DNA of 61,446 bases from a virus. Position numbers and translations under genes: made by a program. The stretch lies in the IMG/VR virus record IMGVR_UViG_3300036761_000480, positions 1 through 61,446 of that record; one strand, given 5' to 3'. The notes beneath the pieces were generated by a model that was given only the letters and a program-made list of their open reading frames with translations, did not search any database and had not been told where the DNA came from. The first letter of the stretch is position 1; each line of letters starts with the position of its first letter. This document shows positions 1-61,446 of the stretch, piece after piece.

Positions 1-3000
1 TACAAAACGAATCTATGAAATTATTTCTTACTATTACATTTGTTGCACCAACATCAATTGCACAATAACCAGTGTTATAAATAAAATTATTTTCTATAAG
101 ACCAGCTGTTGATGTACCATAAGGATAATACCATATAGCACATTTAGAGAAAGAATGTGAGCATCCCATTCCATCAAATAAGCCAGTATGATTTATGGTA
201 CACCCACTAACAGTCAAATCATCACCATTTGAAAGGATTGCAAAACTATTTGAATAATCAATAGTTGTATTTAAAATAGATAGACTTGTACTACTGTTGA
301 ATATACCGTATAATCCACTATAGTTTATATTACAACTTTGAATCATAACATCATGAGAGTTCCAATCACAAAGTATTGCTTCTTCATTGGCACCATTAAA
401 GGTGATATTATCAATAGTTATATAGTTTGTATATGAGGGCATTGTTACAAGCTTGTTAATGGTTGATACTTGTACTGTCTCTGTAGTGGGATCAATCGTA
501 CCGAAATACATATAAAATTTATGAGTATTCATATCATAAAACCATTCACCATAATCTGTAAGAGTTTTTAAATCATTTTGAATAAAAAATCCCCATGCGT
601 TTGTTGGCTCATCTACAAACTCTTTTTCTGTATAAGTTAAAGTATGACTATTATGATTAGTAATTGTCCCTCTTTGAAATGACCAGGCATGCGTACGCAT
701 AACAATTTCTGCGCCTGTCCAATTAGTTGTACTACTATTTAAATCCGCATCTGTTATTGTGCCAGTAGGACTACTATACGTATGAGAATCTATATAAAGG
801 TAAGTACCCGCATTTGGATATCTACCCATAGCATACTGTACACCATCTATAGTAACCATTTCTGGCCTATTAGAAAATGTTATGGCTTTCGAATATATAC
901 CGCCACCCTCGTTAGTCCAATCTGATATTGTTGTAAAACCATTAATTATTGGATTATTACCTGTGCCATATGCCCCAATAGTAATAGGATTTCCTGATGA
1001 TCCAGATTTAGAAATTATCAATGTACCAGTAAAAGTATCACCTCTATTAAATAAAATAGACGCTCCAGCAGGAAGACTAGAAAATGAACTATTTACTTTA
1101 GCTATTGTTGCCCACGCTGTGGCATCGGATGTGCCAGCTGAATTATCATTTCCACTATTTTTTACATAACGCACATTTCCAGATATAACAGATATTGTCT
1201 TACTTGGCGTTAAACTTGGTGTTTTACTTGGCGTTAAACTTGGCGTCCTACTTGGCGTCTTACTTATCGATATACTTGGCGTTAAACTTGGCGTCTTACT
1301 TGGCGTCAGTGATTGGGTTAATATTGGAGTCTTACTTGGAGTATTAGTTGGTGTTAAAGTTGGCGTTTTACTTGATGTTAAAGCTGGCGTCTTACTCGGA
1401 GTTTTACTTGGAGTCAAACTTTGGCTTGTAAATATAATGGAGATTGTTTTACTTGGCGTTAAAGTCGGCGTTAAAGTCGGCGTCTTACTTGGCGTTAAAG
1501 TTGGCGTCCTACTTGGTGTTAAAATTGGCGTCTTACTTGGCGTTAAACTCGGCATTGAACTTGGAGTTTTACTTGGCATCAAACTTAAAGTCTTAGTTGG
1601 TGTTATACTTGGAGTTATACTTGGAGTTATACTTGGGGTTTTAGTCGGAGTCATACTTGGTATTAAACCAGATGTTATACTTGGAGTTATACTTGGGGTT
1701 TTAGTCGGAGTCATACTTGGTATTAAACCAGATGTTATACTTGGAGTTATACTTGGGGTTTTACTTGGAGTTTTACTTGGAGTATTACTTGGAGTTACTA
1801 TTGGAGTTACTGTTGGAGTCGCTGTTGGAGTTTTTGTTAGTGCTGGTGTGCGTGTTACCGTTTTTGTTGGAGTTGGCGTAATTGTACGTGATGGATCAAT
1901 TGTACGTGTTGGCGTTAGTGTCGGTGTTGGAGATACTGGAGGTAAATATCCATTATTCCAATCATTATCATACACGCTTAATGCCCCTAATGTCCTTTGA
2001 GTCCATGCTATATTATCCGTTATTTCAGGTATTTCATTATTTATTTCACCACTTATTTCATTATCATAATAACACATAGCCCCTGCTGTGTCTGCCGCCC
2101 ATTCATCATTGGTGGTGATTATTGGAATGTCTGTGCCATCATTATAATGTTCTACCGTTAAATTTGACGCCATATACTCTATTCCATTAATACATATAGT
2201 AGGATAGATATTCCCATCTATATCCGTTACTGTAGATGTTTGGCCATTAGTTAATAGAGTAGTGTCTTTAATACAACGAATAGAAAGCCCAGTACCGTGT
2301 ATATTAACAAGCGGATCTGGAGCGGCTACACTGTTAAATTCTGTTTGGAGAAGATATGCCTCATTTGGATTATCTTTCGTTACTGTCCATAGAAATCCGT
2401 ATAAACTTTTTTGTGCGAAGTTCATTCCTGATCTATATCCTGCGGGAATCATAGTAAATCCGCTTGAATTATCTGCGCCCGTATTTGGCGGATACCATCG
2501 TTTTGTTCCCGTTTCTTTTAGATGGCCACCTGCTACTAAACCACCTCCAAGATATGCTAATAGATTTTCTATTTCCGTATAAGTCGGCATATGCCATCCT
2601 GCAGGCGCAATTTTGCTACCAATAATTAAATCATCACAAAGTTTAGCAGCGCCATCTGTGAATCCTCCTTGTAAAATAATTGTATCAGTATTTGTTTGCC
2701 CATCTCCTATATCAAATCCATTTGCATAGGTAAAGGCATTTATAATATTGCTCCATGCATAGGAGGTTGATTGATCTGAAGGTGCGGCTTCATAATAAGT
2801 ATATGTTCCATCTTCATTATCTATTATGTGAAATATTAAACCACCTGCCAGCCCTGTATCTCTAAGATTATAAATCTGCGTACTTGTGAATGAACGACAA
2901 GCCCTTACGTGGTATAATGATTCTTTTGGCGCAGTATAATCTCCGCCATACTGAAGGCTTATTACATAAGCAGTATATTGATTGTTTTCAGTTGATGACC

Positions 3001-3943
3001 AATAATATGCGTTTGCAAACCCACCTACGGAATAATGATATAATTCTTCATGCATTGCTAATAATTCATCATGTGATGGAAGAAACCAATCATCAAATCC
3101 TTTAGTAGTGGCATACCAGTTATATAATGCCCCATATAATTGTTTATTATTATATCTATATGAGGTTTCAGCAAGATTTGCTGCCATCCAAACTTGATCA
3201 CCAACTTTTACAGTTGGATAAACTTTTCCATCATTTCCTGTGAAAATTCCAGTATCATTACTATCATCTTTTATTAACCGAATTGAAAGCCCGTTCTTTA
3301 TGTCGCTAGACGAAAATTCATCAAAACTAAAATTAGCTCCATCATGCGTTAATATTCCGCTACTCGCCATAGTATTGGAAATTTGTGTTGACGACCAAAT
3401 TTCTGTTGTGTAATTTAATTCAAGATAATTTCCAGTAGCGGAATAACGATAACCCGCTCCACGAAAGCCTAAATTACTTGAATTTGTTGCAATATTTGGA
3501 GAAACCCAAGATGTAACACCGATCTCCTTCATTGCTTCGCCAGCTAAATTAGTATTTTTATCATTATTAACTGGATCAAGATAATTTCTTAATGTTAATA
3601 ATTCTTCACTACTTGGAACATGCCAACCTTCGGGGGCTATCTCTCTAGGATCATTAACAGTATACCAGTTATAAAGTAGTCCATATTGAATACGAGCAAG
3701 CGTCGCTGGCGAATTACTTGGAGACGGCGATGGCGATGGAATCGGAGATACTACTTCTGCTGGTAATTCTACCGTACAACCTCCACTATCAGTAAAGGTT
3801 AAAATATAGCTTCCATATGGAACATTTGTAAAACTATATGTACCTGGAACTGTTTGCAATTGAGCAGGGGCAATTTCTGGCGAAATTGAAACCGTTATTG
3901 GATATACCCCATAACTTAATGTATAATTTATTGTTGCTGACAT
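1..3943 (-). CDS. Giant tail fibre/appendage protein with FISUMP and beta-helix regions (3' end cut by window edge)
   Basis: The reading frame is open from the ATG at 3943 to the left edge, giving at least 1314 codons. Residues 1-75 form a small domain ending in a segment (YGSYILTFTDSGGCT) that resembles SprB-type repeats and is shared with the N-terminus of the 607-aa protein encoded at 7475-9298. Residues about 75-640 contain several FISUMP-like units typical of Bacteroidota and Fibrobacter (GWHVPSSEEL, VKVGDQVWMAANL, ALYNWYAT, WSST, VRACRSF). Residues about 668-914 are a Thr-Pro-Ser linker. Residues from about 920 onward start with a YVKNSGNDNSAGTSDATAW motif and run into short repeats rich in N, G, I and S (NNITFNGANEE-like), which looks like a right-handed beta-helix. 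Last gene of the fibre operon within view. Role in host binding or glycan degradation is inferred; the C-terminus is not visible. Confidence 0.85.
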   Translation of the reverse strand, partial: MSATINYTLSYGVYPITVSISPEIAPAQLQTVPGTYSFTNVPYGSYILTFTDSGGCTVELPAEVVSPIPSPSPSPSNSPATLARIQYGLLYNWYTVNDPREIAPEGWHVPSSEELLTLRNYLDPVNNDKNTNLAGEAMKEIGVTSWVSPNIATNSSNLGFRGAGYRYSATGNYLELNYTTEIWSSTQISNTMASSGILTHDGANFSFDEFSSSDIKNGLSIRLIKDDSNDTGIFTGNDGKVYPTVKVGDQVWMAANLAETSYRYNNKQLYGALYNWYATTKGFDDWFLPSHDELLAMHEELYHYSVGGFANAYYWSSTENNQYTAYVISLQYGGDYTAPKESLYHVRACRSFTSTQIYNLRDTGLAGGLIFHIIDNEDGTYTYYEAAPSDQSTSYAWSNIINAFTYANGFDIGDGQTNTDTIILQGGFTDGAAKLCDDLIIGSKIAPAGWHMPTYTEIENLLAYLGGGLVAGGHLKETGTKRWYPPNTGADNSSGFTMIPAGYRSGMNFAQKSLYGFLWTVTKDNPNEAYLLQTEFNSVAAPDPLVNIHGTGLSIRCIKDTTLLTNGQTSTVTDIDGNIYPTICINGIEYMASNLTVEHYNDGTDIPIITTNDEWAADTAGAMCYYDNEISGEINNEIPEITDNIAWTQRTLGALSVYDNDWNNGYLPPVSPTPTLTPTRTIDPSRTITPTPTKTVTRTPALTKTPTATPTVTPIVTPSNTPSKTPSKTPSITPSITSGLIPSMTPTKTPSITPSITSGLIPSMTPTKTPSITPSITPSITPTKTLSLMPSKTPSSMPSLTPSKTPILTPSRTPTLTPSKTPTLTPTLTPSKTISIIFTSQSLTPSKTPSKTPALTSSKTPTLTPTNTPSKTPILTQSLTPSKTPSLTPSISISKTPSRTPSLTPSKTPSLTPSKTISVISGNVRYVKNSGNDNSAGTSDATAWATIAKVNSSFSSLPAGASILFNRGDTFTGTLIISKSGSSGNPITIGAYGTGNNPIINGFTTISDWTNEGGGIYSKAITFSNRPEMVTIDGVQYAMGRYPNAGTYLYIDSHTYSSPTGTITDADLNSSTTNWTGAEIVMRTHAWSFQRGTITNHNSHTLTYTEKEFVDEPTNAWGFFIQNDLKTLTDYGEWFYDMNTHKFYMYFGTIDPTTETVQVSTINKLVTMPSYTNYITIDNITFNGANEEAILCDWNSHDVMIQSCNINYSGLYGIFNSSTSLSILNTTIDYSNSFAILSNGDDLTVSGCTINHTGLFDGMGCSHSFSKCAIWYYPYGTSTAGLIENNFIYNTGYCAIDVGATNVIVRNNFIDSFC
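1200..1940 (-). repeat. Thr-Pro-Ser coding repeat with an exact 60-bp tandem duplication
   Basis: Short units encoding x-T-P-S/T follow one another inside the left-edge fibre gene. Positions 1621-1680 and 1681-1740 are identical over 60 bp, and 1741-1763 begins a third copy. The unit length is a multiple of three, so copy-number changes keep the frame. The reverse strand carries long shadow frames rich in Gly, Val and Leu that are not genes. Confidence 0.9.
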
Positions 3944-3994
3944 CTGTGATCTATATACATATAATTATTTGAAAAAATATTTTCTAAAATTTTA

Positions 3995-6900
3995 TTATGG
4001 ACATGCGAGCCCGTCTCCTGCATTATATAATATTTGGACTTCATATGGTGTTAAAACTCTATTCCATACAGCTATTGCGTCGACAAATCCTTTAAGAGGA
4101 TAAGTAGATGCTCCATGTGACGAATTACCAATTTTTGCGGGAACATAGGTGCTTCCATATGATATAGGAGCTGAAGAAGCCATCGATTCATCCACTTCTA
4201 AGATAGTATTATGATATATTTTTATGTGCCCACCTATATATGTAGCAACAATATGATGCCAGTCCCCATCATTAACTGCTGTTGTATTTTGACCCGTATT
4301 ATCTTCATATCCGTTATCATCATATATATGAAAGAGCACGCCACCCAATCCTGGATTAACTGCAATATCATATCCTCCAGAATCGTGTCCACTTTCTTTA
4401 CTAACTTTAGAAAATATTGTTCTACTACCGAATTCGGTGCCAACACAATTAACCCATACAGATATTGAAAATGTTTGTAATGCTAATGTATCGCTTGTAT
4501 TTGTACTTGCAACCGAAGTGGCTAATGGTAAATTAACACAATATGATCCAACCTTACCTGTTTGTTGAAAATCAACATCTGTCGTCTGAGTCAAATCATT
4601 ATTATTAGTAGTACTATCAAGAAGAGGAGCGGATGCTTCTTCAAAATTCCAACAAGCCTCTAAACCAGTTGCAAATGGATTAGGTGGTTGTGAACAACTG
4701 ATAAATGTCCCAATAAGATATGTTATATGCCCAACTATAGATATAGGGCTGGATCCATTAATTGATGTAATAACAATTAATGATACACCCTCAGTATCTA
4801 AAACATATCCATCATATGAAACATATGTCTTACCAGATTCATTTGTTGTTACCGTGTATGTGCGTCTAAATATTCCTGCTACATATACATCAACCGTTAA
4901 ATTAACTTCATTAAATAACGGAGTTATATTACCGCTTGATGATCCGATTACATAAAATCCATATAATGCATTTACATATTCTGTTTGTGGTAAACAAATT
5001 TCTTCAATATTAATTGAGATGGAAAGAATTGGTGAATATTCAAACATAACTTCATTTATCCATTCAATTAAAGGTTGATACCAACCTGCTGGCGCTTCGG
5101 ATAATGTGTAATTGGCATAATTATCAGCATATAAATAAAAATGATTATTTACTGAATCATAATATCCTCTAACCATATAAGATTCACCATATAATCCGTT
5201 TGGATTAAAACATCTATTAGAATAATATTCATTTACCAGATTGGAGATTAACCCTCTTCCTGTCGATTTTATATACCAGTTACTTGAATAAGATAAATTA
5301 TTTGTCATAACAGAAAGTATATCTTCCACCCCTCCCATTCCTTGTACAGCGGTACTATTTGATGCTATCATAATATACTTATTGGTAATAAAACTATTTT
5401 CTACTTTATAAAATATACGAAAATATGTATTATCATCAGTTGCATAATATCCATTCATTGCTTCAATACGACCCTCTACATCAAAAAATATTTTTCTACC
5501 TATTATTAATCCTAGACGATCTCTATTATCATAAAAAACACTACATATCGTCGGAATTGTTTCAACTCTTATTTCATGAGTAAAATAACTATCTAACATT
5601 CCTAAATCTTCCTCTGGCAATGGTTCACCATATGTATATCTTCCTTCAACTAAGTTACTTATATCATTAGCCACAAGATTTGCTCTATCGTCAGCATCTA
5701 CTTGACTAATAAAACTAAAACAATAGCCTTCAGGTAATGTATATGTTACAGTTGACGGCGTTATAAGTAATTCCGCACATTCTGTTATTATTACTTCTCG
5801 TGTAATTTCTGCACTATAATATACAGGAGTCTCCCCAAATTCGAGCGGAATGCCTGAAGTATATGGCAATAGAAATAACTTTCTTATATCTGTTACGGTT
5901 GTTGGATTATCTGCTTGTAATGATTCTAAAAATCCTATTGTTATTGGATCCTCTGTTATTAAAGCATTTGTTGATGATAATTCCTTGACGGTCACACCAG
6001 AATCTGTTGGTTGAGTATAAAAATAAACTCCGTCACAATAATATCCAATATTTTTCTGAGACATATCTTGTAACCTAGATAGTTGACTATTCAGTTCAAT
6101 ATATGGCGTTGTTGTATATTCACTTAAAAATTCTTTACATGGTTCTATAATTATCTGACGCCTTTTAGTGAATAAAGCGTTAACTAACCCAGATATTAAT
6201 ATAACTGCTGTGAATATTAACCACGGAAGTGGAGAAGCTAGACCAACACAATAGGTCGGTGGCCCCTTGCTAAATAATGCTCTTACAAATTCCTTTATAA
6301 GTGGCCACGCTATTATTACGGTTAGTGTCGCCGATGCGACGCCTGACGCCACATAGGGAATCATCCATTTATTATACATTCTTCCAAATGCGAAGCCAGA
6401 ACTCATTGATTCAATATATCCACCAACAAGCTTAAACATTACATGTTGATACCCTGTTATTGAATAAAATTTTCTCTGAGAAAATAAGTACTGTACAAAA
6501 AAATTATCGTTAGATGATTGTTTGTCGGACTCGTCATACCCCATATAATATTTATATTTTGATGGTTGTGGTAATGACAACTTAGGTATAATTTCACTAA
6601 TAATTCCCGCCTTTGTGTATATGACATTGATACAAGCTTCTATGGTGTCTACAGGTAATGGATGATTAAAAGACATAGGTCCCACAATATTTAAATTTGC
6701 TACAGGGTCTTTATGCCACAACTTCCTCCATCCAGTTTGCCAAATATTATATACTTCCATAGTGCCATATGATCTATCTAACGGACCACCCACCTTATAA
6801 ACATTGTTACCATACCCATAATAATATTGAAGAGCTGGAAACGCAAATGTCGCGTCAGCCCAAACTATTGTTCCACCAGACCAACTTTCTATTGGCCATC

Positions 6901-7462
6901 TAGAATATAAAAAAGTATGAAGTTTAGAAGAATATATCGAATCGTATGGTGAATATACATGTAATCCTGTATCATATGAATATAAAGGATGATCTTCTGG
7001 ACGACATTCGTAATTTACTATTATTAAATTATCATCTCCTGGATTTACACCAACAGCAACCCCAACAGCAGCAAGAAATTCAATTTGATCTGTCAATTTA
7101 TTTGGGTCGGCATTTACTATCATAATCAAACTTTTAGTAACATTTGATTCTAATTTAATATCAAAATCCTCGAAAAATCCGTCTGCGTATGGAATAAATA
7201 ATCCATTAATACCATCTTGACCAATAGAAAATGTTGATTCAATTGGCGGCGGAGTACGAAAACTAATACCGGCATATGCCGCCGTTCCGATAAATGTAAA
7301 TTCCATATTAATATATCCATAATCACTAGAATTTAATTCGATTACTTGCCGCTGATTTGAATAGCTCATTCCCTTAATTGTAGATCCTTCTGAAAATACG
7401 GGCTTACTATCGACAAATGTGTCGCTAGGGAAAGTAAATGTAAATGTTTTAGGTAATGCCAT
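3995..7462 (-). CDS. Virion appendage protein with C-terminal LamG-like lectin domain and two membrane-type segments
   Basis: 1155 residues. The last ~225 residues form a LamG/concanavalin-A-like jelly-roll unit: it starts ATGLEACWNFEEASAP, has the DGDWHHIVATYIGGHIKIY core and ends VDAIAVWNRVLTPYEVQILY, as in the Laminin_G_3 family, which binds glycans. Residues about 369-387 and 406-429 are long hydrophobic stretches (ATLTVIIAWPLI; WLIFTAVILISGLVNALF) separated by a short loop with basic flanks, which is unusual for a fibre. The first 360 residues are not recognised. It lies between two TPS-linker fibre genes, 12 nt after the 607-aa gene stops being upstream, so it is probably an adhesin or appendage part of the same operon. 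The membrane segments could instead be a buried hydrophobic core. Confidence 0.8.
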   Translation of the reverse strand: MALPKTFTFTFPSDTFVDSKPVFSEGSTIKGMSYSNQRQVIELNSSDYGYINMEFTFIGTAAYAGISFRTPPPIESTFSIGQDGINGLFIPYADGFFEDFDIKLESNVTKSLIMIVNADPNKLTDQIEFLAAVGVAVGVNPGDDNLIIVNYECRPEDHPLYSYDTGLHVYSPYDSIYSSKLHTFLYSRWPIESWSGGTIVWADATFAFPALQYYYGYGNNVYKVGGPLDRSYGTMEVYNIWQTGWRKLWHKDPVANLNIVGPMSFNHPLPVDTIEACINVIYTKAGIISEIIPKLSLPQPSKYKYYMGYDESDKQSSNDNFFVQYLFSQRKFYSITGYQHVMFKLVGGYIESMSSGFAFGRMYNKWMIPYVASGVASATLTVIIAWPLIKEFVRALFSKGPPTYCVGLASPLPWLIFTAVILISGLVNALFTKRRQIIIEPCKEFLSEYTTTPYIELNSQLSRLQDMSQKNIGYYCDGVYFYTQPTDSGVTVKELSSTNALITEDPITIGFLESLQADNPTTVTDIRKLFLLPYTSGIPLEFGETPVYYSAEITREVIITECAELLITPSTVTYTLPEGYCFSFISQVDADDRANLVANDISNLVEGRYTYGEPLPEEDLGMLDSYFTHEIRVETIPTICSVFYDNRDRLGLIIGRKIFFDVEGRIEAMNGYYATDDNTYFRIFYKVENSFITNKYIMIASNSTAVQGMGGVEDILSVMTNNLSYSSNWYIKSTGRGLISNLVNEYYSNRCFNPNGLYGESYMVRGYYDSVNNHFYLYADNYANYTLSEAPAGWYQPLIEWINEVMFEYSPILSISINIEEICLPQTEYVNALYGFYVIGSSSGNITPLFNEVNLTVDVYVAGIFRRTYTVTTNESGKTYVSYDGYVLDTEGVSLIVITSINGSSPISIVGHITYLIGTFISCSQPPNPFATGLEACWNFEEASAPLLDSTTNNNDLTQTTDVDFQQTGKVGSYCVNLPLATSVASTNTSDTLALQTFSISVWVNCVGTEFGSRTIFSKVSKESGHDSGGYDIAVNPGLGGVLFHIYDDNGYEDNTGQNTTAVNDGDWHHIVATYIGGHIKIYHNTILEVDESMASSAPISYGSTYVPAKIGNSSHGASTYPLKGFVDAIAVWNRVLTPYEVQILYNAGDGLACP

Positions 7463-7474
7463 TATTTATTTTTT

Positions 7475-9298
7475 TTAACATATTAATGGTAATTTTCCAT
7501 CTGGACAAGTTCCATAATTTATTGGGATACCATTCGCCACTCCATATATTGTTGAGTATGTTTGAGATGAGTCAACATAATATCCATTATCTGCCAATTG
7601 AGTCAATGCTGAATCTTTATACCAAGTAGTATTTTCAATTCCGAGAGTCATATATTCTGTCTTATCAAAATATATTGTTTCTGTAGTGCCAGTAAGATCC
7701 GCACATGTTTTACAAAGATAAATTTTATCATCATCAAGCGGATCTCGTCCTGTTCCTGCATTATAACAGAAGTCAATTGAAATTGGCCCGTCATCTATAA
7801 AATATCCATATATTATAACATTATCGTTTTTAAATGTATATGTGAGTAATGGATTAGTCGTTATCATATCAGTGTTATCGATTGTAAATCGATCTGCTGT
7901 ATAATATGACCATCCAAGAAATACCGTAGTATTCGTTGGCGTGCCTATAACATCAACGGTTGACAAAGATGGACGAATTACTTCAAATGGAATTGTCCAA
8001 TGACCACCAAGTTCATCAAGTAGATAACCAGTAGAATAGCTTGTTAAATATATTGGAATAAATGTAACATGCAAATTGCCACAATTAATTTCTGGCCACC
8101 TATACACACTACCATCACTATCTATTACATATACATCATATATTCCTCCAGGTAATCCCGTAAATCTCTGTGTGGTTCTATCCGTCGGAGCGGTTAATGT
8201 AACGCCATTATCAATACTATATTGATATGGCGGAATTCCTCCAGTGATAGTGATTGAAATTCTATCTAGGTCGCAGTCAGCATCTGCATCTATAATTACT
8301 AATGGACATGGCCCACATTCAGGGAAACTTATAACAATACCATCAACGATATATACGACCATCGGCGGCCACCAGTCTACTCCCAGTTCTCCTATTGTAA
8401 TATAATACCCTGTTGGAATTAATTCACAAGAAGTTGATCCAGCTGGGCCAGCATATACGTCTTGTCCAATTGTTAAACTTGAAGCAAATCCTCCAATAGC
8501 AGATCCTTCACCCACACATAATGCATCACATGCCTCATCTTGCGAACTAATAAAATTATAACCAAGAGAATCGGTATAGAAAAGAACATATTCTTTCAAT
8601 CCTTCTGGTCTTGCACAACTTGCCGACGGTGTTATTGACGGTGTTGGTGAAGGTGTTTCACTTGGCGTTATTGAAGGTGTTTCACTTGGCGTTATACTTG
8701 GCGTTATACTTGGTGTTTCACTTGGCGTTATTGAAGGTGTTTCACTTGGCGTTATTGAAGGTGTTTCACTTGGTGTTGGCGAAGGTGTTTCACTTGGCGT
8801 TATTGAAGGCGTTTCACTTGGTGTTGGCGAAGGTGTTTCACTTGGCGTTATTGAAGGCGTTTCACTTGGCGTTATACTTGGAGATTCGATTGGCGTTGCG
8901 CTTGGTGTTGGCGAAGGTGTTTCACTTGGCGTTATACTTGGAGTTAAACTTGGTGTTAATGTTGGCGTTGGCGTTATTGTTAACGATGGTGTTACTGTTG
9001 GCGTTATCGATGGCGATGGAACTATGTTAACTAAAGTAAATGTAAAATCAAACTCACAATTGTAAACTATAGTATCTATTGTTGGCGTTAAATTGCACGC
9101 TTCTAAACCAATCGTACATCCTCTCGCATCAGTAATTGTTAATATATAATCTCCTGATGGAATATTCTCAAAACTATATTCCCCATATGCCCAATGCTCA
9201 TTTGTTGCGATTATAGTATCAGGATCAAGCGTAGTGGCGAGAGTGACCGTTATCGGAAAATCTCCATTAGTTATTGCATATGTTATTATTTCTGCCAT
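7475..9298 (-). CDS. Fibre protein with SprB-like units flanking a Thr-Pro-Ser linker
   Basis: 607 residues. Residues 1-75 resemble the N-terminus of the left-edge fibre (SGDYILTITDARGCT against YGSYILTFTDSGGCT), suggesting a common virion attachment module. Residues about 96-226 are a TPS linker (ITPSETPSPTPS units). Residues about 345-410 contain a second SprB-like unit (ITGGIPPYQYSIDNG followed by GLPGGIYDVYVIDSDG). SprB repeats are known from Bacteroidota surface adhesins. The remaining C-terminal ~190 residues, with a C-rich segment IYLCKTCADL, are not recognised. The gene sits in the fibre operon with spacers of 12 and 20 nt on either side. A receptor-binding role is inferred from architecture and position. 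Confidence 0.8.
   Translation of the reverse strand: MAEIITYAITNGDFPITVTLATTLDPDTIIATNEHWAYGEYSFENIPSGDYILTITDARGCTIGLEACNLTPTIDTIVYNCEFDFTFTLVNIVPSPSITPTVTPSLTITPTPTLTPSLTPSITPSETPSPTPSATPIESPSITPSETPSITPSETPSPTPSETPSITPSETPSPTPSETPSITPSETPSITPSETPSITPSITPSETPSITPSETPSPTPSITPSASCARPEGLKEYVLFYTDSLGYNFISSQDEACDALCVGEGSAIGGFASSLTIGQDVYAGPAGSTSCELIPTGYYITIGELGVDWWPPMVVYIVDGIVISFPECGPCPLVIIDADADCDLDRISITITGGIPPYQYSIDNGVTLTAPTDRTTQRFTGLPGGIYDVYVIDSDGSVYRWPEINCGNLHVTFIPIYLTSYSTGYLLDELGGHWTIPFEVIRPSLSTVDVIGTPTNTTVFLGWSYYTADRFTIDNTDMITTNPLLTYTFKNDNVIIYGYFIDDGPISIDFCYNAGTGRDPLDDDKIYLCKTCADLTGTTETIYFDKTEYMTLGIENTTWYKDSALTQLADNGYYVDSSQTYSTIYGVANGIPINYGTCPDGKLPLIC
8620..9010 (-). repeat. Thr-Pro-Ser coding repeat in the 607-aa fibre gene
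   Basis: About 130 codons of S/I-T-P-S-E-T-P-S units, with near-identical 18-36 bp blocks repeated many times (cttggcgttattgaaggtgt and variants). The DNA units closely match those in the neighbouring fibre genes. Confidence 0.9.
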
Positions 9299-9318
9299 TA
9301 TCTATTTCTTCTATATAA

Positions 9319-12300
9319 TTATCCAGTATTAACTGTCTCCCAAGTTCCGTTATTATAATCAGTTTGACTATCGGTTCTCAAGAATTCCTTTCTCTCAAGC
9401 GTCCAATTTGTTAATGGTGGTACTGTATTTGTTAATGTAAGTCTATCCCATTGTCTATATAATCTCCATTCTTTTAATGATGAATCATATATAAATCCAA
9501 GAGATGCTGGATTGAATAAATTATTTATCATACCATTTGATCCTGAAGCATCAGCTTTAATCCGTAGAAATACCGCAACTTCTCTTTGTGTTTCATGACT
9601 AGTACTTATACTTGGCCTCAATGCCCCAACAGGGTCAACATCTCTTACATGAGATATTCTATATGAAGATGGAACCGAATTTAATTTTGTATAGTTCATA
9701 TTATTAATTGAACTCTGTACCATTGCGTATGATTCATTACATGTAAGTCCAGTTGTCATTCCATTACTTGGTAATGGCATTGTGAAGTTGATAGTTTTAT
9801 TCCCCGCATTAAATGTCACCGTTGATCCAAGAGATATATAAAGATAATTTCTTATTACTGAGTCACCACAATTGTTAGGCGCGTATTCCCAACTTATAAA
9901 ATAATATGAATAATATGCTAAATCAGTTGGAGATGAAGCCAACCAATTAGCATAACCTGTAGATCCTGTAACTGATGCAATATTAGACACGAATTTATTA
10001 TAATCCACAGAGCTTGTAAATGATAATGTTACATCAGTAGTTCCGTTTGGCGTTACTGTCGCCGTATCTGATGGCGTTTCTAAGTTAGCACATTGATAAA
10101 TGCTTCCGTTCCATATCCATTGATTTCCTCCTGTGTCTTTCCATTTATTAGTTATATTTGCTGGATTTAATCCATAATAATTATTACCAAAAATCATATT
10201 ATAATAAACAAATTTATACATATCTGTATATTTCCATAAGAAATATTCGGAAGTTGGCTTATATCCTATAGCTGTTGATGTAAGTCCGCTAATTGTGTTA
10301 TACGAAACATTGAAATAACAATCCGGATCGCCAGAGTATGTCATATATGTTGTACCCGTTAATATTTTACTTATATTTGTATCTGGGAAAGTTAAATTAA
10401 TATCGGAGCTTGTCAAGCATTTCATTCTCATATCCCAGTTGGTGTCATTATTGAGCGGTTCGAGAGTTGATCCAGTTATCCCGATATTTAAATAACCACT
10501 CGCTGCTTCAAAGTTTCCAATGTCCGATATTCCAGTTAAGTCAGTTACATATTTAGCGCCATAAGCTCCATTCATATATGATGAATAGTTATATACTTTT
10601 GGATTAGTTGGGTAACTTGCGGGATATAGATTGGTTATTAAACTATTTGGAAGTCCGCTGGCTGATCTTGTACCGATAACAAAGTTATCAAGTAATATAC
10701 CTGATGGATAATTTGTACTAAAATACGATATTTGTAATTGGTCAGCAACATCATAAGCCGCGAATTCCCAAGCAAAATGGGTTGTTGAATCTAACAGTTC
10801 AAATGATATCGACCTTGATTTATCTTCACTTACATTAACAGTATTTCTATATATTAAACCAAATGGATAAACAGTATCGTTATTAAATACCGCTGAACAT
10901 GTGATTGGACTAATCGTTATTGGCGTTCCATTAACACATGTAAATAAATCGGGACTCCAACGAGTACTTCCAGTTACAGATGCAAAGTATGGGGTATATG
11001 TTAAACCATTTGATACAACATATCTAATAACAGGATAATATGTTCCCTGTGGGACAATTTCATTTGTAAATGGATGTTGTTGTTGTATGTTTGGATCACT
11101 TCCAACTCCCGTAATAAGCTCGGTTGTTCCAGTAATACTACCAGTTCTCCATTCAATTACAAAATCACCAATAGTACATCCATTGCCCGAAACTAATTTA
11201 TTTGATGATAAGAAATATCCACCTGTTTCACCTGAAAGTGATAAATTACATGTTGAACATATAGTGTATATTACTAATGGTGACGGCGTTGGTGATGGCG
11301 TTGGTGATGTAGTAGATTGTGGTGTAATACTCGGCGTTATGGATTGTGATACTCCAGGTACATTGGTAACATCAATAATTTCACCCTCCACGACGCATGG
11401 CGCCGATGGCGTTGGCGTCATTGATGGCGTCACTGATGGAGTTACCGATGGCGTTATACTTGGCGATATACTTGGTGTTATACTTGGCGTTATACTTGGC
11501 GTTATACTTGGCGTTATATTTGGCGTTTTCGACGGTGTTTTTGATACTGTTATGCTCGGTGTTGCACTCGGTGTTGCACTCGGTGTTGCACTCGGTGTTT
11601 TTGATACTGAAATACTTGGTGATATTGAAATACTTGGCGTTAAACTTGGCGTTAAACTTGGTGTTGCACTTGGTGTTTTTGATACCGTTATACTTGGCGT
11701 TACACTTATCGTATTACTTGGTGTTGCACTCGGTGTTTTTGATACCGTTATACTTGGTGTTATAGATGGCGTTATTGAAATACTTGGCGTTATTGATGGT
11801 GTTAAACTTGGCGTTATACTTGGAGTCGCGGTCATCGTCGGTGATATCGAAATACTTGGCGATATCGAAATACTTGGTGTTATGCTTGGTGTTATGCTTG
11901 GAGTTGCACTTGGAGTTTTACTTGGCGTTTTTGTCATCGTTGGTGACGATGTAACAGTTGGAGTTATTGAAATGCTTGGCGTTAGACTTGGCGTTTTACT
12001 TGGTGTTGCGGTCACCGTTGGCGACGATGTAATAGTCGGCGTTATTGTTATACTTGTTGTTATACTTGGTGTTAGACTTGGCGTTGCGCTTGGTGTTTTA
12101 CTTGGCGTTTTTGATACCGTTATACTTGGTGTTATAGATGGCGTTGATGTTATTGATGGCGTTGGTGATGGCGTTGCTGACGGCGTTGGCGTTGATGTTG
12201 GTGATGGCGTTGCTGATAATGATATACTTGGTGTTGGCGAAACATCTTCAATTATACCAGTATCACATACTGTCTCTCCAGTCCATCCATTAGGTCCACA

Positions 12301-15300
12301 AGATCTTATAAATAATTGATTTATTGGCGAAGATTCGGTTTGTCCATATCCTATAAAATATTGATGAAGAGTGTAGTCTATTGTATCAAATTTTTCTTCT
12401 GTATATCTTACTATAATATTGTCATAATTACCTGTCTCGCCATTAAATAAAATAATATTACCATTATCTGAACTTCCACTAGCATTTACTTGATAATATA
12501 TTTTTTTATAATTATCATCACTACAATAATTTAATGTCACACCAGTTACTTCGATTGGAAATCCATATTGATTAATCATTAAATCTCCAATGTATATATC
12601 TTCTGGGTATTTATATTCAAAAAGATATGGTACACTCTGTAATTGAATATTCATATTGGTATATACCAATATTTTACTTGTTGGTAAAACTTCAAATTCA
12701 TCATTAATAATATGTGATTTTACCGTACTAAAACATTCTTTATTTTCAACAGTAATAAAGTCATAATCAAATGCAAATTGATATCCATTAGTATTTGCAT
12801 TACTAAAGTCCTGACTAGATAAGTCTCCATAAGGTTTTAAGGAAAGAGATAATAATATATCACCAATTGAAATGTTTTCAATTGTTATCCCACTAATACT
12901 TCCTCCTGCTATTGCTGTAACAAGATCTTCCCATGTTGATGGAATTGATGGAGAACCAATAACTTTATAAACATCAGTTCCTTTTCTTAATCCATAATTA
13001 AAACTTGGTCTATATTCTACTATTGGATTTGAAGTAAATCCAGTATTAATACCGACTTCGACAACTACAAATTGTAATCCATCAACTTCTAATCTTTGCT
13101 CACAATTCGCGGCATCCGTAAATATTAAATGAATGAGATCACATTCACTAAAACCAGTTAGCATAAAGATACACGGTGCAACTTGTTGTATTCTTGGGTT
13201 AACATTTACTTCATCATCGCATTCCTGATGTACATAAACCGATCCCCTTCCCATTTCATCTCCAGTAGCTCCACTAACATAAAAATATAAATCGGCAAAT
13301 AATTCACATCTAGTATCGCCAGTATAAATTGGTGATGATGATTCCACATATACTTCTAAGGCGCAATCCTGTTTTGTTAAATTAAAAATTGGTGCAAAAT
13401 AATACTCAAATTCCGCATCACAATTCTCATCATAATAGTCATTTGGTGATACTGTAAATCTTACTTTTTCAATACCATCGATGTCGGTAAAATATTCTAC
13501 TGTTATAGTATAACCAGTTTCGCCAGAAATGGCATTTGCTATTAATGTATCTAAAGTACTTCTCCAAATAGTCTTCATATCTTCGACGGTATCACCGCCA
13601 TTAAATAATGACCATGTATTTCCCGAATATTCATATCCACAAACTAATGGAATGCTATCTGATGTTGCCGTTAAGGAAGTACAATTATTGGTTGGAGGAG
13701 TATATGCTGAAAATGGTTTTAAATTAGGCGTTTCGGCGCTATATAGATTACCATTGACAACTAATGATATTTGAAATGATATTCCTCCGAAAAATTGAAC
13801 GCCTCTAAAATTTTCTAACGAAACATCTTCCCCATTAATAGATCCACTACCAATAATTGTCTCAATATCTTCACGAATTACGGTTTCAAAATCTGGGTAA
13901 AGAATTTGGGTATATGTAGTTGGAAGACAAGGTTGAGGATATTGATATCTTGACCCATATCCTGGCCCATTTTCAATTAAATTTCCACCTAGCCATAATG
14001 TTGTTGCTGGCACAAATTGATCAATTATGCTAGTCCAATAAGGACTTAATCTATTTATAAAATCACATACCGCAATATAATTATAGGGTTTGAATTCATT
14101 ACTTCGATAATAAGCGTTATATACCTCCTCTATATCTATATAGTTTCTCTGATACCTCATAATATGTGAATTTGTAATGATGATACTTAACATTTCATCT
14201 AAAAATTCAGCAAATGTCCTATCTGTCTGAGGTGGTAATGTGTGAAAAGTTAACGATAAATTTCTTGATTTTCGATATATGTCATAATCTATTGCCCTAT
14301 CTGCAGCTAAAAACGCATTAATGTTTTTTCTATTTAGCGTTAATTTTGATGTATTTTCATCTATAACATTTTCAATTTTCTTATTATCAATTTTGCTTGA
14401 TAAACTATATCCATAATCTAATCCTGGAAGTTTTCGATATGCGTCAAAATAATCCTCACCATATGTAAATGGTTTAGACATTGTTTTAATGGTTTTTATC
14501 CTACCTGATAAATTAGAATTCGCGGCATCTAAAATATCGGGAGATCTATGGTCTAATAATTTTCTATACCAGCCTGCTCCTGTTTGAAAAAATAAACTAC
14601 CATCTGTTGTGATGATTTTTCGTGGTAATCCCGTAATTTCATCGACAGGATAATTGTCTCTACTTAAACTTGTTGATCCAGTTATTTGTGTTAAAGTATA
14701 TCCGGTTATTCCTGTATTGTATTCCGCCATATTAACCACTCTAATTCCTTGCATTGCTTCCCAAATATCATTTTCGATGGTTTTTGAAGGTAATACGGCA
14801 TCAACTATATAAACATATTCATCAAGCCTAATTAGAGGTTCTGGTGCGCCAATAAATTTTAAAAAGAATTCTATACCACCTCTAGTCCCTTTTGATTTAT
14901 ATAGATTAGCAAGATTGACTAATATTCTTCTATAAAATTCATATTCGGCTTCGATTAAATTAACTCCTGTTGACACACCGTTATATTGGGGATCGTGTCT
15001 TGTATATAAAGAATCTGCCAGACTTTTTTCATCGAATAGGCTAATGGTTGAAAGCCCAAGAGTTTCGGATAGGTTTTTTAATAATACATCGGGAACGTTA
15101 TTAATTCCATCATAACTTACATTTCGCATATAAGCGATGTTATCAATAAACACTTTTATTTTATCAAAACTTTGGCCATATATCTGAAATATGGATTCCA
15201 TCTTTTTTTCTTCAGTATCAAACTCATAAAGTTGTGGAGCGGTTAAAAATCTGATAATTAAATTGGCTTTATAATCATCGCTTTCGTCACCTAAAGAACT

Positions 15301-16245
15301 TAATTGACTAATATAATAATCATAATTAACCCCAGTTATTTGAATATTCCATCCATCTCGTGAAATTGGCCAATTAATATATACAGTAATTGTATCAACA
15401 TTATATCCTCCATTAGTTTCTCTTGGTACATTAAATCCAGCATTAAATTTAGGACTACTTTCTCTATTTAATAATACACTTTCTAAATCATCTAAATTAT
15501 CATAAAATTCTTCTACAACACCATCGTTCGGTCTTATTAGATAATTTTCGGTAAATCCAGTCGCGTTATCAAAACAATTACCATCAACCTTTAATGTAAT
15601 TTTATTGTCAACATCAGGCCCCTCATATTCTAATATACCAAATACACTACCACCAATATCAATTACATATTTTGTATATGATGAATAAAAATTTCTTATA
15701 GTGTTATCTGTAGTTGATATTACATTAGTTTGCGGTTCAATTAATATAACATCTAATGGATTAAATAATAACGAATATTGTACTTTAAATTCTGTGATGC
15801 CTAAATATGGATTATATACAATAGATTCGGCGCTTAAACTGTTTAATCCAACGGGTGATGTTGTATCTACCAGAATTGCTGCGGGATATTTTGCAATGAT
15901 ATTTGAAACTGAAACTCCAAGTCTTTGTTTTAACGAGCCATAGAGCGAACGATCAGCATTATTCTTATCATTATTAAATTTAATATCTTGTGATGTGCTA
16001 CTTGTGCTATCGGTATTAGTAGTAGTACTGTCTTCTTCTTTAATATCATCTAATGTGAGAAAATCCGAAAAGGGCTGTGTTATAAACTCCTTACTGTCTT
16101 TTTCGGGTATTATTCTATCAATAGCAAAGTTTTCGCCAGTCATTTGACTGGAGCCATCAGTAATTTGGTTACCAACCAGAAAATCACTAAATGTATCGGC
16201 CCCACTTGAGGCTTGACTAGGAACTTTGTATTTTACTACTGGCAT
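9319..16245 (-). CDS. Giant baseplate-to-fibre protein with P2 gpI-like region and long Thr-Pro-Ser linker
   Basis: 2308 residues, the largest gene here. The N-terminal ~700 residues look like a baseplate connector: residues about 432-465 ([18 protein letters not shown], then FFLKFIGAP) match the 'KGT' motif region of the P2 tail protein I family, which links baseplate wedge and fibre. The middle (about 820-1330) is not recognised. Residues about 1335-1655 are an uninterrupted TPS linker. The C-terminal ~650 residues are rich in T, S, N, G and aromatics, as in receptor-binding tips, without a recognised domain. Its start overlaps the stop of the upstream 305-aa gene by 1 nt (TAATG type), suggesting translational coupling. 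The acidic Ser/Thr-rich stretch at residues 55-95 may be disordered. Structural role fairly sure; exact position in the virion inferred. Confidence 0.82.
11280..12240 (-). repeat. Longest Thr-Pro-Ser coding repeat (about 320 codons)
   Basis: Tandem blocks encoding [18 protein letters not shown] and related units in the 2308-aa gene. Blocks such as gttttgataccgttatact recur with one or two differences. The opposite strand stays open for 410 codons over this stretch only because the repeat has no stop in that frame. Confidence 0.9.
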
Positions 16246-17162
16246 TATGATGTTATTGTATCAAAGTTTAATGACTCATCAATATCTGTTTTTATTTCTC
16301 TAATTTCATATAATGTTTCATTGAACTCATTCTTAATTTCAAATAAATTAAACTGTTTATAGATGTTTTTATCTTTGTCATATATTGTGTATGTACCACT
16401 CGAAATTGCCTTACTTTGATTACCATAAAGAGCATAACTCAATGTTTGAGCATCGTGTTCAACCATTTCAATTTCAATTGTAGTCGGATTAAAATATGTA
16501 TTCGTTAAAATAATGGTTTGCTCAGGTTGCCCAATATACGGAACAGTTGTTGGCCTTGTTGACGGAGCGGCACTTGGAGTTATTGTTAAAAACATTAAAT
16601 TCGTGGCGCTATCAGAATATCTATATCTGATAGCTTTCTGTGTGGTATTAGTTAAATTTGTTGTAATTGGCTCGCAATAAAAATTAGATGTAATGATCCT
16701 ATAAAAATTAGGAACTTTTTTATTATCTGTTGGGTTTATATATTCAATACGATATCCAACTAATCCTTGGGGACTAAATTTATTTCTATCTGTTGAAACC
16801 ACATTTGATAAATCTATTATTAATCCTCTAACTGACGGTAGTGATGCTAGCACGCCACAGTCGGTTATCTTCGTTCTAATCTGTTTTGGCCTCAAGTGAA
16901 GGGTGTATATCCCCAACTCAGAGAAATCGGTTGATTCGAGTTTTAAATTGTATAACCCACCCAAAATTTCAACATTTGGCGCGTTGCTGTCATCTGTAGT
17001 ATCAGAATTATGATAAACAGGTGTTAAAATTGTTGCGGCGTCTAATCTTTTTAATGTTACTTCTGAATTTGCGTTCCTATCAATTACATAGTGATAGATT
17101 ATCTCAACATCTTCAGGGGAGACATCCGATCCCCTAATTATTCCAAACGATCCTGTAGACAT
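16245..17162 (-). CDS. Probable baseplate or fibre-adaptor structural protein
   Basis: 305 residues, not recognised. The composition is that of a beta-rich virion protein (many T, N, I, Y; few charged clusters), with no signal peptide and no membrane segment. A short proline-rich stretch ([16 protein letters not shown], about residues 203-218) interrupts the chain, a shorter relative of the TPS linkers in its neighbours. The final ~40 residues are acidic and probably helical ([20 protein letters not shown]). It overlaps the start of the 2308-aa gene by 1 nt and is preceded by a TATATTTATA element 27 nt before its ATG, which may mark the start of a transcript for the distal fibre genes. Function inferred only from position. 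Confidence 0.75.
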
Positions 17163-17189
17163 TCTTTTACTTTATTATTTCTTTATTTA

Positions 17190-17199
17190 TATAAATATA
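17190..17199 (-). promoter_or_regulatory. Candidate phage promoter element TATATTTATA
   Basis: The minus strand reads TATATTTATA 27 nt before the ATG of the 305-aa gene, in a 40-nt gap with no other content. The same word occurs before several other genes in the window. Confidence 0.35.
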
Positions 17200-17202
17200 A
17201 AA

Positions 17203-18156
17203 TTATTGTTTTTTTACTTTAAAATAACCACTTCCATAGATATCTAGTTCTCCTGTGCTATCAATTTCGCCCAACCTCAAATTTCTTTCCATCACTCCCT
17301 GTTTACCTCTTTCAATGAAAATATCTGAATAAATCTGAGGCTCATCAAGAAACCCTATCAGATGTTCATTTCTTGTTATCATTCCCTGGTATAATTCTTC
17401 ATTGACGTAATTAGATGTTAGCCCTGTTATATGTGTATATCCATCAGAATAATCCATATAAAATAAACCATCTATGGTATAACCCGTATAATCGCCAGCA
17501 TCGGTATGTCCTGTTGTTAATCCTGAATATATATAACCTCTACCATAATTTTTAAATTCGTCAATTCTACTTTTTCCTAAAGCTAAAAACGATATGGTTG
17601 ATTCGTTAGTGTTTCCTGTTAATGTCGTGTAATCTTCCAAATAATCCTGTGTTACACCAGTTACTGGCGGATCATATGTATATGGAACAGTAAATGTTAA
17701 TGTGCCCAAATCAGTTGGAAGAGTTGAACCAGTAATTGGAAGATATATGCTTCTCTTTAGTTTTTCTACTTTCCATGGAGAATCAACAGTAATTTCCACA
17801 TCATATATTCCAGATCCACTATATAAATGTCCAGCATATGGTAAATTTGCGTCATATACGGTTGGCATAGATATAGTATCTCCTGAAGTTCCATCTCCCC
17901 ACGAAATACTAAAAATAGAATCAATAAGAGTTTTTAACTTATTAGTATTTATTGTGTTAAACACAACAATCGAATTCGGAATAACTCCGCCTGCATATGT
18001 GAAATTACAAAATTGTTCAATCTGTTCCATAGTTCCATCAAACCCAACCATAATACCCATTTCATCTGCCGAGCATTCCAAAAATATTGGTATTTGATAT
18101 GTTATACCACTCGTTGACCCTGACAATATTTCGTATCTATCTTTTTTCATATTCAT
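17203..18156 (-). CDS. Virion structural protein with PKD-like segment
   Basis: 317 residues. Residues about 80-130 carry a PKD-type signature: SISWGDGTSG followed by HLYSGSGIYDVEITVDSPW, the SWGDG...H.Y...G.Y.V pattern of polycystic-kidney-disease Ig-like folds, which serve as spacers or carbohydrate-contacting modules in surface proteins. The rest (SIYLPITGSTLPTDL; multiple GYTIDGLFYMDYSDGYT-like segments) is beta-rich and unassigned. It ends in a basic tail (GYFKVKKQ). It follows the 388-aa GTSG-repeat gene by 3 nt, so both are almost certainly co-transcribed. Likely an appendage or baseplate-periphery component; the exact role is unknown. Confidence 0.75.
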   Translation of the reverse strand: MNMKKDRYEILSGSTSGITYQIPIFLECSADEMGIMVGFDGTMEQIEQFCNFTYAGGVIPNSIVVFNTINTNKLKTLIDSIFSISWGDGTSGDTISMPTVYDANLPYAGHLYSGSGIYDVEITVDSPWKVEKLKRSIYLPITGSTLPTDLGTLTFTVPYTYDPPVTGVTQDYLEDYTTLTGNTNESTISFLALGKSRIDEFKNYGRGYIYSGLTTGHTDAGDYTGYTIDGLFYMDYSDGYTHITGLTSNYVNEELYQGMITRNEHLIGFLDEPQIYSDIFIERGKQGVMERNLRLGEIDSTGELDIYGSGYFKVKKQ

Positions 18157-18159
18157 TTT

Positions 18160-19326
18160 TTAAGGTGCTGAGCATGCCTCGGTACAAGTATTAAATGGTC
18201 CGTTTGATACTATAATTAAATCTGTGGTATTAATAGATTGATATGAATCTGGCCGTATTATATCTATCGACGGATCATTTACTTTATAATATTTTCCCAA
18301 GGTTAAAGAAACTGTTGTTTTTATATGGGCACCACCACCACGAGAAACACATATTACCCCATTACAATCATATAATGTGACTCCATATCCAGATGTTCCG
18401 CCAGTTCCAGATGTTCCGCCAGTTCCGGATGTTCCGCCAGTTCCGGATGTTCCGCCAGTTCCGGATGTTCCACTAGTTCCACTAGTTCCACTAGTTCCAC
18501 TAGTTCCATATGCTCCAACAGAACTAGATGATACTGATGTGGAATAAAATCTAATGGGATCGGTACTACATCCAACTCTACCTTCTGTTGCTCCAGAATA
18601 AATCATATATGAATAATCACTTCTATCGATGACCATTTTGTAATACACATCTATCTCTTCACTTGTAACACCGCTATATACTTTATCATAATTCGTAAAA
18701 TTTATCGTTTGTCCATCGATAGTATTAAAGAACTTTGCTGTCATATAAAATGTATTACCTGACATCAATGTTCCGTCCATTACTGTATTATCTTGGAACC
18801 AGAACAAATACATATTTTCTTTGTTTCTATAATTAGATCCCGTAAAAACAGGAACAAAAATATGCTCATTAATTGGCATGTAATAAACCTTTTCCCCTAA
18901 CGGAACAGATAGATGTTTAGTAAATACCAATTTCCTATTTGAACTATTAGGATTTTCGCCTTCTGGAACTTTATAAAATTCTAATCTGAAAAAACTATCA
19001 TTGTCCTGTCTTATAACTTTTGCATTTTTTTCTGGCGTTAATCCTATATACTCATAATTTAGTCCGCCAGCGTGAGTTGGAGGATCTTGATCATTATAAA
19101 AATAGAAATAAAACCAAATATCTGTTTGTTCTATATTTCCTGTTCCTCCTGTACATGATTTGTGCGCGTACCTAACTGTTTCAAAATTAACTGCAGGGTT
19201 AATAACAGACTTTAGAGTATCCTGTTCAAATTCCTGAAAAGATTCTTCCCATCCCAAATCTGTTCTAAAATTAGTTTCAGTATTTATTGAAATTTTTCTA
19301 TCCGATGTATTTCGTAAAATTTTCAT
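18160..19326 (-). CDS. Fibre protein with collagen-like GTSG/GTGGTS repeat
   Basis: 388 residues. Residues about 275-315 are a glycine-rich tandem repeat (GTSGTSGTSG then GTGGTSGTGGTSG), comparable to collagen-like or glycine-rich stems of phage fibres. The N-terminal ~270 residues are a beta-rich domain with no recognised family (FQDNTVMDGTLMSGNTFYMTAKF region). The C-terminal ~65 residues after the repeat are compact, with four Cys (LYDCNGVICVSRGG; FNTCTEACSAP at the end), so a small disulfide- or metal-stabilised tip is possible. It sits between the 716-aa and 317-aa genes with gaps under 10 nt. A structural role is likely. Confidence 0.78.
   Translation of the reverse strand: MKILRNTSDRKISINTETNFRTDLGWEESFQEFEQDTLKSVINPAVNFETVRYAHKSCTGGTGNIEQTDIWFYFYFYNDQDPPTHAGGLNYEYIGLTPEKNAKVIRQDNDSFFRLEFYKVPEGENPNSSNRKLVFTKHLSVPLGEKVYYMPINEHIFVPVFTGSNYRNKENMYLFWFQDNTVMDGTLMSGNTFYMTAKFFNTIDGQTINFTNYDKVYSGVTSEEIDVYYKMVIDRSDYSYMIYSGATEGRVGCSTDPIRFYSTSVSSSSVGAYGTSGTSGTSGTSGTSGTGGTSGTGGTSGTGGTSGTGGTSGYGVTLYDCNGVICVSRGGGAHIKTTVSLTLGKYYKVNDPSIDIIRPDSYQSINTTDLIIVSNGPFNTCTEACSAP
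18390..18510 (-). repeat. 18-bp and 9-bp tandem coding repeats (GTGGTS, GTS)
   Basis: Four near-perfect copies of an 18-bp unit (ggatgttccgccagttcc on the plus strand) are followed by four 9-bp units (cactagttc). They encode the glycine-rich stem of the 388-aa protein; unit sizes are multiples of three. Confidence 0.9.
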
Positions 19327-19334
19327 TTATATTA

Positions 19335-21485
19335 TTAATTATCTATTGCAATTCTAATTTCAGTTGGAGAGGTGGTTGCAGGAAAAGAAAATATTTTAAC
19401 AACACTTAAAATATTACCTGTTTCGCCAACATTTATTGGTTCACCTTTATATAAAACACTATCAATATAAAGATTTAAAAATTTAGTTGAATTTGGGGTT
19501 GGTACGCCATAAACTTCCACAGATAATGTTTGACTCGATATTGTTCCAGTATATGTTAATATGGTTGTGCCAGTTACTGGATATACAAATGACGGTATTC
19601 CATTTCCACCTATGCCAGAAAACTTAATGCCATATGCTGGATCCAAAATAAAATTTCCTGAAGCTGGCGGAGTGGGAGTTACTGTTGGCGTTACTGTTGT
19701 TGTTACTGTTACAGTTGGATTAAGTAATACTGCGTGACATTCGTCTGCTCCTTTTACAAAGAAGCTAATAAGGCCATCTTTTTTATTTGTAAAAATTTGT
19801 TCATTTCTTAAATAGAAATTAATATCTCTATGTATGTAATGAATGTTATTCATATATGGATAATCTGTGCCATATCCATCAATATCAATATATCCGTCAT
19901 CATATAAATCTCTCCACCTCCATAATTTTTCACTGGAGAAATATCTTGTGTTTTCAGGTAAATTCTCTACTTTATCAGTATTTGATGTTTCTGTATATGG
20001 GGATAATTCTCTCATTTTAAATCTATAGTGTGGTTGATAATATAACCCTATAGGATTGTCATCAGTTGCGCCAGAATATGTTGTAGTTAATGTTTGCCCA
20101 TGATTAAATACATTTACATTACTAACTATTTTATGAAACGATTCGGATATTATTCTTTCTTTCATCTCTTTAGGATTATATTCAACAAATGCGCCAAATA
20201 AAATATCGCCTTCCGACATTGTTCTTCCTGATGTAAATGTAATTCCGTCTCTAACAAATGTGTCACCAGATAATCCTATTTCTGATGATGTATTTCCACT
20301 AAAATGATCATCAATCCATAAATCGTGAAAATTAAATTTATATCCAACTTTAGGCGGGTATTCGAAAAATCCATTACCATTTCTAAAAACCATCGACATA
20401 TATATATCAGTTGGGGTATATCCTAAATTATTGGTAATTCCAGTTAATATAAAAGGTTCTTTAAAATCAAATAAAACCGCTTCCATCCGATTTCTTTCCA
20501 CAACCACATCATTTATTCCCGCGCTATTTTCAAATAATAATCTCTTTTCATCTTGCCAAATTGGTGATTCAAATCCAACTTTATCTAAAATATAATCATC
20601 TATAGATGTTAATACTTTATGTATGTGCACATAGTACTCTGAAGTAGAATTGTTTATATCATTTATATCGGTACATCTTTTACCATTTACTAATGTATTA
20701 AACGTACCGCCCGTTAATTGTGATTTTGCAATATTTATAACATAATTCTCTGAATTATAAACCTCGTTTCCGATAGAATTAACATAATAAGGTATTGAAT
20801 TTATTATTACAAATTCTCCTTGATTAATACCATGAATAACTGGACTCGTCAGAATATACTCAGTTGTCCCCGTTTGGACTCTAAACGGAATTCCGTCGCC
20901 ACTAAGAAAAGTTAATATATTGTCGCCTTCAGTTTTTATTGTGCCTGATAATGTATACTTCATTGGAAATTCGGCATTATGATCATATATGTAGGTCATA
21001 TAAAGATTCCAATTAAAATGAGGGGCATTAAGCGCTGTAATTTCTTGATGCAATGTTGTTCCAGATGTAATAAGAGTGAATCCAGAAAATGTATCCAAAG
21101 AACTCATTGACATTGGATCTACTGCTTCCCTATATATGTCGTTTCTTAAAAACGCAAATTCATCATATGGAAGATATCCAGCATAACATCCATCTGTTCC
21201 ATCACTATATAATGCTAATCTTTGTTTTAAATAGTCATAATCAGATACTCCAAGATATAAATTTCTAAATACCATTTTCATTTTACCATATATCATATAT
21301 CTGTTACAATCTGACCTTTCTTTTGCAAATTGTTCGGACAAATCAAGAACAATATCTCTATCATCAGTTCGTAATAAAGATTTTTCTTCCTCAAAACCAA
21401 TACGTATCTGACTATCGATTGCTGGCGCCTTTTCGTATCTTAATTTTGGTAATATGATTTGTTTCTTTTCCATTTCTTTTAACAA
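19335..21485 (-). CDS. Large virion structural protein with short TPT linker and C-terminal beta domain
   Basis: 716 residues. The N-terminal ~590 residues begin with a charged segment (MLKEMEKKQIILPKLRYEKAP) and are then beta-rich and unassigned. A VTVTTTVTPTVTPTPP linker at about residues 595-612 separates off a ~100-residue C-terminal beta domain. This body-linker-tip plan repeats in several genes of the operon. Its start overlaps the stop of the 1622-aa gene by 7 nt, indicating translational coupling. It probably belongs to the baseplate periphery or fibre network; no specific function can be assigned. Confidence 0.75.
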   Translation of the reverse strand: MLKEMEKKQIILPKLRYEKAPAIDSQIRIGFEEEKSLLRTDDRDIVLDLSEQFAKERSDCNRYMIYGKMKMVFRNLYLGVSDYDYLKQRLALYSDGTDGCYAGYLPYDEFAFLRNDIYREAVDPMSMSSLDTFSGFTLITSGTTLHQEITALNAPHFNWNLYMTYIYDHNAEFPMKYTLSGTIKTEGDNILTFLSGDGIPFRVQTGTTEYILTSPVIHGINQGEFVIINSIPYYVNSIGNEVYNSENYVINIAKSQLTGGTFNTLVNGKRCTDINDINNSTSEYYVHIHKVLTSIDDYILDKVGFESPIWQDEKRLLFENSAGINDVVVERNRMEAVLFDFKEPFILTGITNNLGYTPTDIYMSMVFRNGNGFFEYPPKVGYKFNFHDLWIDDHFSGNTSSEIGLSGDTFVRDGITFTSGRTMSEGDILFGAFVEYNPKEMKERIISESFHKIVSNVNVFNHGQTLTTTYSGATDDNPIGLYYQPHYRFKMRELSPYTETSNTDKVENLPENTRYFSSEKLWRWRDLYDDGYIDIDGYGTDYPYMNNIHYIHRDINFYLRNEQIFTNKKDGLISFFVKGADECHAVLLNPTVTVTTTVTPTVTPTPPASGNFILDPAYGIKFSGIGGNGIPSFVYPVTGTTILTYTGTISSQTLSVEVYGVPTPNSTKFLNLYIDSVLYKGEPINVGETGNILSVVKIFSFPATTSPTEIRIAIDN

Positions 21486-24400
21486 TTAACAACATCATTT
21501 ACAAGTCCGCTTGCAGTTATTTGTAATGCGTACCAAATACCATTTCTAATTGCTCTATACCAATTTCCATCACCTATGAAATTATCCGTACAATCCGAAT
21601 CATTATATATGTAGTCGCCAGGAACTGGTGGATAATGGCCCTCAGGCATATATAATGTTCCCGTTGGTGATCCTCCAGCGCAAGCTAAAATTGACGAACC
21701 GTAACTACTAATTAAATAAACCCCATATGCTACAAATGCGGGTGGTGTAGGAGTAGTCGGCGGTGCAATAGGATTGCCTTCACAATCTACACATGCGCTA
21801 TGACCAAACGAATCTAATGATACAATGCCAATATTCATATAACCTAAATCTATATAATCCTGTTCAGTTGTTGTAGATCCAGCAACTATATATGCGTAAT
21901 TTGGATCACAATTGACTCCTCCCCATACAAGATTTCCTGAACTAAGATATCCTGAAAGAGATTGTGCATAATAATAATTACCTATATAACCTTCAACACA
22001 TTTAACTAATCTATAATAGAATGCTTCAGGTGGATAAGGAGTAGGTGTTACTATTGGAGTTGCCGTTACTGTTACTGTTGGAGTAGGTGGTATTGGGCTT
22101 GGCGTTGGCGTTATATCAGGAATCGGGCAACCGACTACGCCAGTTGAAAATGCCCCTTTTGGCCCAAAATATTTAATTAACAAATCTAATGCTGAATTTC
22201 CGGGTCTTAATCCAAAATAAAATAAGAAAGGAGATGATAATACTTGATGTCGCCCGTCATAATTTTGAACAGTTTGAAATATAAATGTTTCTCTATCTCC
22301 CTTTACATATTCATATGGTTGCAATGTCCATGTTTTATTAACAACAACATATATAAGACCTTTTTGTGGATCCTTTATTGATCCTAATGTGACATATAAC
22401 CACAAATCACCTTCTATATATTGTAATGCCCCATTTGGCGATTCATCAGCTGGATAGTAACTAATTATTTCAAACCGTTCTAATATATCTACAGTACTGC
22501 CAGTTACACTAAATGTACTATGGTCTATTGTCATTGGCATTAAAAGATACTCTTCCTCACCATCAGGCATTAAATAATTTGTTCTTCCTATTCTTAAAAA
22601 CAAAGAATCATAAATTGTGGTTTCGGTTACTCCGCTTATAGAGAACATTCTTTGTAGTGGCATTGAGGCAATTGCTGTCTTGTCCCACGCTTGATCATCG
22701 GATATAGGCCCGTAACCTCCAAACCCTGTACCTCCTTTATCCCATAAATAAAATGGAACTGTTTGTGAATAATCACCTAATCTATTATTAAGACACATTC
22801 TAATATGAGCCCCATTAGAATCGAATTTTAAATCTATTGGTGTTGGGCCGAAATCATTACCCGATTTAAAATATTCAGCAAAATTTATATCTTCAGGATC
22901 TAAATATTCATCATTATACATATAATAATGAGGGCTATCTAAATCAAAAGCCTCAATACCTGCCTCACAATTAATTGATATCAATTGGGTAATATCTCCA
23001 TCAAAAACTTTTATTCTATGATTATATGCTGGGCCGTCAAAAAAATCATTAATATCAAAATTCGAATTAGTAATATCCATCCTATAGTTTATTGCATACT
23101 CTACAATATTTGCCGCGTCCTGATAAGATGTTGATCCGATATCCCTGATTACCGAGCATGCTGGGTCAACCGCAGGATCATAACATATTTCATATAAAAA
23201 TTCATCCCTAACTCCCACATCATAAAAGGTGGTAGGGTGTAGAATTTCCTTGGCGCCGCTGGTTGGATTCGTTTGTCCTATAAACCCACTTGCTAAATTA
23301 TAGGGCGTGCTTCTATAATAAAAATTCTTATCCAATATATTAAAGAAAACAAGTTCTCGTGGATATCTGGTTCCTCTTTGATTTAGATCATATATATCTT
23401 CATTATCCCATCGAACTCTTTTATCAAATTTGAAAAAATATAATAAACCATTTAACCAATTATCTATAAAAGAATAATTTACAACACCTCCACAAAACGA
23501 TAATCCGATTCTTTTTCGTCTATACCATTCTTGTATAGCTGGAGTGTTATTACTTCTACCTCTTATTACTGGAATTATAGTGAACTCACCATCTCTAAAT
23601 TCAGAATACCCAGATTTGGTTTTTCTATCATATATTCCTCTCCCTATTCTACGGTAAGGCACATATCTCGGCATTCTCAGAGCTCCTGTTCGACCAATTA
23701 CTGTTGATAACAAATTAACGCGAATCGCATCTGGAAGAATAGATTCCATATATGTCGGATCTTCCAAATATACTCCACTACTAGGATGAAGAGGTAAATA
23801 AGTACTTCCATATGTTGTTCCAGATGACCAAATATATGACATTCTTATACCCTCATTATATGTCTTGTCATATTTAGTACACCCTTCTTCAATTTCAGTA
23901 GTGGTTGTGCCTGTTAATATTACCTCTTTTGCGTATGCCCTATCGTATATTCTTATAACAACATATAGATAAGTATCAACAAATGGATCGGAATTATTGA
24001 TACCTGTTAATTCTTCAAACACATCAGAAGGATATGTCACTTGCCAATTTCCGCCATAATCAACAAATGTTATATCCTCGGAACTCTGGATCGGCGACTG
24101 AAGATTTGAAACATACTCACTTATAATTGTTTGCCTGGTTACATTTGCCCACCCGTATATTTCAACCACATATCTTGGCACTGTACCTAATCCATCGATA
24201 TATATCAAATTAGTTACATCTGATAACATATCAAGAGCTGAAAAATCTAATGCTGGAGCTCCTACACATGGACTATCAGGATCTCTTGCATATTCTCCAG
24301 GAAAGAAATTAGAGGTTTCCGTTACTCCAGTCAAAAATGTTGAATCTGTTATAGTGTTACGCCAGATGTCATCTGTTGGCGGGAGATTATTCGGAACAAC

Positions 24401-26347
24401 AAATCCGATTGCATTAATATTTGGCCCCCATGAATAATTAAGATGAACTTCCATTTTGATTTCAGCCATTCTACAATATGAATCAGCATATGATGTATCA
24501 GATATCACGGATTCATTTACAGTTGAGCATTCCTCACAATCTGGATAAATTGTTAGAGGAAGTTGTTGCGTAAACCTATCTTGAATTCTATATGCTAAAT
24601 CTTCTAATTGTTCAGAAAATCTTCTGAATGGCCTCCACGAACCAAGACCTAATCCGTAAAAAAAACTATGTATTGCATAGAAAAATTTTCCCAATAATTC
24701 ACCAATCTTTACAAAAATAACGGTAACAATATATTGTAAAAACAACAATACCTGAGATAATATTAAATTAAACTTAGCTCTATTTTTAAATCCAAAATTA
24801 GTTGGGAAATAGTTGGCGCTGGATGCACAATCTTCATCTGCCGTTGGTCTTATTTGTTTAATGCCTAAAAATGAATCTCGTTTATTTCCATCAAAATGAG
24901 ATCCCTGAAATGATGAAACGGTATATACTTTACCATATATAAATTTATAAAAATAATCTTCAGGTATGTTATTATTATTAATTCCAAGCATTAAATCTTT
25001 TTTATGTGATTTCTCAGACGTGCCGTAATTTGTTGTAACTAATGATGTTGTACCTGTTGGAGGGATCACAGTTATATAATCTTCAAATACTTCTGAAAAT
25101 TGATATGTTGCTAACATGCCTTCATTGAATTCTATATCATCGCCATACCCATAAGATGTCCCCTGAGAATTTGGATTAAATTCTCTAATATTTGGTACGA
25201 GATATTTTGCAGTTGTTATTTTACCATCTGATACATCTAATCCAAATCTAAATCTAGCAATAGCTGTGGTAGCAATCCCTTTATTTGCGTCGTTTGTTGT
25301 TTCTTGTTCTCCAAATTCATTTGTATAAACATACTCTAAATTCATTGGTAAGACTGCCATAATAATGCCGTCTTCATCAATAACTTCAGTAATGTTTAAA
25401 GTTTCTAATTCTGGATAAAGTGTAACACCATCAGATGCATAAACTTTACGCCCCGTATAGCGAATACACTCAACACTTCCACTTGTAGTTTGTAAATTAC
25501 ATTTATATCCTGTATTTTTTTTGATTCTTCCGCTTCTTTTAACAGCATCACTATTATCATCTGTCACCGCTGATGCTAGGATTAATGATATTGGTTCTAT
25601 TTTAATACCTTTACTTGATAAATCGAAATCTGTTCTTGTTATTCCTATTTCACATAATTCTTCATTACCCCAAAATGGATACACATTTATAGTTTGATCA
25701 TATGAAATTATTTGTGGTAACCCATCAATGTCGGAACTTGATTTAAATTTATAATATCTTTCAAATTCATCAAGTCCAACGCCCCTTTTAATAAAATCAT
25801 ATGGCCTAAGTGAAAAACAACCAATATCTGATAAATCAATATCAACATGTAAAACTTGGGTTCCAACTGGAACTCCCCATATCATAAAATCTCCAGAACT
25901 GTTTGTTTTAACAGTATATTTGTAATAACTTTCGAATACTTCAAGACATTCTTCTCTTGTCAAGATATCTTCTTGATCAAAAAATGTTCCTGTTGGAGCG
26001 TGTCCTGAATGCTGCTGTCTTGCTGGTAGTAAATTATATCGATACCCATTTTCATCTTTATCGATCACACTTGTATATGGATATAATTTCGAAATAACCG
26101 GATCATCTACATCGAGATCGCTTTGAGGAATAAAAATTGAGACTTTTGCGTTAGGAACGCCAAACCCATTATTAGCTGAAATACGACCTACAACAACTCC
26201 ATATTCAGAACAATTACCTGATGCATATATGTCTTTCTGCGAGAATTTTAGTGAGAGTATTTCAATCAAATCATATGTATCTAAAATTTCAACATTAACC
26301 TTTTGATCTCTTCCGATATTGGTATATATTCTGTGTTTTTGTATCAT
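21479..26347 (-). CDS. Giant virion structural protein with carboxypeptidase-regulatory-like N-terminal segment
   Basis: 1622 residues, first gene of the large fibre operon after the IS element. Residues about 45-180 (EYGVVVGRISANNGFGVPNAKV and later SSGDFMIWGVPVGTQVLHVDID) resemble the carboxypeptidase-regulatory/prealbumin-like fold common in Bacteroidota surface proteins. Residues about 522-569 contain a long hydrophobic stretch (VLLFLQYIVTVIFVKIGELLG then FFYAIHSFFYGLGLG) that could insert in or contact membrane. The C-terminal ~170 residues follow a TPTPSPIPPTPT linker and are split by a second proline-rich linker, like two small tip domains. Structural role fairly sure; function in the particle is unknown. 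Confidence 0.78.
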   Translation of the reverse strand: MIQKHRIYTNIGRDQKVNVEILDTYDLIEILSLKFSQKDIYASGNCSEYGVVVGRISANNGFGVPNAKVSIFIPQSDLDVDDPVISKLYPYTSVIDKDENGYRYNLLPARQQHSGHAPTGTFFDQEDILTREECLEVFESYYKYTVKTNSSGDFMIWGVPVGTQVLHVDIDLSDIGCFSLRPYDFIKRGVGLDEFERYYKFKSSSDIDGLPQIISYDQTINVYPFWGNEELCEIGITRTDFDLSSKGIKIEPISLILASAVTDDNSDAVKRSGRIKKNTGYKCNLQTTSGSVECIRYTGRKVYASDGVTLYPELETLNITEVIDEDGIIMAVLPMNLEYVYTNEFGEQETTNDANKGIATTAIARFRFGLDVSDGKITTAKYLVPNIREFNPNSQGTSYGYGDDIEFNEGMLATYQFSEVFEDYITVIPPTGTTSLVTTNYGTSEKSHKKDLMLGINNNNIPEDYFYKFIYGKVYTVSSFQGSHFDGNKRDSFLGIKQIRPTADEDCASSANYFPTNFGFKNRAKFNLILSQVLLFLQYIVTVIFVKIGELLGKFFYAIHSFFYGLGLGSWRPFRRFSEQLEDLAYRIQDRFTQQLPLTIYPDCEECSTVNESVISDTSYADSYCRMAEIKMEVHLNYSWGPNINAIGFVVPNNLPPTDDIWRNTITDSTFLTGVTETSNFFPGEYARDPDSPCVGAPALDFSALDMLSDVTNLIYIDGLGTVPRYVVEIYGWANVTRQTIISEYVSNLQSPIQSSEDITFVDYGGNWQVTYPSDVFEELTGINNSDPFVDTYLYVVIRIYDRAYAKEVILTGTTTTEIEEGCTKYDKTYNEGIRMSYIWSSGTTYGSTYLPLHPSSGVYLEDPTYMESILPDAIRVNLLSTVIGRTGALRMPRYVPYRRIGRGIYDRKTKSGYSEFRDGEFTIIPVIRGRSNNTPAIQEWYRRKRIGLSFCGGVVNYSFIDNWLNGLLYFFKFDKRVRWDNEDIYDLNQRGTRYPRELVFFNILDKNFYYRSTPYNLASGFIGQTNPTSGAKEILHPTTFYDVGVRDEFLYEICYDPAVDPACSVIRDIGSTSYQDAANIVEYAINYRMDITNSNFDINDFFDGPAYNHRIKVFDGDITQLISINCEAGIEAFDLDSPHYYMYNDEYLDPEDINFAEYFKSGNDFGPTPIDLKFDSNGAHIRMCLNNRLGDYSQTVPFYLWDKGGTGFGGYGPISDDQAWDKTAIASMPLQRMFSISGVTETTIYDSLFLRIGRTNYLMPDGEEEYLLMPMTIDHSTFSVTGSTVDILERFEIISYYPADESPNGALQYIEGDLWLYVTLGSIKDPQKGLIYVVVNKTWTLQPYEYVKGDRETFIFQTVQNYDGRHQVLSSPFLFYFGLRPGNSALDLLIKYFGPKGAFSTGVVGCPIPDITPTPSPIPPTPTVTVTATPIVTPTPYPPEAFYYRLVKCVEGYIGNYYYAQSLSGYLSSGNLVWGGVNCDPNYAYIVAGSTTTEQDYIDLGYMNIGIVSLDSFGHSACVDCEGNPIAPPTTPTPPAFVAYGVYLISSYGSSILACAGGSPTGTLYMPEGHYPPVPGDYIYNDSDCTDNFIGDGNWYRAIRNGIWYALQITASGLVNDVVNC

Positions 26348-26365
26348 CTCATATGTGAACTATTC

Positions 26366-26375
26366 TTATAAATAG
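26366..26375 (-). promoter_or_regulatory. Possible promoter element CTATTTATAA between the IS end and the 1622-aa gene
   Basis: The minus strand reads CTATTTATAA 18 nt before the ATG of the 1622-aa gene, inside a weak inverted repeat (CTATT...AATAG). It resembles the TATATTTATA word before other genes. If real, it would let the fibre operon be transcribed independently of the inserted IS element. Confidence 0.25.
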
Positions 26376-26401
26376 AAACTTTTCAGTTTTCCATAAGATA
26401 C

Positions 26402-26560
26402 GTGAACTACCCTCTAACTAAAATTTATGGGCTTCATGAGTCATCACTCCCACTAATGTGGGCAGTTCGTCATGATTTTCTTGTCTATGTTCCACAGACA
26501 AATAATTTCTTAAAGCAAAATTCTTAATATTTATAGCGGCGTTAAAATCTCTATCATGTA
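26402..26560 (-). ncRNA. Predicted omega RNA (reRNA) region of tnpB
   Basis: In IS605 elements the guide RNA covers the end of tnpB and the right end, with the guide read from flanking DNA. Here the conserved end is GGGTAGTTCAC and the guide would be the following 16-20 nt (GTATCTTATGG...). The terminal hairpin next to the end is poorly paired (CCCATAA...TTAGAGGG). The 5' limit is a guess. Confidence 0.5.
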
Positions 26561-27581
26561 CAGTACCACAACCATTACATATCCATTCTCTGTCTTTCAA
26601 TTCGAGTTCTTTATTAATATTGCCACAAATATGACAAGTTTTACTTGATGGTTCGAATCTTCCAATTTGTAAAATATTTTTACCATACCATTCTGATTTA
26701 TATTTCAACATATCAACAAACATTCCCCATCCAACATCTGAAATTGATTGAGATAGGTTATGATTTTGTAACATACCCTTAATATTAAGATTTTCAGTGG
26801 CAACACTATCGTGGCTCTTGATTAGTTGCGTTGAAATTTTATTTAAATAATCTTTGCGTTGATTAGTAACATATTCATACAAAATATTTAATCTATGTTT
26901 TGTTCGTTTACCTTTATATTTTGAATATTTACTCTGAATATATTTTAATCTTGATTCTGATTTTTTAAAAAATTTGGGATTATCGAACCTCAATCCATCA
27001 GAAGTAACTAAAAATGATTTAATACCCAAATCAATTCCAATGGTATTATTAATGGTTATATTGGATTTAATCGGAGTTACTATATTATTTTCAACTAATA
27101 TCGACACAAAATATTTACCCGTCGGTGTTTTACTAATAGTGGCTTGTTTGATGATTCCTTTAAATACTCTATGTAATATAATTTTAATACCTTTTTTAAA
27201 TTTAGGAATGATCAATTTATTATTATCAAAATCCACAATAACATTTTGTGGTATGTTAAAAGATTGTCTTGCTGATTTCTTTTTAAAATTTGGGAAATCT
27301 GCTTGTCCCTTAAAAAATTTAGTAAAAGCGTTATCCAAATGCGTTATTGATTGTTGCAATGATTGTGAGTTAATTTCTTTAAGCCAAGCACATTCTTTTT
27401 TTAAATCAGGAAGTTGTTTCATTAAATCAAAACATCCTAAATTAACTTTGTTGCCGGCATATGCGGTTTGCTTCGTTTCTAAAGCGAGATTATATAAAAA
27501 TCTACAACTACCAATATGTTTGTTTATTAGTTCTTGTTGAGTCCTAGTCGGTTCGATTCGATATTTATACGATTTAATCAT
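26418..27581 (-). CDS. tnpB: TnpB, RNA-guided RuvC-type endonuclease of IS200/IS605
   Basis: 387 residues, normal TnpB length. The N-terminal helix-turn-helix/OrfB region starts MIKSYKYRIEPTRTQQELIN. The split RuvC active site appears complete: Asp184 in IGIDLGIK, Glu263 in VATENLNIKGM and the Asp of HDRDFNAAINI (343-352). A zinc ribbon lies between (Cys316, Cys319, Cys335, Cys338). TnpB proteins cut DNA guided by an omega RNA made from the 3' end of the gene and the element's right end, next to a short target-adjacent motif. The last codons (ENHDELPTLVGVMTHEAH) overlap that RNA region. The gene looks intact; whether it is expressed is unknown. The ATG lies 4 nt after a GATATTTATA word, so it may use a phage-like promoter. 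Confidence 0.95.
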   Translation of the reverse strand: MIKSYKYRIEPTRTQQELINKHIGSCRFLYNLALETKQTAYAGNKVNLGCFDLMKQLPDLKKECAWLKEINSQSLQQSITHLDNAFTKFFKGQADFPNFKKKSARQSFNIPQNVIVDFDNNKLIIPKFKKGIKIILHRVFKGIIKQATISKTPTGKYFVSILVENNIVTPIKSNITINNTIGIDLGIKSFLVTSDGLRFDNPKFFKKSESRLKYIQSKYSKYKGKRTKHRLNILYEYVTNQRKDYLNKISTQLIKSHDSVATENLNIKGMLQNHNLSQSISDVGWGMFVDMLKYKSEWYGKNILQIGRFEPSSKTCHICGNINKELELKDREWICNGCGTVHDRDFNAAINIKNFALRNYLSVEHRQENHDELPTLVGVMTHEAHKF

Positions 27582-27632
27582 CGAATATAAATATCGTGAT
27601 TTTATAGAAAAATCATTTTTATTTAAAAATAA

Positions 27633-29465
27633 TTAATATGTAGTCGAAGAAAGATTTTTTGTTCTTATTTTTATATCCACATTAGGAAATCTAATCTGAA
27701 ATATTTGATTTGACTTCATATATATAGTACTATCAGACTGTCGAATTTCTTTAGTTGCATCACTCACATATGACTGTGATACTTGAGATGATGAATAACT
27801 TCCTCCTGTTTTATTAAACACTCTTATATCCACCACGTTTACAACCCCGCCGACATTCCCGATTTCTCTCTTTAAATCACCAACTAATAACGGATCTCCC
27901 ATTTTCCTTTTCGTTGGTGAAAAGAATGATGTTGTCTGGTCAATAACAGTTTTTATAATATCGGTTGAATTTTCATTTTTATTGACAACTAAATCGATTT
28001 CTAATCCCATATCTATTACTTCACCACTTTGTATATCTAGATAATCATTTAACATCCTATAATTAGAAAGATAATTTAATACGTTATTTTTTAATGTATT
28101 TGAGACAGTATCAATTAAATTACCATTTTCATCATATGACAACATTTTAATTCTAACTTTATTATCTTCTTCCATTACATTAACTTTTGCTGGCGCTCCA
28201 TAAGTAGACGGCATAGTTTCAATCATTGATTTATAATCATTTAATGTTACTGCTCTATTTTGTGCAGCAAAATTATATGCTACCATATTTCTTATTTCTT
28301 CAATTGTTGGGGCGTCCGCTCCACCGATTGCTGGCGTAACATTCGTTACTCTCATTGACTGATTTACTTGATTATTTATTGAAGTATTTGGCCCATTTAC
28401 CATATAATCATATGAATCCATAGTTGTTATAACACTAATACCGATATTTGTATCTTTACCTCCGCCAATTCTATATTTTATAAACAATGTCGTGTTTGGT
28501 TTTGGTATTGCTCCCAGCGATATATTATTCAAGAATGTAGCAAGGTTTACTTTCATTGATCCACTCATATAATTGTCTAAGTTATCCATTGGATCGACAT
28601 TACCAGATCCGAAAGTTAACATAAAGTAGCCTTCTGGCAGGTATTCTGCACAAAATTTATTAGTAACTTTAACATAATCACCTGCTTTGAAATTGTCACT
28701 ATCAGATGCTGCCGTTGAATTTTCAATAAAAACTTTATCTTCGATCAATGATTTAACTTCATACCATTTATTTAGCGAAGAAATGAATTCATCTGATGTT
28801 GGATTTCCGCCAAAACTCGTTCCGTCTTTGTGTATAACTGACATCACTCCCAAAACATTTTTTTCAGGAAGATATATTTTTAGAAATGGCTTTTGATCCA
28901 CATCAGTAATAACTTTTCGATATATTCTTGTTATACCATTAATGACAGCTTCTCTTTTTGTTATTGTATATGATACTAATTTTTTATTGGTATTAAAATT
29001 CGGTATTTTTAATCTATTGGATTCACCTCTACTATTAAAAGGGCTTGAAAAATCCACATCTTCAACAATTTCAAAAACTTGTCCTCCACCTGAAACTTGA
29101 GATCCTGCTTTTAGTATTCCTTCATATCTTTCATCATCTTTATCTCCATTAACTGGCACATTTATACTAAAATCACATAAAGCCACAGATGGCCTTAATC
29201 CTGGTAATTTAATTCCATATGTTTTAGCAATGTGAAATAACGATTGTCTTTGCTGAGCAAAGTCCAACATTGTTTCTTGCCATACTCTATCAATATGAAA
29301 ATGTAGATTATCAGCTACAGCGGCATTTAAATCTAATAATACCGAATAGATTGAAGCATCGTTAAAATTAGAAATTAAATCTGGATAGTATTGTTGTGTT
29401 AATTTAACCAAGTCATCTCTAAGACTGGCAAAATCCCTTTGGGCATATGATATTCCTTTTGACAT
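27633..29465 (-). CDS. Baseplate wedge subunit gp6-like
   Basis: 610 residues (T4 gp6 is 660). The N-terminus is characteristic of gp6/baseplate J-like proteins: SYAQRDFASLRDDLVKLTQQ, then YYPDLISNFNDAS and LLDLNAAVADNLHFHIDRVW, followed by a beta-rich middle and a conserved DAPTIEEIRNMVAYNFAAQN / AVTLNDYKSMIETMPSTYG segment about residues 385-425. gp6 forms the inner iris of the T4 baseplate and joins neighbouring wedges. It starts 1 nt after the gp25-like gene stops, the usual gp25-gp6 order. The downstream side is now separated from the fibre genes by the IS element. Confidence 0.88.
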   Translation of the reverse strand: MSKGISYAQRDFASLRDDLVKLTQQYYPDLISNFNDASIYSVLLDLNAAVADNLHFHIDRVWQETMLDFAQQRQSLFHIAKTYGIKLPGLRPSVALCDFSINVPVNGDKDDERYEGILKAGSQVSGGGQVFEIVEDVDFSSPFNSRGESNRLKIPNFNTNKKLVSYTITKREAVINGITRIYRKVITDVDQKPFLKIYLPEKNVLGVMSVIHKDGTSFGGNPTSDEFISSLNKWYEVKSLIEDKVFIENSTAASDSDNFKAGDYVKVTNKFCAEYLPEGYFMLTFGSGNVDPMDNLDNYMSGSMKVNLATFLNNISLGAIPKPNTTLFIKYRIGGGKDTNIGISVITTMDSYDYMVNGPNTSINNQVNQSMRVTNVTPAIGGADAPTIEEIRNMVAYNFAAQNRAVTLNDYKSMIETMPSTYGAPAKVNVMEEDNKVRIKMLSYDENGNLIDTVSNTLKNNVLNYLSNYRMLNDYLDIQSGEVIDMGLEIDLVVNKNENSTDIIKTVIDQTTSFFSPTKRKMGDPLLVGDLKREIGNVGGVVNVVDIRVFNKTGGSYSSSQVSQSYVSDATKEIRQSDSTIYMKSNQIFQIRFPNVDIKIRTKNLSSTTY

Positions 29466-29466
29466 A

Positions 29467-29916
29467 TTAAATGTTTATTATTATAAAATCTGATGTTGAA
29501 AATGTTCCATTATTAACAGTATAATCTAATTTAACTCTTGCTGTGTATGGCTTAGACGAATCATCAGAAACTCTAAATAAGCGAGCATCTTCATCTTCTT
29601 GTGGCATTGACGGTGTTTCTGGATCATCTTCTGCCGACATAATAGCTATTGAATTTACATCTAAATTTGGTATATATTTTCTTATTCCTTCTCTTATTTC
29701 GTCTTCTATATGATTAAACGATACCACATCATTTTGATCGAAAATATATTCATATAATCTAGTACCGAAATCAGGTAAAAAATACCTACTACCTTTTCTT
29801 GTTAAAAGTAAATGTATAAGATCCGCTCTTACTTCTCTCTCAGGAGTAGATGTCATTCTTACATAATTTCCAATCGCACTATCCCTAAATGGATAATCTA
29901 TACCGTATGTTGCCAT
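29467..29916 (-). CDS. Baseplate wedge protein gp25-like
   Basis: 149 residues. GPW/gp25 family: IGNYVRMTSTPEREVRADLI, then TRKGSRYFLPDFGTRLYEYIF and EIREGIRKYIPNLDV are the classic conserved blocks (the family motif around 'R.....G.R.m.PdfG..l'). gp25 links the inner wedge to the tail sheath initiation site in T4 and in contractile systems generally. The C-terminal half (residues 100-149) has a DPETPSMPQEDEDAR acidic insert and a short beta segment. It lies directly before gp6. A TATATTTATG word sits 4 nt before the ATG. Confidence 0.92.
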   Translation of the reverse strand: MATYGIDYPFRDSAIGNYVRMTSTPEREVRADLIHLLLTRKGSRYFLPDFGTRLYEYIFDQNDVVSFNHIEDEIREGIRKYIPNLDVNSIAIMSAEDDPETPSMPQEDEDARLFRVSDDSSKPYTARVKLDYTVNNGTFSTSDFIIINI

Positions 29917-29963
29917 ATTTCATAAATATAATGAAATAAAAAAGATAATTATATGAAAAATAA

Positions 29964-29987
29964 AAACCCGTCGAATTAGACGGGTTT
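29964..29987 (-). terminator. Rho-independent terminator after the 60-aa gene
   Basis: A perfect 9-bp stem AAACCCGTC/GACGGGTTT with a 6-nt loop is followed on the minus strand by TTTTATTTTT. It separates the replication module (helicase, NrdJ, 60-aa gene) from the baseplate wedge genes. Confidence 0.85.
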
Positions 29988-29991
29988 AAAA

Positions 29992-30174
29992 TTACTTTTC
30001 GATATGGTCGTGTTTTTTTAACCATTCTTCGATGTAAGAAATGTCATTACTGACAAATCCATCGTAGAAATCTGCTTGAAAATCCCTTACAAGCGCTCGT
30101 AAGTCATATTGCGTTAAAAAATAACCGCCCATATACTTATCATTTTTTACAATTTTGTACTCTGCTGGTATCAT
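29992..30174 (-). CDS. Small hypothetical protein (60 aa)
   Basis: Begins MIPAEYKIVKNDKYMGGYFL and ends YIEEWLKKHDHIEK. It is not recognised. There is no signal peptide or membrane segment; the mixture of Tyr, Asp and Lys and a probable C-terminal helix suggest a small soluble cytoplasmic protein. It follows the ribonucleotide reductase by 31 nt and its stop is only 4 nt before a strong terminator, so it is the last gene of that transcript. The clean fit between reductase and terminator supports that it is real. Confidence 0.65.
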   Translation of the reverse strand: MIPAEYKIVKNDKYMGGYFLTQYDLRALVRDFQADFYDGFVSNDISYIEEWLKKHDHIEK

Positions 30175-30205
30175 TTAAATTATTTTTAATATAGTGCCCT
30201 TAAAT

Positions 30206-32065
30206 TTATTTTATTTCACAATTATTTCCCGCGCATGCTAATTCTCCTGCAAGATTTGTATTATCATGTAATTCAATAACTTTAGTTAAATCAATATTAT
30301 GTAAGACGCTAACTAATCTCTCATATTCTTCCTTAGTACAATCAGTAAATGGAGGCTGTTTATACGATCCAGTATCATAAGGTAATACTGAAAGACCATT
30401 ATAATATTCCCTTGATGCCCACATCCATTCTCCCACAGCGTCCCATTCATTTTCTCTTAAACTAATAGTTGCTGAAACATTATGAGTATTCGATCCACTT
30501 CTATGTCCTGGTTTAATCCAATTTTGTGATATGAATTTAATTCTTTCCAGTAATTGGAATGGAGATTCTGTTCTCAATATAGAACCTTCAGGAGCTTTTT
30601 GAGGAACAGAAATAATTGCCGTGTCGTGTGGTCTGAAGAAATCATCTTCCAATAATTCTGGATGATATATACTTAAATAACTATATATTGGCTCATTCTT
30701 ACCTACACGAATTCTACGAATATAAAAAGAATTGTGCCATGCATGAACTCCACTTGAAGTTCCTAAAACTAAAGATGCTGTTCCACTTGGCTTAACAGTT
30801 GTTGTTCTTGCAGATTTATTTATACCAATTAAAGCGGATACTCGAATATTTTCATCTTTAACAATTTTAGCGGCGGCTTTCATATCAAAGTTTAATATTC
30901 TACCTGACCCAATACCTGTTAACGATACTCCAATCAATGCTTCTTTTTCTGTCGTCCTCTTCCATACCTCCCTTAGATAGTGAAAATCAGTATATCCTGC
31001 TTGTAATGTTCCAATAAAAGAGGCTACTCTAACTCTTTGATTTAAATCTTCCTGTGACTCTATATCTGAAACATTAACCTCACACAAATTACAGAATTGA
31101 TTGGATCTCAATGAGATTTCACAACATGGATTTGTTCCGTACTCTTTATCATTGGATAAATAAATTCCTGGTTCACCTGATCCTGAAGCCTCAATTCTTT
31201 TCCATAAATCCATAAAAAATTCTTTTGTTATTCGATGCCTCAAAAGAATCGCAGAATTATTTGACCTTCCTCTTTGAGGATTGGATTCCCACCATAAACC
31301 ATTCTTACATGATATCATTTCACTGTCGTCGGCGCTGAATAGAGATATCAGAGCTGCCCTTCTTATTCCACCCGCCAAAACCGCATCAGCAATGAAACAA
31401 ATAATATCATGAACTTCAATAGTTTCTAATTTTTCACCATCCTGTTTTGATTCAAGTATTTTACTAATGTTATGTACACAATCTTTTAAGGGTTGTGGAC
31501 CTGGCGCTTTTCCACCTGAAGTAACTAATAGAGCTCCTTTGGGCCTTATATCAGAATAATCAAAAACAGGAACGGACAAAGATAAACCAAAGTATGATTT
31601 TATTAAAACTTTTATGCAATCGGCCCATCCTTCAATATTATCACCTACTAAGTATCTTCTTGTTCTCGTTGGATTTGGCTTTCTAATTTCTGGTAATTTT
31701 TCCACATGATGTTTTTGTACGGAATACCCAACTCCTGTTCCTCCGAGAAGGAGAAACATTGTTTCAGAAAATGCATCAATATGGTCTATTGGTTGATACG
31801 CGCAATTATAAATTCTGTTTGGACTAATCTCAATAGGCTTACCTCCGAATTGTAATGACCTCATAGAGGGTAACGCTTTCTTATCATATACCATCTTATA
31901 AGCTTCGATGATCTCCTCCTTTAGTTTAGGATATTTTTTTATATGCATGTTCATATTCCTTGTGACTATTTCGTCCCAAGTTTCTCTTCTATTTAGAGCA
32001 GGAATATATTTTGCATATTTCATATAAACCGTTAAATCAGATAGTATTTTTTGTGATAAATCCAT
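30206..32065 (-). CDS. nrdJ: Class II adenosylcobalamin-dependent ribonucleotide reductase
   Basis: 619 residues, a monomeric NrdJ of the Lactobacillus leichmannii RTPR type (that enzyme is ~739 aa; phage forms are shorter). It reduces ribonucleotides to deoxyribonucleotides using vitamin B12, independent of oxygen. Cys88 (IYNCAYQP) and Cys325 (NQFCNLCEVN) fit the redox pair, and Cys314 in NPCCEISL fits the thiyl-radical Cys, 11 residues before its partner as in the reference enzyme. LLGGTGVGYSVQ (106-117) and TTTVKPSGTASLVLG-like segments are conserved. The C-terminal CAGNNCEIK tail is the shuttle dithiol. The gene is continuous, with no intein. It follows the C-terminal helicase half by about 60 nt. 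Confidence 0.93.
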   Translation of the reverse strand: MDLSQKILSDLTVYMKYAKYIPALNRRETWDEIVTRNMNMHIKKYPKLKEEIIEAYKMVYDKKALPSMRSLQFGGKPIEISPNRIYNCAYQPIDHIDAFSETMFLLLGGTGVGYSVQKHHVEKLPEIRKPNPTRTRRYLVGDNIEGWADCIKVLIKSYFGLSLSVPVFDYSDIRPKGALLVTSGGKAPGPQPLKDCVHNISKILESKQDGEKLETIEVHDIICFIADAVLAGGIRRAALISLFSADDSEMISCKNGLWWESNPQRGRSNNSAILLRHRITKEFFMDLWKRIEASGSGEPGIYLSNDKEYGTNPCCEISLRSNQFCNLCEVNVSDIESQEDLNQRVRVASFIGTLQAGYTDFHYLREVWKRTTEKEALIGVSLTGIGSGRILNFDMKAAAKIVKDENIRVSALIGINKSARTTTVKPSGTASLVLGTSSGVHAWHNSFYIRRIRVGKNEPIYSYLSIYHPELLEDDFFRPHDTAIISVPQKAPEGSILRTESPFQLLERIKFISQNWIKPGHRSGSNTHNVSATISLRENEWDAVGEWMWASREYYNGLSVLPYDTGSYKQPPFTDCTKEEYERLVSVLHNIDLTKVIELHDNTNLAGELACAGNNCEIK

Positions 32066-32125
32066 AAAATTATATATTTAATTTATTCTTTATTTTTTTC
32101 CGTTGTGCATTTCTCCTATGGTTCT

Positions 32126-32827
32126 CTACCCGCTATTTACCTCTATTTCTTCAACCTTATGCTTTTTTTGCTTAGATAATTCAGCAAGTCGGTGATTTTT
32201 TTCTTCTTGGGATAAATCGGATATTGTTGGACTCTTTACTTCCACAGTTCCTATCACACTGCCAAGTCCCACGCCTGGTGGAGGAGCCTCAACATGAATT
32301 GGTTCATCAAAATTATGATTAGGATGTATTTCGCCAGTAATTTCTTCCCTGATTTCTTCTTTTCTATGCTTCATTTCTTCTTTCTCTATTATAGATTTTT
32401 TATACACGTCTAAAATATGTTCTTTTTTCTGTATAGCTTTTTCTTCAGCATGGCCAAGAAGAGTATTTTGTGTATCAGTATCAATTTCGAGTAATTCGTT
32501 ATTAAATTTACAATTTCCAAAAACCACTCCATCTTTACCGATACGGCTTTTAAGTAATGTAACAGTTGCAAGATTATTTTCTTTCTGTTCAAGAGTTTTA
32601 GCAACTGAAATAACCACATGCCCGACTTGAGCTTTCTTAATATTACCGCCCATTTGATCAGCAGTAACGATTTCTGAAGACATTGATGAATTATGGGTAT
32701 ATATATCATTTGCATAAAACATTTCTGTATCTTCGACTGATATGTCAATAGTTTCTTCTTCACCAATTAACTCAATACTTATTATTTCATCCAATTTGAA
32801 ATCGTCTAAATTTAAATTATGCTTCAT
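32126..32827 (-). CDS. C-terminal half of gp41-like replicative helicase, with N-terminal C-intein
   Basis: 233 residues. Residues 1-46 are a C-intein (split Int-C): DEIISIELIGEEETIDISVE then DTEMFYANDIYTHN, the block F/G pattern with a terminal His-Asn, followed by Ser47 (+1). It closely resembles the C-intein of the gp41-1 split intein. Residues 47-120 continue the DnaB/gp41 RecA core (SSMSSEIVTADQMGG; VISVAKTLEQKENN; LLKSRIGKDGVVFGN). The final ~110 residues are charged, probably helical and specific to this phage. On its own the polypeptide lacks Walker A and cannot be a helicase; trans-splicing with the product of 34092-35420 should give a 539-residue enzyme (352 + 187). The start codon comes 1 nt after the stop of the homing endonuclease (TAACATG), suggesting coupled translation. 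Confidence 0.92.
   Translation of the reverse strand: MKHNLNLDDFKLDEIISIELIGEEETIDISVEDTEMFYANDIYTHNSSMSSEIVTADQMGGNIKKAQVGHVVISVAKTLEQKENNLATVTLLKSRIGKDGVVFGNCKFNNELLEIDTDTQNTLLGHAEEKAIQKKEHILDVYKKSIIEKEEMKHRKEEIREEITGEIHPNHNFDEPIHVEAPPPGVGLGSVIGTVEVKSPTISDLSQEEKNHRLAELSKQKKHKVEEIEVNSG
32690..32827 (-). other. C-intein (46 residues) of the split helicase intein
   Basis: Encodes MKHN...IYTHN. The AAT (Asn) codon is at 32690-32692 and the Ser+1 TCA codon at 32687-32689. The cleavage residues His-Asn and nucleophile Ser+1 are intact. About 46 residues is usual for naturally split gp41 C-inteins. Confidence 0.92.
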
Positions 32828-32828
32828 G

Positions 32829-34034
32829 TTAATTTTTTAAGAAATTAATACATTCATTTATTGTTTGTTCTTTATTTTTATGATATAAAATTTCATTGAT
32901 TCTTAGAATTTTATATCCTTTTAATTTTAAAAAATCATCTCTATTTTTATCAATTATTTTCTGCTTATTTGATGAATGCCAATACTCTCCATCAAATTCA
33001 ATTATTTTTTCATTATATTTAAAATCTACATTTATTATTGTTAAGTCATTTTTATAGGCATAAAAAACATATTCGTCATTTAATTCCGCAAAATAACAAT
33101 TTTCTTTATTTTCAAGACGTTCATATATATTCCAAAATAAATCTTGAGAAATTTTAGAATATTTAGTGCTAAAATAATTAATTTTCTTATTAATTAATTC
33201 TTGATATTTTATTATTCCATTGTCATTTCCATATTCTTTAATATAATATTCCTGTGATGATTTATACCTCAATTTGTCTCCCATACAATTATATCTTTTA
33301 TTTCCTTCTATTTCGCCATATCGTTCAATAAAAGAATTTAAACTTGTTTTACTCATACTTTCACAATACTCATTCCATAAAATTAATCCATTCTCTTTCC
33401 CATATGTCTCTAAATAATATTCAATTGATCTACGGTAACTTTGCTTTTCGTTTTTTATTATCCATCTTTTATACCCATCGTCAATTCCATATTTTTTCTG
33501 GTATTCTACTAATGTTAATCCATTACGATATGGTTTAATTTTTTTTCTCTTTTTCATCGTTTCAATTTTTTGATTCAATGTTTTTTCCCATTTTATTTTG
33601 CCCTCTTTTTCACCATATCTCTCAATCATATATTTTATCCCATAACTTTTTACTTTTTCATTTCTTTCTTTCCATTTTTTAATTCCTTCGTCCTCGCCAT
33701 AAAGCTCGATAAATTTTTTTTTATCCATTCTCGTTTTAGATATGTGACTTTTTCTTTTCTCATCCCATTTATCACCATAACGTATTTTACATGAATATTC
33801 ACTAACAACATCGTTTTTTATAGTAGTTGTAATGATTTTTAATCTATCTAACCAATTATCCTCAACTCCATAAAGAATAAAATCTCTGATGTTAACCAGT
33901 CTATTTCCAATATTATCAGTTTTATAATATTTTATAATTTTATAAACTTCGTTCATCTGATCATTTGTAATTTTATTTCTAATATCTCTGATCTTTTTAT
34001 AATTTAAAAAAACGTCTAATGATATTTTCCCCAT
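32829..34034 (-). CDS. Free-standing homing endonuclease (EDxHD/Vsr-like) between the helicase halves
   Basis: 401 residues. The C-terminal ~60 residues have the Vsr/PD-(D/E)xK-type core: KIIEFDGEYWHSS (Glu346, Asp348, His353), then IIDKNRDDFLKLKGYKILRIN (Asp362/Asp366/Asp367). This fits the EDxHD family first described in split-intein 'fractured genes'. The N-terminal ~290 residues hold about seven repeats of a Y-G-x-(D/E)-x-G-x-x-x-W/Y motif (ELYGEDEGIKKW, ERYGEKEGKIKW, KYGIDDGYKRW, TYGKENGLILW, RYGEIEGNKRY, EYGNDNGIIKY), probably DNA-recognition elements. The gene is very AT- and Lys/Ile/Tyr-rich, like the other mobile endonucleases here. It is presumed to spread the split insertion by cutting helicase genes without it; this is inferred from known cases. 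Confidence 0.88.
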   Translation of the reverse strand: MGKISLDVFLNYKKIRDIRNKITNDQMNEVYKIIKYYKTDNIGNRLVNIRDFILYGVEDNWLDRLKIITTTIKNDVVSEYSCKIRYGDKWDEKRKSHISKTRMDKKKFIELYGEDEGIKKWKERNEKVKSYGIKYMIERYGEKEGKIKWEKTLNQKIETMKKRKKIKPYRNGLTLVEYQKKYGIDDGYKRWIIKNEKQSYRRSIEYYLETYGKENGLILWNEYCESMSKTSLNSFIERYGEIEGNKRYNCMGDKLRYKSSQEYYIKEYGNDNGIIKYQELINKKINYFSTKYSKISQDLFWNIYERLENKENCYFAELNDEYVFYAYKNDLTIINVDFKYNEKIIEFDGEYWHSSNKQKIIDKNRDDFLKLKGYKILRINEILYHKNKEQTINECINFLKN

Positions 34035-34045
34035 AATATTTTTAT

Positions 34046-34055
34046 TATAAATATA
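34046..34055 (-). promoter_or_regulatory. Candidate promoter element TATATTTATA before the homing endonuclease
   Basis: The minus strand reads TATATTTATA 11 nt before the endonuclease ATG, in the 57-nt gap after the N-terminal helicase half. It may give the endonuclease and C-terminal half their own transcript. Confidence 0.35.
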
Positions 34056-34091
34056 CGCTTAAAATAAAAAATTAACATCAACACAAATATT

Positions 34092-35420
34092 TTATTTTTC
34101 CAACAATAAAACATCTCCAATAGATAATCCGCTTTCTATTGATTTTAATTGTTTATATTTCGTTGGGAAAAAATGTTTAGATGATACATTAATTTCCTTG
34201 CCTGACTTTGTTTTAATTTTATATACTGGTTGTTTCTCAATGGGAAATATGTAACTTATTTTTTTATATCCATTATGCGTTTTAATTAAATCACCTTTCA
34301 TTACATTTTTAATTTTAATTTGTCCTTTATCTATTATATCAACTAATGTATCAATCCCGACACATCTATTTCCTTGGGTTGCTGTCCATACAGCAATATT
34401 AAATTCATCGGTCATTGATTCGAGGCTTCTCATAATTGCCCCTTCACCTTTCCATTCTTCACCATTCATTGTTCCTTCGCTAGTAATACAATCAACATAA
34501 TCTAAAACCAATAGATCAATTTTAAGCCCCTCAGATTCTAACTTCCTAATTTTATTTCTAATATCATTAATAGAAAGAGTTCCAGATGGGTATTTAACAA
34601 GTTTAAGAAAATTTTTCTTCTGACTTTGCATATAGTCAATCATTCCAGCAATGTCATGCTTATGCTTAGGTTGTTCATCAGGTGTTATATGTGTCCAAAC
34701 TGCATAATGTTTTCTACGAATATCTCTCATATTGTCTTCAAAAAATATCTGTAAAACATTCGCTCCTGTATTATATGCTGAATTTGCAACTTTACTTAAC
34801 CATGTCGTTTTTCCAATACCTGTGGGCGAGAGTAAAATAGCTAATTCACCTTTTGCAATACCACCTTTAAGAAGATTATCAATACCCACAATTCCTGTTG
34901 GGAATGGTATTCTTGAATCTTCTTCCAGTGATTCTAACACACCTTCACTAATATCAACGACTTCATGTGTTGTGGTGCCAATTTGTAGAGCTTTTTGAAT
35001 TTTATCTTCAATTTTAGTATAATTTTCAAAATCTCCATTATCCATAATCTCCTCTGACTCTTTCAGTGCCCTTTTCAATACTTGCTGTCTGCAAAAATTG
35101 AGAGCTGTGAGCTTCACATACCCATTATCTTCTACTTCTTTGTCTCTGATAGCATATAATGTATCAAGATTTATTTTACTTGATGCACTAGTATTTTCTG
35201 CCAGTATTTTTTGTGATAAAGTCTCGTAATTGGGAATAGTTTTAAATGTCGTATAAAGCTCTTTGATGTTCTCCATAATATATTTGAAGTATGGACCATC
35301 GAAGTACTTACTATCGATTACATCAACTATTGTTACAGCGAACTTTTTATCCTCAATTATTGCTTTTAGTAGCGACTGTTGAAATGTCGTCCCCAAGTAT
35401 CCAAAATTCTTTTCGTTCAT
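34092..35420 (-). CDS. N-terminal half of gp41-like replicative helicase, with C-terminal N-intein
   Basis: 442 residues. Residues 1-150 form the helicase N-terminal helical domain; 165-352 begin the RecA-type core: Walker A SPTGIGKTT at 198-206, Walker B-like LLVLDYVDC near 305-313, and the sensor TATQGNR ending at 352. Residue 353 is Cys and starts a 90-residue N-intein (CVGIDTLVDIIDKG, block B GKEINVSSKHFFPT with its conserved His, ending SIGDVLLLEK). The insertion point, after TQGNR, is the same conserved motif occupied by gp41-1 type inteins. Without splicing the ATPase core is truncated before its last strands. It lies downstream of the exonuclease and 148-aa genes, in a gp41 position of a T4-like replication operon. 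Confidence 0.93.
   Translation of the reverse strand: MNEKNFGYLGTTFQQSLLKAIIEDKKFAVTIVDVIDSKYFDGPYFKYIMENIKELYTTFKTIPNYETLSQKILAENTSASSKINLDTLYAIRDKEVEDNGYVKLTALNFCRQQVLKRALKESEEIMDNGDFENYTKIEDKIQKALQIGTTTHEVVDISEGVLESLEEDSRIPFPTGIVGIDNLLKGGIAKGELAILLSPTGIGKTTWLSKVANSAYNTGANVLQIFFEDNMRDIRRKHYAVWTHITPDEQPKHKHDIAGMIDYMQSQKKNFLKLVKYPSGTLSINDIRNKIRKLESEGLKIDLLVLDYVDCITSEGTMNGEEWKGEGAIMRSLESMTDEFNIAVWTATQGNRCVGIDTLVDIIDKGQIKIKNVMKGDLIKTHNGYKKISYIFPIEKQPVYKIKTKSGKEINVSSKHFFPTKYKQLKSIESGLSIGDVLLLEK
34095..34364 (-). other. N-intein (90 residues) of the split helicase intein
   Basis: The Cys1 TGT codon is at 34362-34364 and the stop codon at 34092-34094. Blocks A (CVGIDTLVDI) and B (INVSSKHFFPT) are visible. 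No endonuclease domain is embedded; the endonuclease is the separate next gene. Confidence 0.92.
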
Positions 35421-35433
35421 ATATCTTTTGCTC

Positions 35434-35880
35434 CTATTTTATCTCATATTGTAGGTATCTGTTATCCAATACTTCAGATGATAAAACATTCGTTAAATCT
35501 GATAATATTCTTCTAACTTTTGGCCTAATATCCACAGCATATCTTGCTTTTGGATGATAAATATGAGCGGGAAATATCCTAGAAATAAATACATCTTCAC
35601 CCAATAATATTCTTAATAAAAAATATTCTTCATCGGGCCTGGCAGTAAATTCTTCATGATTGAAAGCAAGAAAAGATTTATGATCTTCGGTTAAATAATC
35701 CAATGTTTTTATTTTTAAATCTTCCGAAATTTCTTTACAAATTTCTTTTACGCACTCATATAAATTGAGTGAATTTTTGGTTTTTGGATTATAGTTTGGA
35801 ACACTAAAATATCTCTGAATAACTATATTTTTCTCTAGCGTCAGGAGAAATTCGAATTTATTAGGATCTTGGTATTGCAT
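35434..35880 (-). CDS. Hypothetical protein in the replication operon
   Basis: 148 residues, not recognised. It contains paired similar segments: VIQRYFSVPNYNPKTKNSLNLYE near residues 19-41 and FISRIFPAHIYHPKARYAVDIRP near 98-120, suggesting an internal duplication of a ~75-residue unit. No signal peptide, zinc site or membrane segment. It lies 13 nt before the helicase N-half and 4 nt after the exonuclease, so it is co-transcribed with replication genes. A replication-accessory role (for example helicase loading) is possible from position only; the sequence does not show it. Confidence 0.75.
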   Translation of the reverse strand: MQYQDPNKFEFLLTLEKNIVIQRYFSVPNYNPKTKNSLNLYECVKEICKEISEDLKIKTLDYLTEDHKSFLAFNHEEFTARPDEEYFLLRILLGEDVFISRIFPAHIYHPKARYAVDIRPKVRRILSDLTNVLSSEVLDNRYLQYEIK

Positions 35881-35884
35881 ATTT

Positions 35885-36895
35885 TTATCTTTTTATATTT
35901 GTATAACGTTTATTTTTTTCTTTTCTGGTTAATCTGAGGAATGGATTAAGAAATTTTATCCACGCATCATCTGATTTAGGAAGAACTTGAAATAATCCAT
36001 CTTCCATCATCATTTTCATTGTGTTCTTATATGACCTTCCTTCGGGGTCTAGGTTATCGGTTATCAACACCTTTATATTTTCCTTTGCTTCTTCGGTCAA
36101 TATCGGCTCATCCAAACTTACAATACTATTATTAACCTGGAAGAATTCTTCACCAAATACTCCACGTTTAGTAACCCCTGTTATGAGATTCTGTATAATT
36201 TTATTTTCCTTATCCTGTTCGAAAAGAAAATTAGTTTTATACCTAACATATTCCAAGGTCAAGGGTTGAGTTACAATTTCAGGAAACATCTCCTTTAATC
36301 TTTTAATTCCAAGATTTCGGATTCCCGCTATATTGTCAGAAGGGTCACCACACAACATTTTAACCAATTTGATATTTTCAATTAAAATCTCTTCGTGGTC
36401 ATAAACAAACGTATCTTTTGGCTTATATAATTTATGATGTGATGGGTTATAGAGTTGCGTTTTTTCGTTAACAAGTTGTGTTAGATCTCCATCAGACGAG
36501 AAAATGATTTTCTTTTCATCTGGGGTTATCTGGGTATAGTATGCAATGCAATCATCGGTCTCACAATATTTATATTCTCCCTGCCGAACATATACTTCTT
36601 CTAAATATTGTTTAATTCTCTGTCTTTGATAATTATAAGAATTGATTTCGTTCTCACTCTTTGGCTTTTTGGGGTTATCTTTGTAATAGGAATATATTTT
36701 TTTACGTGACAGAGATCCATCCTCTCCATCCCAAAAAACCACTATTTTATCAAGGTGATAATTTTCGAAAGATCTTCTTAGGGTATTGAGGAAATGATAT
36801 ATTCCCCCAATATGTTCACCCTTGTAGAAGTAATTTTTTACACCGAAGTACCCTATAGTCAGTAGGTTATCGCCGTCAACCAGTAAAGTGGTCAT
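35885..36895 (-). CDS. 5'-3' exonuclease / RNase H of the FEN family (T4 Rnh-like)
   Basis: 336 residues. FEN/PIN-like metal-binding motifs are present: LLVDGDNLL at the N-terminus, KIVVFWDGEDGSLSRKKIY (about 50-68), ETDDCIAYYTQ (about 111-121), IIFSSDGDLTQLVN (about 128-141) and MLCGDPSDNIAGIRNLGIKR (about 179-198), the last being the H3TH region. The T4 homologue removes RNA primers from Okazaki fragments. The C-terminal ~110 residues are less conserved. It lies between the OMP-like gene and the 148-aa gene, with the helicase downstream, consistent with a replication operon. Confidence 0.88.
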   Translation of the reverse strand: MTTLLVDGDNLLTIGYFGVKNYFYKGEHIGGIYHFLNTLRRSFENYHLDKIVVFWDGEDGSLSRKKIYSYYKDNPKKPKSENEINSYNYQRQRIKQYLEEVYVRQGEYKYCETDDCIAYYTQITPDEKKIIFSSDGDLTQLVNEKTQLYNPSHHKLYKPKDTFVYDHEEILIENIKLVKMLCGDPSDNIAGIRNLGIKRLKEMFPEIVTQPLTLEYVRYKTNFLFEQDKENKIIQNLITGVTKRGVFGEEFFQVNNSIVSLDEPILTEEAKENIKVLITDNLDPEGRSYKNTMKMMMEDGLFQVLPKSDDAWIKFLNPFLRLTRKEKNKRYTNIKR

Positions 36896-36917
36896 TCATA
36901 GAAATTATTCGTAAATA

Positions 36918-37373
36918 CTAGAAATTGTACTTGACACCCAATAAAACAAAAGGATTTTTTGTTCCTACATTGTATCCGCCACCGACATCAATAAATTTTA
37001 ATGCGCTTACTGTACCTGCAAATGATAATGAGGCATCGGGAGTGGCATTAACAAATACTAATGCGTTAAAACCAAAATTATTATATGGAGCACCGTTAAG
37101 ATCAATATAATGTTGATAACCGATACCCATACCAACGGAATTAAATGCCGTTGCGTTCCATTCTTTTGTAACACGATCATATGTTACTATTGTTGCAGCA
37201 ATTGAAACTGCTGGCCTAAATAACCACACGTTGGGATTTACAGCCGAAACTCCTTTAAGATAACTTTGAAATTGTTGTGGAGTAACAGGTTTAAAAAATC
37301 CATCCCACTTACTTTGTGAGAATCCCGAAATTGATATGACAACTAAGGCCAATAAAATTAATAGTTTCTTCAT
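36918..37373 (-). CDS. Secreted, outer-membrane-type small protein
   Basis: 151 residues. A clear signal peptide (MKKLLILLALVVISISGFSQ) with a predicted cut after FSQ, a pattern common in Bacteroidota. The mature ~131 residues alternate short beta-like segments with Gly/Asn turns (VGMGIGYQHYI, FGFNALVFVNATPDASLSF, VGTKNPFVLLGVKYNF) and end in Phe, as outer-membrane beta-barrels do. It resembles small host OMPs more than phage proteins. No lipobox Cys is seen. It stands within the replication region between the HNH gene and the exonuclease, 22 nt before the latter. Possible roles are altering the cell surface or blocking superinfection; this is speculation. Confidence 0.75.
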   Translation of the reverse strand: MKKLLILLALVVISISGFSQSKWDGFFKPVTPQQFQSYLKGVSAVNPNVWLFRPAVSIAATIVTYDRVTKEWNATAFNSVGMGIGYQHYIDLNGAPYNNFGFNALVFVNATPDASLSFAGTVSALKFIDVGGGYNVGTKNPFVLLGVKYNF

Positions 37374-37434
37374 GTTTTTTATTTTTAAATTTTATTTTTA
37401 TATATTATTAAAGATACATAAAATTTTCGAAAAA

Positions 37435-38100
37435 TCAAATGATTTTAGTAGATTTATGAATATTATCTAACCACCATAAAGGTTGAAGATTTGTGTAATG
37501 ACATAATTTATATAATTCATCTTCCGTTTTTGCTGAATCTAATGGCATCCTATGATCAATATGCCAACCAAATTGCCCGTGATTTTCCCAATTCATTCCA
37601 TCAGTAAATTGTTTTTCTAAATATTCCTTTAAATCTGATGGAGACATTCCAACAATTTCGAATGTCCTATTTCTTTTCGTTATATTAAGTTTTTTTAGAT
37701 ATTTATACATTCTGCCTCGTACATTATTAGTAATTTTATAAACTGGATCATCTTTTTGTCTTTCTTTTCTTCTCTCTCTTTTTCTTGGTTTATAATTTTT
37801 ACGATATTCTTTTCTTTTTTCTGGATTATTTTTATAAAAATTTTTATGATTTTCATTAATTTTTTCAGGATTTTCTAATCGATATTTTTTATACCTATTA
37901 TAAACCCATTCAGGATGTTTATGACACCAATCTCGTGTAAGTTTTAAACATTTTTGTGAGTTATTTTTTCTATATTTTTTACTTCTTTCATTATTACATG
38001 TACTACAAACACAAGAATATCCAGATTTACTCCTATTATTTTTAACAAAGTCATCTAATTCTTTTTCTAATCCACATTTACTGCAAATTTTTTGTAACAT
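37435..38100 (-). CDS. HNH homing endonuclease downstream of uvsX
   Basis: About 221 residues from the ATG at 38100 (MLQKICSKCGLEKEL). An upstream in-frame ATG at 38121 would overlap the end of uvsX by 20 nt and is less likely. The N-terminus has a four-Cys zinc ribbon (CSKCGLEKEL...CVCSTCNNER). A long basic helical linker follows, and the C-terminus has the HNH core WHIDHRMPLDSAKTEDELY then HYTNLQPLWWLDNIHKS. Free-standing HNH genes like this are common next to phage replication and nucleotide genes, where they spread by cutting uninserted relatives. The Lys/Arg/Tyr- and AT-rich composition matches the other mobile endonucleases here. Confidence 0.88.
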   Translation of the reverse strand: MLQKICSKCGLEKELDDFVKNNRSKSGYSCVCSTCNNERSKKYRKNNSQKCLKLTRDWCHKHPEWVYNRYKKYRLENPEKINENHKNFYKNNPEKRKEYRKNYKPRKRERRKERQKDDPVYKITNNVRGRMYKYLKKLNITKRNRTFEIVGMSPSDLKEYLEKQFTDGMNWENHGQFGWHIDHRMPLDSAKTEDELYKLCHYTNLQPLWWLDNIHKSTKII

Positions 38101-38101
38101 C

Positions 38102-39115
38102 CTATTCGGTATCTTCCTCACGTATAATATTTGCGTTTATTATTTCTGATATAGAAACACCTAATTTCTCACTAATATATTCCCCAGCAATTTTTTTATA
38201 TTCTTCGATAGATTTTTTTTCTTCGGCCTCGTTCTTTGCCTTCATAAAATCATGAGCTGTTATTAATATTTTACCGTCTTCATAACCAAGTCCAGTGAGA
38301 TGATTTTTCATTACACTAATTTTAGTTCTCGTTGCTATTTTAATTTTTCTACCATCTTTCGTGATGGATATCTTAGTTATGCCTGCTCCTTTCTGATTTC
38401 CGAATAAAAATACAAACGTTGAATTTAACCATACTGCATTTCCCCCTTTAGCCATAATTCTTGGCTGTCCAAATGGCCCATCTGGTAATTCAACCCATGC
38501 CTGATTGGACATAATCATTGTGTTCGTATATTTTCTATCTGACCTACGTGATCCAGTAATTCTCTGGTTTAGTCCCATTCCTATTTTATCCGATAATACC
38601 GATGCGGTCGCTTGTTTTCCACCCTTGCCGTCAAATGTCATTTTACATGGAACAGAACCCACAGAATCCCATAAAAAACATAAATCATAATCTATCTCTC
38701 CCTTATCTTGAGCATCAAGTAAGCTAGTAATATAATCTGTAATTTGTTCAACATAATCAAAATGATTATTAAAAAGAAAAAATCCGTCCCAATTAAAACT
38801 TCCATCTTCTTTAACCACCTTTTCACATTGAAATCCTAACAGTTTTGCATGTTCAAATGTCCATTTTTGTTCTGTAATAAGAAAAACAGGTAATATATTT
38901 TTTCTCTGTGCGTCTATTGCCGTTTTAATTAGAGCAACGGTTTTTCCTGTATCACTATGTCCTAATAACATATTTAAATGCCCCATAGCGGGGCCTGGAA
39001 TGCCGCAAGCATCCAAAAAAGCGTCCCCCAAATCAAAATATCTGTCAGGCTTAAATGATGCCTCTTCTGAATATTTCTTTTTTATTGCTGAAAAATCTTG
39101 TTTTTTAATTGCCAT
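38102..39115 (-). CDS. uvsX: UvsX/RecA-like recombinase
   Basis: 337 residues. Walker A GHSDTGKT at 52-59, Walker B in YDLCFLWDSVGS (143-154), followed by the conserved NQRITGSRR / NTMIMSNQAWVELP region. T4 UvsX-type recombinases form filaments on single-stranded DNA to drive strand exchange and recombination-dependent replication, working with gp32. It is directly downstream of gp32, separated by a strong hairpin, and directly upstream of an HNH gene that starts at its stop codon. The C-terminal helical tail is charged (EEKKSIEEYKKIAGEYISEK), ending in acidic residues, as usual. Confidence 0.92.
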   Translation of the reverse strand: MAIKKQDFSAIKKKYSEEASFKPDRYFDLGDAFLDACGIPGPAMGHLNMLLGHSDTGKTVALIKTAIDAQRKNILPVFLITEQKWTFEHAKLLGFQCEKVVKEDGSFNWDGFFLFNNHFDYVEQITDYITSLLDAQDKGEIDYDLCFLWDSVGSVPCKMTFDGKGGKQATASVLSDKIGMGLNQRITGSRRSDRKYTNTMIMSNQAWVELPDGPFGQPRIMAKGGNAVWLNSTFVFLFGNQKGAGITKISITKDGRKIKIATRTKISVMKNHLTGLGYEDGKILITAHDFMKAKNEAEEKKSIEEYKKIAGEYISEKLGVSISEIINANIIREEDTE

Positions 39116-39140
39116 ATCTATTATTATAAAAAAATTATTA

Positions 39141-39173
39141 AATCGCCCACACCTTTAATAGATGTGGGCGATT
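39141..39173 (-). terminator. Hairpin/terminator between gp32 and uvsX
   Basis: A perfect 11-bp stem AATCGCCCACA/TGTGGGCGATT with an 11-nt loop lies 8 nt after the gp32 stop; the minus strand then reads TTAATAATTTTTTTA. It may partially terminate, giving more gp32 than UvsX, or protect the gp32 mRNA end. Confidence 0.75.
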
Positions 39174-39180
39174 AGTTAGA

Positions 39181-40026
39181 TTAAAAAGGTAAATCTGCCT
39201 CGTCATCGGGTTCTGCCTCCGCTTGTGGATCTTCAGGAACTTTACCTGGTACTGATCCAGCAATTGTTTCTTCTGCTGTTGCCGCTGAAACCCATTTTTT
39301 AAGATCATTATCCCATTTTGGGGTTTCCCCTTGGGCGACCATATCGAGATACTCCTCTGGTTTCTTAGCATAAACATCTGACCATACAAGAAGATCATTA
39401 AGCCATTTCTGTGCCGTCTCCTCATTTTCATGTAATGGACTAGGATCTTCTGGAATGATAGAATTGATTACTGTATACACTCTGCCTGTGCCTGATGTGG
39501 TAAGGGATAATGAAAGAATCAAATCACGACCTTTAACGGGATCGGTGATGTCACCCTTATTTTTCCAAATCGGGTAGATTTTATCAAAAACGCCTTCCCC
39601 TTTGGCGTTATTCTTAAATCTCCAGAATTTTGGGCCGTCTTGCTCATGATCTCTGTCAATTACTTTTACAACAAAGAATTTACGTGAGCGATAGGATTTC
39701 GCTAGTTCTTTGTCAGATTCGACGCCAGTAGCTTCAAGGCTGTCTTTAACTTCGTTCAAGGGAGAACGTTTATGTTCCTGCTTCGGGTCCCAAAGTTTAA
39801 CCCATTTTCCATCCACCTGTACTTCGTGGAAAAATACCTCTACAAACGGCGTCGATCCATCTTTTGGAGATAAGATGCGTACCCGTCTTTCCTCACTTTC
39901 AGAACCTTTCGGTAATACGGTGGTAAAATACTTCTTCATTCGTTCCTCTTGAGAGGCGAATTTGTTGCCGCCTGCGGCTTTCTTGTTTTTTTCGTACTGT
40001 TCTTGTACTGCTTCAAATGTTCCCAT
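39181..40026 (-). CDS. gp32-like single-stranded DNA-binding protein
   Basis: 281 residues (T4 gp32 is 301). The N-terminal basic stretch, the core with VRILSPKDGSTPFVEVFFHE, KFFVVKVIDRDHEQDGPKFWRF and GRDLILSLSLTTSGTGRVY, and an acidic C-terminal tail ending EPDDEADLPF match the gp32 plan: cooperativity domain, OB-fold, and protein-recruiting tail. The whole protein contains no cysteine, so the Cys-His zinc site of T4 gp32 is absent. It has its own Bacteroidota-type promoter and is isolated by hairpins on both sides, consistent with high separate expression. Coats single-stranded DNA in replication and recombination. Confidence 0.9.
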   Translation of the reverse strand: MGTFEAVQEQYEKNKKAAGGNKFASQEERMKKYFTTVLPKGSESEERRVRILSPKDGSTPFVEVFFHEVQVDGKWVKLWDPKQEHKRSPLNEVKDSLEATGVESDKELAKSYRSRKFFVVKVIDRDHEQDGPKFWRFKNNAKGEGVFDKIYPIWKNKGDITDPVKGRDLILSLSLTTSGTGRVYTVINSIIPEDPSPLHENEETAQKWLNDLLVWSDVYAKKPEEYLDMVAQGETPKWDNDLKKWVSAATAEETIAGSVPGKVPEDPQAEAEPDDEADLPF

Positions 40027-40063
40027 AATTTAATTTAATTTAGTTAATAAAATTTTATGTAAT

Positions 40064-40095
40064 CAAATATAAGTAAAAAATATATAATTACCAAA
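40064..40095 (-). promoter_or_regulatory. Bacteroidota-type promoter for gp32
   Basis: The minus strand reads TTTG (-33, 40095-40092), a 20-nt spacer, then TATATTTG (-7, 40071-40064), matching the Bacteroidota consensus TTTG/TAnnTTTG in sequence and spacing. The gp32 ATG follows 37 nt later. It lies right after a strong terminator hairpin. Confidence 0.75.
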
Positions 40096-40127
40096 TAACA
40101 AATAAGATTTTTTGAAAATAAATAAAA

Positions 40128-40162
40128 ATCGGCTTCGGAAGATATGTTCCTCCAAAGCCGAT
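40128..40162 (-). terminator. Strong Rho-independent terminator upstream of the gp32 promoter
   Basis: The minus strand forms ATCGGCTTTGGA/TCCGAAGCCGAT (12 pairs with one G-T) and then TTTTTATTTATTTT. It insulates gp32 from the upstream tail operon. Confidence 0.85.
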
Positions 40163-40194
40163 AATGTTAATTTAATATAAAGTCCAATCATTTT

Positions 40195-40219
40195 AAAAAA
40201 TCCGTTGCCGCGTGCGGCG
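40195..40219 (-). terminator. GC-rich hairpin followed by T-run (second terminator candidate)
   Basis: Stem GCCGC/GCGGC with a 2-nt loop, then AACGGATTTTTT on the minus strand. The T-run lies 6 nt after the stem, so it is weaker than the one at 40128. Confidence 0.5.
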
Positions 40220-40241
40220 TATTAGAAAATAAGTTAATATA

Positions 40242-40344
40242 GTGAACTACCCACGAATTAGAAATCCGTGAGCTTCATGAGTCATCACTCCCACTAATGT
40301 AGGTAGTTCGTCATGATTTTCTTGTCTGTGTTCCCCAGACAAAT
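40242..40344 (-). mobile_element. Solo right end / omega-RNA-like fragment of an IS605-type element, without tnpB
   Basis: It matches the tnpB 3' end and right end at 26402-26503: about 68 of 72 bases identical over the shared inner part, with one indel and several changes in the terminal hairpin. On the minus strand it still reads the last TnpB codons (ENHDELPTLVGVMTHEAHGF) and then GGGTAGTTCAC. Differences from the tnpB copy are mostly synonymous third positions. The terminal hairpin CACGGATT/AATTCGTG is fully paired here. It lies in the 352-bp gap upstream of gp32; the rest of that gap holds two hairpins and the gp32 promoter. Confidence 0.85.
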
Positions 40345-40378
40345 TAAAGATACATAATTATTTTGAAATTTTCAAGTA

Positions 40379-41056
40379 TTAAAATGTGTTTTGATCGATA
40401 TTTGGGTTAAATGACTTCATTACATCATATTTACCATAATTTTCGACATCTCCTTTAGTAAGGACGTATTCATTTTTTCCTGTTTTTTCCATTTCGCCTC
40501 GTTTTTCGGCAAAAAAATCGTCAGGCTTTTTATTAAATGGATACGAATCCAATGATCTCATCTCAAGTTTCTCCATTGGAGTTTTTGGCTTAACCTGTTG
40601 AATTTGATCTCCTAATTGATCAATTTTTGCTAATACATTATCCATTTCACCTAATCTGGCTTCTAAATCATTCAACTTTGTAAAAACATCATCTAATTTT
40701 TGTGTGGCACCCGTATCTTGGCCTTGTGTATCATCTAGTTGTTTCTTAATACTCTTAGTCATATTAACCAAATCTGTAATATCAAGTTCTTCGGTTGTGT
40801 CGTCTGCAGACGGATCTGTATCACCCAAATCTGTACCTTTCTCTTCTGCTTCAGGTGGTAAATCTTCTGCTGGCGGTATTGCTGGGTCTGCTGGATCTGC
40901 TGGTGGTGCCGCAGCTGCTGGATCTGCTGGTGGTGCCGCAGCTGCTGGATCTGCTGGCGGTGGCGGTAACGGAGGTTCTTGTTCTGATAATAGTCTCTCA
41001 GTATATTTGTTTATAGCATTGAAACGCTTTAGTTCTTCCTGTAATAAGTTTTCCAT
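40379..41056 (-). CDS. Hypothetical protein with Pro-Ala repeat and coiled coil
   Basis: 225 residues, not recognised. Residues 1-24 are helical and charged. Residues about 25-60 are a PPADPAAAA repeat from two exact 27-bp DNA copies plus partial ones. An acidic stretch follows, and residues about 95-160 form heptad-like helices (ITDLVNMTKSIKKQLDD; LDDVFTKLNDLEARLGEMD). The C-terminal ~60 residues are mixed. Comparable Pro/Ala-linker plus coiled-coil proteins occur near late genes of T4-like phages, but no function can be claimed. It is the last gene of the baseplate operon before the terminators; 11 nt separate it from the 65-aa gene. Confidence 0.75.
   Translation of the reverse strand: MENLLQEELKRFNAINKYTERLLSEQEPPLPPPPADPAAAAPPADPAAAAPPADPADPAIPPAEDLPPEAEEKGTDLGDTDPSADDTTEELDITDLVNMTKSIKKQLDDTQGQDTGATQKLDDVFTKLNDLEARLGEMDNVLAKIDQLGDQIQQVKPKTPMEKLEMRSLDSYPFNKKPDDFFAEKRGEMEKTGKNEYVLTKGDVENYGKYDVMKSFNPNIDQNTF
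40896..40949 (-). repeat. 27-bp tandem repeat, two exact copies
   Basis: 40896-40922 and 40923-40949 are identical; each encodes PPADPAAAA. This short stretch is much more GC-rich than the surroundings. Confidence 0.9.
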
Positions 41057-41067
41057 ATTTTTATATA

Positions 41068-41265
41068 TTAATCTTGTAATAATTGTCTTCCGTCTTCGGT
41101 TATGTATTTTTTATTAATCCGTTCAACTAGACCATCTTTTGTTCTAATCACATAACATTCGCCAGTTGCTATATCACAAATGGTTTCTTCTGTCCCATCT
41201 TCGGAAACATCTTTGATGACTGTTTTATTCAAAAAATCTTCTATTGCTTTGTCTCTATTAGTCAT
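41068..41265 (-). CDS. Small hypothetical protein (65 aa)
   Basis: Starts MTNRDKAIEDFLNKTVIKDV and ends KKYITEDGRQLLQD, with a DIATGECYVIRTKDGLVER core that looks like a small beta-hairpin. Two Cys (EETICDIATGEC) are spaced nine residues apart. Not recognised, no membrane or signal segment. It lies between the hub gene and the Pro-Ala protein, 11 nt before the latter, and carries a GATATTTATA word 13 nt before its ATG, which supports it as a real, possibly promoter-proximal gene. Confidence 0.7.
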   Translation of the reverse strand: MTNRDKAIEDFLNKTVIKDVSEDGTEETICDIATGECYVIRTKDGLVERINKKYITEDGRQLLQD

Positions 41266-41278
41266 AATTCAATTTTTA

Positions 41279-41288
41279 TATAAATATC
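41279..41288 (-). promoter_or_regulatory. Candidate promoter element GATATTTATA before the 65-aa gene
   Basis: The minus strand reads GATATTTATA 13 nt before the ATG in a 39-nt gap. It matches the word found before other genes here. Confidence 0.35.
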
Positions 41289-41304
41289 TAACAATTTACT
41301 AATT

Positions 41305-44300
41305 TCATTCTGTTAATTTGAAATAAACAACATCTCCATCATTTAACTTCAATTTTAGCATTAACGATTTTGACAATCCGACACCAACACCCGATATGCC
41401 TGGCCCAACACTAATAGGTCCATTATATCTATTACCACTATTACTCATATTTGTGGTTATAATTTCGGATTTTTCAATTTTAGTGTTTGGATTTATAAAT
41501 ATTGTTTTATGAAAATGATTAATAAGATAATCTGGAGTTATTCTGCCTAAATTAAATTTAGTTACATAAAAATCTTGTGATTTACTTAGATCTTTAATAT
41601 CATTCCATATTATTGGATGTGGATTATCAATACTTGCAGGCGTTAGATTAGAAAGTATATTCATAGTAGTACCTGTGTCAATTGGATATTTAGTTCCATC
41701 CATAAGAACGGCAATTGCCCTTAACCATTGAACATTATCATTATGATGTGATATTTTTTGGATATATTTCTCGCCATCAAATCCATTATATGGTATTCCG
41801 TATTCTGTTACTCCCGCTTCTTTAATGTGCTTTTCACCACTTGGCGCCTTACTTTTATCTCCCATATCATATGTAAAGGCGCCAGCATCACTACTTATTG
41901 TCTCTTCAGTACCCGTATTACCTGTTAATTGCATTTCTTTAACTTTAACATCGGCTCTTTTTACCATTCTATCAAAAAGTGATCGATAACTAGCCAAAAA
42001 TGAATCTGTTGGATTTGGTAAAGATTGCAATGGAATTCTTGATCCTTTAAATGAGGTATCAATACCTGTTGTTCTAATAGTATGAGTTACTTCGGTAATC
42101 CAATATGATCCTTTAAATAATGGAATGTTTTTTAAATAAAAATACATTGTTGGTTGTATCATAACATTACCCATTGCCGATACTTGACATTGATATGATG
42201 ATTGTCTATATATGTCGAATAGTCCAACATCAATTTGTGCTGTGCTAGACCCACTTTCGCTTCGTCCTAATCTATCCAATACTATAAACGATTCTGATGT
42301 GTTTTTTATTGATGATTGGTCTAATTCCACTCCTTTAAAAATAGATTGATTTTGATCACCAAAACTTACTTCAAATGCAACAACTTTATTTGATTTCGAA
42401 AAATCCATTCTGGTAAAGACATCGGACGCAATAATAATAGGATTATTATTTACATCTCCAATATTAAATCCGTCATTTTTATATTTGTATTTAAAATTAA
42501 TATCAGATAATTCCAAATGTTTTGAAGTTGGCCCAATATATTGCAATATAATCTTTGGAGAAGAATCCACGTAATCAATATCAAGAAATGCCCCAAACAT
42601 ATTTTCAGCAACAGTTTTAGATGGCATTACTTTTTTCGTATTTGAATAATTTGTACCATAAAAATTAACATATGCGGGTAATACTCTTATATCAAACCCA
42701 GTATCTTGAACTAAAAGACTGACCGCACTAAATAAATTAATTTTTTCATTACCCTTGGCTGTTAATCTCATTAATTTCTCCATATCAATATAAACCGAAC
42801 TACCAATATCCCTATTCGCTTTATCCAAGAATAAAAATTCTTCCATTAATGTTTTTTGGCCTATTGAATTTCCAGATGTCCATTTATCATTGAATGATTT
42901 AAACAAGTTATATATTTCTAATTTAATAATATCGTCACTATACCCTCTTTTTTTATTTACGGCCGCTACTTTTTCGCTTTTCAAATCTATTTGTATTCTA
43001 TGTATTAATTGATCTAAAAATAATTTTAATCTTTTATCTGGACCGCTAACGCTCATTGAATCAATCTTAGTTGGCGACGGCAATGTAATATTGTCTTTTA
43101 TATATGAGACAAATCTTTCTTTTGTTGGTGAGTCTCCGTTGGCTCTCAATCCAGCATACATATAAATTAAAGGCCTAAATTGTTTTATGTTTTCTTCACT
43201 TAGTTCAATGTTGTTTGTTAAAAAGAAATCTTGATAATATCCGTCTATATCTTCACCCAAATAAAGTTTTATATTATCAGTATTGCCAGCAATTTGTGAA
43301 GAATTAAATTCACTTATGGTAGATCCAGTACTGGTAAATTGGTCTAAAATATAATTATCAACTTCTCTAGGATTGGCTAATGAAATTCTTACAAGGCTAT
43401 CAGTTGATAATATGTTAGATGTTATACTAGATAAATTAGCCGATTGTTTTTCTTTAATTTTAGTTAATAATCCATTAATATCTGTTGGATCTGTATTGTC
43501 TTTTGCCACTGAAACAATATCTCTTAATATATCTTGAAATTTTGAATATTTTACATCATACGGTTTATATGGAATTTCTTCATTAAGTCTCTCGCTTGCA
43601 AAATCCAAAAATGCCTGTTCAAACACATCCAAAATATCTGGCTTAAATGTCGCAATCAAATCAATTACTTTTCTATAATTTGTCGACAACGAATATGTAC
43701 TATTTGTTAATTTGAAATATTCATCCGATGTTGGAAATGTATATCCCGAATAGTAAACATATCCTAACGAATATTCAGTTCCGACATTCCATAAAATTCT
43801 AAAATTTTCTTGTTCGGCCTCTGCAAAATCACTTACATTTATACTATTATACCCATTACATGGTAATAATGTATATCTATTGTCTGTAGTTGTAAATTTT
43901 GATTCATCGATAAATGTCGACCATGCATATCCGCCGCTAGCTACTTGATAATATATTTTAGTTATATTACTGGAAATTGTTTGAGAATATCCAGTTGGTC
44001 CAGATATGAAATCAAAAAATGCGTAACCATTAGCTATTTGATGAAATACAGTATCATAAAATGGGTGAATTCCCACATCATTTAAATTTGATCTATCTAT
44101 TGTATCAACTCCTGGATCTGTACTACCTGTATAAACTCTATTTAGATCATTATCAAAATATAAATCTCCATCAATTGGATTAGTTATATTATTAATAATA
44201 TCGACGCTATCATTAATATATCTTTTATATCTATGATAAATTGATCCCCATTTTAACATCAAATGATATGGAATGTAATGACTCGCGCCGATTTCTCTAA

Positions 44301-47010
44301 AAATTGTTGATACTAATGTATCATTTTGAACTGGGCCAGCATATCCAAAACTTGTTAGATCATCTAAATCTTTAAATGGTAAGGAATTTAAAAATAGATA
44401 TGATGATCCAACATATTTTCCTTGTGATTGTAATCCAGTAAAATCATTATATAATTGTTTATGAAAATATGGCGTATTTAATATATGTTTATACTGATCT
44501 CCTATTTTTATTACATTATTAAATAAATTATATCTATATTCATCTTTAACCCACATATATGCGTTCATTGATGATGATATAAAATCTTCTGGAGCATTAA
44601 CTTTTAAAATCCCATTTAAATATAAATCTTTTATATTAAAACTATTATTTGTATATGATAAATAAGTTGTTGAATTAAATGGATATATTTTTGTTCTATA
44701 TGATTCAGGTTTATAATTTAGCAAAAATGCGGATAATTTTGGGTAAAGATTTTCATTTGTCGGCTTTTCCGTATTTCTTTGATATTTGTTTATACTATAA
44801 TCCTGTGCAATAACATCTTTAATATAAGGAACTGTCGGTAATTGATCTTGATAATATGGATATCTTTCAAATGTTGAGAATGCTCCCATATAGTAAAGTA
44901 GGTTACCGTAATTTGTAACATATGATTTTAATATATCCACGACATCAATATCTTCACCTATTTGATTTTGTAGATTGTCAAATTCAACATCGGCCAATTC
45001 CACCATTACATCATTACTAAATGGATTTAATGCCGTGGTATATTTTGCTCTTTCATATATTTCATATAAAATCGAACTAGGTGATTTATCGCCATATGGT
45101 AAATAACCAGATATGTTAGTTAATACCCCTATATCTTTTTTGGACATATTAATTCCTGTACCAAAAATATAATTTATATTTTCTGGATTACCTTCTTTAG
45201 TTGTTAAATTATCGGCTTTTTTCGTGGCAACCTCATAAAAGTTTTCAACGAAATCAACTTCTGGCCATAATGTTGTATTTGACGCTTGTAATTTATCTCC
45301 CATCTCTTTACCGCCAGGATATACTAAAACTAATTCTTTACCTCCAGAATTATTTGCTTTAATTTCTGGCCATGGATATATTGCATCTCCGATACTATCT
45401 GTTGATACACTTTTAAGTAATTCTTTTCTTGCTGGCGCTTGATCAAATGCTTTTTTATGCACATCTTTCATCAATCTGATATATGTCTCAGCATTAGCAA
45501 GAAGAACCCCCACAATATTTCTAATCGTAGGCTCAAATCCAATTCCGAGATCTTTGTTTCGAACAACTTCATTCATTTTTTCTTCGATATCGGTTTCCAA
45601 TTTGTTTCTTTGCTGCACAAAGTCTGTTTCAATAGCAACAATAATGTCAAGTATTCCATCAATATCAATACCATACGATCCCTTATCGAATCTGTAAAAA
45701 TTTGATATGGTTTTTAATGCATTAACCGATATAACTTTAATTTGAATGCCATCCTCTATAATCAAACTATTATCTCTCTTTACTCCGAAAGTTTGATTCT
45801 TTTCTAAATAATCAATGTAATTGTTTATTTTAAATTCAAGAGTTGCTGTTATGGTTCTTCCTGTAATATTAATTAATGTATCTTTATTTTTATCGGTCAT
45901 TTTATACCAACGTATATATTCATCAGTACCTGGTCGTTTTTCTTGTGTTGTAAAATAATCTGGTAATGGTCCAAGATATTCTCTTCGCCATCCTTCAATC
46001 ATTATTGCAAAATTTTGTATTTGTTCTTCATAATCCTTTACTCCTGCAAGAACTTTTGGATTTATAGTTTTTTCAAATATCTCCCTTTCCAATATTTTAT
46101 TTAATCTACCCGCAATAATAATAATTTCCCTAAGCGTTTTTACTGGAAAATCTTTTGGTAATAATCCTTTATTTATATATTCTTGATACACGGATTTTAA
46201 TACTCTATATCCTTTTGTTGATTTACTAACAGTTACATTATAATATCCCGTTTGTTCATTAAATTCGGTGGTATTTACATTTTCTGATATATAAAAATAT
46301 GGGGCATTTAATACGGCTTCCAATGGTATATCTGCCAAATATGCATATGTTGATCCAATAAATGTCGTTTCAACTTCAAAATTACCGCCACTTGGATTAT
46401 ATCTTGAATTAAATTTAATCTTATGCAATCTATATTTTATTGCTTTTCCATAATATCCTTTAACTGTTAAATAAAATATTGGCCAAGGTAAATGAAAGAA
46501 AGCAGCATATGGAGAATTCGCGGGGGAATCAAATAGCGTTTTCCCTCTGACATCGATGAACTTTATTACTACTTTAGGAACGAAATTTGCCCCAGCTACT
46601 TGTATTGTTATACTATCAATACCAAAACTTTGTCCTGATGTGTCATTTTGAATAAAAGTTTTATCTGTTGGATCGGTCTTCGATGATGTTGAACTTGATG
46701 ATTTTTCTCTAACGTCAGTATATGCATCCGTCCATTTGGTGTCAAAATCCCTACCATTAGGATTTTTCATAAAATTTAATGTGCCTTTAGCAATAGATAA
46801 CAATGTGTTTTCGGCATTGTTTGAAATTAAAGTAGTACGGGGAACCAGATCTGCTTCCAAATTAACATACATCACAAGATTTTCGGGTTCTACACTTCTT
46901 GGAACAGCCAAACCATTAGACACAACACTATTAGGGTCGATATAAATAAGATTATTTTGATCAACTTTTACTAATATATCATTTGCGGTTTTTAAATTAT
47001 TATTCCCCAT
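41305..47010 (-). CDS. Giant baseplate hub-like protein
   Basis: 1901 residues. Residues about 140-240 (PKVVIKFIDVRGKTLFD; FFHLPWPIFYLTVKGYYGKA; GGNFEVETTFIGSTYAYLADI) follow a pattern seen in large T4-superfamily baseplate proteins. Residues about 1543-1660 (VVAFEVSFGDQNQSIFKGV; SAMGNVMIQPTMYFYLKNIPLF; GSYWITEVTHTIRTTG) resemble the late-control-D/VgrG hub fold, where a beta-barrel plus 'F.G.Y.I..V.H' strand form the tail-tube-facing hub. A long unassigned middle is probably a peripheral extension. The C-terminal ~190 residues contain a separate unit (YGIPYNGFDGEKYIQKISHH). It overlaps the gp53-like gene start region by 11 nt. Hub assignment is moderate; structural role is sure. Confidence 0.8.
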   Translation of the reverse strand: MGNNNLKTANDILVKVDQNNLIYIDPNSVVSNGLAVPRSVEPENLVMYVNLEADLVPRTTLISNNAENTLLSIAKGTLNFMKNPNGRDFDTKWTDAYTDVREKSSSSTSSKTDPTDKTFIQNDTSGQSFGIDSITIQVAGANFVPKVVIKFIDVRGKTLFDSPANSPYAAFFHLPWPIFYLTVKGYYGKAIKYRLHKIKFNSRYNPSGGNFEVETTFIGSTYAYLADIPLEAVLNAPYFYISENVNTTEFNEQTGYYNVTVSKSTKGYRVLKSVYQEYINKGLLPKDFPVKTLREIIIIAGRLNKILEREIFEKTINPKVLAGVKDYEEQIQNFAIMIEGWRREYLGPLPDYFTTQEKRPGTDEYIRWYKMTDKNKDTLINITGRTITATLEFKINNYIDYLEKNQTFGVKRDNSLIIEDGIQIKVISVNALKTISNFYRFDKGSYGIDIDGILDIIVAIETDFVQQRNKLETDIEEKMNEVVRNKDLGIGFEPTIRNIVGVLLANAETYIRLMKDVHKKAFDQAPARKELLKSVSTDSIGDAIYPWPEIKANNSGGKELVLVYPGGKEMGDKLQASNTTLWPEVDFVENFYEVATKKADNLTTKEGNPENINYIFGTGINMSKKDIGVLTNISGYLPYGDKSPSSILYEIYERAKYTTALNPFSNDVMVELADVEFDNLQNQIGEDIDVVDILKSYVTNYGNLLYYMGAFSTFERYPYYQDQLPTVPYIKDVIAQDYSINKYQRNTEKPTNENLYPKLSAFLLNYKPESYRTKIYPFNSTTYLSYTNNSFNIKDLYLNGILKVNAPEDFISSSMNAYMWVKDEYRYNLFNNVIKIGDQYKHILNTPYFHKQLYNDFTGLQSQGKYVGSSYLFLNSLPFKDLDDLTSFGYAGPVQNDTLVSTIFREIGASHYIPYHLMLKWGSIYHRYKRYINDSVDIINNITNPIDGDLYFDNDLNRVYTGSTDPGVDTIDRSNLNDVGIHPFYDTVFHQIANGYAFFDFISGPTGYSQTISSNITKIYYQVASGGYAWSTFIDESKFTTTDNRYTLLPCNGYNSINVSDFAEAEQENFRILWNVGTEYSLGYVYYSGYTFPTSDEYFKLTNSTYSLSTNYRKVIDLIATFKPDILDVFEQAFLDFASERLNEEIPYKPYDVKYSKFQDILRDIVSVAKDNTDPTDINGLLTKIKEKQSANLSSITSNILSTDSLVRISLANPREVDNYILDQFTSTGSTISEFNSSQIAGNTDNIKLYLGEDIDGYYQDFFLTNNIELSEENIKQFRPLIYMYAGLRANGDSPTKERFVSYIKDNITLPSPTKIDSMSVSGPDKRLKLFLDQLIHRIQIDLKSEKVAAVNKKRGYSDDIIKLEIYNLFKSFNDKWTSGNSIGQKTLMEEFLFLDKANRDIGSSVYIDMEKLMRLTAKGNEKINLFSAVSLLVQDTGFDIRVLPAYVNFYGTNYSNTKKVMPSKTVAENMFGAFLDIDYVDSSPKIILQYIGPTSKHLELSDINFKYKYKNDGFNIGDVNNNPIIIASDVFTRMDFSKSNKVVAFEVSFGDQNQSIFKGVELDQSSIKNTSESFIVLDRLGRSESGSSTAQIDVGLFDIYRQSSYQCQVSAMGNVMIQPTMYFYLKNIPLFKGSYWITEVTHTIRTTGIDTSFKGSRIPLQSLPNPTDSFLASYRSLFDRMVKRADVKVKEMQLTGNTGTEETISSDAGAFTYDMGDKSKAPSGEKHIKEAGVTEYGIPYNGFDGEKYIQKISHHNDNVQWLRAIAVLMDGTKYPIDTGTTMNILSNLTPASIDNPHPIIWNDIKDLSKSQDFYVTKFNLGRITPDYLINHFHKTIFINPNTKIEKSEIITTNMSNSGNRYNGPISVGPGISGVGVGLSKSLMLKLKLNDGDVVYFKLTE

Positions 47011-47323
47011 AATATAGTTTATACAAATCTACGGCTTTTTTGTAATCTTGTAAAGACGGAACAAGCGGAAATGGAATCCTAATTAAAAAATTATCAGGTA
47101 TTAAAAATTCAATACCCCCAAATAATGGATTTGCTTGTAATATTAGCCATCCAAATAATGGCGAATTATAATATTCCTGCGATAGTTTATCAAACCTATC
47201 TTTAGCGTGTTTATATTGAAGATACTTATCAGTTGACTTAATGGGTATCTCAAGTCCTGGAATAATTTTAAATTTTCCATCTTCAACAAAATATTGATAC
47301 CTGTCAAAATATTGATTATTCAT
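47000..47323 (-). CDS. Baseplate wedge protein gp53-like (LysM-type)
   Basis: 107 residues. The segment SPLFGWLILQANPLFGGIEF then LIPDNFLIRIPFP fits the LysM-like core (Y.....W.I...N......i..G..l.IP) of T4 gp53 and small tail LysM proteins, which bind at the baseplate periphery or peptidoglycan. The N-terminal half (YFDRYQYFVEDGKFKIIPGL; AKDRFDKLSQEYYN) matches the gp53 lead-in. It overlaps the 1901-aa gene by 11 nt and the 1586-aa gene by 1 nt, typical of a coupled baseplate operon. Confidence 0.78.
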   Translation of the reverse strand: MNNQYFDRYQYFVEDGKFKIIPGLEIPIKSTDKYLQYKHAKDRFDKLSQEYYNSPLFGWLILQANPLFGGIEFLIPDNFLIRIPFPLVPSLQDYKKAVDLYKLYYGE

Positions 47324-50300
47324 TATCTGAAATAATTTAATACACTTTTTGTTTTATTTCCACTAGTTCTATGTACATTTTCTAACATTGTCTTTTCTCC
47401 GTCACTAAATCCATCTGTTTCATCTCCAATGGTAAATGTAAGTTTATTATTATTTTTTCTGATTGGGTATTTTTTTATTCTGAAATTTTTCTCCTTTGGA
47501 TCGGATGCCATAAACCTATTTATTCTTTTTTCAATACTACCTATTAATTTCTCAAAAACAGGATCTTTTTTATATATATCTAAAATATCGGTTTTATACC
47601 CTTTTAATAAAACTGAAAGAAAATAAGAAAAATCATTTGCTGACATTATTGTGTTTCGACTAAATACATAACTTTCATCAAGATCTTCTGAAAATTTAGA
47701 CTGATTTTCTTTTATAAAATCTATAACATTACTATATATGTTATAAAGTTTATCATATGTAAACCCAGTTAAACTCGCCGCAATATATGTTTTATCTTTC
47801 ATGGAAATTTTACCATCATATAATGTTCCAACAATAAAATTTAATTTATCTAATGCAACAATAACTCTATTTCGATTTGCTTCAATATTTTTAACATCGG
47901 AGTTTCCTATTATTCCATCAATTATCTTACCTATAAGCTCTTTAATTTTTGGTTTTAATATTCGTTCAGATTTATCTAATTGTCCACTAGTCATTTCTTT
48001 ATTAAATTCAAAAATTATGCTGATATTTTCTGTCGTAATTTTATCTTCTAATTTTACTTGAAAATCCCTCGCTAACATTTCTAACTCATTATTTGATTTA
48101 TAGTTACCTAATAATTCAATTGTATCTGTACTACCACCACCTATCTGAACATCATATTCATTTATTATTCTATATGTGGGTGATAGTATCATAGAAGATA
48201 CTTTTGTGTCATATTCTTTTGTTATTCCAGTGTATGATGTTTGAAAGTTACTAAAATAATCTTTTGTGGATTGAAAAAGATCATCTACCAGACCATCATA
48301 TGTTAATGTTTTTATTACTGGAGGAACTGCACTAAGCATGCCTAGAATACCAATATATGTACCTTCGGTAATTTTAGTTTCTGTTGGTGGTACTTCCTGT
48401 GAATCAGGATTTGGTTTCTCTTTATAATCAGCCAACAATCCTTCCAAAAATTCTTTTGTATATTTGCTTCGATCTTCGGTCGCCGTTGATCTTGGGTCAT
48501 ACATTTCAGTATTAGCATAGAAATTAGACGATAATGCGTTTTGTAGTTGTTCAACTGGTTTTTCCAATCCATGACCACCGATGAAACTAACTTGTAGTGT
48601 AACATTAGCAATCATTGGTTGTACACCAATTCCTTCTGGATTAAGATCCCAAATATTTTGTTCAAACTCCACATTATAATCTCTTACAATAATTTTTGAA
48701 TGATAAAAATCACCTATTCTCATCACAAGAATTGGCGGAGGCCCAAATGTTGTATTTCTTGCATTTAAATCACTTTGATCTGACAATCCTTTAATTGGCA
48801 ATGTATCACCTGGCCTAACACATTGATGTAGAAATGTTAATCTCGTGTTTAATCCTTCGGGTGTCATTGAGTGAAATGCTGGATGAAAATATCTTAATTT
48901 TTCTTTTAATGACGAAAATTGTACTGGAGATTCCTCTTCAAGTTTTTTAAAATAAAAACATTCGGATAATGTCTTCATTATTATAACCTTCATCTCATCA
49001 ATTGGAGGAGTTTTATTGGCTCCAGTATCGGGACTATCAGTAACTTCAACTAATTTTGGCTTTCTTACTGGCGTCTCTACTACTGGTGTATCTGGTGATT
49101 GTAATGTGTATGCCATTTCAACTTCGGCTTCTCTACACGCAAATGCTACTGGCGCAGTTATTTTTAATTCAGGTATAATGGGTAAATTAACATCACTACA
49201 ATCTATTCCTTCAGTACTTTTTCCGCTTTCACCAGTATTATTAACATATTGAAGTGTAAATACACCATTTTGACCTTTATATCCTAAATCACTAAATGAT
49301 ACCGTTATTGGGCCTTCTTTTCTTTGGGATTCAGCAACCGAAACAGTAGATGTACCCCATATAACCTTTGCAGTACCGCCATCTCCATCTTTTGACAATT
49401 TCTTTAAAATATCTTTTATAATACTATCGCTTCTTCTATATGAAAGTTCTAAGTTATATTTTGAATCTGCGACAGGAGATGTGGATGATTTTATTGTAAC
49501 ATTTATTTCTTTTACATTTTTATTACCTAAATTATCTTTTAAATCGGCTAATTTATTATTAAAATTCGAGTATTCAGTTATTAATCTATTAAATCCATCG
49601 TTTGCTTTTTTATTAATTTCTGTAACCAATGTGCTATAAGCTAATGGATCATCTATTGTTGGTTTGTTTGGCGAGTCAACGCTAGTCAAAATTTTATAAT
49701 CGGTTCTTTTATTGGGCGTCCATCCGTCATTTGTTAATGTTGTTAAACCAGTATTTAAATTATCAAGATATTGATCTTTTGAATATATATATGAATCATA
49801 TAATTTTTGATAATCATCACTAGAATATAAACTATGACTATTACCGTCAGGTACATCATTATGAAATTTTAAAACTGTGGAAAAACTTGATGCCATTGGA
49901 GCATTTGTTGGAACAACAGGATCTGGCATAGGATCAAATATTGGTATATATCTTTTAACTGTCTCAGGGTCTTTATTTTGATTTAAATATGCCCTAATTG
50001 CCTCAACATCAACAGGAGTTAATGTTGTATATTTTCTTATTAATCCATAAAAATCAACATCTATACATCCAGCAAAGAATGCGTTTATATAGTTATCGGA
50101 TTCTTCATCTGACATATTTTTAAAATGATTCTTTACCAAGAGATTTAAAATACTTGGATGATCGACAATAACTTTAAACGATATTGTTCCACTTCTAGAC
50201 GTATTTTGGTATGTATAAACTGGCTCGGGTCTTCCTAAAAAAATATTTTCTTCCCATTTGGCTGAATTTTGTTCTGTAACTTTTAAATCATATGGAGGAA

Positions 50301-52083
50301 ACCACATAACTCTACCACCATTTGGACCTCTTTCACAATATGGTAGATCATTATATGTAAACCCAGGTCTATTTGATGATTTCCAAGCTAGATTTTCAAT
50401 TGAGAACATATATTTTTTAGCAAAAAATCCACTACCTCCACTTTCAAGCTTATTTTTTTTATTATCAAAACCACCTTGTGATATATTTGTTGATCCATCA
50501 AATCCCGCATTTCCATTTGAATTTGGATATATGTTTAAATTCCATGGAGTTGATAAAATACTACTTTCAAATTTTCTTGAATTTGTGGTTTTTTTCATCG
50601 TATCGGAATTATTCATATATGATCTATCTTTTGTCCAAACTCGACAATATTCAACCCCACTCTCGGCTTTTGTAAATTTATCCACATATTTTACCGCAGA
50701 TCCTCTTGATATCATCATATCTCCTTCTCTAAAGATTCTACTGGTTTGGTCTATAACATTAGCAACATGTGAACGAGATGCCCCTCCATCGGTAGGCATT
50801 GTTTCAAGTATTAATTGAGTTTGTCCTAATATTGAATCTTCTCTAAATGGATAATTGGTTGATAGTGTTTCATTAAATAGTGAATTTTCTGAAGAGAATT
50901 CATTATTATTTTCTCCCAATTTATTTTTTGACTTGGAACTTATCCATGTTAATTTACCACCAATACCGCCGCCTTCTCCAATATTTTTCTTTCTCTGGAA
51001 TAATTCAGCTTGTACGGGATCAAATAATAAACTTAAATAATAGTTACTTCTAACAGGTCTATCATTAAAGTCGCCCATTGCATATCTTACATCATTACCC
51101 CTATCATCACCAATATACCCTTTTCCTTTCGGCGCCTCTAACCCCAACATATTTTTAAACCCTTCGGCAAATTGATCGACATAGTTATATAATTTTGATG
51201 TATTTTGCGATCTTGCTGTTGTAGTATAGTCTGGGGCATATGTCGAATATGAAAGATTATCAAATAATGTTGCTTTTTGTCTTTCTCCCATATATTCAAT
51301 GAATAAGTCAGACGGTTTTCTCGTTGTCGTCGGCCTTCTTTGAATTCCAAGCAATTGCCCCAATCCTCCTGTTATATCTTGATATATTCGACCAGCTTCG
51401 CTTGTTGCTGTTGGCCTAAAGTTAGTAGTAGGATTTTTTGGATCTGATAAATAATCACCAGGAATTTCAACCCACGGAAATTCAACACCGCCTACTGTTT
51501 GCAAGAAATCAATACCTTTACCAGGTAATGTGCTAGCAACCGTAATTCTGGAATTACTTTCAATTAATGGTTCTTTTCCTGTTATAATATTAATTGCTGT
51601 TGCTGTGTTTCCTTCCAATGCATCAATTAATCTAACTCTACCAACTGTTGTACGATATAAATTCTGTTGTAATCTTGCAAAAAATGGCCCTTCAGGATTT
51701 TCTTTAATATTCCATGCCGCAAATTTCATTAATTCCGATTCAGTTTCATAACTTGATGTCGCCATAATACTAATAAAACTATGATACTGACCATTTACAA
51801 AATACGGATATAAATTAAGATTGGCCTTTCTCGGAATAGTCTCAAGATTCTCGGTTATGGAATATTCTGTTGGCTTAAATACATTTGAAGTCTGTGGTTG
51901 TAATAAATCCGCTGATCTATTAGTATCTACGGCACCGGGATCAACATTTGCCATATCATTTGTACTTTGAACAATATAAGTCGCGCTCGTAAATGTCTGA
52001 GGGCCGTTTGGAACATTTAACGTCTTGGCTATAATAAAATCTCTGAATTGCTTAGTTGAATCAAAATCTATATAACTTGGCAT
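47323..52083 (-). CDS. Giant baseplate protein
   Basis: 1586 residues. Residues about 605-720 contain FPPYDLKVTEQNSAKWEENI, FLGRPEPVYTYQNTSRSGTI and FKVIVDHPSILNLLVKNHF, a block reminiscent of LysM-adjacent tail proteins. Residues about 870-900 (YNLELSYRRSDSIIKDILKK) look like the 'LS..RA..V' helix of OmpA-type peptidoglycan-binding domains. Residues about 1115-1180 (ILVMRIGDFYHSKIIVRDYN; ANVTLQVSFIGGHGLEKPVE; NALSSNFYANTEMYD) form another tail-type domain. The middle contains predicted helices. It starts the gp53-hub group, 43 nt after the tape measure. Baseplate role inferred from position and these segments. Confidence 0.78.
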   Translation of the reverse strand: MPSYIDFDSTKQFRDFIIAKTLNVPNGPQTFTSATYIVQSTNDMANVDPGAVDTNRSADLLQPQTSNVFKPTEYSITENLETIPRKANLNLYPYFVNGQYHSFISIMATSSYETESELMKFAAWNIKENPEGPFFARLQQNLYRTTVGRVRLIDALEGNTATAINIITGKEPLIESNSRITVASTLPGKGIDFLQTVGGVEFPWVEIPGDYLSDPKNPTTNFRPTATSEAGRIYQDITGGLGQLLGIQRRPTTTRKPSDLFIEYMGERQKATLFDNLSYSTYAPDYTTTARSQNTSKLYNYVDQFAEGFKNMLGLEAPKGKGYIGDDRGNDVRYAMGDFNDRPVRSNYYLSLLFDPVQAELFQRKKNIGEGGGIGGKLTWISSKSKNKLGENNNEFSSENSLFNETLSTNYPFREDSILGQTQLILETMPTDGGASRSHVANVIDQTSRIFREGDMMISRGSAVKYVDKFTKAESGVEYCRVWTKDRSYMNNSDTMKKTTNSRKFESSILSTPWNLNIYPNSNGNAGFDGSTNISQGGFDNKKNKLESGGSGFFAKKYMFSIENLAWKSSNRPGFTYNDLPYCERGPNGGRVMWFPPYDLKVTEQNSAKWEENIFLGRPEPVYTYQNTSRSGTISFKVIVDHPSILNLLVKNHFKNMSDEESDNYINAFFAGCIDVDFYGLIRKYTTLTPVDVEAIRAYLNQNKDPETVKRYIPIFDPMPDPVVPTNAPMASSFSTVLKFHNDVPDGNSHSLYSSDDYQKLYDSYIYSKDQYLDNLNTGLTTLTNDGWTPNKRTDYKILTSVDSPNKPTIDDPLAYSTLVTEINKKANDGFNRLITEYSNFNNKLADLKDNLGNKNVKEINVTIKSSTSPVADSKYNLELSYRRSDSIIKDILKKLSKDGDGGTAKVIWGTSTVSVAESQRKEGPITVSFSDLGYKGQNGVFTLQYVNNTGESGKSTEGIDCSDVNLPIIPELKITAPVAFACREAEVEMAYTLQSPDTPVVETPVRKPKLVEVTDSPDTGANKTPPIDEMKVIIMKTLSECFYFKKLEEESPVQFSSLKEKLRYFHPAFHSMTPEGLNTRLTFLHQCVRPGDTLPIKGLSDQSDLNARNTTFGPPPILVMRIGDFYHSKIIVRDYNVEFEQNIWDLNPEGIGVQPMIANVTLQVSFIGGHGLEKPVEQLQNALSSNFYANTEMYDPRSTATEDRSKYTKEFLEGLLADYKEKPNPDSQEVPPTETKITEGTYIGILGMLSAVPPVIKTLTYDGLVDDLFQSTKDYFSNFQTSYTGITKEYDTKVSSMILSPTYRIINEYDVQIGGGSTDTIELLGNYKSNNELEMLARDFQVKLEDKITTENISIIFEFNKEMTSGQLDKSERILKPKIKELIGKIIDGIIGNSDVKNIEANRNRVIVALDKLNFIVGTLYDGKISMKDKTYIAASLTGFTYDKLYNIYSNVIDFIKENQSKFSEDLDESYVFSRNTIMSANDFSYFLSVLLKGYKTDILDIYKKDPVFEKLIGSIEKRINRFMASDPKEKNFRIKKYPIRKNNNKLTFTIGDETDGFSDGEKTMLENVHRTSGNKTKSVLNYFR

Positions 52084-52097
52084 TGTATTCTTTTAAA

Positions 52098-52106
52098 TAT
52101 AAATAC
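52098..52106 (-). promoter_or_regulatory. Candidate promoter element GTATTTATA inside an inverted repeat
   Basis: The minus strand reads GTATTTATA 14 nt before the ATG of the 1586-aa gene. It lies in the left arm of an inverted repeat TTGTATT...AATACAA (52084-52110), which could also fold at the mRNA 5' end. Confidence 0.3.
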
Positions 52107-52126
52107 AACTTAGATAAAAATATTAA

Positions 52127-54502
52127 TTATGTGACTGGCTGAATCGGGCTGGTAAATTCCCTAGGGTCAATAAAATTTCCGGGCGCTCTAAAAATCATCC
52201 TGCTAAATTCATCTACCACGGCGCTAGTGCTAGCAATATGATAAAAAACGTCTATTTTTTTTCTAATTTCATTAGATTCTTTTGACTTTGTTCCTTCTGA
52301 TTTTTCATCACCCTTCTTTTTAATATTTGATTCTGCCATATATGGGGATTTAATATTTCCACTTTGCAAATTACTAGTAACAGGGGGTTTCACTGTTCCA
52401 GTCTGTATAGCATTCATAGGCTTAGTTGCAAGGAGTTTGGTTTCTCCTTTCTGTATTGTTACTGCGGGCTTAATTATAACAGGGGGAATAGTCGTCTGAG
52501 TTGTCTTTTCTGATTTTTTAGGTTTATTTTCTCCACTTTGTGTGGCGCCTATAGGCGTAATTACATTTTTTTTGTTTTCTTTCTCTTCTTTAGTCGTCTC
52601 TGATTTTTTGTTAGCTTCATTTGTAATTTCTGCTCTCGTCATATTTGGGGGTTGAACATTTTCATCTCGTAATGGAACTTTGATAGGACCATTATAACCC
52701 ATAAGTATACCTCCTGCATATACAGGTTCCCGCCCATGTTCTCTTCTTACTTTATTACTGGGAGTCTCTTCTTCTGATGGATTTGCGGGGTTAACTTCTC
52801 CTTTTTGTATATTACCTTGTTTTAATCCTTCAATAAATGGTTGTACAACATTATCAACGCCTGTTTGAACTTCATCAAGTTTTCCACCAATACTGTCTCT
52901 TATTAATTTCATTTCATTAGTGGCTATATCTTTATCATAACCGACAGCTGTTTCTATTGCCTCCCCTAATTCTTTTCCTATTCCGATCCTAATGGTTGCT
53001 CTAATAAAAGAAAGATCTCTATCCATATTTTGTAAAAGACTAACTTGTGCTCTTGCATAATCTTCACTCGTCATCTTTTTAAATGCGTCTCTTTGTTCTA
53101 ATAATGTTTTTGCTTGTTCAGCTGTCATAGATTCTAAAGCTACCGCCGTATTATCTACAGAACCAGTTATTTGCTTTCTTAAATCTGGAGGAACTTCAAT
53201 AACCATTTTACCATCCTTCATTTGAGCTAAATTGGTTAAAAATTCCCTATCTTTACTATCCATAATAAGTCCCGTAGACATTAAATCAGATGCTGCGGTT
53301 GTTCTTTCCATTGCGGCAACAGCTCCCGTTGTTAATTCCTGTAAGCTCATACCAAATTGATCCGCCATTTCCTTAGCTCTTCTAAGATTAGCCCCTGTTA
53401 CTTCGAAACGCCCCTGTTCTCGATTAAATGTAACCACTGACTTAGCTGCTCCAATTAGTGCATCCTGTAACCCTTCAACATTATTAGTTGCCATATACAT
53501 TAACTTAATTGGGTCATTTAAATCTCCAAACGCCCCGCCTATCATCTGTAAATTTGCTACAACGCCTAAAGCTTGTTCTGGCGACCACACTTTTTCGGCA
53601 AAATCAAATACCTTTTTCATTTCCATCCTAAATTCAACCGATTTTTGAACCATACTATTTAAACCGGCCATTCCATTTTTAAACCCATATGAATTAATGT
53701 ATTTTAAATTTTCATCAATCATTTTTGTTGTCGTCTTAGCGTTTAATCCCACTTCTAACGCACTATGTCCAGCTTTGTCAATCTCTCTTGACATATCACT
53801 AACCCCTAGCCCAATTTTTTCAAAATCTTTTCCCATCGCTCCTAATGCCGACATATTCTCAGTAAAAACGCTAGCAAGTTCCATTTGTTTAATCGTGCCT
53901 TCACCAAGTAATTTAAATTTCCCAGACTCTCCGACTAACCCAGTAACAGAATCTCTTAATTCTTCAAAACTAATTCCTAATGATACTGCAGCTGGTGACG
54001 CTGCTATAATTTCTTCTCGGAAACCTTTTGATAACTTACCAACCATTCCCGTATTTTTACTCATACTCTCTAAAAGGTCATTTTGTTGTTGTAAATGTAA
54101 TTCAACTTCATCAACAAGAATTTTACCCACTTCAATAATAGAATTCTTCCAACCTCTAAATTTACCCGAAGAATCAAAAAATGTACTGAGACCTTTTTGA
54201 ACACTTTGAAATTCACCAGCGTCGCCAGCTTCACCTCTAATTTGGGTTTTTAATAATCTATCAACTATTCCAGTGCCTCTGGTTGAACTTCCATATTGAT
54301 TTCCACCACTGCCTCTATCAGATGTGGTTCTATCGGTTAATCCTTTATTAAATGATCCTTTATGACTAAGATATGCTCCATATTGTGTGTTAATAAGAGG
54401 TCCATCATTATCCCCATGTGGCAACTTTTGGTCTACCCATTCAGTTACAAACTCGTTATAACCTGTTTTAGCTGCCGCTTGTAATCTTACATCATCTGCC
54501 AT
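52127..54502 (-). CDS. Tail tape-measure-like protein
   Basis: 791 residues, mostly alpha-helical by composition from residues 100 to 560, with Met/Ala/Lys-rich segments (AGLNSMVQKSVEFRMEMKKV; GAVAAMERTTAASDLMSTG) typical of tape measures. The C-terminal ~210 residues are low-complexity: repeats of (I/L)Q(K/S/T)G then KP, and Lys/Glu-rich stretches, ending IDPREFTSPIQPVT-like. Tape-measure proteins set tail length and are packed with chaperones encoded just upstream, which is what is seen here (gp26-like gene and out-of-frame partner). At about 0.15 nm per residue it would span roughly 0.1 micrometre (inference). No transmembrane hairpins stand out. Confidence 0.78.
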   Translation of the reverse strand: MADDVRLQAAAKTGYNEFVTEWVDQKLPHGDNDGPLINTQYGAYLSHKGSFNKGLTDRTTSDRGSGGNQYGSSTRGTGIVDRLLKTQIRGEAGDAGEFQSVQKGLSTFFDSSGKFRGWKNSIIEVGKILVDEVELHLQQQNDLLESMSKNTGMVGKLSKGFREEIIAASPAAVSLGISFEELRDSVTGLVGESGKFKLLGEGTIKQMELASVFTENMSALGAMGKDFEKIGLGVSDMSREIDKAGHSALEVGLNAKTTTKMIDENLKYINSYGFKNGMAGLNSMVQKSVEFRMEMKKVFDFAEKVWSPEQALGVVANLQMIGGAFGDLNDPIKLMYMATNNVEGLQDALIGAAKSVVTFNREQGRFEVTGANLRRAKEMADQFGMSLQELTTGAVAAMERTTAASDLMSTGLIMDSKDREFLTNLAQMKDGKMVIEVPPDLRKQITGSVDNTAVALESMTAEQAKTLLEQRDAFKKMTSEDYARAQVSLLQNMDRDLSFIRATIRIGIGKELGEAIETAVGYDKDIATNEMKLIRDSIGGKLDEVQTGVDNVVQPFIEGLKQGNIQKGEVNPANPSEEETPSNKVRREHGREPVYAGGILMGYNGPIKVPLRDENVQPPNMTRAEITNEANKKSETTKEEKENKKNVITPIGATQSGENKPKKSEKTTQTTIPPVIIKPAVTIQKGETKLLATKPMNAIQTGTVKPPVTSNLQSGNIKSPYMAESNIKKKGDEKSEGTKSKESNEIRKKIDVFYHIASTSAVVDEFSRMIFRAPGNFIDPREFTSPIQPVT

Positions 54503-54521
54503 GCTAATAAATACCCTATTT

Positions 54522-54695
54522 TTAATTTTCGCTTTCTAATTCTTGTATATAACCAACAAAGTATCGTCTTAAATATATGGGCATAGAAATGATATCAGAA
54601 TATGAAAATTTTCTGTTGATTAAAAATAATATTTCATCTAGTTGTCTCTTTTTATAGTCCGTAGAAAGGTCGAAAAAATTCCGCCCCAAATCCAA
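54522..54695 (-). CDS. Out-of-frame partner of the tail chaperone (probable +1 frameshift extension)
   Basis: A 57-codon frame in +1 relative to the 250-aa gene, overlapping its last ~14 codons and extending 130 nt beyond its stop. The translated part KKRQLDEILFLINRKFSYSD then IISMPIYLRRYFVGYIQELE looks like the short second tail-assembly chaperones of other phages (helix, 'MP...RR', helix). There is no good ATG (only TTG at 54695 or 54689), so expression by frameshifting at TTT TTT CGA (54678-54670) is more plausible than separate initiation. Lies exactly between chaperone and tape measure, the gpG/gpGT position. Confidence 0.6.
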   Translation of the reverse strand: MDLGRNFFDLSTDYKKRQLDEILFLINRKFSYSDIISMPIYLRRYFVGYIQELESEN

Positions 54696-55404
54696 CTTCG
54701 ACTTGGATCATCTCCTTTGAGGGGGTTTCTACTGTTTGAATTAAATCTAATTTGGGTCTATGATCGTTAACATATTTTTTAAAATCATGCGAATCTGATA
54801 TTGGCATTTTACTTTCAATAAAATTATGTATTTCCATAAGGTCTCTATTCCCATTAATAGATTTTATCATCATTTCAAGCCGTTTTGTAATTACGGGAGC
54901 AACACTCTGACCATTCCAACTGGTTTTTATTTTCTCAATTTCATCTTCTTGTTTTTGCGTTAAAAATTTAAACGTAATATTAATTCCGCTTTTTTTCAAA
55001 AAAAACGGATATTCACCATTTGAATCTTCAACTAATGTGAAATCTTCCATTTTTACTACAGATAAATCTAAAACAATTGAAAATTTTTCATTTGTTTTTG
55101 GATCAATTAATGTCATATTATACTCGGATCCAAATGCAGTATTTCTTAAAAATATTAATATTGCCCGTTTATCTTCTTCAACAATGTCCTCAAATAATAA
55201 ATCCTTATCTAATATTTTTCTTTTTAATAATTCAGCAACAACGCCACTAGACGCTATTAAATTTGGTGACGATAAAATATTTTCATCTGCGGCAGTTAAA
55301 TACGCTACTCTAACAGATTTTTTCTTATTGGCATAATATATACCTCTACTTGGTAATTCAACAACATCGTATGCAATTGTTGGATCGATTTTAAACTCTT
55401 CCAT
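54652..55404 (-). CDS. gp26-like baseplate/tail assembly chaperone
   Basis: 250 residues. The segments YDVVELPSRGIYYANKKKSV, RVAYLTAADENILSSPN, AILIFLRNTAFGSEYNMTLI and FSIVLDLSVVKMEDF follow the T4 baseplate-protein family that includes gp26 (a chaperone-like hub assembly factor). Residues about 140-250 are mixed, with a GQSVAPVITKRLEMMIKSIN helical part. It precedes the tape measure gene. Its 3' end carries a possible +1 slippery site (TTT TTT CGA at 54678-54670) and a Shine-Dalgarno-like AAGGAG about 30 nt before that, which can stimulate frameshifting. Confidence 0.75.
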   Translation of the reverse strand: MEEFKIDPTIAYDVVELPSRGIYYANKKKSVRVAYLTAADENILSSPNLIASSGVVAELLKRKILDKDLLFEDIVEEDKRAILIFLRNTAFGSEYNMTLIDPKTNEKFSIVLDLSVVKMEDFTLVEDSNGEYPFFLKKSGINITFKFLTQKQEDEIEKIKTSWNGQSVAPVITKRLEMMIKSINGNRDLMEIHNFIESKMPISDSHDFKKYVNDHRPKLDLIQTVETPSKEMIQVEVGFGAEFFRPFYGL

Positions 55405-55460
55405 GTCTTTTTATTTTATTATAAGTATTATACGTAAAAATTTTATTAAAATATATAGAA

Positions 55461-56348
55461 CTACAATAATTTTAATTTTAAATCGGATATTATCCATTCT
55501 GGCCTTTCATTAATATCTTTTTCCCAATATCGTAATAACTCTATGTTTTTATTTTTACATATTTCATTTTTAACTGCATCATTATTTACAGTTAATATTT
55601 GTGTTTGATATTTTGGAAAGTTATGAGTCGAATTTGGATTACAATGATAAAAATCTCCATCAACTTCAATTAGTATGTTTTTTTCTGGAATATAAAAGTC
55701 AAAAAACTTTTTTTCAAACTCATATTGAAATTCGTTTTTAACTCCAATAAGTTTTAATATATTTTCGAATTTTCTTTCAAGTTTTGTTTTCTTTTTTTTA
55801 CCATATCTTTTTAACCATTTAATTCGTTTCTCTCTCAGATTTTTTACAATAGACGGATCATTTTTATACCTCACTTTTTGCGTATTTGAACAATTAATTT
55901 TAGATTCTTCTGTTTTTGGAACGCCAGTTAGACTATTTGATATTTTTTTACCTCTTTCTTTGTTATTTCTTAATTTATCCTTTATTCCTTCTATTTTTTG
56001 ACGAGTTTCTTCATCATCTTTCTCCCACCATCCTACATATTTTCCAGCTTTCCAATTCTTTTTTTGAGTTTCGATTGCTTTTTGATGCGTTTCTGGGTTT
56101 TTTTGAAAATTATTTTTACCTGGAACTCTATTATGATGTGATTGTATAAATCTACGAAATCCCTTTCCTGTTGAAATAAATGGAGCATCTTTCCCACATC
56201 CACATTGACACTTTGGCGTTATTCCATTCAAAATATAATTAACATAAATTAAATTATTGCTTAATTTATGTTTTGATGATGAATGCCTTAATAATCCTAA
56301 AAAAGAAGTAAATTCTTTTTGACAAACACTACAAATAAAAATTTCCAT
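55461..56348 (-). CDS. Homing endonuclease (EDxHD/Vsr-like) between tail tube and chaperone genes
   Basis: 295 residues. The N-terminus is a C2H2-type finger (FICSVCQKEFTSFLGLLRHSSSKHK) followed by a CQCGCGK cluster. The middle is a basic NUMOD-like region (KSTHNRVPGKNNF; KKISNSLTGVPKTEESK). The C-terminal core has FFDFYIPEKNILIEVDGDFY with the Glu-x-Asp-Gly motif and His (FYH) near residues 213-236, then NNDAVKNEICKNKNIELLRYWEKDI. This is the Vsr/EDxHD fold also seen in the helicase-associated endonuclease. It is a free-standing gene inserted between gp19 and the gp26-like gene. Very AT-rich. No host function expected. Confidence 0.85.
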   Translation of the reverse strand: MEIFICSVCQKEFTSFLGLLRHSSSKHKLSNNLIYVNYILNGITPKCQCGCGKDAPFISTGKGFRRFIQSHHNRVPGKNNFQKNPETHQKAIETQKKNWKAGKYVGWWEKDDEETRQKIEGIKDKLRNNKERGKKISNSLTGVPKTEESKINCSNTQKVRYKNDPSIVKNLREKRIKWLKRYGKKKKTKLERKFENILKLIGVKNEFQYEFEKKFFDFYIPEKNILIEVDGDFYHCNPNSTHNFPKYQTQILTVNNDAVKNEICKNKNIELLRYWEKDINERPEWIISDLKLKLL

Positions 56349-56451
56349 ATAATTATGTTTTAAATAAATATATGAAAATTAATTTACAAAGTAAATGGAT
56401 AGATGCGTTTTCTTTTATAAAAATTATAACTATCTGATTATCAATGATTTT

Positions 56452-56940
56452 TCAATATACAAGTATACAACGATCCATACGAAGAGAAACATTAATATCG
56501 GCTAGTTTATCATCAACATAGTCCAAACTTCCGAAGTCCAAACTTGTAAGGAATGTGCCTTGAAGAATCCATTTTTCAACTACAACTCCTGTTGGGTCAA
56601 GCATTTCTAACTCAATATCTTTCTTATATCCGGAACTGTAACCCATTCTCCCTGTGACACTTTCAGCGTGTAATCTAAACCATTCCATTAGAGCCTGAGA
56701 AGCTGACGGTCCAATCGGGTCTTTAAACGTTACTTTAAGTTCTTCCCAAACGAATCTACCAGCAACATATGTTGATGTGTTCAGAAAAGGAATTTCTGTT
56801 GAGGCTATTTTAGCATTCGGCCTAGCCGCAGTTGTTACATACCATTCATTTATTCCTAAACTTGATGGAAATCTTAGAATAAATCGGTTTTTTCTCTTCG
56901 GTTCATAAGGAACCGGCATTTTCATTAGTAAATCTGCCAT
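56452..56940 (-). CDS. Tail tube protein gp19-like
   Basis: 162 residues (T4 gp19 is 163). RKNRFILRFPSSLGINEWYV, then AARPNAKIASTEIPFLNTST and FVWEELKVTFKDPIGPSASQ are the conserved N-terminal part; MLDPTGVVVEKWILQGTFLT and DKLADINVSLRMDRCILVY close it. Stacked hexamers of this protein form the inner tube of the contractile tail. It sits between homing endonuclease genes on both sides, separated from the sheath gene by them. Its start faces a divergent endonuclease gene across a 31-bp promoter region with inverted TATATTTAT words. Confidence 0.93.
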   Translation of the reverse strand: MADLLMKMPVPYEPKRKNRFILRFPSSLGINEWYVTTAARPNAKIASTEIPFLNTSTYVAGRFVWEELKVTFKDPIGPSASQALMEWFRLHAESVTGRMGYSSGYKKDIELEMLDPTGVVVEKWILQGTFLTSLDFGSLDYVDDKLADINVSLRMDRCILVY

Positions 56941-56948
56941 AATTTTCG

Positions 56949-56972
56949 TATATTTATATATTGATAAATATA
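56949..56972. promoter_or_regulatory. Divergent promoter region: inverted pair of TATATTTAT words
   Basis: TATATTTAT (56949-56957) and its exact reverse complement ATAAATATA (56964-56972) are separated by 6 nt. The plus-strand word lies 14 nt before the ATG of the plus-strand endonuclease; the minus-strand word lies 23 nt before the gp19 ATG. Confidence 0.45.
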
Positions 56973-58534
56973 TGACTATGGAAAAAAGTAAAAAAGAATT
57001 AAAAATTTTTTTATTAGAGAATAATAAAAGTGGATATAAAACAAAAGAAAAATATATTAATACTAATTTTTCAATATTTTTTTCAAATTTAAAATCTTTT
57101 ATTGTAAAAAATAAATTAGAAAGAGTTCAATTTAAAGAACAATTATTTTCATATCTACATGATATAAAAAAAATTCCACAATGTCCAATATGTAGAAAAC
57201 CATTAATTTTTAAAAAATCATTTAAGGAAGGCTACGGAACATATTGTTCTGTTAATTGTGCTAACAAATCAGAAAAACATATTAATAATATTAAATGGAC
57301 AAATATCAAAAAATATGGGGGAGTTTCACCTGCTAATTCTCCTGATATAAGAAAAAAAATGTCAGATACTAATTTTAAAAATTATGGAGTCTTAAATTTT
57401 TTTGAGAAAAAAGATGTTATACAAAAAAAAATAAATGAGAAATATGGAAACCCAATTATAACAAAAACTAATCATTTTAAAAAAATAATGAAAGAAAAAT
57501 ACGAAAAAAAATATGAAAATGAAAAAATAATAAAAAATGATAGTGATATTATATATTATTGTAAAACTTGTGGAGAATCTTCAACTCATGAATATAATTC
57601 ATTTAACTATAGACAAAGAAATAATATTTCACTATGCAAAATATGCGTTCCGCCATATCAATCTATGATTGAAAAAGAGCTGGAAAATTTTTTAGTTGAA
57701 AATGAATATGATTTTAAAAGGCATGACAGAATTACAATTACTCCTAAAGAAATTGATTTTTTTATAACAGATAAAAAAATTGGAATAGAATTAAATGGAT
57801 TATACTATCATAGTGAAAAATTCATACCAGATAAAAATTACCATAGAAATAAATGGATATCTTCTCAAGAAGAAGGAATTCATTTATTTCAAATATGGGA
57901 AGATGAATGGAAATTTAAAAAAGAAATTGTTCAGAATATAATAAAAAACAGAATATCTGGAACTAATAACAAAATATGGGGAAGGAAATGTGAAATAAAA
58001 ATAATTGATAATAATACCTATAGATTTTTTGTCGAAAAATATCATATACAAGGATACGCCCCAGCAAAAATTAGGATAGGATTATTCTTTAAAAATGAAC
58101 TGATACAAATAATGTCATTTTCGGGCAATAGAAAATCAATGGGTAGTACAAAAAAAGAAGGAGAATATGAAATGATAAGATTATGTACAAAATTAGGAAT
58201 AAATGTAATTGGTGGATCTGAAAAAATACTATCTTATTTTGAAAAAACGTTTAAACCAATTAAAATTACTAGTTATTGTGATATTCGATATTTTACAGGA
58301 AAAACATATTATAAAATGGGATTTAACCTTAAAGAAATAACAAAACCAAATTATTTCTATTTAAAGTCTAACGAAGTTAAAAGGCATCAACGATTTAACT
58401 TCAGAAAAGATAAGTTAGTTAAAATGGGATTTTCGAAATTTAAGACAGAACATGAAATAATGAAAGAACTAGGATATTTAAGAATTTGGGATTGTGGTAA
58501 TAAAAAATTTATTAAAACTTACGAAAACATTTGA
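56972..58534 (+). CDS. Plus-strand homing endonuclease with Vsr-like core and GNAT-like C-terminal region
   Basis: 520 residues, the only convincing plus-strand gene. Residues about 70-110 form a zinc ribbon (PQCPICRKPLIFKKSF, YCSVNCANK); a second Cys cluster (YYCKTCGES, CKICVPPYQ) is near 195-230. The nuclease-like core has EIDFFITDKKIGIELNGLYY then HSEKFIPDKNYHRNKW and QIWEDEW (about 255-305). The C-terminal ~190 residues (IRIGLFFKNELIQIMSFSG; EYEMIRLCTKLGINVIGGSE; ITSYCDIRYFTGKTYYKMGF) resemble a GNAT/Mom-like fold, and RIWDCGNKKF ends it. It is a clear paralogue of the 594-aa gene at 58842-60626. An alternative ATG is two codons in. It is inserted between sheath and tube genes. Confidence 0.85.
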   Translation: MTMEKSKKELKIFLLENNKSGYKTKEKYINTNFSIFFSNLKSFIVKNKLERVQFKEQLFSYLHDIKKIPQCPICRKPLIFKKSFKEGYGTYCSVNCANKSEKHINNIKWTNIKKYGGVSPANSPDIRKKMSDTNFKNYGVLNFFEKKDVIQKKINEKYGNPIITKTNHFKKIMKEKYEKKYENEKIIKNDSDIIYYCKTCGESSTHEYNSFNYRQRNNISLCKICVPPYQSMIEKELENFLVENEYDFKRHDRITITPKEIDFFITDKKIGIELNGLYYHSEKFIPDKNYHRNKWISSQEEGIHLFQIWEDEWKFKKEIVQNIIKNRISGTNNKIWGRKCEIKIIDNNTYRFFVEKYHIQGYAPAKIRIGLFFKNELIQIMSFSGNRKSMGSTKKEGEYEMIRLCTKLGINVIGGSEKILSYFEKTFKPIKITSYCDIRYFTGKTYYKMGFNLKEITKPNYFYLKSNEVKRHQRFNFRKDKLVKMGFSKFKTEHEIMKELGYLRIWDCGNKKFIKTYENI

Positions 58535-58815
58535 TTTCCTCATTTTTTATTCGTAAATTTTCTAATAGGTCCGATATTGACCCTTTTATTTTTTATTAAA
58601 AGTAAAAAATATTTTAATAAATTTGACTTTTTCGAAAAAATTTTGTATATTTATGGGCCCCCTCCGGTTCCAGAATAAGCGGATCCAGTAATAAAAGGCC
58701 CAAAATCCAGAATGATGTTATGATTGGCCCAATATATATAATCTCCAAAAAAATAAAAAAGCAATACTAGAATATATACTACTATAATACTGGACAAATT
58801 TTCGTCAAATAAAAA
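58535..58815. other. Gap between convergent endonuclease genes with an orphan C-terminal reading-frame fragment
   Basis: No gene with a proper start is seen here. On the minus strand the frame ending at TAA 58651-58653 reads YWANHNIILDFGPFITGSAY then SGTGGGP, which looks like the end of a real protein, but it has no ATG and runs upstream into the terminator at 58816. It may be debris from an inserted or lost gene. The rest is AT-rich with a GGGCCC and a GGATCC site close together. Confidence 0.4.
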
Positions 58816-58833
58816 AAGGTAGTTTCCTACCTT
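58816..58833 (-). terminator. Terminator of the 594-aa endonuclease gene
   Basis: Stem AAGGTAG/CTACCTT with a 4-nt loop, followed on the minus strand by TTTTTTTATTT, 9 nt after the stop codon. In the plus direction the T-run is weak. Confidence 0.8.
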
Positions 58834-58841
58834 CTTTAATT

Positions 58842-60626
58842 TTATAATATCATTTCAAATTTCATTGTTCCACAATCCCAAATTCTATCGAATCCTCTTT
58901 CTTGCATTATTTCCCATTCTGTTTTATCTTTAGAAAATCCTTCTTTTACTAACTTATCTTTTCTAAATGTAAACCTATGAAATCTATGAAGAAAATCTTT
59001 TGTACTTACATACCAGTAATTGGGATCAGATTGATGAATGAATTTAAATCCACATTTATAATATATTGTTTCTTCAGGAATAATACCAGACCATCTTGAA
59101 TCAGCATATGTAATAATTTTAAATGGTTGATACTCTTTTATAAAATATTTTAGTAATCGTGAAAATCCACCAATAACATTTGTATCTAATTTACTCGCAA
59201 ACCTAAGGAGTTCGTATTCATTATTCATTGAGGTATTTCCTAATGATTTTCTTTTCATGCCAAAGGTCATAACGCTGACTAATTCATTGTTAAAAAACAA
59301 TCCTGTTCTAATTTTGTCAACTAAATCTCCTTGTAAATGATTCTTTTCTAAAAATATTTTTGATTCCGATTTAGATATTTCTTTTATTATACATTTTCGA
59401 GCGAAAATTTTATTTTCGGTTATGTTAAGGATGTTTTTAATTCTGGAAAAAACAATATTAGGGGATTTTTTAATTTCATCTTCAAAAATATGAATTAATT
59501 TTATTCCTATAACATTTAATTTTTTTGTTTTGTCGATATGATAATTTTTATCTTTTTTTCCATATATTTCAGAATGATAATAATTACCATTTATTTCAAA
59601 ACCAATATTATATGACGGCAAAACATAATCAACTTCTTTTCTATTTAAAAGTTTTTTATCATTTTTTAAATAATTTATATTGTTATCATCAAAAATGGAT
59701 TCCATGAAAATGTTTAAAGAATTATCTGAGGTTATTGGATAGCATTTTCTACATATTATATCATATTCTCGAAATACTTGTGTATGAGTAAATTCATTTC
59801 CACATTTTTTACATTTAATTGTTGCGTACTTGTCATCAACATAATCAATAAATATAAATCCACGATCTTCAATTCTTTTTATAACGGAATTATACCTTTG
59901 TTTTATAACTTTTTCTTTATACTCATCAGAAGAAACATAAAGTCCATCAAATAATTCTTTTTGTTTATTTATTGCTTTATCCTGATTTGATTTAATCTGT
60001 AATGGAAATTCAACTCCATAATGATCAAAATGTGTTTTTTTAGATTTATTTTGAAATTCTTCCAATTTTAAATGATGACCTCCATATCTTTCGTTTAAAG
60101 TTTCATTAAATTTATCTCTATTATTATAATTGGCGTCTCCATATTTAATAAATTTAGTTTCGTTTCTTTTTTTTATAATTTCTTTTTGTTGTTCTTCAGT
60201 TATTTTTGAAATTGAATCAAAAAATTTTTTTCTTATTTCAGGAACTTCCATATGATTTTTAGTACCATATCTTTTAATTTTAGTCTGGTCTGATTTGGTT
60301 TTAAAATCATCTGTTTGGAAATAATAAAATCCATTATTTTTTAATTTAGACGATTCGATTGATTTTTTACATCTTTCTTGGGAATTTTTTTTATTCCATA
60401 TTAATCTACATTCATCAGAACAAATTTTATTTTGTTGTTTTTTTCTAATTTCAAATTCTTTCTCACAATTTAAACATTTTCTTTTTTCATACAAATCAAC
60501 TTGTTTCGGTTTGCCCTTAATTCCAGCAGATACATAACAAGTTTGATTACAATATTTTTTATTTCTCTGTTTAAAGGGTATTGTAAATTCTTTTTTACAA
60601 TGTTCGCAAATTTTTATTATATTCAT
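58842..60626 (-). CDS. Homing endonuclease with tandem zinc ribbons, Vsr-like core and GNAT-like C-terminus
   Basis: 594 residues from the ATG at 60626 (MNIIKICEHCKKEFTIPF), chosen because it begins right at the first zinc ribbon and has an AAAGAG leader; the frame stays open upstream to an ATG at 60713, but those 29 residues run through non-coding-looking sequence. Two N-terminal ribbons (CEHCKKEF...YCNQTC; CLNCEKEF...CSDEC) and a third (CKKCGNEF...CRKC) are seen. The nuclease-like core reads EVDYVLPSYNIGFEINGNYY then HSEIYGKKDKNYHIDK. The C-terminus (IRTGLFFNNELVSVMTFGMK; LDTNVIGGFSRLLKYFIKEY; YYKCGFKF; RIWDCGTMKF) is paralogous to the plus-strand gene. Inserted just after the sheath gene. 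Confidence 0.85.
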   Translation of the reverse strand: MNIIKICEHCKKEFTIPFKQRNKKYCNQTCYVSAGIKGKPKQVDLYEKRKCLNCEKEFEIRKKQQNKICSDECRLIWNKKNSQERCKKSIESSKLKNNGFYYFQTDDFKTKSDQTKIKRYGTKNHMEVPEIRKKFFDSISKITEEQQKEIIKKRNETKFIKYGDANYNNRDKFNETLNERYGGHHLKLEEFQNKSKKTHFDHYGVEFPLQIKSNQDKAINKQKELFDGLYVSSDEYKEKVIKQRYNSVIKRIEDRGFIFIDYVDDKYATIKCKKCGNEFTHTQVFREYDIICRKCYPITSDNSLNIFMESIFDDNNINYLKNDKKLLNRKEVDYVLPSYNIGFEINGNYYHSEIYGKKDKNYHIDKTKKLNVIGIKLIHIFEDEIKKSPNIVFSRIKNILNITENKIFARKCIIKEISKSESKIFLEKNHLQGDLVDKIRTGLFFNNELVSVMTFGMKRKSLGNTSMNNEYELLRFASKLDTNVIGGFSRLLKYFIKEYQPFKIITYADSRWSGIIPEETIYYKCGFKFIHQSDPNYWYVSTKDFLHRFHRFTFRKDKLVKEGFSKDKTEWEIMQERGFDRIWDCGTMKFEMIL

Positions 60627-60637
60627 AATTCTCTTTT

Positions 60638-60647
60638 TATAAATATA
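60638..60647 (-). promoter_or_regulatory. Candidate promoter element TATATTTATA before the 594-aa endonuclease
   Basis: The minus strand reads TATATTTATA, then AAAAGAGAATT and the ATG at 60626. Spacing of 11 nt matches that before the helicase-associated endonuclease. Confidence 0.35.
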
Positions 60648-60690
60648 AGGAAAAATATTAACATAATCAACAAGAACTGTGGAAATAAAA

Positions 60691-60716
60691 AACTTGGAAG
60701 AAATCTCTTCCAAGTT
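60691..60716 (-). terminator. Rho-independent terminator after the tail sheath gene
   Basis: Perfect 11-bp stem AACTTGGAAGA/TCTTCCAAGTT with a 4-nt loop, followed on the minus strand by TTTTATTT. It lies about 30 nt after the sheath stop codon and separates the sheath from the inserted endonuclease. Confidence 0.88.
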
Positions 60717-60744
60717 TTTAAAATTTTTAATTAAATTAAATCAA

Positions 60745-61446
60745 TTAAACGTTCTCAAATGACGCTCCAGTTGGGGTAATTATGAATTCTATATCTATAA
60801 ATTCAAGGGAACGTGTGGGTTTAATATATATCTTCCCCCTGAGAGTATTTTGATCAATATCTTCTGGATCGTTTGAAACCACCAAACGGAAATCATATAA
60901 TCCTCTTTCTTTTTTGATTGCTTGGAGGATCGGATTAACCAATCTTGTAAATTCATTTCTTACTTGTTCATCATTTTGTTCGAAAAGTAATCTAACAGCT
61001 ACAGCCGATATAAGTTTTCTTGCTCTCAAGAGTAATCTTCTTACATTGATTCTATCCAATGCCGATTCTTTAACCTGAAGAGTCTTATTACCCCAAATTA
61101 TAGGCCCAGTATCAGAAAATGTTGCAATTGGATTAATTCTCATCTTATAAAGATCATCTCTTTCATCAAGGGTCAACTTTTTGACCGCTTTAACAGCATT
61201 TACAATCCCTCTTGAATACCCAGCTACTGCAAACCAAGGATAGGATACATTATCAGTCAATGCAATGTTTCTAACAACTTCCCCTGTTGCAGGAATAAAT
61301 AATTGTGTCGAATTATCGTTATCTCTAATTTGTATCCATGGCCAGTATATAGCTGAATAATTAGAATCCAGTCCAATTGTGTCCATTTTATCAACAATAT
61401 CGTCAACTGTATCGACATTTGGAGTTGCAATAATATAGAGTGAATC
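60745..61446 (-). CDS. Tail sheath protein gp18-like, C-terminal part (5' end outside the window)
   Basis: The frame is open to the right edge; 233 residues are visible (the first 20 precede an internal Met at 61386). VAGYSRGIVNAVKAVKKLTL, then DERDDLYKMRINPIATFSDT, GPIIWGNKTLQVKESALDRI and NVRRLLLRARKLISAVAVRL are the strongly conserved C-terminal domain of contractile tail sheaths, the part that forms the inner mesh around the tube. The end (GKIYIKPTRSLEFIDIEFII) is the C-terminal arm. It is followed by a strong terminator. The N-terminal domains lie beyond the window. Confidence 0.95.
   Translation of the reverse strand, partial: DSLYIIATPNVDTVDDIVDKMDTIGLDSNYSAIYWPWIQIRDNDNSTQLFIPATGEVVRNIALTDNVSYPWFAVAGYSRGIVNAVKAVKKLTLDERDDLYKMRINPIATFSDTGPIIWGNKTLQVKESALDRINVRRLLLRARKLISAVAVRLLFEQNDEQVRNEFTRLVNPILQAIKKERGLYDFRLVVSNDPEDIDQNTLRGKIYIKPTRSLEFIDIEFIITPTGASFENV

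What the first reader, a model, noticed from the sequence alone, without database searches (positions are those of the whole stretch)
32126..35420. Replicative helicase gene broken in two by a naturally split intein with a homing endonuclease gene between the halves
Seen: the 442-aa product has the N-terminal helicase domain and Walker A, then from Cys353 a 90-residue N-intein. The next gene is a 401-aa endonuclease with an E-x-D-G...H...D core. The third gene starts with a 46-residue C-intein ending His-Asn, followed by Ser and the remaining helicase core. All catalytic splice residues (Cys1, block B His, penultimate His, Asn, Ser+1) are present. Known: this arrangement defines the 'fractured genes' with gp41 split inteins and EDxHD endonucleases found in marine metagenomes (Dassa and colleagues, 2009). 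The exact sequences here differ from gp41-1 as recalled, so this may be a new orthologue in a Bacteroidota phage. The endonuclease has an unusual set of about seven YGxxEGxxxW repeats.
Basis: partly seen in the sequence, partly recalled or inferred. Interest (0 to 1): 0.9.

Follow-up and report, generated by a model that had tools for sequence, protein, structure and literature searches.

The report
Phage helicase split by mobile intein
An uncultured phage's DNA-unwinding enzyme is encoded as two separate genes that should be welded back together as proteins, with a DNA-cutting enzyme gene in between that spreads the whole insertion; the arrangement is a known one, but here it comes with the scar of its arrival and with relatives at every stage of its life cycle.

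Summary
Confirmed. On the minus strand the DnaB-type helicase gene is broken after Arg352. The N-half ends in a 90-residue IntN, a 401-aa endonuclease gene follows, and the C-half begins with a 46-residue IntC. All splice residues are intact; the predicted product is 539 aa, the length of the intact relative L017. Three other metagenome contigs carry the same locus at 99.9-100% identity, so it is not an assembly error. The endonuclease has the EDxHD/Vsr fold (Z 11.5 to I-Bth0305I) plus six ~28-residue helical repeats. This is a new member of the known 'fractured gene' kind. It is not at the gp41-1 site: the junction is R|S, three residues upstream of gp41-1's SGY|SSS.

New here: (i) all 54 distinct relatives of the intein examined occupy exactly this site, as intact fractured genes, with decayed endonuclease, with none, or as continuous mini-inteins; (ii) residue +1 is Glu/Asp in 73 of 83 intein-free helicases but Ser in 53 of 54 occupied ones, and the window allele carries 8 private substitutions in 13 nt at the junction (p=0.0002), a co-conversion scar of a recent arrival; (iii) relatives L032, L228 and L229 have helicases fractured twice. 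Trans-splicing and DNA cleavage were not tested.

The parts
34365..35420 (-). N-terminal 352 residues of the DnaB-type replicative helicase (N-extein; Walker A GIGKT; ends ...TATQGNR)
   Evidence: 87.5% identical to intact helicase L017
34095..34364 (-). IntN: 90-residue N-half of the split intein (Cys1, block B His64)
34035..34091 (-). 57-nt AT-rich gap between the IntN stop codon and the endonuclease start codon
32829..34034 (-). EDxHD (Vsr-fold) homing endonuclease, 401 aa: helical repeat region (six YGxxxGxxxW-type modules) and C-terminal nuclease domain (about residues 292-401)
32690..32827 (-). IntC: 46-residue C-half of the split intein, ending ...YTHN; its start codon lies 1 nt after the endonuclease stop
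32126..32689 (-). C-terminal 187 residues of the helicase (C-extein, Ser+1) with stop codon
34365..34371 (-). Upstream part of the junction scar: end of the N-extein, with private substitutions at -7, -3 and -1
32684..32689 (-). Downstream part of the junction scar: first two C-extein codons TCA TCA (Ser-Ser) in place of GAA/GAG AGT (Glu-Ser) of the nearest intein-free relatives

Best explanation
A mobile split-intein cassette (IntN + EDxHD endonuclease gene + IntC, about 1.7 kb) sits at the conserved R|S point of a phage DnaB-type helicase (the conserved Q-x-N-R motif of the ATPase core). The three genes are probably co-transcribed. The two helicase pieces are made separately, their intein halves associate and trans-splice (Cys1, block B His, penultimate His, Asn, Ser+1), and the product is a 539-residue helicase. 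In mixed infection the endonuclease would cut intein-free helicase alleles near the junction; repair copies the cassette in, together with a few base pairs of flanking extein including the Ser+1 codon. Shown from sequence: anatomy, intact catalytic residues, nuclease fold (modelled), empty and occupied alleles, recent acquisition, junction scar. Inferred: splicing, cleavage, cleavage position, co-transcription.
For: Anatomy and splice residues. Closest solved relative gp41-1. Nuclease: PDB best match I-Bth0305I (prob 1.00; Z 11.5, 2.3 A over 91 residues) and Vsr (Z 11.0); close viral models are the Aes123 Vsr endonuclease and a Campylobacter CP21 protein, both from phages with published split-PolB inteins (PMC11923092, PMC12707363). 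Glu321, Asp337, Glu346, His353 and Asp362 are invariant in 28 homologues and the endonuclease evolves under purifying selection in relatives (dN/dS about 0.2-0.3). Real in nature: three other contigs. Mobile: the window helicase groups with three intein-free ones (SH-aLRT 100), while its IntC is 85-87% identical to that of L025, whose helicase halves are only 39-42% identical. Scar: 8 private nt in 13 at the junction, scan p=0.0002, absent from the three relatives; the +2 Ser codon switches AGT to TCA, the codon box that most occupied alleles use there.
Against: No expression, splicing or cleavage data exist. Individual Pfam intein scores are below the curated cut-off. The donor allele was not found (closest inteins about 72% identical), so co-conversion is inferred from the scar. 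Part of the scar (the two bases of Glu to Ser) would be selected anyway for splicing.
Confidence: 0.9

Rival explanations
1. The helicase is simply split into two subunits that associate non-covalently, and the intein halves are relics that no longer splice.
For: Split phage enzymes that work without splicing exist (Aeh1 NrdA, phage 25 gp43; PMC2988022).
Against: Every splice residue is intact here and in nearly all of the 54 relatives; the intein halves are conserved over large extein divergence with low dN/dS; the cut lies in a highly conserved motif of the helicase core.
Confidence: 0.06
2. The intein splices, but the endonuclease is dead or non-mobile, so the element is inherited vertically.
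For: Relatives with decayed or missing endonuclease exist (L229, L135, L139, L081, L090).
Against: The window endonuclease is full length with all active-site residues; the nearest helicases are intein-free and the junction carries an acquisition scar.
Confidence: 0.08
3. Assembly chimera or frameshift artefact joining different genomes.
For: The window is a metagenomic contig.
Against: Same locus in three other contigs, one of which differs at 9 nt over 6.6 kb; reading frames open; same gene order in many divergent phages.
Confidence: 0.01
4. A group I or II intron, not an intein, removes the insert at RNA level.
For: EDxHD endonucleases are also found in introns (I-Bth0305I; PMC3943268).
Against: No Rfam match in the window; the ORF extensions on both sides are coding and match intein domains; in L067 and relatives the two halves form one continuous mini-intein.
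Confidence: 0.01

Closest known systems
'Fractured genes' with gp41 split inteins and EDxHD endonucleases (Dassa et al. 2009, doi 10.1093/nar/gkp095; paper not held, known from citations and memory)
   Same: Host gene broken between two intein halves with a free EDxHD endonuclease gene between them; same type of host gene.
   Different: New sequence; R|S insertion point; junction scar, recent acquisition and neighbouring empty alleles shown here.
gp41-1 split intein (PDB 6qaz)
   Same: Closest solved structure for both halves (8e-21 and 3e-12 by profile); Cys1, Ser+1.
   Different: Not allelic: gp41-1 exteins SGY/SSS lie three residues downstream of R|S; its IntC is 37 residues, here 46 (PMC11766414 table).
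gp41-8 split intein
   Same: IntN/IntC sizes (94/50), Cys1 and Ser+1 are close (PMC11766414); the NR|S insertion point matches what I recall.
   Different: Its sequence was not found in any collection here; identity and exact site could not be measured.
Aeromonas phage Aes508/Aes123 PolB split intein with Vsr-like endonuclease
   Same: Same layout (polymerase-IntN / Vsr endonuclease / IntC-polymerase) and homologous endonuclease, 25% identity over residues 174-396; best viral structural match.
   Different: Different host gene and intein; that intein is cysteine-less (PMC11923092).
I-Bth0305I, the EDxHD intron endonuclease (PDB 3r3p)
   Same: Same nuclease fold, Z 11.5.
   Different: Intron-borne; only its catalytic domain is solved, so the YGxxxGxxxW repeat array could not be compared.

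Membership tests
Fractured gene with split intein | Host gene interrupted between separately encoded IntN and IntC with full splice residues | tested here: met
Fractured gene with split intein | Free-standing homing endonuclease ORF between the halves | tested here: met
Fractured gene with split intein | Uninterrupted host-gene alleles in close relatives, exact at the junction | tested here: met
   L017, L004, L005; 96 intein-free loci
Fractured gene with split intein | Protein trans-splicing | not testable with these tools
   needs co-expression
EDxHD / Vsr-like homing endonuclease | Nuclease fold of I-Bth0305I / Vsr | tested here: met
   Z 11.5 and 11.0 on a model with pLDDT 89
EDxHD / Vsr-like homing endonuclease | Conserved E, D, H, D active-site residues | tested here: met
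   E321, D337, E346, H353, D362 invariant in 28 sequences
EDxHD / Vsr-like homing endonuclease | Cleaves intein-free target DNA | not testable with these tools
   needs purified enzyme
gp41-1 intein allele | Insertion at the same helicase position (SGY|SSS) | tested here: not met
   alignment with Synechococcus phage B23 (NR|SGASS...) puts that point 3 residues downstream (exteins from PMC6823396)
gp41-8 intein allele | Same insertion position and sequence similarity | not testable with these tools
   gp41-8 sequence not found in the collections searched

The most novel reading that the evidence does not exclude
The endonuclease's array of ~28-residue helical YGxxxGxxxW modules (3 to 7 in homologues, gained and lost as whole units) is a modular DNA reader in which repeat number and sequence set the length and specificity of the homing site, an unrecognised counterpart of other repeat-based DNA-binding arrays.
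Probability: 0.25. Interest if true: 0.75.

Novelty: new member of a known kind. Interest (0 to 1): 0.5.

Why it matters
It places a natural split intein in a defined phage lineage with its empty target alleles, so homing by a split-intein/EDxHD cassette becomes directly testable. A Ser+1 codon arriving with the cassette would explain how an intein that needs a nucleophile can invade a site that normally encodes an acidic residue. The relatives give a large new set of natural split inteins (and continuous and doubly fractured forms) for protein ligation and for asking how inteins become split and whether they revert.

Tried and rejected
Relatives of the intein in cellular genomes: pattern matches but none confirmed. 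Deposited phages: no isolate carries this intein, best match 31%; no megablast match to 14.8 kb around it; the C-half finds nothing in deposited phages. Dassa 2009 and the I-Bth0305I paper are not held. A gp41-8 sequence could not be obtained. Rfam: no RNA family in the window, so no sign of an intron. Promoter and terminator scans gave about what shuffles give. A literature search for a natural protein with two split inteins in three fragments returned nothing, which is weak evidence because most journals are not held. The PDB searches matched only the nuclease domain, so the fold of the repeat region was not properly tested.

Full report
WHAT IS THERE. The window is an IMG/VR virus record of 61,446 bases. 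On the minus strand, in transcription order, lie a 442-aa ORF (35420-34092), a 401-aa ORF (34034-32829) and a 233-aa ORF (32827-32126). Residues 13-352 of the first are a DnaB-type helicase (PHROG 19, E=7.8e-48). From Cys353 a 90-residue IntN follows. The third ORF starts 1 nt after the endonuclease stop with a 46-residue IntC ending YTHN, then Ser+1 and the rest of the helicase (187 residues). Joined at the junction the exteins give 539 residues, the length of the uninterrupted relative L017.

IT IS NOT AN ARTEFACT. Three other contigs carry the locus: 100% over 11,408 and 5,412 nt, and 99.86% (9 mismatches) over 6,593 nt.

THE INTEIN. IntN and IntC profiles built from the window and ten relatives hit gp41-1 first in the PDB (8e-21, 2.9e-12). 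Invariant residues include Cys1, the block B His64 and the final Asn; the penultimate His is kept in all but one. gp41-1's native exteins are SGY/SSS (PMC6823396). Alignment with the cyanophage B23 helicase (QFNRSGASST) places that point three residues after the R|S junction used here, so the two are not allelic.

THE ENDONUCLEASE. Sequence matches are MTES_1575, DUF559 and weakly I-Bth0305I. An AlphaFold2 model (28 sequences, pLDDT 89, pTM 0.39) shows a chain of helical pairs and a C-terminal nuclease domain; the domain matches I-Bth0305I (Z 11.5, 2.3 A over 91 residues) and Vsr (Z 11.0). The best viral match is the Aes123 Vsr endonuclease, whose homologue in Aes508 sits between the halves of a split-intein DNA polymerase. 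Six YGxxxGxxxW-type repeats, mostly 28-29 residues apart, precede the nuclease; homologues have three to seven. That they bind DNA is inference. dN/dS of about 0.2-0.3 in relatives indicates that the enzyme is maintained.

THE SITE AND ITS ALLELES. In IMG/VR the intein family has at least 153 matches. The 54 distinct pairs examined all lie at exactly the same helicase position, +1 being Ser in 53 and Cys in one. States: endonuclease present; remnant (L039, L135, L139); split without endonuclease (L081, L088, L090, L095, L103 and others); and halves fused into one mini-intein (L067, L068, L078, L080, L091, L096). The fused forms lie among fractured alleles in nearly identical helicases, so split and continuous forms have interconverted within one phage group. 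The direction is not proven, although the outer branches are all split.

RECENT ARRIVAL AND SCAR. The window helicase groups with three intein-free helicases (SH-aLRT 100). Its IntC is 85-87% identical to that of L025, whose helicase halves are only 39-42% identical. Of 83 distinct intein-free alleles 73 have Glu or Asp at +1; the three nearest read TQGNR/ES. The window allele has eight private substitutions within 13 nt at the junction (-7 to +5). This is the densest such cluster in the gene (permutation p=0.0002 for a cluster anywhere); the same scan is unremarkable for the three relatives. It includes AGT to TCA at +2, a synonymous serine box switch that point mutation rarely makes; 40 of 53 other occupied alleles have C at that codon's second position. 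The simplest reading is co-conversion of a short flank during homing, as described for T4 introns (PMC2988022). An intein-free allele, L021, shows a similar dip against its sister L019 (64% in the 36 nt at the junction; 92-94% in the windows beside it) and has Ser+1: possibly the footprint of a lost intein.

MECHANISM. Shown: anatomy, residues, modelled fold, alleles, scar. Inferred: co-transcription, trans-splicing, cleavage of empty alleles, repair copying the cassette.

DOUBLY FRACTURED RELATIVES. In L032, L228 and L229 the helicase is in three pieces: a second, atypically split intein (IntN about 65 residues, IntC about 136) breaks the Walker A loop, and the middle piece carries IntC of one intein in front and IntN of the other behind. 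The window phage has only the R|S insertion.

KNOWN OR NEW. The allele spectrum, the +1 rule and the doubly fractured relatives are the parts I did not find described, with the caveat that the literature available here is incomplete.

Noticed in passing
L032:1901-6196 (also L123, L227); L228:1607-6345; L229:2533-5347: Replicative helicase fractured twice: piece 1 ends in an atypical IntN (about 65 aa) at the Walker A loop, the middle piece carries IntC (about 136 aa) at its front and the R|S-site IntN at its back, piece 3 starts with IntC. L032 and L228 keep an EDxHD-like endonuclease at both gaps; L229 has none at the first gap and only frameshifted remnants at the second.
   Followed up: partly
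L230-L245; L031:3600-4104: Helicases fractured only at the Walker A loop by that atypical split intein, with or without an EDxHD-like endonuclease; in L031 the same intein is continuous.
   Followed up: partly
L067:5001-5387, L068, L078, L080, L091, L096: The window's intein family as continuous mini-inteins, among fractured alleles of nearly identical helicases: natural interconversion of split and continuous forms.
   Followed up: partly
L021:1271-1918: Intein-free helicase with Ser+1 and a local identity dip at the junction against its sister L019: possible footprint of a lost intein.
   Followed up: partly
L012:4500-5556, L028:2778-3855, L039:3480-4262: Continuous inteins at the Walker A loop that begin with Glu or Ala instead of Cys/Ser (class 3-like), with LAGLIDADG-like middles in L012 and L028 (classification by eye).
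   Followed up: no
L091:3590-3592; L031:6955-6957: L091 mini-intein has Tyr in place of Cys1, and L031 IntC has Lys in place of the penultimate His: possibly dead or unusual inteins, or sequencing errors.
   Followed up: no
window 26418-27581 (-): TnpB-like gene (OrfB_IS605 plus Cas12f1-like TNB domain) next to a baseplate gene.
   Followed up: no
window 55461-56348 (-), 56972-58534 (+), 58842-60713 (-): Three further homing-endonuclease-like genes, two with weak MTES_1575/DUF559 matches (the EDxHD-type fold), around the tail tube and tail sheath genes.
   Followed up: partly
window 37435-38121 (-): Endonuclease VII-like gene with a GTG start, overlapping the end of the UvsX-like gene by 20 nt.
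   Followed up: no
window 11087-12319 (+): 410-aa ORF antisense to the 2308-aa ORF at 9319-16245 (-); probably a chance open frame.
   Followed up: no

Follow-up and report, generated by a model that had tools for sequence, protein, structure and literature searches.

The Locus and Its Two Right Ends

The window, by which we mean the entire 61,446-bp stretch of DNA that was analyzed, belongs to a tailed phage and encodes gp32-like and UvsX-like proteins, an endonuclease VII and baseplate wedge proteins. A terminase marker gave no match in any record, the window included, and phage identity was taken from PHROG matches instead. The endonuclease VII-like gene (37435–38121) overlaps the end of the UvsX-like gene and shows 74% nucleotide similarity over approximately 180 bp to endonuclease genes of Flavobacterium phage elemo. 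The region of interest lies between the gene for a 225-aa protein (40379–41056, minus strand; taken from the list of open reading frames, without a match in PHROG and Pfam) and the downstream gene for a gp32-like single-stranded DNA-binding protein (39181–40026, minus strand; Pfam PF08804, PHROG 1192). On the same strand, 35 nt past the upstream stop codon, a tnpB-less copy of an IS200/IS605-type right end is found at 40242–40344 (hereafter B); the tnpB-linked copy at 26.4 kb is referred to as A.

Comparison of the window with itself (blastn) aligned positions 40235–40344 with 26394–26503 at 87.4% identity over 111 columns, with E values of 7e-33 and 3e-32 for the two directions. The remaining matches were short noise, and neither this comparison nor a covariance model found a third copy within the 61,446-bp record. 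The match spans approximately the last 28 codons of tnpB and the right end, and both copies are closed by GTAGTTCAC, of which the window holds just these two occurrences. Those codons are all that B retains of tnpB, and neither a transposase nor a tnpB gene is present inside the 103 bp. Within B we delimited a 102-nt ωRNA scaffold (40242–40343, minus strand) that ends in GTAGTTCAC, is 87% identical to A and scores 118.5 bits with covariance model R1 (model positions 1–102), with zero non-standard pairs. The 5′ break of B coincides exactly with the start of this scaffold. Rfam gave no match in the window at the gathering threshold, and chance matches alone over B at a relaxed threshold; a nucleotide search with B against 50,697 phage records gave no match.

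There are 12 differences between A and B across the 102-nt scaffold; in the reading frame that the two copies share, five codon differences are synonymous and two are not. With L179, a viral contig whose TnpB is 77% identical to that of the window, as outgroup, six changes fall on the B branch and three on the A branch, with three left unassigned. Because the changes are split over both branches, A and B are sister lineages and B is no fresh duplicate. The preliminary description had read 40242–40344 as a copy of the tnpB 3′ end and right end, with mostly synonymous differences, from a related yet distinct tnpB lineage; the alignment (87% to A, E approximately 3e-32), the codon comparison and the outgroup bear out each of these points.

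The Resident TnpB and Its ωRNA

The intact tnpB of the window (26418–27581, minus strand) encodes 387 aa with three tnpB domains in Pfam. Its alignment to ISDra2 TnpB structures (E = 9e-61) covers the RuvC residues D, E and D, all of which are present, and like ISDra2 TnpB and AmaTnpB it is of the DRDxN (Typical) type. B lies approximately 13 kb away, so that its possible partner is RuvC-intact but non-adjacent. A Y1 transposase was not found in the 61-kb record; with no tnpB in the fragment either, B is not an autonomous IS200/IS605 element.

The scaffold of A (26402–26502, minus strand) scores 111.6 bits with model R1 and has two broken pairs. It is followed by the guide GTATCTTATGGAAAACTGAA (26382–26401, minus strand), which equals the empty site: more than 25 relatives carry this site uninterrupted, as in L196, where TTTGTTTTTTAT is followed by GTATCTTATGGAAAA and a 15-nt seed match is present. 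Since the relatives show the site uninterrupted, the guide of A corresponds to a site conserved in related phages. The tnpB insertion at 26.4–27.6 kb splits this strongly conserved intergenic site, TTTTTTATGTATCTTATAGAAAACTG...TTTCTATTTATA (L194–L272), which lies upstream of a large gene adjoining a baseplate wedge gene. The match of guide and empty site is what an ordinary TnpB insertion produces, and fits the gene-drive behavior by which TnpB acts against IS-free plasmids (PMC11870625). As in that system, the guide of A matches uninterrupted sites, here in related phages; the plasmid gene drive was demonstrated with IS-encoded guides, however, and not with a detached guide RNA of the kind represented by B (PMC11870625).

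A second GTGAACTATTC (reverse strand GAATAGTTCAC) is located at approximately 26353–26362, some 45 nt beyond the right end of A, and is preceded by a short CTATT/AATAG hairpin. It is possibly an older right-end tip or a chance occurrence.

Conserved RNA Fold of the tnpB-less Copy

For the analysis of the fold, A and B were aligned with the right ends of TnpB relatives from three other viral contigs, L179, L177 and L178, whose proteins are 77, 69, and 67% identical to the TnpB of the window. The aligned copies have in common a hairpin P1 at the 5′ end, a stem P2 around hairpin P3, a hairpin P4, and a long-range pairing. In B, all on the minus strand, P1 (TTGTCTG/CAGACAA) occupies 40322–40342, with GTGTAAG/CTTACAC as its counterpart in L179, and P2 (TCATGA/TCATGA) around P3 (CCTAC/GTGGG) occupies 40275–40316, with a covariation score of 0.802 over 10 tnpB-less copies versus 0.307 when shuffled. 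The terminal hairpin P4 (40250–40272), supported by fold and pair counts, has 10 bp and stands 8 nt before the end of the scaffold. The long-range pairing (40244–40309) joins GAACT (40305–40309) to AGTTC (40244–40248) and is present in all five copies, with a C-G to U-G change in L177. In L179, P1 and P2 are preserved through changes on both strands of the stem.

In B, each of the 33 expected pairs is canonical; in A, 31 of 33 are. As described before, the terminal hairpin is perfect in B (10 of 10 paired) and eroded in A, where it carries two A-A mismatches. The covariance-model scores (118.5 bits for B, 111.6 bits for A) rank the two copies and are no proof of homology, because the input of the model includes both. 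None of the six changes on the B branch breaks a pair, whereas with substitutions placed at random on the inferred ancestor 29.8 pairs survive on average (P of 33 or more = 0.006), from which we conclude that B is structurally undecayed since the split from A. The predicted fold of the B scaffold has an energy of −34.3 kcal/mol (z = −4.4). Pair retention gives no date for the loss of tnpB, as this selection was equally at work in the presence of tnpB, and the structural conservation of B may stem from a tnpB-bearing stage of the element.

The organization of B resembles that of known reRNAs and ωRNAs. In ISDra2 the reRNA guide is the sequence directly 3′ of the right end (PMC8612924), and the processed AmaTnpB scaffold comprises 106 nt with four stem-loops (PMC10278001). 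The 102-nt scaffold of B is close in size to this IS200/IS605 scaffold and likewise consists of the tnpB 3′ end and the right end, with the guide position in the flanking DNA (PMC8612924; PMC10278001) and a hairpin no more than 10 nt from the 3′ end. Unlike the ISDra2 and AmaTnpB ωRNAs, B lacks tnpB, is 13 kb away from a tnpB gene and has a promoter-like site of its own. With a homologous scaffold that has a defined 3′ boundary, and a conserved structure with a subterminal hairpin, B shares these features with OMEGA/TnpB ωRNAs, and we regard it as almost certain that B is an intact ωRNA unit without tnpB.

Transcription-Type Signals Around B

A promoter-like site TTG-N20-TATCTTTA (40345–40375, minus strand), identified by motif scans, ends 1 nt before the scaffold. 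It is of the phage/Bacteroidota type, a short and AT-rich motif whose coding-strand intergenic matches elsewhere mostly stand in front of genes. Such sites precede gp32 (TTTG-N20-TATATTTG) and the gene for a 151-aa protein at 37.4 kb; the site of B resembles these gp32-type sites and also TATCTTTG in front of the tnpB of L016, and may be either native to the phage or an IS left-end promoter. Approximately 80 nt downstream of B, terminator scan and folding identified an intrinsic-terminator-like hairpin with a 15-bp stem and a T-rich tail (40128–40162, minus strand). The RNA predicted from the promoter-like site to this terminator would measure approximately 225 nt (fold z = −6.9), and by these motifs the surroundings of B look like a transcription unit.

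A GC-rich mini-hairpin, TAATACGCCGCACGCGGCAA, is found at 40202–40222, directly after the candidate guide of B. It is similar to a GCCGC..GCGGC hairpin at 39964–39978, inside the gp32 coding region.

Candidate Guide and Distribution Among Relatives

By analogy with the reRNA (PMC8612924), the candidate guide of B is TATATTAACTTATTTTCTAA (40222–40241, minus strand), directly 3′ of the right end. Outside its own population, only three viral contigs, all unrelated, contain the first 18 nt; they share no 5′ motif or target-adjacent motif (TAM), and these matches were judged to be chance. None of 395 genomes from one phylum, which may not be that of the host, contained the combination of TAM and seed. 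The preliminary description had proposed to look for matches to the guide next to such a motif; for TATATTAACTTATTTTCTAA, no target emerged from these searches.

Both possible ends of the left flank of B read TTTAA, and we infer TTTAA/TTTAT to be the TAM; an uninterrupted allele of the site would then read TTTAA or TTTAT followed by TATATTAACTTATTTTC. Two relatives, L021 and L022, have the upstream gene in common with the window, as well as the 3′ flank, in which TAATACGCCGCACGCGGCAA is identical, and lack the ωRNA. The empty site of B was not found in these two loci, which cannot define it because their intergenic DNA is too different. Their sequence GAGTAGTTTTTAC resembles the right-end tip GGTAGTTCAC, which could be chance.

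In the 80 closest gp32-relative loci, a match to B was absent save for three loci on contigs of the same population. The covariance model matched 4 of 48 virus records, one from the same population and three being known contigs with a related tnpB. As far as sampled, B is specific to this lineage. Absence from relatives is what the preliminary description had listed as speaking against retention; the fragment itself, however, proved undecayed (33 of 33 pairs).

Interpretation of the Detached ωRNA

The reading that we slightly favor is that B is a tnpB-less guide-RNA unit left by an IS605-type core deletion and still capable of supplying the resident TnpB with a guide in trans. The tnpB of an IS200/IS605-type element would have been deleted, with the right-end ωRNA/reRNA unit staying behind; phage or host polymerase would make an RNA of approximately 225 nt from the start of the scaffold. 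Since the scaffold of A is 87% identical to B and has the same fold, the resident TnpB would bind this RNA in trans, and the roughly 20 nt after GTAGTTCAC would serve as a second guide, aimed at DNA with the uninterrupted site; such cutting may benefit the phage or may be no more than a leftover ability. Among the readings considered, an expressed B that the resident TnpB can use in trans ranks first, at about even chances. The notion of a retained guide RNA, as opposed to decay, is upheld in part: the intact structure, the RuvC-intact TnpB, the promoter- and terminator-like flanks and the recurrence of tnpB-less ωRNAs in other contigs speak for it, and the guide, for which the searches gave no target, against it.

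A related proposal exists for TldR, the phage-encoded nuclease-dead TnpB, where guide RNAs acting in trans were suggested for a frameshifted tldR locus (PMC13418256). B is likewise a phage-borne TnpB-family guide RNA; unlike TldR, the TnpB of the window keeps its nuclease residues, and B is not adjacent to it (PMC13418256).

The main rival reading, to which we assign a substantial but smaller likelihood, is that B is an inert relic, a right-end stub from a recent core deletion, whose fold is kept since it is young and whose transcript, if any, is a by-product of a neighboring promoter. Core deletions that yield terminal-only IS605-type elements are described in Haloquadratum (PMC3119063), and B resembles them and the PATEs in having lost tnpB and kept the right end, presumably in the same manner. 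The absence of B in relatives, the guide without a target found, and the existence elsewhere of a clearly truncated stub without P1, joined to a shortened reading frame (L176), are consistent with such a relic. However, the 5′ break of B falls exactly at the scaffold start, straight after the promoter-like site, and B fits the covariance model better than A does.

It is very unlikely that the hairpins of B are a cis-acting RNA, either a 3′ stabilizer or terminator for the upstream gene or a gp32 leader. The position on the same strand shortly after the upstream stop codon would suit this role, but there is no T-run after P4, where the terminator scan finds no terminator, a separate promoter-like site for gp32 lies downstream, and the gene pair occurs in relatives without B.

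tnpB-less ωRNAs in Other Viral Contigs

A right-end pattern search in viral contigs gave a first count of 35 tnpB-less copies out of 94 right ends, among the matches listed. After removal of duplicates and of copies near locus ends (<700 bp upstream), and a check for missed TnpB motifs, 71 right ends were left among the matches listed, 40 of them tnpB-linked, 30 tnpB-less and 1 doubtful. The promoter motif TTG-N18-21-TAnnTTT was present 88–200 nt upstream of the end in 7 of the 30 tnpB-less versus 0 of the 40 tnpB-linked copies (Fisher p = 0.0017; among the matches listed), an imperfect control because this stretch is coding in the tnpB-linked copies. Ten tnpB-less copies, B among them, have 94.3% paired cells and ten pairs changed on both sides; their covariation score is 0.80, versus 0.31 when shuffled and at most 0.16 when slid. 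Each of these covarying copies may derive from a different tnpB. tnpB-less ωRNAs are a recurrent class in viral contigs, the phage status of which rests on IMG/VR and on PHROG matches (e.g., a Dda-like helicase and a sigma factor). Stand-alone ωRNAs were reportedly mentioned in the 2021 OMEGA paper, and the class is an extension of known things, namely IS605 ωRNAs and PATEs.

An IS605-type left-end hairpin was detected within 420 nt in 9 of the 30 tnpB-less copies (among the matches listed), which on account of this hairpin are complete short elements. Four of these nine (L287, L307, L327, and L313) have a common sharp left boundary, TTTATAAA-GGAG, some 218 bp before the right end. This boundary points to TTTAT as the target and TAM. 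These four and L289/L277 have, like B, a full scaffold with P2–P4, and carry TTG-N18-21-TAnnTTT a few to approximately 20 nt before P1; several of their contigs have a TnpB elsewhere. They look complete with their left-end hairpin, whereas B lacks one. PATEs have palindromes near both ends, while B is a right end alone with no detectable left end, and the Haloquadratum passages on PATEs do not discuss guide RNAs (PMC3119063).

A TnpB is combined with more than one ωRNA on several contigs. The number of ωRNA hits per contig was four in G002 (IMGVR_UViG_3300031344_000002, which has one tnpB), ten in G052 (IMGVR_UViG_3300025839_000011, 93 kb), eight in the overlapping G053, and two in the contig of B. 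A Y1 transposase had no match in the 218 kb of G002; G052/G053 carry several TnpB and Y1 transposase genes, and their multi-copy elements of approximately 218 bp are each built from a left end, a promoter-like site, an ωRNA and a right end. That B is itself a still-mobile, non-autonomous element of the PATE kind, mobilized in trans by TnpA and with the ωRNA as passenger, is suggested by the related units of G052 and G002 with a left-end hairpin after TTTAT and by the shared left boundary of four units, but is the least credible reading of all, as the 420 nt before B contain no left-end hairpin like that of the related units and the 61-kb record contains neither a match to the left-end motif nor a Y1 transposase.

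If B is a guide-RNA unit used in trans by the resident TnpB, its retention for harm to competitors is possible, unproven and rather improbable. In a wider form, phages of this kind would maintain small sets of guide-RNA genes that have promoters but no nuclease, all used in trans by a single TnpB. Such a minimal multi-guide system would cut competing phages without the marked sites, with B, G002 and G052/G053 as examples; this we consider unlikely. TnpB guides are usually regarded as fixed by the position of the transposon. If detached, promoter-bearing ωRNA genes were used in trans, one phage TnpB could carry several guides. Such an arrangement would be intermediate between selfish transposon homing and multi-guide CRISPR-like systems, and might serve as a weapon among phages.

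Three loci of G002 are described separately. L277 (970–1592; 23.2–23.8 kb of G002) holds a tandem pair of tnpB-less ωRNAs, the first of which combines a full scaffold with a TTTG-N19-TATCTTTA promoter-like site and with a left-end hairpin that follows TTTAT; L289, on another contig, has the same cassette. At L015 (78–764), a Tad4-type Thoeris inhibitor gene (Pfam PF25186) is encoded approximately 2.2 kb from a related tnpB. L176 (3950–4077; 163.6 kb of G002) is a tnpB-less right end without P1, behind a short truncated reading frame MFELLLGHLCGDFLFQ..., and in contrast to B is likely a decayed stub.
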